The notes beneath the pieces are model-generated. The model had not been told where the DNA came from and did not search any database. It saw nothing but the letters and a program-made list of their open reading frames with translations. Of a stretch of DNA of 22,052 nucleotides, positions 1 to 22,052 are shown piece after piece. Position numbers and translations under genes: made by a program. Origin of the DNA: a virus. The stretch's first letter is position 1. Every line of letters starts with the position of its first letter. The stretch is from IMG/VR virus record IMGVR_UViG_3300047299_000096, positions 1 through 22,052 of that record; one strand, given 5' to 3'.

Positions 1-194
1 AACAACGCGATAAATTCGCTGCTTTGAATATAATCGTTGAATTCCTCCGCATAGTTTGTTTGCATGTAATTAACCATGCTTTGACGTAGCGTGTCAAAAT
101 CATAACTAACAAACTCAGCGTTTTTAAAACTACTGTAAACAATGCTCCAGTCTTCTGCACCGTATAAATTTTCTTGTCTAATTGCTTTTGGCAT
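1..194 (-). CDS. 6: Baseplate wedge protein gp6-like, N-terminal fragment (cut by window edge)
   Basis: Reading the minus strand from an ATG at 194-192 gives an open frame of about 64 codons that runs off the window at position 1. It begins MPKAIRQENLYGAEDWSIVY and continues through FDTLRQSMVNYMQTNYAEEF, NDYIQSSEFIALV. The ENLY-AEDW, YDFDTLR and EFNDYI-SSEFIA segments are what I recall at the start of T4/cyanophage gp6, the wedge protein that forms the inner baseplate ring. A Shine-Dalgarno (AAGGA) lies 8 nt upstream, inside the end of gp25, so the two are probably co-transcribed and translationally coupled. The gp25-gp6 order is the usual one in T4-like phages. Only the N-terminus is seen, so length and integrity cannot be judged. 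Confidence 0.82.
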   Translation of the reverse strand, partial: MPKAIRQENLYGAEDWSIVYSSFKNAEFVSYDFDTLRQSMVNYMQTNYAEEFNDYIQSSEFIAL

Positions 195-197
195 GTG

Positions 198-578
198 TTA
201 TCCTTGGGCTTGATCCGCTGTTATGTCTCTGTTAAACACTGCAACTAATTCTGTTACTGTTGCAGTAGGAACATAATTTAATAAAATAGTCACTGTAATC
301 GAATGTTCGCTTTCAGTAACGTTAAAATCTCTAAGCTCTAATCTCGGGTCTTTGGTTACTATTCGCAGCGAATCCTCGCGAATAACATCGATAGTTTCTT
401 CCGTCATGGGGTCAAATAATAAATCCCATACAATACTACCATAGGTAGGACTCATTAGTCGCTCGCCTTTTCTAGTATAAAATTCATTTAAAATATCACG
501 CTTAGACAACTCAATATCATAGATTTTGAAGTTACCCCAAGTTCGGTCAACAGTACTAAAGCCTTTAAAATTACGCAT
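198..578 (-). CDS. 25: Baseplate wedge protein gp25-like
   Basis: A 126-residue protein starting MRNFKGFSTVDRTWGNFKIY, with the family signature segments LSKRDILNEFYTRKGERLM, PTYGSIVWDLLFDPMT and IREDSLRIVTKDPRLEL. These match gp25 of T4-like phages, a small wedge component related to the type VI secretion sheath-attachment protein TssE. The frame can be extended to a TTG at 596, but the ATG at 578 is chosen because the FKGFSTV start matches gp25 proteins and an exact late-promoter box (584-591) lies inside the six extra codons. No Shine-Dalgarno precedes the ATG, so the message may be leaderless. gp6 starts 3 nt past its stop. Confidence 0.88.
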   Translation of the reverse strand: MRNFKGFSTVDRTWGNFKIYDIELSKRDILNEFYTRKGERLMSPTYGSIVWDLLFDPMTEETIDVIREDSLRIVTKDPRLELRDFNVTESEHSITVTILLNYVPTATVTELVAVFNRDITADQAQG

Positions 579-583
579 ACTAA

Positions 584-591
584 TATTTATA
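584..591 (-). promoter_or_regulatory. T4-type late promoter (TATAAATA) for gp25-gp6
   Basis: The minus strand reads an exact TATAAATA, the consensus -10 box of T4 late promoters recognised by gp55. Exactly 5 nt separate it from the gp25 ATG at 578, which would place +1 on or next to the A of the start codon. No -35 element is needed for this promoter class. The gp55 homologue is encoded in the same window. Confidence 0.75.
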
Positions 592-632
592 GTCAAATAA
601 TATTAGTGTTTAATGAAAAACTATCTTTATAC

Positions 633-640
633 ATTAAATA
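633..640 (+). promoter_or_regulatory. Candidate late-like promoter box (ATTAAATA) upstream of the DUF465 gene
   Basis: ATTAAATA followed by G lies 28 nt before the ATG at 669, with a good AAGGAG Shine-Dalgarno (657-662) in between. It matches the late consensus at 6 of 8 positions. The same TTAAATAG core recurs at nearly the same distance before tctC on the other strand. A sigma-70 reading (TATAAA at 645-650) is also possible but has no good -35. Weak call. Confidence 0.3.
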
Positions 641-668
641 GTTGTATAAACTTTACAAGGAGTTATTT

Positions 669-878
669 ATGGACATTACTTCTATCGAACATCACATTAG
701 AACATTAGACACCCAGCATACGACTTTAGAACGTCAATTGGATTATATGTTAAAACAACCGAGTTGGAACGAATTCGAAGTCGAAAAACTCAAAAAACAA
801 AAGCTGTTACTCAAGGATCAACTCGCCGAAATGTATAGAAAGCGATATGATATGATGCAAGAACATAGTTGGGAATAA
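669..878 (+). CDS. DUF465/YdcH-like small coiled-coil protein
   Basis: A 69-residue, highly charged helical protein. It has the DUF465 (YdcH/SlyX-like) pattern: an N-terminal helix (SIEHHIRTLDTQHTTLERQL), a short break at PSWNEFE, then VEKLKKQKLLLKDQLAEMYR, which closely resembles the conserved E-L-KK-KL-LKD-I/L motif of cellular members. The family is common in Proteobacteria; its function is unknown. The frame is open from 642, but the ATG at 669 has AAGGAG 6 nt upstream and gives the expected family length, so it is preferred. The oxidoreductase gene starts 4 nt after its stop, suggesting an operon. Probably acquired from a bacterium. Family call fairly sure, role unknown. Confidence 0.7.
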   Translation: MDITSIEHHIRTLDTQHTTLERQLDYMLKQPSWNEFEVEKLKKQKLLLKDQLAEMYRKRYDMMQEHSWE

Positions 879-882
879 CTCG

Positions 883-1710
883 TTGTTAACTAGCAAATAT
901 CCAATTATTTGTGCGTCTATGCATAGTGTAAGCGATTTAAATCTCGCACTAGCATGCGTCGACGCCGGTATTGTTCCTAGTTTTATTCCGTCTGCATATA
1001 GTTCGTTCGAGCAATTTGCACAAGATTATATTAAATTTAACGAACTAACAAATTTCGCACAATGCGTAATTACATTAGAATACGAGCTGTTAAACTCGCT
1101 AGAATATGTTAATTTGTTGCATGCTAAAAGCGTTATCATCGAAGTTATAGGAGATATTGTTGATATCGAATCTGTGAAGAATAGCAATTTTACTATTTGT
1201 CCCAAAACCATCAGCCGCAATTATTTAAAAACGCTTGCACCTCATATAACATCGGTTATTATAAAAGGAAATAAAGCTGCGGGTCGGTGCCTTGACGGTA
1301 TTGATTTAATTTCCATGGTATCCGAGATCAAAACTAATTACCCATGGATTAATATTATAGCATCCGGTGGGATTTCAACTAAAGAAGACATACAGGATTT
1401 ATTAGCTGCCGGTGCATCAGCTGTTTCTATTGGCACGATGTTTGCATTGTGTAAAGAGTCGAGTATGAAACCAGAGTTAAAAGAAAAATTAATTAATTAT
1501 AATAGTTCGGATATTAGTAGAGTAGAAACAGGAGCAAATCAAAGAGGTATAATTTTTTCAACAGTCGAGTCTCCGGATTATAATAATACAACCGGACTAC
1601 GACAGGGTTTAGGTACCGGTTCTTCCGGTCATATATATTTAGGAAATGCAATAGACAACATCAACTCAATAAAATCATTACGTGAAATTGTCAAAGGGTT
1701 AGTAGACTAA
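883..1710 (+). CDS. FMN-dependent TIM-barrel oxidoreductase, nitronate monooxygenase/FabK-like
   Basis: A 275-residue protein with the layout of the 2-nitropropane dioxygenase/FabK superfamily. The first strand is KYPIICASMHSVSDLNLALA, followed by DAGIVPSF. A strand ends in VIIKGNKAAGR (about 125-135). The phosphate-binding half is INIIASGGIS (157-165) plus DLLAAGASAVSIGT (172-185), which should bind the FMN phosphate. The C-terminus GLGTGSSGHIYLGNAIDNIN recalls the G-G-G-I-I end of these enzymes. The start is a TTG at 883: there is no in-frame ATG between the upstream stop and codon 13, and ATG13 would cut off the first strand. Oddly, the usual GGH motif carrying the catalytic His reads AAGRC, so classical nitronate or enoyl-ACP chemistry is doubtful. 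It may be a divergent flavoprotein. The stop overlaps that of the convergent PP-loop gene by 4 nt. Confidence 0.68.
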   Translation: MLTSKYPIICASMHSVSDLNLALACVDAGIVPSFIPSAYSSFEQFAQDYIKFNELTNFAQCVITLEYELLNSLEYVNLLHAKSVIIEVIGDIVDIESVKNSNFTICPKTISRNYLKTLAPHITSVIIKGNKAAGRCLDGIDLISMVSEIKTNYPWINIIASGGISTKEDIQDLLAAGASAVSIGTMFALCKESSMKPELKEKLINYNSSDISRVETGANQRGIIFSTVESPDYNNTTGLRQGLGTGSSGHIYLGNAIDNINSIKSLREIVKGLVD

Positions 1711-2603
1711 TCTCGTTGATTGTATGTTTTAGACTTTGGTTCGATGCTAGACAAAACTTTTATTGCGTCATTATAAGGAATATATGCCATATTCTTTCTA
1801 TATTGGTGCCATTTCTTTTCCATTATCCAACTTACTTTTTCGGGACCTTGGTACTTTGAAAAATACTCTAGTTCATCTTTCCAATACTTTCCGTAGATGA
1901 TCGGCTTAATGTACAAATCGTAATGATCTATAATCGGTATCGGCTTATCGTTTGCATAGGATAATCCATTGTTTATTATATTCGAATACGATTGCATATA
2001 AGCAGGAACAACATCGTCTGCAATAATGCTAAGAAATACTTCGGGTGTTTTTTCCCAACTTAAAACTCGTCCTTGTCTCGGAACCATTTCTAACGCTCTA
2101 ACTCTTGCATTAACAAAAGAATTTGCAGTTTGTGCAATATACCATTTTTTATCTTTAGTGACAAAGTCAGGTCCGTCTAATCCTTGAATAAATGTATGTT
2201 CTTTTGGTAGCAGGGAAAGAAACTTTTTATGCATTAATTGAAACGGCGGGATTTTTGTTTCTTCATATTCCGCAATCATTTCGTCTTTAATTTTAAATGG
2301 ATCTAATTCTACAACCGTTAATTTAAATCCATATTTCTTTTCCAGTGCTTTGACATTGCTATATTCAAAGTCGTTGCAATCAATTAGATATAAAAATGCG
2401 CACTCCGCTGGCAAATTTTGCGACATAAAGCTATGTAACACTACTTGGCTATCTAATCCCCCGGAAAGTGCCAACATTATTTTGTTATTTTCGTCGAATA
2501 GTTTTTTAGCTTGTATCTCGGATTCTTCTCTAACGTTCCCTATTTTCCGTCCGCAACTAGTCAAAGTAATGGAAAAGAAGTCGTTTTCATAATTTAAAAT
2601 CAT
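1707..2603 (-). CDS. PP-loop ATPase, asparagine-synthase-like (N-type ATP pyrophosphatase)
   Basis: About 298 residues with a clear PP-loop near the N-terminus (IMLALSGGLDSQVVLHSF; SGGLDS), which binds ATP and activates a substrate by adenylation. After it come FLYLIDCNDFEYSNVKALEK (a Rossmann-like strand and helix), FIQGLDGPDFV, and a C-terminal region rich in aromatic and basic residues. This arrangement resembles the synthetase domain of asparagine synthase and related ATPases (QueC, TilS, PAPS reductase type). No glutaminase domain is present, so it is not a full AsnB. The ATG at 2603 is used; a GTG at 2612 would add three codons, and neither has a Shine-Dalgarno. It is divergent from a second PP-loop gene only about 40 nt away, which suggests related roles. 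Substrate unknown. Confidence 0.68.
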   Translation of the reverse strand: MILNYENDFFSITLTSCGRKIGNVREESEIQAKKLFDENNKIMLALSGGLDSQVVLHSFMSQNLPAECAFLYLIDCNDFEYSNVKALEKKYGFKLTVVELDPFKIKDEMIAEYEETKIPPFQLMHKKFLSLLPKEHTFIQGLDGPDFVTKDKKWYIAQTANSFVNARVRALEMVPRQGRVLSWEKTPEVFLSIIADDVVPAYMQSYSNIINNGLSYANDKPIPIIDHYDLYIKPIIYGKYWKDELEYFSKYQGPEKVSWIMEKKWHQYRKNMAYIPYNDAIKVLSSIEPKSKTYNQRD

Positions 2604-2613
2604 TATATGCACT

Positions 2614-2621
2614 TATAAATA
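2614..2621 (+). promoter_or_regulatory. T4-type late promoter (TATAAATA) for the plus-strand PP-loop gene
   Basis: An exact TATAAATA lies in the short divergent intergenic gap, 25 nt before the ATG at 2647. It would give a leader of about 20 nt, unlike the 5-nt spacing before gp25. The same bases read on the minus strand give TATTTATA with an overlapping TATATT, which might serve the divergent gene, but no good -35 is seen for it. Confidence 0.55.
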
Positions 2622-2646
2622 TAGTATATTTAAAGACTCTACTCAT

Positions 2647-3801
2647 ATGATTAACAAAAAACTAGGCTACTATATGTGCGGGAACGAGATTTTTGATTCA
2701 AAAATCAGAGCGTTATTAAAATCAAACGAAATAAAAAAAGAAGTTACTTGGCATTTTAACGAAGATGTCTTTAACCAATATGACTGGTGGGTTGAGCCCG
2801 AAGAAACATTAGATCAGTTATACGATCGCCGTTCCCGCCAACTTAGAGAAGAATATGACTATATTGCATTAAGTTATTCCGGTGGTGCAGATAGCCATAA
2901 CATATTAATGAGCTTTGTCAGACAAGGGTTGCATATTGACGAAATCGTTGTTAATAATATGGAAAAGGCTAATAAACAATTCACGGTACTAGACAAATCA
3001 AACACAGACTCTACAAATGCCAGTGCAGAATTTTACTTACAAACGTTGCCGCGTTTAAAAGAAATTGCACCAAAGATTCCAAATACAAAAATTAACATTA
3101 TGGACCTTAGTGACTTTTTATTCGAGTCAATGAATGGGTATAATGATGCTAGTTGGGTACTAGATAAAAGAGAAGGACTAAACCCAGCAGGTGTAACTAG
3201 GTTTAACTATTTGTATTTTAGCGATTTCAGAAAACAATTTGACAAAGATAAAAAAATTGCAATTGTTATGGGAACCGAAAAACCTAAAACTATTGTGAAT
3301 AATAACGTATTATACATGCGATTTACCGACCGTGCTACTAACATGAATACTGTTGCAGAGCACATGAAAGAATATCCAAATAGTAGTATAGAGTATTTTT
3401 ATTGGAGCCCAGATGCTGTTCCGGTTTTAATTAAACAAGGACATGTTATTAAAAGATGGCTGCGTGCAAATCCGCACATGTTAACACATTGGGAAGCACA
3501 AAACGTAACATTTGATACTATGCGGTTAATTCATGAACGAGTATTAAGAAGTGTTGTATATTCTACATGGGATAAAAGCTATTGGCAAGCAGACAAAGCT
3601 GTTAGCGACTGGTACAGTGAATTTGATCAATGGTTCGAAACAGGATATAGTGATACAAATGCATTCGGTGTTTGGAAAGAAGGCGTCGAATTTATCAAAA
3701 CTAATTTGTCTTCTTTTGTTAAAGAAAAGAATGGAGTCCAAGATGGACTCCATGTATTCACAAAAAATTATTCTATCGGTCGCGTATTAGACCAAAAATA
3801 A
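2647..3801 (+). CDS. PP-loop ATPase/adenine nucleotide alpha hydrolase-like phage protein
   Basis: A 384-residue protein. After an N-terminal region (YYMCGNEIFDSKIRALL; WHFNEDVFNQYDWWVEPEE) comes a PP-loop at 74-90 (ALSYSGGADSHNILMSF; SGGADS), the pyrophosphate-binding signature of ATP-pyrophosphatases. The LYDRRSRQLREEYDYIALSY segment before the loop and a TEKPK segment in the middle resemble proteins I recall in other T4-like phages of aquatic bacteria, annotated only as PP-loop or PAPS-reductase-like. There is no PAPS-reductase C-terminal Cys motif and no Zn ribbon. It is divergent from another PP-loop gene, and its stop abuts the convergent tctC stop with no spacer. The last codons (3731-3753) form a perfect 9-bp hairpin that may serve the opposite strand. 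Function unknown; modification of tRNA, DNA or a metabolite by adenylation is a reasonable guess. Confidence 0.65.
   Translation: MINKKLGYYMCGNEIFDSKIRALLKSNEIKKEVTWHFNEDVFNQYDWWVEPEETLDQLYDRRSRQLREEYDYIALSYSGGADSHNILMSFVRQGLHIDEIVVNNMEKANKQFTVLDKSNTDSTNASAEFYLQTLPRLKEIAPKIPNTKINIMDLSDFLFESMNGYNDASWVLDKREGLNPAGVTRFNYLYFSDFRKQFDKDKKIAIVMGTEKPKTIVNNNVLYMRFTDRATNMNTVAEHMKEYPNSSIEYFYWSPDAVPVLIKQGHVIKRWLRANPHMLTHWEAQNVTFDTMRLIHERVLRSVVYSTWDKSYWQADKAVSDWYSEFDQWFETGYSDTNAFGVWKEGVEFIKTNLSSFVKEKNGVQDGLHVFTKNYSIGRVLDQK
3721..3753 (-). terminator. Candidate intrinsic terminator of tctC, inside the neighbouring coding region
   Basis: ATGGAGTCC (3731-3739) pairs perfectly with GGACTCCAT (3745-3753) around a 5-nt loop. 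Read on the minus strand, the stem is followed at once by TCTTTTCTTT, a U-rich tract. It lies about 50 nt past the tctC stop at 3802. On the plus strand no U-run follows. The hairpin encodes part of the C-terminus (NGVQDGLH) of the PP-loop protein. Confidence 0.5.
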
Positions 3802-4713
3802 TTATTGTTTAATTTTAAGATTATTATTTTGAATAAAACGTTCTAATGCTCGATTAGACTTAAGAACAGAGTTAGTCATCCATGCTTCGGTAGAACCAAT
3901 CGGCAATAGTCCTGTCTTAAACGTTATTTCTTTAAACTCGGGATTGGCAAATACTTTATTTAAATCAGCAATAATTTTCTTCTTAAGTGCAGGATCCATA
4001 GAACGTGCAACTACTAACGAAACATAACTTTGATAAGGATATGGTTCTTTAAACTGAGTTTCCCATGTTAGTATTTTGTCGCCCATGTCGTGACTTGCAA
4101 ATAATACGTTAATTCTAGGATCGTTAATAAATGGGCGGATACCCGCATAATTGCCAAACGTACAATCAACGTTGCCTGCTAAAACATCTAACGCCCCTTT
4201 GTTGCCGCCTGCTGGATACGGAATAACAAGGTGTTTGCCGGTTGTGTGAACAAATAACGCTTCCGATGCAATGTGCTCAGAACTACCGTAACCGTTAATA
4301 GCAAAACTCAATGACTTGGTTGATTTTGCAAAATCTTGAAAATTACTAAAGCCGTGCTTTGCGTTACAAATTAATAAATTCGGCAAAGTTGCTACTGTTG
4401 CGATAATTTCTAAATCGTTCGTTGGGTTGTATTCTAAATCTTTAAACATCAACGGATTGGTGACATAAATTTGAGACACTGTTGCTGTTAATATTGCATT
4501 GCCGCCCAATACATGTTTTACTGCAATTCGTCCTGCGGCTCCCGGTCGATTGTTTACCATATAATCTTGTTCGGGCAAATGCTTTGCAATTAAACGTGTG
4601 ATACGATCACTCGGACCACCCGTTGCGTGATGAACTGTTAATTCAGTTTGGTTAGATGCTATTGCTGTACTTGTAATAACCGAAGCTAATAAGATAGCCA
4701 AAAGTTTTTTCAT
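3802..4713 (-). CDS. Tripartite tricarboxylate transporter substrate-binding protein (TctC/Bug family)
   Basis: A 303-residue protein with a clear Sec signal peptide (MKKLLAILLASVITSTAIA, then SNQTELTV), so it should be exported to the periplasm of a Gram-negative host. Family features in order: HHATGGPSDRITRLIAKHL, NNRPGAAGRIAVKHV, LVIPYPAGGNKGALDVLAGN followed by VDCTFGNYAGIRPFI, and GLLPIGSTEAW near the end. Bug/TctC proteins bind organic acids and similar small anions and usually feed TctAB; no TctA or TctB is seen here. The family is usually about 320 residues, so this copy is near full length. The start is supported by AAGGAG at 4719-4724. Very unusual in a phage, and most likely an auxiliary metabolic gene from the host lineage; the ligand is unknown. 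Confidence 0.83.
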   Translation of the reverse strand: MKKLLAILLASVITSTAIASNQTELTVHHATGGPSDRITRLIAKHLPEQDYMVNNRPGAAGRIAVKHVLGGNAILTATVSQIYVTNPLMFKDLEYNPTNDLEIIATVATLPNLLICNAKHGFSNFQDFAKSTKSLSFAINGYGSSEHIASEALFVHTTGKHLVIPYPAGGNKGALDVLAGNVDCTFGNYAGIRPFINDPRINVLFASHDMGDKILTWETQFKEPYPYQSYVSLVVARSMDPALKKKIIADLNKVFANPEFKEITFKTGLLPIGSTEAWMTNSVLKSNRALERFIQNNNLKIKQ

Positions 4714-4739
4714 TAAATCTCCTTAGGTTGTGATGCATC

Positions 4740-4747
4740 TATTTAAC
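4740..4747 (-). promoter_or_regulatory. Candidate late-like promoter box (GTTAAATA) upstream of tctC
   Basis: The minus strand reads GTTAAATAG, 26 nt before the tctC ATG, with AAGGAG between. It matches the T4 late box at 6 of 8 positions and shares the TTAAATAG core and spacing with the box before the DUF465 gene. An alternative sigma-70 pair (TTGTGT, 17 nt, TAGTAT) lies slightly upstream. Weak call. Confidence 0.28.
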
Positions 4748-4769
4748 AGATACTATCTAATATAATTAT

Positions 4770-4798
4770 TTGACACAAAATAGGCGGTGCGTTATAAT
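4770..4798 (+). promoter_or_regulatory. Consensus sigma-70 promoter for the ligase and small-gene block
   Basis: TTGACA (4770-4775), a 17-bp spacer and TATAAT (4793-4798) match the host vegetative consensus perfectly. Predicted +1 is near 4805, leaving a leader of about 22 nt before the ligase ATG at 4827. Such a strong host-type promoter suggests expression early after infection. Confidence 0.85.
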
Positions 4799-4826
4799 AC
4801 ACACATAGCAAAATTTTGGACAAATC

Positions 4827-6119
4827 ATGAATCAACCTTGGCAAATTATTAGCGATTTGGAACTTCACAGTGCCCGCACTAACAAAGAACAAATCCTAGA
4901 AGCAAACAAAAGTAATACAGAATTTTTCGCTGGCGTAAAGCTAGCACTGGACCCGATGATTACTTTTGGGATTAAGCAAGTCCCCGAAAAAACAGGCGTA
5001 GACGGTCCGGGATTGGACTGGGCTTCGTTTAACAATGCTGTACAACTTTTTGCTAATCGTGCATGTACCGGCAATTCTGCCCGCGATGTCGTAGCCAAAC
5101 TTACAGAACGTGCTACCAAAGAACAATGGAATGGTTGGTATCGTCGAATCCTTATCAAGGACTTACGTTGCGGTGCCAGCGAAAAAACAATCAATAAAGT
5201 AGTACCAAACACGGTTCCTATTTTCTCTTGCCAGCTTGCTCATGATAGTGCTAATCATGAGAGCAAGGTTACTGGTAAAAAGATTATCGAGGTTAAGCTG
5301 GATGGTGTTCGCGTTATCACTATCGTTTACCCTGACGGTCGTGTTGATCAGTTTAGTCGCAATGGTAAAGAGCTTGTAAACTTTCCTCACCTCAAAGAAC
5401 AACTCGGCAAGATTGCTAGTCAGTTTACCGAACCTATGGTACTGGACGGCGAAGTGATGAGCACTAGCTTCCAAGACTTGATGAAGCAAGTGCATCGTAA
5501 AAGTGACGTTAAAGCACAAGATGCTTTGCTGTACTTGTTCGATGCTATTCCTTTGGTAAACTTTGAAAAAGGTAAATGCGATACTACCCAAGAAGTTCGT
5601 AGCCAATGGCTCAAAGATTGGTACAATAGCAACATCGAAGCGTTGCCCAATTTCCGTGCCCTTGCTCAGGAACGTGTTGATTTGGACACTGAAGCAGGTC
5701 AAAAGCGTTTCCGTGCTATTAACCAAAGTGCCATTGACGGTGGCTACGAAGGCATTATGATCAAAGAGATTGACGCTCCCTACGAATGCAAACGCAGTGT
5801 GGCATGGCTCAAGCTCAAGCCCTTTATCGAAGTCAGCCTTAGCGTTATCGGCGTAGAAGAAGGCACTGGTAAGAATGTAGGCAAGATGGGTGCTATTATC
5901 TGCGAAGGCGAAGATGACGGCAAGATGATTACTGTTAACGTAGGTAGCGGCTTTACTGATGAGAATCGTGATACTTACTGGTCCAATCGAAACAAACTAA
6001 TGGGCATGATTGCAGAAGTTCGCGCTGATGCTATCACGCAAAATCAAGACGGTACTTACAGTTTGAGATTCCCTCGCTTTAAAGGCTTTCGTGGTTTTGT
6101 AACAGGAGAGAAACTATAA
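4827..6119 (+). CDS. 30: ATP-dependent DNA ligase (T4 gp30-type)
   Basis: A 430-residue ligase. The adenylation motif is EVKLDGVR with the nucleotidyl Lys at K157. It is followed by SRNG (177-180, motif Ib), DGEV (207-210), YLFDAIPL (motif III/IIIa, about 236-243), EGIMIK (motif IV, 308-313) and WLKLKP (motif V, 327-332). An OB-fold follows, ending in RFPRFKGFRG. The N-terminal 140 residues correspond to the helical DNA-binding region of gp30. It seals nicks using ATP during phage replication, recombination and repair. It is shorter than T4 gp30 (487 aa). It is the first gene after a perfect sigma-70 promoter, and its stop overlaps the next ATG (TAATG). Some stretches, such as about 5220-5960, look richer in G+C than the accessory genes just upstream. 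Confidence 0.95.
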   Translation: MNQPWQIISDLELHSARTNKEQILEANKSNTEFFAGVKLALDPMITFGIKQVPEKTGVDGPGLDWASFNNAVQLFANRACTGNSARDVVAKLTERATKEQWNGWYRRILIKDLRCGASEKTINKVVPNTVPIFSCQLAHDSANHESKVTGKKIIEVKLDGVRVITIVYPDGRVDQFSRNGKELVNFPHLKEQLGKIASQFTEPMVLDGEVMSTSFQDLMKQVHRKSDVKAQDALLYLFDAIPLVNFEKGKCDTTQEVRSQWLKDWYNSNIEALPNFRALAQERVDLDTEAGQKRFRAINQSAIDGGYEGIMIKEIDAPYECKRSVAWLKLKPFIEVSLSVIGVEEGTGKNVGKMGAIICEGEDDGKMITVNVGSGFTDENRDTYWSNRNKLMGMIAEVRADAITQNQDGTYSLRFPRFKGFRGFVTGEKL

Positions 6120-6307
6120 TGACTACTAAACATTATGACCGCCTTAATGAAGGTCCAATTGATGAAATTGACGCCGCTATTTGGTCTGGCGATATGTTTC
6201 ACAATCGCGAGAACATTGCAGACTTTCGCAGTATGATGGCACGTTGGGAACAAGGCCTAAAAATGTGCGAAGATATTTTGAACGAAGTACCTGAGGCCGA
6301 ACAATGA
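6119..6307 (+). CDS. Small conserved phage protein, unknown function
   Basis: 62 residues, acidic, one compact helical region. The segment EIDAAIWSGDMFHNRENIAD followed by FRSMMARWEQGL resembles a short protein I have seen repeatedly in early regions of myoviruses, always without a function. It is translationally coupled to the ligase (TAATG) and overlaps the next gene by 4 nt (ATGA). No signal peptide or membrane segment. Confidence 0.65.
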   Translation: MTTKHYDRLNEGPIDEIDAAIWSGDMFHNRENIADFRSMMARWEQGLKMCEDILNEVPEAEQ

Positions 6308-6642
6308 TTTCGATTGCCATGTTAGAAGACAATGACGTTATACAAGCAGATGATTTTGTGCGCCAGTTGAGTTTGATATACACCGGCCAAAGTGATTATC
6401 TTGCTACCAATGCAACATACGGCGGTAGTCCTATGAACCGACTGGGCTGGATTCCTGCAAAATATATGTGCCCAGCATGGGTTAACAAAACAGTCGGCGA
6501 ATTCAATCAAGCAATGATGGGGAGAGACCGACATGCTACAGAAAAGTCCGTTTACGAATTTATACGCGGAGCAGTGCCAAAAGATCATTGCGAGAAGTTA
6601 ACCCGCGAAGAATTAAAAATTGCTAATATGATTTGGAGTTAA
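6304..6642 (+). CDS. Hypothetical protein, unknown function
   Basis: 112 residues, soluble by composition, with no motif I recognise. The centre (NRLGWIPAKYMCPAWVNKTV) is rich in Trp and Pro, and the C-terminal third is helical and charged. The start overlaps the preceding stop as ATGA, which supports it, and the gene lies in a tight same-strand series. A role in host takeover is possible by position only. Confidence 0.6.
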   Translation: MISIAMLEDNDVIQADDFVRQLSLIYTGQSDYLATNATYGGSPMNRLGWIPAKYMCPAWVNKTVGEFNQAMMGRDRHATEKSVYEFIRGAVPKDHCEKLTREELKIANMIWS

Positions 6643-6645
6643 AGA

Positions 6646-6831
6646 ATGACTTACGCATGTATATTTGTGGGTTTGTTAGCATGGTGCATCATTAGTTTCT
6701 GGTTCTTCTTTCATGTCATGGGATATAAATTCAGAAAAAACAAGTGGTATGATCGGCCATTGCTTGGACCAGCGTATGTGATCATGGTGATTGCTTTTTG
6801 GATCTGCACAAAAGCTGGATTCGACAAATGA
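6646..6831 (+). CDS. Small membrane protein, two predicted helices
   Basis: 61 residues. A hydrophobic segment at about 4-24 (ACIFVGLLAWCIISFWFFF) and a second at about 42-57 (AYVIMVIAFWICTKAG) flank a basic loop (YKFRKNKWYDR). By the positive-inside rule the loop should face the cytoplasm, putting both ends outside. Such mini membrane proteins in phage early blocks can act on host envelope functions or superinfection, but there is no homology to support that here. The stop overlaps the next ATG. Confidence 0.6.
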   Translation: MTYACIFVGLLAWCIISFWFFFHVMGYKFRKNKWYDRPLLGPAYVIMVIAFWICTKAGFDK

Positions 6832-7073
6832 ACGAACGAATTAAACAACTTGCTGAACAGTGTTATGTGTACAACGATAAAACCGATGACATATGGTTCA
6901 ACAAAGAAAAGTTCGCTGAGTTGATTGTCAAAGAATCTGCTGATGTGATTCAAAAAGAAGTCAGTATGAAATACAAAGACGGTGGCGAAACAGAAGAATT
7001 TATGGCTGGTCATTACGCGGGTTCTGTATTGGCTCGTGTGATGATTCGGAAACATTTCGGAGTTGAAGAATGA
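6828..7073 (+). CDS. Small conserved phage protein of the MNERIK type, unknown function
   Basis: 81 residues, MNERIKQLAEQCYVYNDKTD onward, with FAELIVKESADVIQKEV in the middle and IRKHFGVEE at the end. This pattern (MNERI-ELA, F-ELIV-E-A, KHFGVE) is familiar from many myovirus early regions, where it is always hypothetical. The frame is open from 6798, but the ATG at 6828 overlaps the upstream stop as ATGA and matches the usual N-terminus, so it is chosen. Mostly helical, no motif for activity. Confidence 0.68.
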   Translation: MNERIKQLAEQCYVYNDKTDDIWFNKEKFAELIVKESADVIQKEVSMKYKDGGETEEFMAGHYAGSVLARVMIRKHFGVEE

Positions 7074-7165
7074 TTGATATTTTGCTAATTGTTGCAGTAG
7101 TTGTAGTCATGTTAGGTCTTATGACACTGTTGGGATTTATTGTTGCCAAAGGAGTCAATGTATGA
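7070..7165 (+). CDS. 31-residue single-span membrane mini-protein
   Basis: A very short frame starting MIDILLIVAVVVVMLGLMTL and ending AKGVNV. Residues 3-25 form one strongly hydrophobic helix. Its ATG overlaps the preceding stop and its TGA overlaps the next ATG, so it fits exactly between two coupled genes, the main reason to believe it is real. An AAAGGAG near its end serves the next gene. Function unknown. Confidence 0.5.
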   Translation: MIDILLIVAVVVVMLGLMTLLGFIVAKGVNV

Positions 7166-7437
7166 AAATCTTCAAGTACCCATTGGTTCAAGATCCTGAT
7201 CGTTTGCATCATGTTGAAATGCCTGCAGGCGCAAAGATGTTGCACGTTGGTGAGCAACATGGCCAATTGTATGTTTGGGCCATGGTCAATCCAAATTCAA
7301 CCGCAGTCAACTACAAGTTCTTTGTACTTGGTACCGGGGAAGATATCGGGCATCTTGAAATGCACTGTGCATTTTTAGGATCTGTACAAATGAGCAACGG
7401 ACTTGTTTGGCATGTGTTTTACAAGGACGGCGAATGA
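7162..7437 (+). CDS. DUF7352-like phage protein
   Basis: 91 residues with the beta-rich pattern IFKYPLVQDPDRLHHVEMPA, GAKMLHVGEQHGQLYVWAMV, FFVLGTGEDIGH, and a closing FLGSVQMSNGLVWHVFY. This order (start strand ending in EMP-GA, then LYVWA-V-P, then GTG, then FLG, HVF) matches a small domain often found in phages and annotated DUF7352, of unknown role. AAAGGAG precedes the ATG. It overlaps both neighbours by 4 nt. Confidence 0.7.
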   Translation: MKIFKYPLVQDPDRLHHVEMPAGAKMLHVGEQHGQLYVWAMVNPNSTAVNYKFFVLGTGEDIGHLEMHCAFLGSVQMSNGLVWHVFYKDGE

Positions 7438-7664
7438 CTTGTACACATACCAGAGACACTAGCGAATGGATTGACGAATACGAAGATCACTGGGGTACTG
7501 TTGACGGACATTGGGAATATTCTTCCGCAAACACCTACGTAGACATTGACTTACACCGATATAAGTGTACAATGTGTAATGAGGTATTTTATTATTCAGG
7601 TAGGGCAAGACAGCACTTTGAAGAAGGTGTAAAGTTTGATTGGATTACAGGATTAGACAAATGA
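7434..7664 (+). CDS. Small Cys/His protein, possible zinc-binding
   Basis: 76 residues. It has CTH near the N-terminus and CTMC in the middle (YKCTMCNEVFYYSGRARQHF), giving a possible C/H + CxxC zinc site. The first half is acidic and Trp-rich (EWIDEYEDHWGTVDGHWEY). The frame is open from 7407, but the ATG at 7434 forms the ATGA overlap used throughout this block. No known family recognised. Confidence 0.58.
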   Translation: MTCTHTRDTSEWIDEYEDHWGTVDGHWEYSSANTYVDIDLHRYKCTMCNEVFYYSGRARQHFEEGVKFDWITGLDK

Positions 7665-7807
7665 ATTGGGAAGCAGGTATTTTAGCTGCCGCACTATTGT
7701 ATATTCCTGTGGGGATTATTGTATATATGCTGCGCACGAATGATCAAAAAATCGATCGCGAATATCAAGCACAACTAGAAGAGATTAAAAAGAAATACAA
7801 GGTTTGA
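7661..7807 (+). CDS. 48-residue membrane-anchored mini-protein
   Basis: MNWEAGILAAALLYIPVGII followed by VYMLR: one membrane helix at about 5-24, then a charged, probably helical cytoplasmic tail rich in Lys, Glu and Gln (DQKIDREYQAQLEEIKKKYK). Its ATG overlaps the preceding stop as ATGA. The design, one span plus a coiled tail, is common in phage proteins acting at the inner membrane, but no homologue is recognised. Confidence 0.52.
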   Translation: MNWEAGILAAALLYIPVGIIVYMLRTNDQKIDREYQAQLEEIKKKYKV

Positions 7808-7809
7808 CA

Positions 7810-7998
7810 ATGCGAGGAGTAAAATCACAGTACCATTGTAATTCATGCAACGGGATTTTTCTCGCTAGAGTAGCAGACAGGAACCGAGGTTGGGCACAAT
7901 ACTGCTCTAAAAGTTGCAAACAAGTATCGCAAGAACGAGTAAAGAAGTTTTTAACAGTATTAAAAACAGGAATGAAAAATGATCACCGACATTATTGA
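7810..7998 (+). CDS. Small zinc-finger-like protein
   Basis: 62 residues. CNSCNG and, 20 residues on, CSKSC form a four-Cys site of treble-clef type. The rest is strongly basic (RNRGW, KKFLTVLKTGMKNDHRHY), suggesting nucleic acid contact. A TTG at 7804 would start two codons earlier and overlap the previous stop as TTGA; the ATG at 7810 is the conservative choice. The 3' end overlaps the next gene by 20 nt, longer than elsewhere in the block. Confidence 0.55.
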   Translation: MRGVKSQYHCNSCNGIFLARVADRNRGWAQYCSKSCKQVSQERVKKFLTVLKTGMKNDHRHY

Positions 7999-8212
7999 CA
8001 GAGAAATTAAAGTAGATGAGTATGTTGTGTTTTATAATAACATCTATAAAGTACAAGGCTTAGGTAAACCCCACACTAACGGAGCAGGCATGGTAAAAAT
8101 GATTCTTGCCAAACCTAGCAAGACTACTAAGTCTGTGTGGAAATTCAGTAAAGAAATGTGCATCCTGCACAAAGAAGATATTCTTATTTGGTTACTTAAA
8201 GGGGGCGGCTAA
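7979..8212 (+). CDS. Hypothetical protein, SH3-like beta barrel suspected
   Basis: 77 residues, beta-rich, beginning MITDIIDREIKVDEYVVFYN followed by NIYKVQGLG. The opening (D-x-I-x-V-x-E-Y-V-V-x-Y with a following V-x-G-L-G turn) resembles small SH3-like barrel proteins in phage early regions; this is a fold guess, not a family match. Its single-nt TAATG overlap with the next gene suggests the pair is translated together; both look like barrels of similar size. Confidence 0.55.
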   Translation: MITDIIDREIKVDEYVVFYNNIYKVQGLGKPHTNGAGMVKMILAKPSKTTKSVWKFSKEMCILHKEDILIWLLKGGG

Positions 8213-8460
8213 TGTCTAACTTAGCAGACTATTTTTCAAAAAATAGATATCACGGTAAGTGGCAAATCGGCGACCGTGTTTATGGTTACTGGAACAAAAT
8301 TCTGTTTGTCGGTACCGTCGGTAACGATACTCTAGTCAGTGAACTAATCGGTCCGCAAGTTTCTGTTCATTTGGATTTGCCCATTGCGTACCAGGGTAAT
8401 AAACTAACAGTTATCACCGTTAAACCCAAAGACCTCAAACGGTTAAAGAGTTTTGACTAA
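8212..8460 (+). CDS. Hypothetical protein, SH3-like beta barrel suspected
   Basis: 82 residues. After a short helix (ADYFSKNRYHG) come strands WQIGDRVYGYWN, ILFVGTVGN, VSVHLDLPIAY and KLTVITVKPKDLKRL. The G-D-R-V start and alternating strands suggest a small barrel. It is coupled to the gene before it (TAATG). It is the last gene before a new promoter at 8466, so it may end the first small-gene transcript, though no terminator is seen. Function unknown. Confidence 0.58.
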   Translation: MSNLADYFSKNRYHGKWQIGDRVYGYWNKILFVGTVGNDTLVSELIGPQVSVHLDLPIAYQGNKLTVITVKPKDLKRLKSFD

Positions 8461-8465
8461 TACTG

Positions 8466-8494
8466 TTGACCTTTAAGTATTATTTGTATATAAT
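8466..8494 (+). promoter_or_regulatory. Sigma-70 promoter for the second half of the small-gene block
   Basis: TTGACC (8466-8471), a 17-bp spacer and TATAAT (8489-8494). Predicted +1 near 8501; AGGAG at 8503-8507 then sits right at the 5' end of the message, 5 nt before the ATG at 8513. Only one base deviates from consensus. Confidence 0.8.
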
Positions 8495-8512
8495 ACACTA
8501 CTAGGAGTAGTA

Positions 8513-8857
8513 ATGAAAAATTGGTTAAGAAAAAAACTACATTCGTTTTTGTATCCAGAAGAACGAGAAGCAAATCTAACACCCAAGATATCACGTGCTT
8601 TAAAAAATGGTGCAAACATTGCCACTAATAAGCTAATCGGGTCACATGATTCTAACAATAACGGGTTAGATGATCATCAGCATAATCCAATTCGGTTTAA
8701 TGTGTATAGTGCCAATGGCGGCAAAATTGTAGAAACAAAAATTTATGATGAAAAAATGGATCGTTGGATTTCAAGCCTACACGTTATTGACAGTAGTGAA
8801 AATTTTGGAGATGCTGTTGGCAAGATTGTATTCATGGAGCTGCTTAAAAAAGGCTAA
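8513..8857 (+). CDS. Conserved small phage protein, unknown function
   Basis: 114 residues. A basic amphipathic N-terminus (KNWLRKKLHSFLYPEER) is followed by a folded second half: NPIRFNVYSANGGKIVETKI, then W-x-S-LHVI, then ENFGDAVGKIVFMELL. This half resembles a short conserved phage protein (F-V-ANGGK-VE with a closing FG-A-GKI-MEAL) that I have seen only as hypothetical. AGGAG just upstream and the new promoter fix the start. It is the first gene of the second transcript, so probably strongly expressed early. Confidence 0.65.
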   Translation: MKNWLRKKLHSFLYPEEREANLTPKISRALKNGANIATNKLIGSHDSNNNGLDDHQHNPIRFNVYSANGGKIVETKIYDEKMDRWISSLHVIDSSENFGDAVGKIVFMELLKKG

Positions 8858-8861
8858 AGGT

Positions 8862-9095
8862 ATGACCGAAAAAGAAATCGGACAAATCTTATCTGCCCAA
8901 TTGCTAGCTGCGGTTAGGAATCGAGATCTTGCGTATGTAAGTTCAGTCGGCGCTCACTACTCTCATTTAACTGATGATGGGAAAAGAGTTATGTCTGAAC
9001 TAACCGAACTTATGTTTTCTAAAGCGGTTGAGTGCGAACAAAAACGCATTAAAGATGCCGCAGAGCAAATGATGATGGATACATTAAAGAAATGA
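8862..9095 (+). CDS. Hypothetical helical protein
   Basis: 77 residues, nearly all helix by composition: TEKEIGQILSAQLLAAVRNR, then a loop (GAHYSHLTDDGK), then a long charged C-terminal helix containing CEQKRIKDAAEQMMMDTLKK. No motif recognised. The frame is open from 8745, but that part overlaps the previous gene; the ATG at 8862 is 4 nt past its stop and has an AAAGG upstream. The stop overlaps the next ATG. Confidence 0.6.
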   Translation: MTEKEIGQILSAQLLAAVRNRDLAYVSSVGAHYSHLTDDGKRVMSELTELMFSKAVECEQKRIKDAAEQMMMDTLKK

Positions 9096-9301
9096 AAAAG
9101 ATCAAAACACTCGCTCCGGGAGAAAACGGATTTATAATCAATGATGGTATTATTATTTCGCCTAGAGCGTCGATTAAGATAAAACTCAACTGCCCTAGTT
9201 ATATCAGAGATACTATAGCACACGCCTTTAGTAAAGGTTGGATCGAGCCTGTTGCTCATGTTCCAGAAGAAGAATATTTAATAGAGGAATTAAGAAAATG
9301 A
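9092..9301 (+). CDS. Hypothetical protein, unknown function
   Basis: 69 residues. The first half is beta-like (GENGFIINDGIIISPRASIK then IKLNCPSY), the second helical (IRDTIAHAFSKGWIEPVAHV). It overlaps both neighbours by 4 nt (ATGA). No family recognised. The many Ile residues and the short turn structure suggest a compact soluble fold. Confidence 0.58.
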   Translation: MKKIKTLAPGENGFIINDGIIISPRASIKIKLNCPSYIRDTIAHAFSKGWIEPVAHVPEEEYLIEELRK

Positions 9302-9663
9302 ATCCGTTTAGAGATCAAGAAAAATTTATGCGAGCTTGCGACCAAAGTGTCGAAGACTTTAACGCAGATCAATTTAAAATGTATGTAAAACTTATCGATG
9401 AAGAACATACCGAACTCAAAGAAGCCATCGAGTTAAATGACCAGGTAGAAACATTAGACGCACTAATCGACATTTTAGTTGTTACTATCGGTGCTATCCA
9501 TTCTGCAGGATTTAATGCAGAAGGTGCGTGGAAAGAAGTTATGGCAACTAATTTTGCCAAGATTGATAAAGAAACAGGAAAGGTGCGTAAGCGAGAAGAT
9601 GGTAAGGTATTAAAGCCGTTAGGCTGGGTTCCTCCGGATTTAGGTCCTTATGTAAAGAAATAA
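9298..9663 (+). CDS. MazG-like nucleoside triphosphate pyrophosphohydrolase
   Basis: 121 residues with the all-alpha NTP-PPase pattern: EEHTELKEAI (E35/E36 and E39) followed after 11 residues by ETLDALIDILVVTIGA (E51, D54, D58), the two acidic helices that bind Mg2+ and the triphosphate. The C-terminal part (ATNFAKID, KREDGKVLKPLGWVPPDL) matches the phage/PRA-PH-like subgroup, in which the N-x-x-K and KVLK-P--PPDL elements are conserved. It probably hydrolyses an NTP or dNTP to the monophosphate plus PPi, for nucleotide pool control or to lower an alarmone signal as suggested for cyanophage MazG. The start at 9298 overlaps the upstream stop; the frame is open further up but without support. 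Confidence 0.82.
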   Translation: MNPFRDQEKFMRACDQSVEDFNADQFKMYVKLIDEEHTELKEAIELNDQVETLDALIDILVVTIGAIHSAGFNAEGAWKEVMATNFAKIDKETGKVRKREDGKVLKPLGWVPPDLGPYVKK

Positions 9664-9800
9664 TGTATGCAGTAGTTTATTACCCAACAGGCGGCACACG
9701 TAGAACAAGGTACTTCGACACATTACAAGAAGCTACCTTGTTTTGCGTTTATAAAGCGCCATATGGCAGTGTAGATGGAGTAGATAAAATTGACAGATGA
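9663..9800 (+). CDS. 45-residue hypothetical protein
   Basis: A short frame starting MYAVVYYPTGGTRRTRYFDT and ending KAPYGSVDGVDKIDR. Its ATG overlaps the MazG-like stop (TAATG), and its end overlaps the next gene by 11 nt, both in keeping with the compact layout here. It looks like a small beta-hairpin/helix fold. No homologue recognised; real-gene status rests on position. Confidence 0.45.
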   Translation: MYAVVYYPTGGTRRTRYFDTLQEATLFCVYKAPYGSVDGVDKIDR

Positions 9801-10083
9801 AACCAAACGAATAGCTGACTTCTTCGAAGAATTGAGAAACGATCCCGTAAGATTAAAAAAATTCTTACGCAGTGTTATGGGACCAGAACGACGAGCTATA
9901 ACCGGAGACGAATATAAACATCTGATGATGATTTTTGCATTAAAAGATCCAGACAGTAGTTCTAATAATCAACACACATGGTCTGACAAATATACACACG
10001 ACGGGAAAACATATAACGTGACATATTTTCCCGGGGATGGCGTGGAGCCAGAACTAGAAGAAATTTTACCGGACGATCAATAA
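9790..10083 (+). CDS. Hypothetical acidic protein, TTG start
   Basis: 97 residues, beginning MTDETKRIADFFEELRNDPV from a TTG at 9790. GGAG at 9777-9780 is well placed for this TTG, and the next in-frame ATG (codon 30) would cut into the leading helix. The N-terminal half is helical (FLRSVMGPERRAITGDEYKH), the C-terminal half acidic (PGDGVEPELEEILPDDQ). It is the last gene of the small-gene block. Its final 7 nt overlap the end of gp5 on the other strand. Confidence 0.55.
   Translation: MTDETKRIADFFEELRNDPVRLKKFLRSVMGPERRAITGDEYKHLMMIFALKDPDSSSNNQHTWSDKYTHDGKTYNVTYFPGDGVEPELEEILPDDQ
10002..10033. other. Hairpin near the convergent gene ends
   Basis: CGGGAAAA (10002-10009) pairs perfectly with TTTTCCCG (10026-10033), with three more possible inner pairs after a 2-nt bulge. 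It lies inside the last plus-strand gene, about 45-75 nt beyond the gp5 stop on the minus strand. It could stop minus-strand transcription, but no clear U-run follows the stem, so the terminator reading is weak. Confidence 0.3.
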
Positions 10084-12305
10084 GGCCAGGGTCCTGTTTG
10101 ATTTTTATAAGAGTCTGCAAATACTTCTTCGGCTTGATTTTTAGCCGCAGCTAGTTTAGTAGCAGTATCTTGTCCAGGTAATGAATTTCCGGTTATTTCT
10201 AAATGAGCCGTTGCTAATGCAGCGGTTTGTTGTTGAGTAGCCGGATCTCCTGTTTGCTGATTTAACTTTCCTTTAGCAGCCATTTCTGCTGCACGAGCAG
10301 TTCCTTGCGCAACTATGCGATCAACATCAACCGAAGGCCCATAAGAGTTGTTTGCAATGATAGCAGCTTCTTGTATTCTTCTAGGACGGTCGCGATCGTC
10401 TGCGGCTACATAGCTAGCAACTTTAGTCCAATCATTAGATTGATAAAGCGGTAACAAGCTAATCTTCTCACCATTTACATAAGCATAAGAAATATCACCT
10501 AGTTGGTTTTGCATACTAACTAACCCATCGAATGCATTTTGCGGCATAGTTTTAACACCGGCAGAAGCTAGCGTAGTTCTAACCGATGATTCATTAGACG
10601 AAATATCTTTTGCAAATAAAGACTCGGCGGTCGTTGGACTAATTCCCTTTGCTAATATATTTTGTTGTTGCATCGTGCCGCCGCTTGTGTTACTGCTTGC
10701 GGCAAATGTAGAACTAGCAGTATCTGCTTGCGTTACTGCTTGATTAAACTTGTTAAATGTATCTGCACTTAGATTTACAGGTCCGGTCCCTTCTGGCAAT
10801 TTTAAGTTAAATGCTTTTGCTACAGCACCTTTTACTGCACTAAATCCTTTAGATATTGCTGCACCTATTCCTCCTGGTTTTGTTATTGCGCTGCCAAAGC
10901 CACCTGAAGTTCCTTGTGCGTCTTTAACATTGACTGGACTAAAGCCAGTTACTTCTTTAATCTTATCCATAGCTGCCGGGCTTGTAGATAATTCTTCTAA
11001 AGGCTTTGGCTCTTCTGTAGTCGTTGCTTCGCTAGTTTGGATAGGTGCAGTTGCATCTTTTTCTTTAGGTTCGCGAGGAGATTGGGCTGGCGCTGGATCT
11101 TCTTGCATTTGTTGATTGCCGTGACCAGTAGCAGAGATCATTCCGCTGTGGCCCGCCCATGGTTCATGTTCGGGAACGGTGCTGCAAATACTTTCTGTAA
11201 TGCCTTGATTAGCAGCTAGGTTATAAGTTTCTATAGCTTCGTGTTGTTGCGCTGCCGGTCCGTTCATATGGATAACACCCGCAGTTTCATAATGCCCTGC
11301 GCCAGAACTAATATTGCTAGTAGCTGCGCTGGTTATTTTAGTGCTGCCGCCAGCTAGTGTAGAAACATCGGCGCCTGCTTCTACTTTAATAGAGCTTTGT
11401 GCCTTTAAGTTTATCCCGTTGCCTGCTTCTATGTTTATGTTATTATCGGCATATAAGTTGATATTACTCTGACTGCGAACGTTTATGTTTTGGCTTCCGT
11501 AAATATGAACATTGCCGTCGGCACTAAGCTCAACCCAGTTTTCTCCTGTTTTGGTAATAAGATAAATGTGCCCTGCTACATCATCTAATAAGATTTGTGT
11601 GCCGTTGGTTGTTCGTAATCGTATTAGTTTGTTATTACCTTCTGCATCGCCGTCGTCTAGCACTAATTGATGTTGTCCAGGAGTTAGTAAGCCGATTACT
11701 TTACTAGGGCTTTCTCTGGTAGCACTGCTAGTTGTTGTTCCTCTTAAACTATCGTTTTCCAAACCCTGTTGCTTTAATGCATTACTCATAGGTTTGTGTT
11801 CAACGAACTTTTCTAAGTCTGGGTCTAAGTCACGTTTATTCTTTGGTGCTGCTGGTTTATTTTCTCCAGTGTGTGTATTTTTAGACGGGATGCCAGGAAT
11901 ACTTACTTGCGTTCCTCGTTGGAATAAACATGCAAACCAATAGCCTTTATCAATACGACCTCCGTCGGCAAATGCAACCAACACCCTAGCATCAACATCT
12001 GGAGGTACTGCCCAAAAGCCATAACTTTTAATCGTATCTTCATATTCGGCTACGTTACTACCTTGGTCGAATAAACTTGTTGTTCCTGCAAACGGGCTAG
12101 CATAACTTACGCTAATCCAACTTGATTCCGATTCCGGATCGCCGCCAAATGCTTCTATCCATACTTGCAGTCTGCCCATGTTTTGTGGGTCGCTATTCTT
12201 TTTAACAATACCGATATAAACGCCGGGACTAGACGGAATGTTGCCGCCATCTTTATAACCAGCAGGTGTTTTTGTTTGCCCGTATGCTTTTCCTACTCTT
12301 GCCAT
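10077..12305 (-). CDS. 5: Baseplate hub/central spike protein gp5-like
   Basis: A 742-residue protein. Residues 25-138 form the gp5 OB-fold (VYIGIVKKNSDPQNMGRLQV onward, SYGFWAVPPDVDARVLVAFA, KGYWFACLFQRG). Residues 205-350 are a VgrG-like triple beta-helix with the repeated V-x-I-x pattern (ADGNVHIYGSQNINVRSQSN). A Pro/Glu/Thr-rich linker follows. No lysozyme domain sits between OB-fold and helix as in T4. A C-terminal region (563-654: PQNAFDGLVSMQNQLGDISY, DRDRPRRIQEAAIIANN) recalls the C-lobe of GH24 lysozymes without the catalytic N-lobe. It forms the tip that pierces the outer membrane. Last gene of the late operon; start supported by GGGAGG upstream and TAATG overlap with the hub gene. 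Confidence 0.85.
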   Translation of the reverse strand: MARVGKAYGQTKTPAGYKDGGNIPSSPGVYIGIVKKNSDPQNMGRLQVWIEAFGGDPESESSWISVSYASPFAGTTSLFDQGSNVAEYEDTIKSYGFWAVPPDVDARVLVAFADGGRIDKGYWFACLFQRGTQVSIPGIPSKNTHTGENKPAAPKNKRDLDPDLEKFVEHKPMSNALKQQGLENDSLRGTTTSSATRESPSKVIGLLTPGQHQLVLDDGDAEGNNKLIRLRTTNGTQILLDDVAGHIYLITKTGENWVELSADGNVHIYGSQNINVRSQSNINLYADNNINIEAGNGINLKAQSSIKVEAGADVSTLAGGSTKITSAATSNISSGAGHYETAGVIHMNGPAAQQHEAIETYNLAANQGITESICSTVPEHEPWAGHSGMISATGHGNQQMQEDPAPAQSPREPKEKDATAPIQTSEATTTEEPKPLEELSTSPAAMDKIKEVTGFSPVNVKDAQGTSGGFGSAITKPGGIGAAISKGFSAVKGAVAKAFNLKLPEGTGPVNLSADTFNKFNQAVTQADTASSTFAASSNTSGGTMQQQNILAKGISPTTAESLFAKDISSNESSVRTTLASAGVKTMPQNAFDGLVSMQNQLGDISYAYVNGEKISLLPLYQSNDWTKVASYVAADDRDRPRRIQEAAIIANNSYGPSVDVDRIVAQGTARAAEMAAKGKLNQQTGDPATQQQTAALATAHLEITGNSLPGQDTATKLAAAKNQAEEVFADSYKNQTGPWPY

Positions 12306-15244
12306 TACCCTTTACCTCCCACTGATTTCATTTTAATAAAGTCCAATTGACTGCCTTTCCATGTTGTAGGCAATAGTAATCTATCGTCTGCTTTTATTGC
12401 ATTAGATTTAATACCCGAACCATAGTTATAATAATCATTACCTGCTTTAAGTCCTTGCTCAAAGCTGTCGAACTTTCCATAACGTCCTATTGTCGGATCT
12501 CCGCCGATAGCCATAGGATTGTTTAAATCTGCAGGACCTGGCATAGTTGTATTACCAGCACGCCAATCATTTAAACCGCCTGCGCCCGAACGTTGTATTG
12601 CCAATGACTTCATAGTATCTGCCGAGTATGGTTGTACTCCGCTAACGCCTGCTCGAGCATAACCATGCTTGTTAGCAGTTTCTAAATGATTAAAATAACC
12701 GCCGAGTTCTGTTTCATATTGTGCTTTTGCCTGGGCATATGCATCTTTCTTAGACATTCCTCCGTTTACTAATTCCTGTGCAGTTGCAACAGGATTTGCC
12801 ACTGGCGGAGGAGGATTGTCTGCTAGATAAGTTTGTGCTTGATTGTATGCTTCGCCGATACCTGGCTTAGAAGAAAGAGTATTGCTTAGTTGCACGCCTG
12901 CTGCGCCTGCACCAGTCCCTTGTAAGTTTTCTCTTTCTGCTTCGCCTGTGCGTTTACGTTCATCTTCTCGTGCTTTTTCTTTAAGTTCTTCTGCTACGTT
13001 GGGTTGTTCTTGTGTGTATCCAACGAAATCTTCGAACGACATTTCTTCTCCTACGCCAGTTGGAATAAAGTTAGAAGGAATAGAAATATCTCTGATAGCT
13101 TTTAGCTTTTGCGTCCACTTGCCTTCTTTAAATTCGTTTGTGATTTCGTGCACCATATAAATGCCATGAATTTGGTCTTTAGAATTAAATTCCAATAACG
13201 AATCATCATCTGCTTGACCTTCTGGCACCTTAGTTAAAAAGTAAAATAACGGGGCGCCTTGATAAATTGGAGCTACTCCATAGTCTCCCCAAACAGGTTC
13301 TTTAGTTCCCCAGCGAGGATCTAATTTAGTCATGCTTTCGTTTATTAGTTGCTTTATTGCATCGCCGTTCTTTTTAGGGAATTGTATTTTATCCAAGCCC
13401 TTTGCGCCTTGTGCTAATACATTAGGAGGACCCAACCAAAATGGATCTGCGAATATTTCCAGCTCTAGCTCTACTAAATGCCTAGGGCTTGTTAAAACCG
13501 AATATATTTTTTGCATTAGTTTTTCGTTTTCGGATTTAACTTTATCTATATCTTCTGCAATGTTATCCGGTTCCATGCGAGGATTTAACGTTGGAAACTC
13601 TGCTTGCATATACTCGTTGTAAATGTCACCAAAATCTTTTGCCGTATAATCTTCTGCGTATTGTAAAGACTTTAATAATTCTTGCCTGTTTTTAATCGTG
13701 TTGACAGAACCTGCGCTTGCTTGTTTAGTACTAAGTTCTCGTTCTCTTATCGCTAGTTCTTCGTTTATACGTTTAATATCTGCTTCTGCTTTGTTTAAAG
13801 CCTGTCGCCACGGCGCAAGTCCCATTTTGCCGGCACCTGTTTTGTTTAATTCATTTAGCTTTTTTGTAGAATCGACTGCACGATTACGCAATGATGATAT
13901 TTCTTGCCTCAATATTCCCAGCTCATCTTTATGTACATATGGACTAACTCTGCGATTGTAATTTTGCAAATTCATTCTACCCGGACCAGCTTCGCCCCGG
14001 TCCGCCCATAATACAGGAAAGCTAGGTAAGCTGTATGTTTGGTTAAAGTTTATATCTACTTTTAATATTTCCGTGTTTAATCCGGTATAGTTATGATAGT
14101 ATAACTTTTGTAATAAACCTTCTTGTATATAATATTGCAGTTTTTTAATCGCCTTGTCTTTATTCTTTTCTTTATTGATTAGAGCAATTTCGTCTGGATA
14201 CTGATACATGTTTGGCTGGTCTGCTAAAAAGACAAAGAAAATATGTCTGACTGCATATCGCTGACGAATGTAATCAAATGCTTTGTAAACAGAAAAACTT
14301 TCTATTCTAAAGAATTGGTAAACATTGCCTAACTCCGATTCTATTGCACTTGCATCTGCTGCACTACTACCGGTGGCTGCTTTAGACTTAGGCGTGTTTC
14401 TGCCCAGTAGCATGTTTGCAGACTCTTCTGTGCTTTGTAATATTCTGTTTATATGTTGTGTTAGTGTAATGCCAGGGCGTGCAGTAATATTATAACTGCC
14501 CCATAGTGCTCCGGCACCCAACCATGTTCCTTGAACTGCGCTATCTGCATTTTTTCCTAGCGAAGTAAACTTGAACTTTTTAATTTCGTCTTGTACAATA
14601 AAATGATACTCATCATGAAAGTCGTCAGTGAATGCAGGATTGTCTCCACCTTTTACTGCTCCTGAGCCTGCTTTTTGTCTAGCTGCTGCATACTTGTATT
14701 CTTTAGTTTCTAAATCGTTTTGTAGCTTTTGTAAATAATCGCCGACTGTTCCTGCTTCTATCTTACTAGTTTCTTTAATCGGTTGTACTAAGTCCGTTTG
14801 TCCATGATGACCCGAGTGAATAAACTTGATGTTGTATTCTGTTCCTTTTTCGCTTACACTACTTTTAATATCCGAAGCGATAAACATAATAGGCCAAATG
14901 TACTTGTAAGGGCTTCCTTCTTTGGGGAGATTCTCTCCTAATATTTCGATTTCCAATAAAAATCGTGCATCTAAATGGTTCATCATACCTAGCTTAAATG
15001 CCGCAGCTTTGATATAATCAAACATAGCCATACCCATTGGTTCGTATAATTTAAGATCGCCGGTAGTATGTAATGTTGTTAGAGTTTTTGCGTTCGGAGC
15101 GCAACTAGAATCCCACGTAATGTCGCTGAGAATAAATCTTCCAGTTGTAGCTGTCTCGGCAATAACAATGCCCAAACGAGGATCTAATTCGTTTACGTCG
15201 TCTGGTCTGACTAGTGATAGTCGCGAATAATAAGTATGTGCCAT
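12305..15244 (-). CDS. Large baseplate hub structural protein (gp27-position candidate)
   Basis: A 979-residue protein between gp5 and the M23 peptidase. N-terminal 1-150 is beta-rich (IVIAETATTGRFILSDITWD, FLLEIEILGENLPKEGSPYK, YIWPIMFIASDI), as expected for a gp27-like hub domain. Residues 440-507 form a charged coiled coil. A later beta-rich part (APIYQGAPLFYFLTKVPEGQ, IHGIYMVHEITNEF) is followed by a low-complexity linker. The last about 75 residues (LNNPMAIGGDPTIGRYGKFD, then SFEQGLKAG) recall the NNPGN/GRF--F-s-E-G motif of phage murein-active domains. Position suggests it anchors the gp5 spike and could carry a wall-active tail. I do not recognise a specific family, so the gp27 role is inferred from position. 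Confidence 0.6.
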   Translation of the reverse strand: MAHTYYSRLSLVRPDDVNELDPRLGIVIAETATTGRFILSDITWDSSCAPNAKTLTTLHTTGDLKLYEPMGMAMFDYIKAAAFKLGMMNHLDARFLLEIEILGENLPKEGSPYKYIWPIMFIASDIKSSVSEKGTEYNIKFIHSGHHGQTDLVQPIKETSKIEAGTVGDYLQKLQNDLETKEYKYAAARQKAGSGAVKGGDNPAFTDDFHDEYHFIVQDEIKKFKFTSLGKNADSAVQGTWLGAGALWGSYNITARPGITLTQHINRILQSTEESANMLLGRNTPKSKAATGSSAADASAIESELGNVYQFFRIESFSVYKAFDYIRQRYAVRHIFFVFLADQPNMYQYPDEIALINKEKNKDKAIKKLQYYIQEGLLQKLYYHNYTGLNTEILKVDINFNQTYSLPSFPVLWADRGEAGPGRMNLQNYNRRVSPYVHKDELGILRQEISSLRNRAVDSTKKLNELNKTGAGKMGLAPWRQALNKAEADIKRINEELAIRERELSTKQASAGSVNTIKNRQELLKSLQYAEDYTAKDFGDIYNEYMQAEFPTLNPRMEPDNIAEDIDKVKSENEKLMQKIYSVLTSPRHLVELELEIFADPFWLGPPNVLAQGAKGLDKIQFPKKNGDAIKQLINESMTKLDPRWGTKEPVWGDYGVAPIYQGAPLFYFLTKVPEGQADDDSLLEFNSKDQIHGIYMVHEITNEFKEGKWTQKLKAIRDISIPSNFIPTGVGEEMSFEDFVGYTQEQPNVAEELKEKAREDERKRTGEAERENLQGTGAGAAGVQLSNTLSSKPGIGEAYNQAQTYLADNPPPPVANPVATAQELVNGGMSKKDAYAQAKAQYETELGGYFNHLETANKHGYARAGVSGVQPYSADTMKSLAIQRSGAGGLNDWRAGNTTMPGPADLNNPMAIGGDPTIGRYGKFDSFEQGLKAGNDYYNYGSGIKSNAIKADDRLLLPTTWKGSQLDFIKMKSVGGKG

Positions 15245-15246
15245 TT

Positions 15247-15855
15247 TTAATTTGTATCGTGTATATTATGCAGCGGACTCATAGAACTAGGCATGCGGAT
15301 AGTTCTCGGTGCTGGATTTGTAGGCGGCGCAGCCTTTGGTGCAACGGCGCCAGGAGCTGGTTTTTGCCCTAGTGCGGGTGCTGGGTTTGTGCCAGTGCTT
15401 GGACGTCTATTTTTACTAGGAATAGCCGGTTCGGTAAACAATGTTCCTTGTCCTTTGGTAAATGACGAAACGCTGTCCATTTTTTGCGGATCAACTGGTT
15501 TCCCATCCACTAACACTTCGTGATGTAAATGGGCGCCTGTAGAACCGCCAGAGTTTCCGGTGTATCCAATTTCTTGACCCGATTTAATAGAATCGCCTGC
15601 TTTTACATTTGGCTTTTCGTCTAAATGAGCATACTTGTATCTAGTACCAGTGGCAGGATCTTCTACTATAACATAATTTCCATAACCTGTTCCTTTTGCT
15701 GCATTGTATTGATAACCAGATTGTACTACTGTTAGTGGCTTAGACGCATATATAGGAGTGCCGATGGGTGCAGCTAAATCTACGCCCGTGTGAAAAGATT
15801 TAGCACCTGTTATAGGATGCGTTCTAGGACCAAACGGGTCTGATACTTTAGCCAT
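15247..15855 (-). CDS. Tail-associated M23 family metallopeptidase
   Basis: 202 residues. The M23 fold covers about 1-125: FHTGVD gives the HxxxD zinc ligands H22 and D26, KYAHLD carries H77, and GAHLHHE provides the HxH pair (H109, H111). Further matches are AAPIGTPIYAS, GYGNYVIV, VKAGDSIKSGQEIGYTGNSG. It should cleave peptide cross-links in peptidoglycan when the tail penetrates. It has no signal peptide, as expected for a virion-bound enzyme. The C-terminal 60 residues are Pro/Ala-rich, probably a flexible tether. It sits in the baseplate operon, overlapping gp53 (TAATG), next to a gp5 that lacks the internal lysozyme of T4, so it may replace that activity. Confidence 0.88.
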   Translation of the reverse strand: MAKVSDPFGPRTHPITGAKSFHTGVDLAAPIGTPIYASKPLTVVQSGYQYNAAKGTGYGNYVIVEDPATGTRYKYAHLDEKPNVKAGDSIKSGQEIGYTGNSGGSTGAHLHHEVLVDGKPVDPQKMDSVSSFTKGQGTLFTEPAIPSKNRRPSTGTNPAPALGQKPAPGAVAPKAAPPTNPAPRTIRMPSSMSPLHNIHDTN

Positions 15856-16160
15856 TAGTTTACCCCTGCTAGTTTTTCCAACAGTGTAGCATCTCGAGGG
15901 ACAAACACCGTCATCCCCGACTTAAAATCCCAAATTGTATCTTTAATAATATCTGCGTTAGCTAGTGCAATTACCCACCATAGTCTGCTTGATTGATATT
16001 GTTGATAGCTGAACAAATCCATTCTGTTTTCGCATTCTGGCGGCACTACTACATAGTCGCCTGTAGCCATGTCAAACTTTGGTAGTTTTGCAACGTCTAA
16101 ATAAAACTTACGTGTTCCTGTATTTCGTAAATAACTTTTGTTTGGATAAAGCTGCGACAT
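15855..16160 (-). CDS. 53: Baseplate wedge protein gp53-like
   Basis: 101 residues with the gp53 pattern: YLDVAKLPKFDMATGDYVVV, then PPECENRMDLFSYQQYQSSR, LWWVIALANADIIKDTIWDF, and KSGMTVFVP. The R-x-DLxxYxxY--LWWVIA-AN and D-xxGxxxxVP elements are typical of T4-like gp53 and related LysM-like baseplate proteins, which tie wedges together at the hub. Shorter than T4 gp53 (196 aa) but of the size seen in other T4-like phages. It lies between the gp48-like gene and the M23 peptidase, with overlaps on both sides. Confidence 0.8.
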   Translation of the reverse strand: MSQLYPNKSYLRNTGTRKFYLDVAKLPKFDMATGDYVVVPPECENRMDLFSYQQYQSSRLWWVIALANADIIKDTIWDFKSGMTVFVPRDATLLEKLAGVN

Positions 16161-16822
16161 TAGATATATCCTCTTGCACTCATTTTACCTGATGCAAATT
16201 TTTCTAAAGTAAATTCATTTACTGTTTTGGCAATATTTTGCTGCACTAATAAACTAATACTAATTTGAAAAAATGCAGGCAAATACATTGCACCGTTTTC
16301 ACGCGGGGCGGTGACTACTATTGTATTAGGATCTTCGTTAGTAGCCGTTGCTCTGCTTCCGACATTTTCTGCATTAGTAATTATTTTTTTGGACCCGGAT
16401 GAATCTATAGTGCCTTTGATATAATCAACATCTTCGGGAAATGTAATATTGAACTTGCTAATAACAACAGGAACATGATTGAACACTTGATTACCATATG
16501 CGTAAAAACGTAAAATGCGAGGAGGCTGTCCTCGCTGTTCATCTGTTCTGCCATAATTCATTTTGGTATAAGTTCGCAAGAATCTAATAGCACGTTCGCT
16601 AATAGCAAAATGTTCCTTGGTATGGGCGCTAAATTTACAAGTCAAACCTAGCTGTGGATTTTCTGTTCGAATGTAAGCATATGGCTGATAAATGGTATGT
16701 GCCAAATTAAACGAGTCATATCTGACATCGTTGCTGTAATCGATTTGAGGAGTATATGGGAACTCCAATCGTTTCAATCCTTCGATTATGGGATTATTTG
16801 TTTCTAAGTATACGCCGCTCAT
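16160..16822 (-). CDS. 48: Baseplate tail-tube cap protein, gp48-like
   Basis: 220 residues, first gene of the minus-strand operon. Features: TIYQPYAYIRTENPQLGLTC, then KFSAHTKEHFAISERAIRFL, PPRILRFYAYGNQVFNHVPV followed by VISKFNITFPEDVDYIKGTI, and a C-terminal VQQNIAKTVNEFTLEKFASG, KMSARGYI. The combination P-xLRF-AYG--F--VPVVI--FN and -VQQ--K--EF-L-KF-SG----GxI is what I recall for gp48 of cyanophage-like T4 relatives; T4 gp48 itself is longer (364 aa). gp54 is the alternative. It would sit between baseplate and tail tube. The ATG at 16822 has no Shine-Dalgarno and lies 5 nt from a late promoter box. Confidence 0.6.
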   Translation of the reverse strand: MSGVYLETNNPIIEGLKRLEFPYTPQIDYSNDVRYDSFNLAHTIYQPYAYIRTENPQLGLTCKFSAHTKEHFAISERAIRFLRTYTKMNYGRTDEQRGQPPRILRFYAYGNQVFNHVPVVISKFNITFPEDVDYIKGTIDSSGSKKIITNAENVGSRATATNEDPNTIVVTAPRENGAMYLPAFFQISISLLVQQNIAKTVNEFTLEKFASGKMSARGYI

Positions 16823-16827
16823 GTAAA

Positions 16828-16835
16828 TATTTATC
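16828..16835 (-). promoter_or_regulatory. T4-type late promoter (GATAAATA) for the baseplate operon
   Basis: The minus strand reads GATAAATA, 7 of 8 matches to TATAAATA, then 5 nt, then the ATG of the gp48-like gene. Spacing is identical to that at gp25. It would drive the five-gene operon down to 10077. Confidence 0.62.
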
Positions 16836-16867
16836 GTAAAATAATATATAGTTTTAACTCAAAACTA

Positions 16868-16897
16868 TTGACTTTACTTGGTAATTATTGCTATACT
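16868..16897 (+). promoter_or_regulatory. Sigma-70 promoter of gp55, leaderless layout
   Basis: TTGACT (16868-16873), an 18-bp spacer and TATACT (16892-16897). Exactly 6 nt follow before the ATG at 16904, so +1 should fall on the A of the start codon. No Shine-Dalgarno is visible upstream of the ATG, which supports leaderless translation. Confidence 0.68.
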
Positions 16898-16903
16898 ATT
16901 GTT

Positions 16904-17767
16904 ATGACAACTGTGAATCCTCAAGCAAAACAATACCTAACTAACAAAGAATTACTAAAAGAAATTCATCTTAGTAAGAACAAATATAGCAGCTATACAA
17001 AACCAGAATACGGCGACTATGATTTGATATTACCCGATATAGCCAAAATCAATATACGAACTATTGCAGATGCTAAACGAACTCGGGCACTCAAATTAAG
17101 TCAACTGGCATTAGCAGAAGCTCAAAAAACTAATCCAAAAACAAAATTAGCAGAAGTCGAAATCGACTATAAAAAAGTCGCAAAAACCGATGTAGTTTTT
17201 AGGATTATGACGCACGATCATGTTCCATTAGAACCCGGGCGTAAAAAGACTCCTAAAACTCGAGGAGATCATCATAGCAAATGTAATTTTCCTCCGTTCC
17301 AACATTTTAAATTTGAGAAAAACGAAGCCGGAGAAGAAGAATTAGTTTGCGTGGGTAAAAGCCATTGGCGTGGCCCATTAGATACTGGATCTTTTTGCTT
17401 AGAAGGCACGATTACTAATAAATTAGCCAAAAGTTATATAATGTTATGCGAACGTTATAGCATGCGATTTAATTGGCGTGGCTATACTTATGTAGACGAA
17501 ATGCGAGCACAGGCATTATTACAACTAAGTCAAATCGGTCTACAATTCGACGAATCAAAAAGCCAAAACCCCTTTGCATATTATACTGCCGCTATAGACA
17601 ATAGCTTTACTCGCATTCTAAACATTGAAAAGAAAAATCAAATGATTAGAGACGATTTGCTAATTGAATATGGTAGCAACCCTAGCTTTACTCGACAGTT
17701 CGAGCATGAAGCGCAAATGCGAGACGAACGTGAACGCATTGCTAATTTAAAAACTGAGGATTTTTAA
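16904..17767 (+). CDS. 55: Late-transcription sigma factor gp55
   Basis: 287 residues. YLTNKELLKEIHLSK (11-25) is the N-terminal gp55 motif. The conserved core lies at about 172-255: LAKSYIMLCERYSMRFNWRG, YTYVDEMRAQALLQLSQIGL, QFDESKSQNPFAYYTAAIDN and SFTRILNIEKKNQMIRDDLL, equivalent to sigma region 2, which reads the TATAAATA box. Between them is about 140 residues of extra sequence with HDH, GDHHSKC and KSHWRG segments. T4 gp55 has 185 residues. A TTG at 16868 is open in frame, but it is itself part of the -35 box, so the ATG at 16904 is chosen. It partners with host RNA polymerase and the sliding clamp. The stop overlaps the gp47 start. Confidence 0.88.
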   Translation: MTTVNPQAKQYLTNKELLKEIHLSKNKYSSYTKPEYGDYDLILPDIAKINIRTIADAKRTRALKLSQLALAEAQKTNPKTKLAEVEIDYKKVAKTDVVFRIMTHDHVPLEPGRKKTPKTRGDHHSKCNFPPFQHFKFEKNEAGEEELVCVGKSHWRGPLDTGSFCLEGTITNKLAKSYIMLCERYSMRFNWRGYTYVDEMRAQALLQLSQIGLQFDESKSQNPFAYYTAAIDNSFTRILNIEKKNQMIRDDLLIEYGSNPSFTRQFEHEAQMRDERERIANLKTEDF

Positions 17768-18786
17768 TGGCGGATTTATTTAAGAAGGCGGCAGTCTTTA
17801 CAGATATTCACTTTGGCATGCGCCAAAATAGTAAAGCCCATAATGACGATTGTATGAATTTTGTCAAATGGTTTTGTAAAACTGCCAAAGAAGAAGGTTG
17901 CGATACTGCTATCTTTATGGGTGATTGGCATCACCATAGAGCAACTGTAAACGTTAGCACTCTCAACTATACAGTTGATGCCGTTGATTATATTAGCAAA
18001 CACTTTGAACGTTTCTTTTTCATTCCAGGTAATCACGATTTATACTACAGAGAAAAACGAGACTTAAACAGTGTACCATTTATTAAAAATCAAAAAAACA
18101 TTGTTTTGGTAAATGAAGTATATACCGAAGGCAATGCTAGTCTTGTTCCTTGGCTAGTGGGCGACGAGTGGACTGCTATGAAACGATTAGACAGTCGTTA
18201 TGTATTTGGTCACTTTGAATTGCCTAGCTTTAAAATGAATGCCATGGTAGAGATGCCGGATCACGGAGGATTGAACAGCGAACATTTTCCAAACCAAGAG
18301 TACGTGTTCTCTGGACATTTTCATTTGCGTCAACGCAAGGGCAACGTACACTACACCGGCAACGCCTTCCCGCATAATTACAGCGATGCATGGGACGATG
18401 ACAGAGGCATGATGATTTTAGAATGGGGCGGCTCTCCTAGATACAAAGCATGGCCAGATGCTCCGAGTTTTAAAACCATCGACTTAACCAAACTAATTGA
18501 AGATCCGGACAAGTATATGAACAAAAATAGTTTCTTGCGTGTTACTTGTGATGCCGACATTAGTTTCGAAGAAGCAACATTCTTAAAAGAAACTTGGCAA
18601 GAAACTTATAACTTGCGAGAAATTAGTCTTATCCCTGCAAAGCGAGAAGAGCATGCACAAGACTGGAGCGGTGATGTTCATTTTGAAAGTGTTGACCAAA
18701 TTGTTGTTAGCCAACTTAACGCCATCGAAAGCGATGTCATTGAAAAGAATGTCCTAGTTGACATTTACAACAGTTTACATGTATAA
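17767..18786 (+). CDS. 47: Recombination endonuclease subunit gp47 (SbcD/Mre11-like)
   Basis: 339 residues with all calcineurin-like phosphoesterase motifs: FTDIHFG (D13, H15), MGDWHHHR (D53), PGNHD (N89, H90, D91), FGHFE (H149), and SGHFH (H184, H186). These ligate two metal ions for DNA end processing. With gp46 it forms the Mre11-Rad50-type complex that resects ends for recombination-dependent replication and helps degrade host DNA. GAGG before the ATG and a one-base TAATG-type overlap with gp55 suggest co-translation. Length equals that of T4 gp47 (339). Confidence 0.95.
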   Translation: MADLFKKAAVFTDIHFGMRQNSKAHNDDCMNFVKWFCKTAKEEGCDTAIFMGDWHHHRATVNVSTLNYTVDAVDYISKHFERFFFIPGNHDLYYREKRDLNSVPFIKNQKNIVLVNEVYTEGNASLVPWLVGDEWTAMKRLDSRYVFGHFELPSFKMNAMVEMPDHGGLNSEHFPNQEYVFSGHFHLRQRKGNVHYTGNAFPHNYSDAWDDDRGMMILEWGGSPRYKAWPDAPSFKTIDLTKLIEDPDKYMNKNSFLRVTCDADISFEEATFLKETWQETYNLREISLIPAKREEHAQDWSGDVHFESVDQIVVSQLNAIESDVIEKNVLVDIYNSLHV

Positions 18787-18793
18787 TTAAACG

Positions 18794-20790
<1,997 letters not shown>

Positions 20791-20798
20791 AGGAAAAT

Positions 20799-21008
20799 AT
20801 GACAGAAGAAAACACAACATTAGTAAACACACAAGAAGAACTTGTTAAACAGTTTCAAATTTACATTGATGAAAATCAAAAATTTACAGACAAAAAAGTA
20901 AAAGCTGCTGCCGGTCGTGCTCGTAAGGCATTACAAGAAGTGGCCAAGCTAGTAAAAGCTCGTCGTAAAGAAATCACCGAAGAGAAAGCGGCTTTGAGTA
21001 CTAAGTAA
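20799..21008 (+). CDS. Small basic histone-H1-like protein
   Basis: 69 residues. The N-terminal half is acidic and helical (TQEELVKQFQIYIDENQK); the second half is Lys/Arg/Ala-rich (KKVKAAAGRARKALQEVAKL, VKARRKEITEEKAA). The AAAxRARKALxExxKLxKxxRKEI pattern resembles bacterial histone-H1-like proteins (Hc1 family) found in chlamydiae, Bacteroidetes and some phages, which bind DNA. AAAGGA lies 4-9 nt before the ATG. It is part of the gp46-ACP operon. It could package DNA or act on the nucleoid, but binding is inferred from charge. Confidence 0.6.
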   Translation: MTEENTTLVNTQEELVKQFQIYIDENQKFTDKKVKAAAGRARKALQEVAKLVKARRKEITEEKAALSTK

Positions 21009-21014
21009 TAGCCT

Positions 21015-21440
21015 ATGTGGCTATTCGAAGGTAATCAAATTGAACAACTTCCAGAAGACTGTATTGGTTTCGTGTATCTTATAACCAATACAGTCACTGG
21101 CAGAAAATACATTGGCAAAAAACTGGCAAAATTCTCCAAGACAACTTATAAAACTGTTAAATTAAAAAACGGCACCAAAAAGAAGAAAAAAATTCGAGGC
21201 AAAATCGAAAGCGACTGGCAAACATATTATGGCTCAAGCGACGAACTAAGCAAAGACGTTGCAACACTAGGCCCAGACAAATTTACCCGTGAAATATTAC
21301 ATTACTGCAATAGTAAGGCACTAACCTCATATCTCGAAGCAAAAGAACAATTTGAAAGAAAAGTCCTCGAATCCGATGATTACTACAATGGTCACATACA
21401 AGTTCGCGTTCACGGCTCCCATATAAAAACCAAAATCTAA
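21015..21440 (+). CDS. GIY-YIG-type putative endonuclease
   Basis: 141 residues. CIGFVYLITNTVTGRKYIGK (16-35) provides the VYL...KYIG version of the GIY-YIG motif. The nuclease-like core continues with DWQTYYGSSDELSKDV, TREILHYCNSKALTSYLEAK and EQFERKVLESDDYYNG, where the Glu of YLEAKEQFE may be the metal ligand. This arrangement recurs in stand-alone proteins of T4-like phages and is not obviously tied to a homing event. A Lys-rich loop (KNGTKKKKKIRGKIE) may contact DNA. It ends the plus-strand operon and directly precedes the hairpin-rich non-coding stretch. Confidence 0.78.
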   Translation: MWLFEGNQIEQLPEDCIGFVYLITNTVTGRKYIGKKLAKFSKTTYKTVKLKNGTKKKKKIRGKIESDWQTYYGSSDELSKDVATLGPDKFTREILHYCNSKALTSYLEAKEQFERKVLESDDYYNGHIQVRVHGSHIKTKI

Positions 21441-21805
21441 ACTAGGATATTCCTAAGGTCCAAGCTCTACTGATAATGCCCGCACTGGCAAGTTAAACAA
21501 GTGCCCGAATCCGTTCTGAGTGTGACGGTAGGAAATTCCGAGCAGTAGCGGAGACATGATTGCCACTATCCCATTGATGATGGGACGAAGCGTTAGACTT
21601 GAAAAACGCTGGCATGTGTATGTATAGTCAAAATGAGTGGGCTATGTTGAGTCATTACATCCCACATGAATCTCTGCGTTCATCTATCAGCTACGAGATT
21701 TTGCGTTATATAGGACTGCGTAAAAGGGTACAGCGTAACCGCCCTTACTTAATAAGTTGCAGCGATAGATTACGATAATGGGCCTCCGGCATATTATTTT
21801 TACTT

Positions 21806-21827
21806 CTTAGCCCCTAACGGGGCTAAG
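21806..21827 (+). other. Stable 9-bp hairpin with UAAC loop
   Basis: CTTAGCCCC pairs perfectly with GGGGCTAAG across a TAAC loop. It is the most stable stem in the non-coding stretch. No U-run follows on either strand, so it is a structural element rather than a terminator. Confidence 0.7.
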
Positions 21828-21898
21828 TACGACTGCAAAACCTTGGCATGTATTATCTTATATAAGAACTATCTAAATGTTAAAGAAAAAGAATTAGT

Positions 21899-21941
21899 AA
21901 GAATAATGTTTTGTTAGCGTAGCGTATAAAACATAATTCTT
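21899..21941. repeat. Long inverted repeat (14-bp arms, one mismatch)
   Basis: AAGAATAATGTTTT (21899-21912) pairs with AAAACATAATTCTT (21928-21941) with a single A-A mismatch, around a 15-nt loop. A second perfect 7-bp hairpin (GTTGTTC, TCC, GAACAAC) follows from 21943 to 21959. Confidence 0.7.
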
Positions 21942-22052
21942 TGTTGTTCTCCGAACAACTTAAAATCTATCTTGTGTTAAAGTTTCTTTAGGCTTTATGC
22001 CTTTATCTAGACTGATTTTCTCTTTGAGTATTTTAAGGAATATTCGCTTTTC

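Follow-up and report, generated by a model that had tools for sequence, protein, structure and literature searches.

What occupies the end of this phage contig, where about 520 bases carry no gene between a SegE-like GIY-YIG gene (21015-21440) and position 21960, at which a convergent gene has its stop? The window, i.e. the whole stretch of 22,052 nucleotides of IMG/VR record IMGVR_UViG_3300047299_000096 that we analyzed, has genes for a late sigma factor and for SbcCD proteins that resemble gp55 and gp46/47, respectively, indicating that it comes from a T4-like phage. Positions 20569-21008, which lie between the SbcC and GIY-YIG genes, code for a phage acyl-carrier-like protein and for an Hc1 protein like histone H1. 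An initial annotation had pointed to a gene-free, hairpin-dense region of about 610 bases. Its gap and its hairpins are real, but its end was overshot by about 90 bases: positions 21960-22052 are the tail of a gene on the minus strand, and relatives have a complete ORF of 73-80 aa where the window shows this open C-terminus.

A conserved phage RNA with a known 5' domain

The product of the locus is a non-coding RNA of about 500 nt, which is folded and is conserved in T4-like phages. We consider it almost certain that positions 21462-21959 form one real structured non-coding RNA, whose features are listed in Table 1. The coding alternative raised in the initial annotation does not hold, because no conserved reading frame crosses these positions. 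The 5' end of the RNA was placed by inference from pseudoknot PK0 and the 3' end from the last conserved hairpin; a T-run terminator was not found at the 3' end, and a promoter belonging to the phage RNA itself was not recognisable.

Table 1 Features of the RNA locus and its neighbours (positions in the window).
Feature	Position	Strand	Evidence
SegE-like GIY-YIG gene, 141 aa; upstream neighbour, not part of the RNA	21015..21440	+	Pfam PF19835, 3.7e-34
Whole RNA, ~500 nt	21462..21959	+	96.7% of cells paired; conservation along full length (23 window-type relatives)
PK0 5' strand CUACUG, pairing with loop 21543-21548 (CAGUAG); upstream of the Rfam model	21467..21472	+	100% paired
5' domain, Rfam RF01718 Polynucleobacter-1	21477..21619	+	48.4 bits vs cut-off 37; model 1-141 of 141, complete
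Hairpin H1 (GUGGG/CCCAC)	21637..21665	+	100% paired, 3/5 pairs changed on both sides
Hairpin P6	21669..21700	+	96% paired in window-type RNAs
3' core: PKb (21705-21709 with 21735-21739), P7a, P7 (AAGGG/CCCUU), PKa 3' strand	21705..21770	+	
Repeat R1, GGCA core, before H3	21785..21794	+	Matched R1/R2 core in 23/23 relatives
Hairpin H3, 9 bp, UAAC loop, between the repeats	21806..21827	+	98.4% paired
Repeat R2, GGCA core, after H3	21842..21851	+	Same position identical to R1 in 44/44 distant-group RNAs
Terminal hairpins H4 and H5, probable RNA end	21898..21959	+	
Convergent neighbour gene, 3' end, outside the RNA	21960..22052	-	Translation stops at 21960

A search of the whole window at the Rfam gathering thresholds returned a single match, the 143-nt stretch assigned to RF01718. 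The earlier statement that no family could be matched is thus corrected for the first third of the RNA, and the suggestion of a new family survives for the last two thirds, which no Rfam family covers. A permissive Rfam search of the region (21380-22052, E up to 1) added nothing credible, and no other family matched 21620-21960 in it. RF01718 therefore models just one third of the RNA, leaving PK0, the 3' domain, the repeats, and the terminal hairpins outside. In PK0, a U-A pair has become C-G in four window-type relatives, and the equivalent pairs in a distant group of RNAs, group A, reached E values of 0.05-0.3 in a tree-based covariation scan.

The RF01718 motif was described in 2010 by Weinberg et al. 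as probably an RNA and probably cis-regulatory ('cis-reg y, switch ?'), and was assigned to Burkholderiales and to fresh or estuarine water (PMC2864571). We found no further discussion of it in the literature searched; the accession otherwise appears in a Haemophilus parasuis genome report. The window RNA agrees with the motif in its habitat type and in its first 143 nt, which match the complete model above the cut-off, but the motif was presented as probably cis-regulatory and as belonging to Burkholderiales rather than to phages.

GOLLD and ROOL, to which the initial annotation had likened the region, are large, pseudoknotted, phage-encoded RNAs whose function is unknown (PMC12286853). The window RNA is likewise large, pseudoknotted, and phage-encoded, but it is shorter and is without a match to them in sequence or structure: even with relaxed filters and E values up to 1 allowed, no covariance model of either matched 21380-22052. 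GOLLD and ROOL, which form homo-oligomeric cages made of RNA alone, also often adjoin phage tRNA genes, whereas no tRNA array lies beside this RNA and ARAGORN finds no tRNA in the window. The same program reports no tmRNA, with its tRNA-like ends and tag frame, in the window, and that candidate was rejected.

Architecture and covariation

Shuffled sequences had been proposed as a check, and the real sequence did fold better than they did, but only modestly so (single-sequence folding energy, z ~ -2.3). The hairpins by themselves are consequently no proof of an RNA, and the proof comes from covariation. A 90-pair structure with three pseudoknots was drawn on the window sequence and then scored on 23 window-type RNAs, in which 96.7% of the cells were paired, compared with 33-46% for the slid and 89.6% for the shuffled control. 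Thirty of these pairs showed changes on both sides; the number of further pair types, one of five measures applied to this model, was not above shuffles. Covariation among homologues, the absence of which had been named as a reason to reject the RNA, is hence present over the 90 pairs in the 23 window-type relatives.

Group A (46 RNAs) was scanned with a tree-based null and with no structure supplied, using scripts that follow the idea of R-scape and are not R-scape itself. About 22 pairs were recovered at E<=0.05, located in both the Rfam domain and the 3' domain. In this distant group, 95.7% of 1665 cells were paired under a 38-pair model of the 3' domain; both sides had changed in 28 of the 38 pairs, and double changes were counted in 238 cells. 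The pseudoknots of this domain in group A are PKa, which joins a hairpin loop to a strand downstream of it, and PKb. PKa of the window joins the P6 loop at 21682-21688 (AUCUAUC) to 21764-21770; it is paired in 100% of window-type RNAs, and in the distant group each of its seven pairs has changed at both positions. Moreover, an independent model built from these distant phages matches window positions 21645-21854 (E 7.6e-4), indicating that both RNA types share one architecture.

Several elements that had been noticed by eye were recovered. The three-way junction is closed by GCCA/UGGC (21562-21565 / 21610-21613) and carries the stems 21569-21585 and 21590-21609, the 9-bp stem with a UAAC loop is H3, and the long arm is AT-rich and lies at about 21898-21941. 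H5 (21943-21959) is invariant in the 23 relatives, and paired terminal hairpins are visible by eye in both phage and chromosomal copies. Full-length covariation, three pseudoknots, and the T4-like phage context all bear out the description of a large, ornate phage RNA.

Two direct repeats that change together

R1 and R2, about 50 nt apart, flank hairpin H3. All 23 RNAs of the window clade combine GGCA with GGCA or GACA with GACA. The R1 and R2 7-mers of group A occur in 10 types and are identical to each other in 44/44 RNAs, compared with 18% when taken across RNAs. Other phage groups and the chromosomal copies carry quite different, yet matched, repeat words; the spacing ranges from 48 to 64 nt in an illustrative table of RNAs picked for matching repeats. 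To our knowledge, identity-coupled repeats are not a feature of GOLLD or ROOL.

The coupling was quantified on the alignments. Identity-pair scores of 60 and 57 were obtained in the group-A scan against a null maximum of 46, and over 114 RNAs the identity-coupling scores at three variable columns were 143, 139, and 109 against a null maximum of 97. Parsimony requires at least 22, 15, and 8 changes of R1 at three columns, and at each of these a single one of the 114 sequences is mismatched. The bases adjoining the repeats (ACUC vs AUCU) are different in nearly all RNAs, which argues against simple gene conversion. When the best direct repeat was simply picked out of every RNA on its own, the result was no better than with shuffles, so that the case for the repeats rests on aligned covariation and not on single sequences. 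Identity covariation of this kind lies outside the design of ordinary base-pair covariation tests.

The reverse complement of the repeat occurred 0 times in 130 RNAs, which suggests that its partner is elsewhere, and no pairing of the repeats inside the RNA was found. Target sites were enriched neither in five phage contigs nor in the flanks, leaving an RNA target in the phage unsupported. Translational bypassing, prompted by a stop codon after the repeats in group A, was rejected because the stop is absent in other groups. A third GGCAU(G)U-like word, at 21610 at the 5'-domain end of window-type RNAs (the others being at 21788 and 21845), partly tracks both repeats.

Genomic context and possible roles

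The IMG/VR phage contigs in which a relative of the RNA follows a SegE-like GIY-YIG gene number dozens to hundreds, many of them from freshwater T4-like phages. A DNA pattern taken solely from the 3' part retrieved 96 contig stretches for the window type, and the corresponding pattern for the distant type at least 120. Fifty IMG/VR contigs bearing the GIY-YIG gene were searched for RF01718, and 36 had it; among the other 14, nine had the 3' part by its anchor motif and three more by covariance model. In isolated phages the RNA was absent by blastn (two variants), by RF01718 search, and by model R2 (best E 0.37), a covariance model built from phage 3' domains only and distinct from repeat R2. 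The SegE-like GIY-YIG proteins are labelled 'NAD synthetase' in many phage records and in PHROG 447, apparently a misannotation that has spread.

RF01718 also matched 5 of 399 Burkholderiales genomes, 4 of them above the cut-off; a 1.95-Mb contig is among the matches. Model R2 matched three genomes (G443, G116, and G075) once each, directly 3' of the RF01718 match; that a phage-only model does so supports the view that the two domains are one RNA. A group-A covariance model, R1 (not the repeat R1), was rejected as too narrow for chromosomes. The context of a chromosomal copy was readable in four cases; in each of them the copy is divergent to a DUF6641 gene, and in two tyrosine recombinases are nearby. 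This module was located at L382 7973-8621, L383 8873-9340, L384 1466-2376, and L155 337-1163, and a small Lys/Gln-rich ORF follows it in three of these loci. A further copy beside DUF6641, in L397, was missed by Rfam. Upstream of DUF6641 in L399, the repeat-hairpin-repeat unit and the terminal hairpins alone seem, by eye, to be retained, and this short relative is possibly the minimal active part. A (C/A)TAAATA element that by likeness resembles the T4 late promoter precedes the RNA in the six copies read, and the islands may respond to T4-like infection. The element was seen at L387, L389, L390, L391, and L394-L399, both in front of the RNA and in front of DUF6641 loci that have no RNA. DUF6641 was not found in IMG/VR, in a search run without a positive control, nor in 15 virus records.

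The neighbours of the RNA bear on what it might do. The class given to RF01718 in 2010 would make it a cis-regulatory leader (5' UTR) of the next gene, consistent with the 66 of 172 loci in which that gene lies on the same strand; however, it is convergent in the other 106, including the window, which argues that the RNA is not a leader. Hairpins close the RNA, and some loci have a promoter behind it: in six group-A loci an exact TATAAATA (T4 late promoter) lies 200-219 bases past the anchor, 3' of the RNA. In about 50 loci the next gene mostly starts 400-600 bases from the RNA start, and rarely soon after the end of the Rfam match. The label of 2010, which the Rfam model itself does not include, moreover usually rested on location upstream of genes (PMC2864571). 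The RNA is thus very probably not a 5' leader. The GIY-YIG gene directly upstream raises another idea, namely that the RNA could serve its endonuclease as a guide or cofactor, by analogy with HEARO and omega RNAs, which are likewise encoded beside a nuclease gene. Adjacency is frequent, both in 172 of 196 testable loci, many of which had been gathered by way of this gene, and in the set obtained with the RNA motif alone, where it holds for about 70 of 80 loci. However, those nucleases have a different fold, 24 loci have another gene directly upstream, the chromosomal copies sit with DUF6641, nine searched records among the 458 phage records holding the gene have no RF01718, and coupling of the repeat letters to the GIY-YIG sequence was not detectable in 114 pairs. 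Given these breaks in linkage and this lack of a coevolution signal, such a role seems very unlikely. At L197, L236, L253, and L277, another ORF (MPSKSKTKGSGFEREVATHLS or similar, nuclease-like by eye) takes the place of the GIY-YIG gene upstream of the motif, which at L277 may be a chance match.

Other explanations address the repeats. DRT2-type RNAs contain repeats at which the copied strand moves from one to the other, and R1 and R2 could similarly be a template-jump or recombination element, the shift of the copied strand between them accounting for their identity. Such an alignment requirement suits identity combined with free sequence and a distance of about 50 nt, but no reverse transcriptase came to notice next to the RNA, and the variable spacing (48-64 nt) and the failure to keep a reading frame make it improbable. 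Pairing of both repeats with one host RNA target is also unlikely, if less so; two identical guides would covary exactly as R1 and R2 do, but phage sequence showed no enrichment in a search that covered phage contigs and flanks.

The account that we favour, with somewhat better than even confidence, is a stand-alone RNA acting in trans, in which a single recognition site would occur twice, as R1 and R2; action in trans is suggested by the absence of a cis partner for the repeats. The folded body of this transcript would present both copies, and a putative partner, a protein dimer or an RNA, would bind them, so that a shift in its specificity would force the same change in each repeat. We give such a two-site mechanism, with one partner for both repeats, about an even chance. 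The RNA is presumably used during infection, and the chromosomal copies would be counterparts with different repeat sequences. More tentatively, and on balance doubtfully, we may be dealing with an RNA class whose two identical, fast-changing sites form an 'address' for one partner, swapped at both places in each phage lineage, with rival copies beside DUF6641 on mobile chromosomal islands.

In summary, a largely forgotten small Rfam motif is one third of a large, common phage RNA, and DUF6641, a family of unknown function, gains a strong context lead. The matched changes of R1 and R2, more than 20 on the tree at one position, are a sharp, testable sign of a two-site mechanism. If the 'address' reading is true, the RNAs of phages and islands would be rivals for a shared partner or would evade it.
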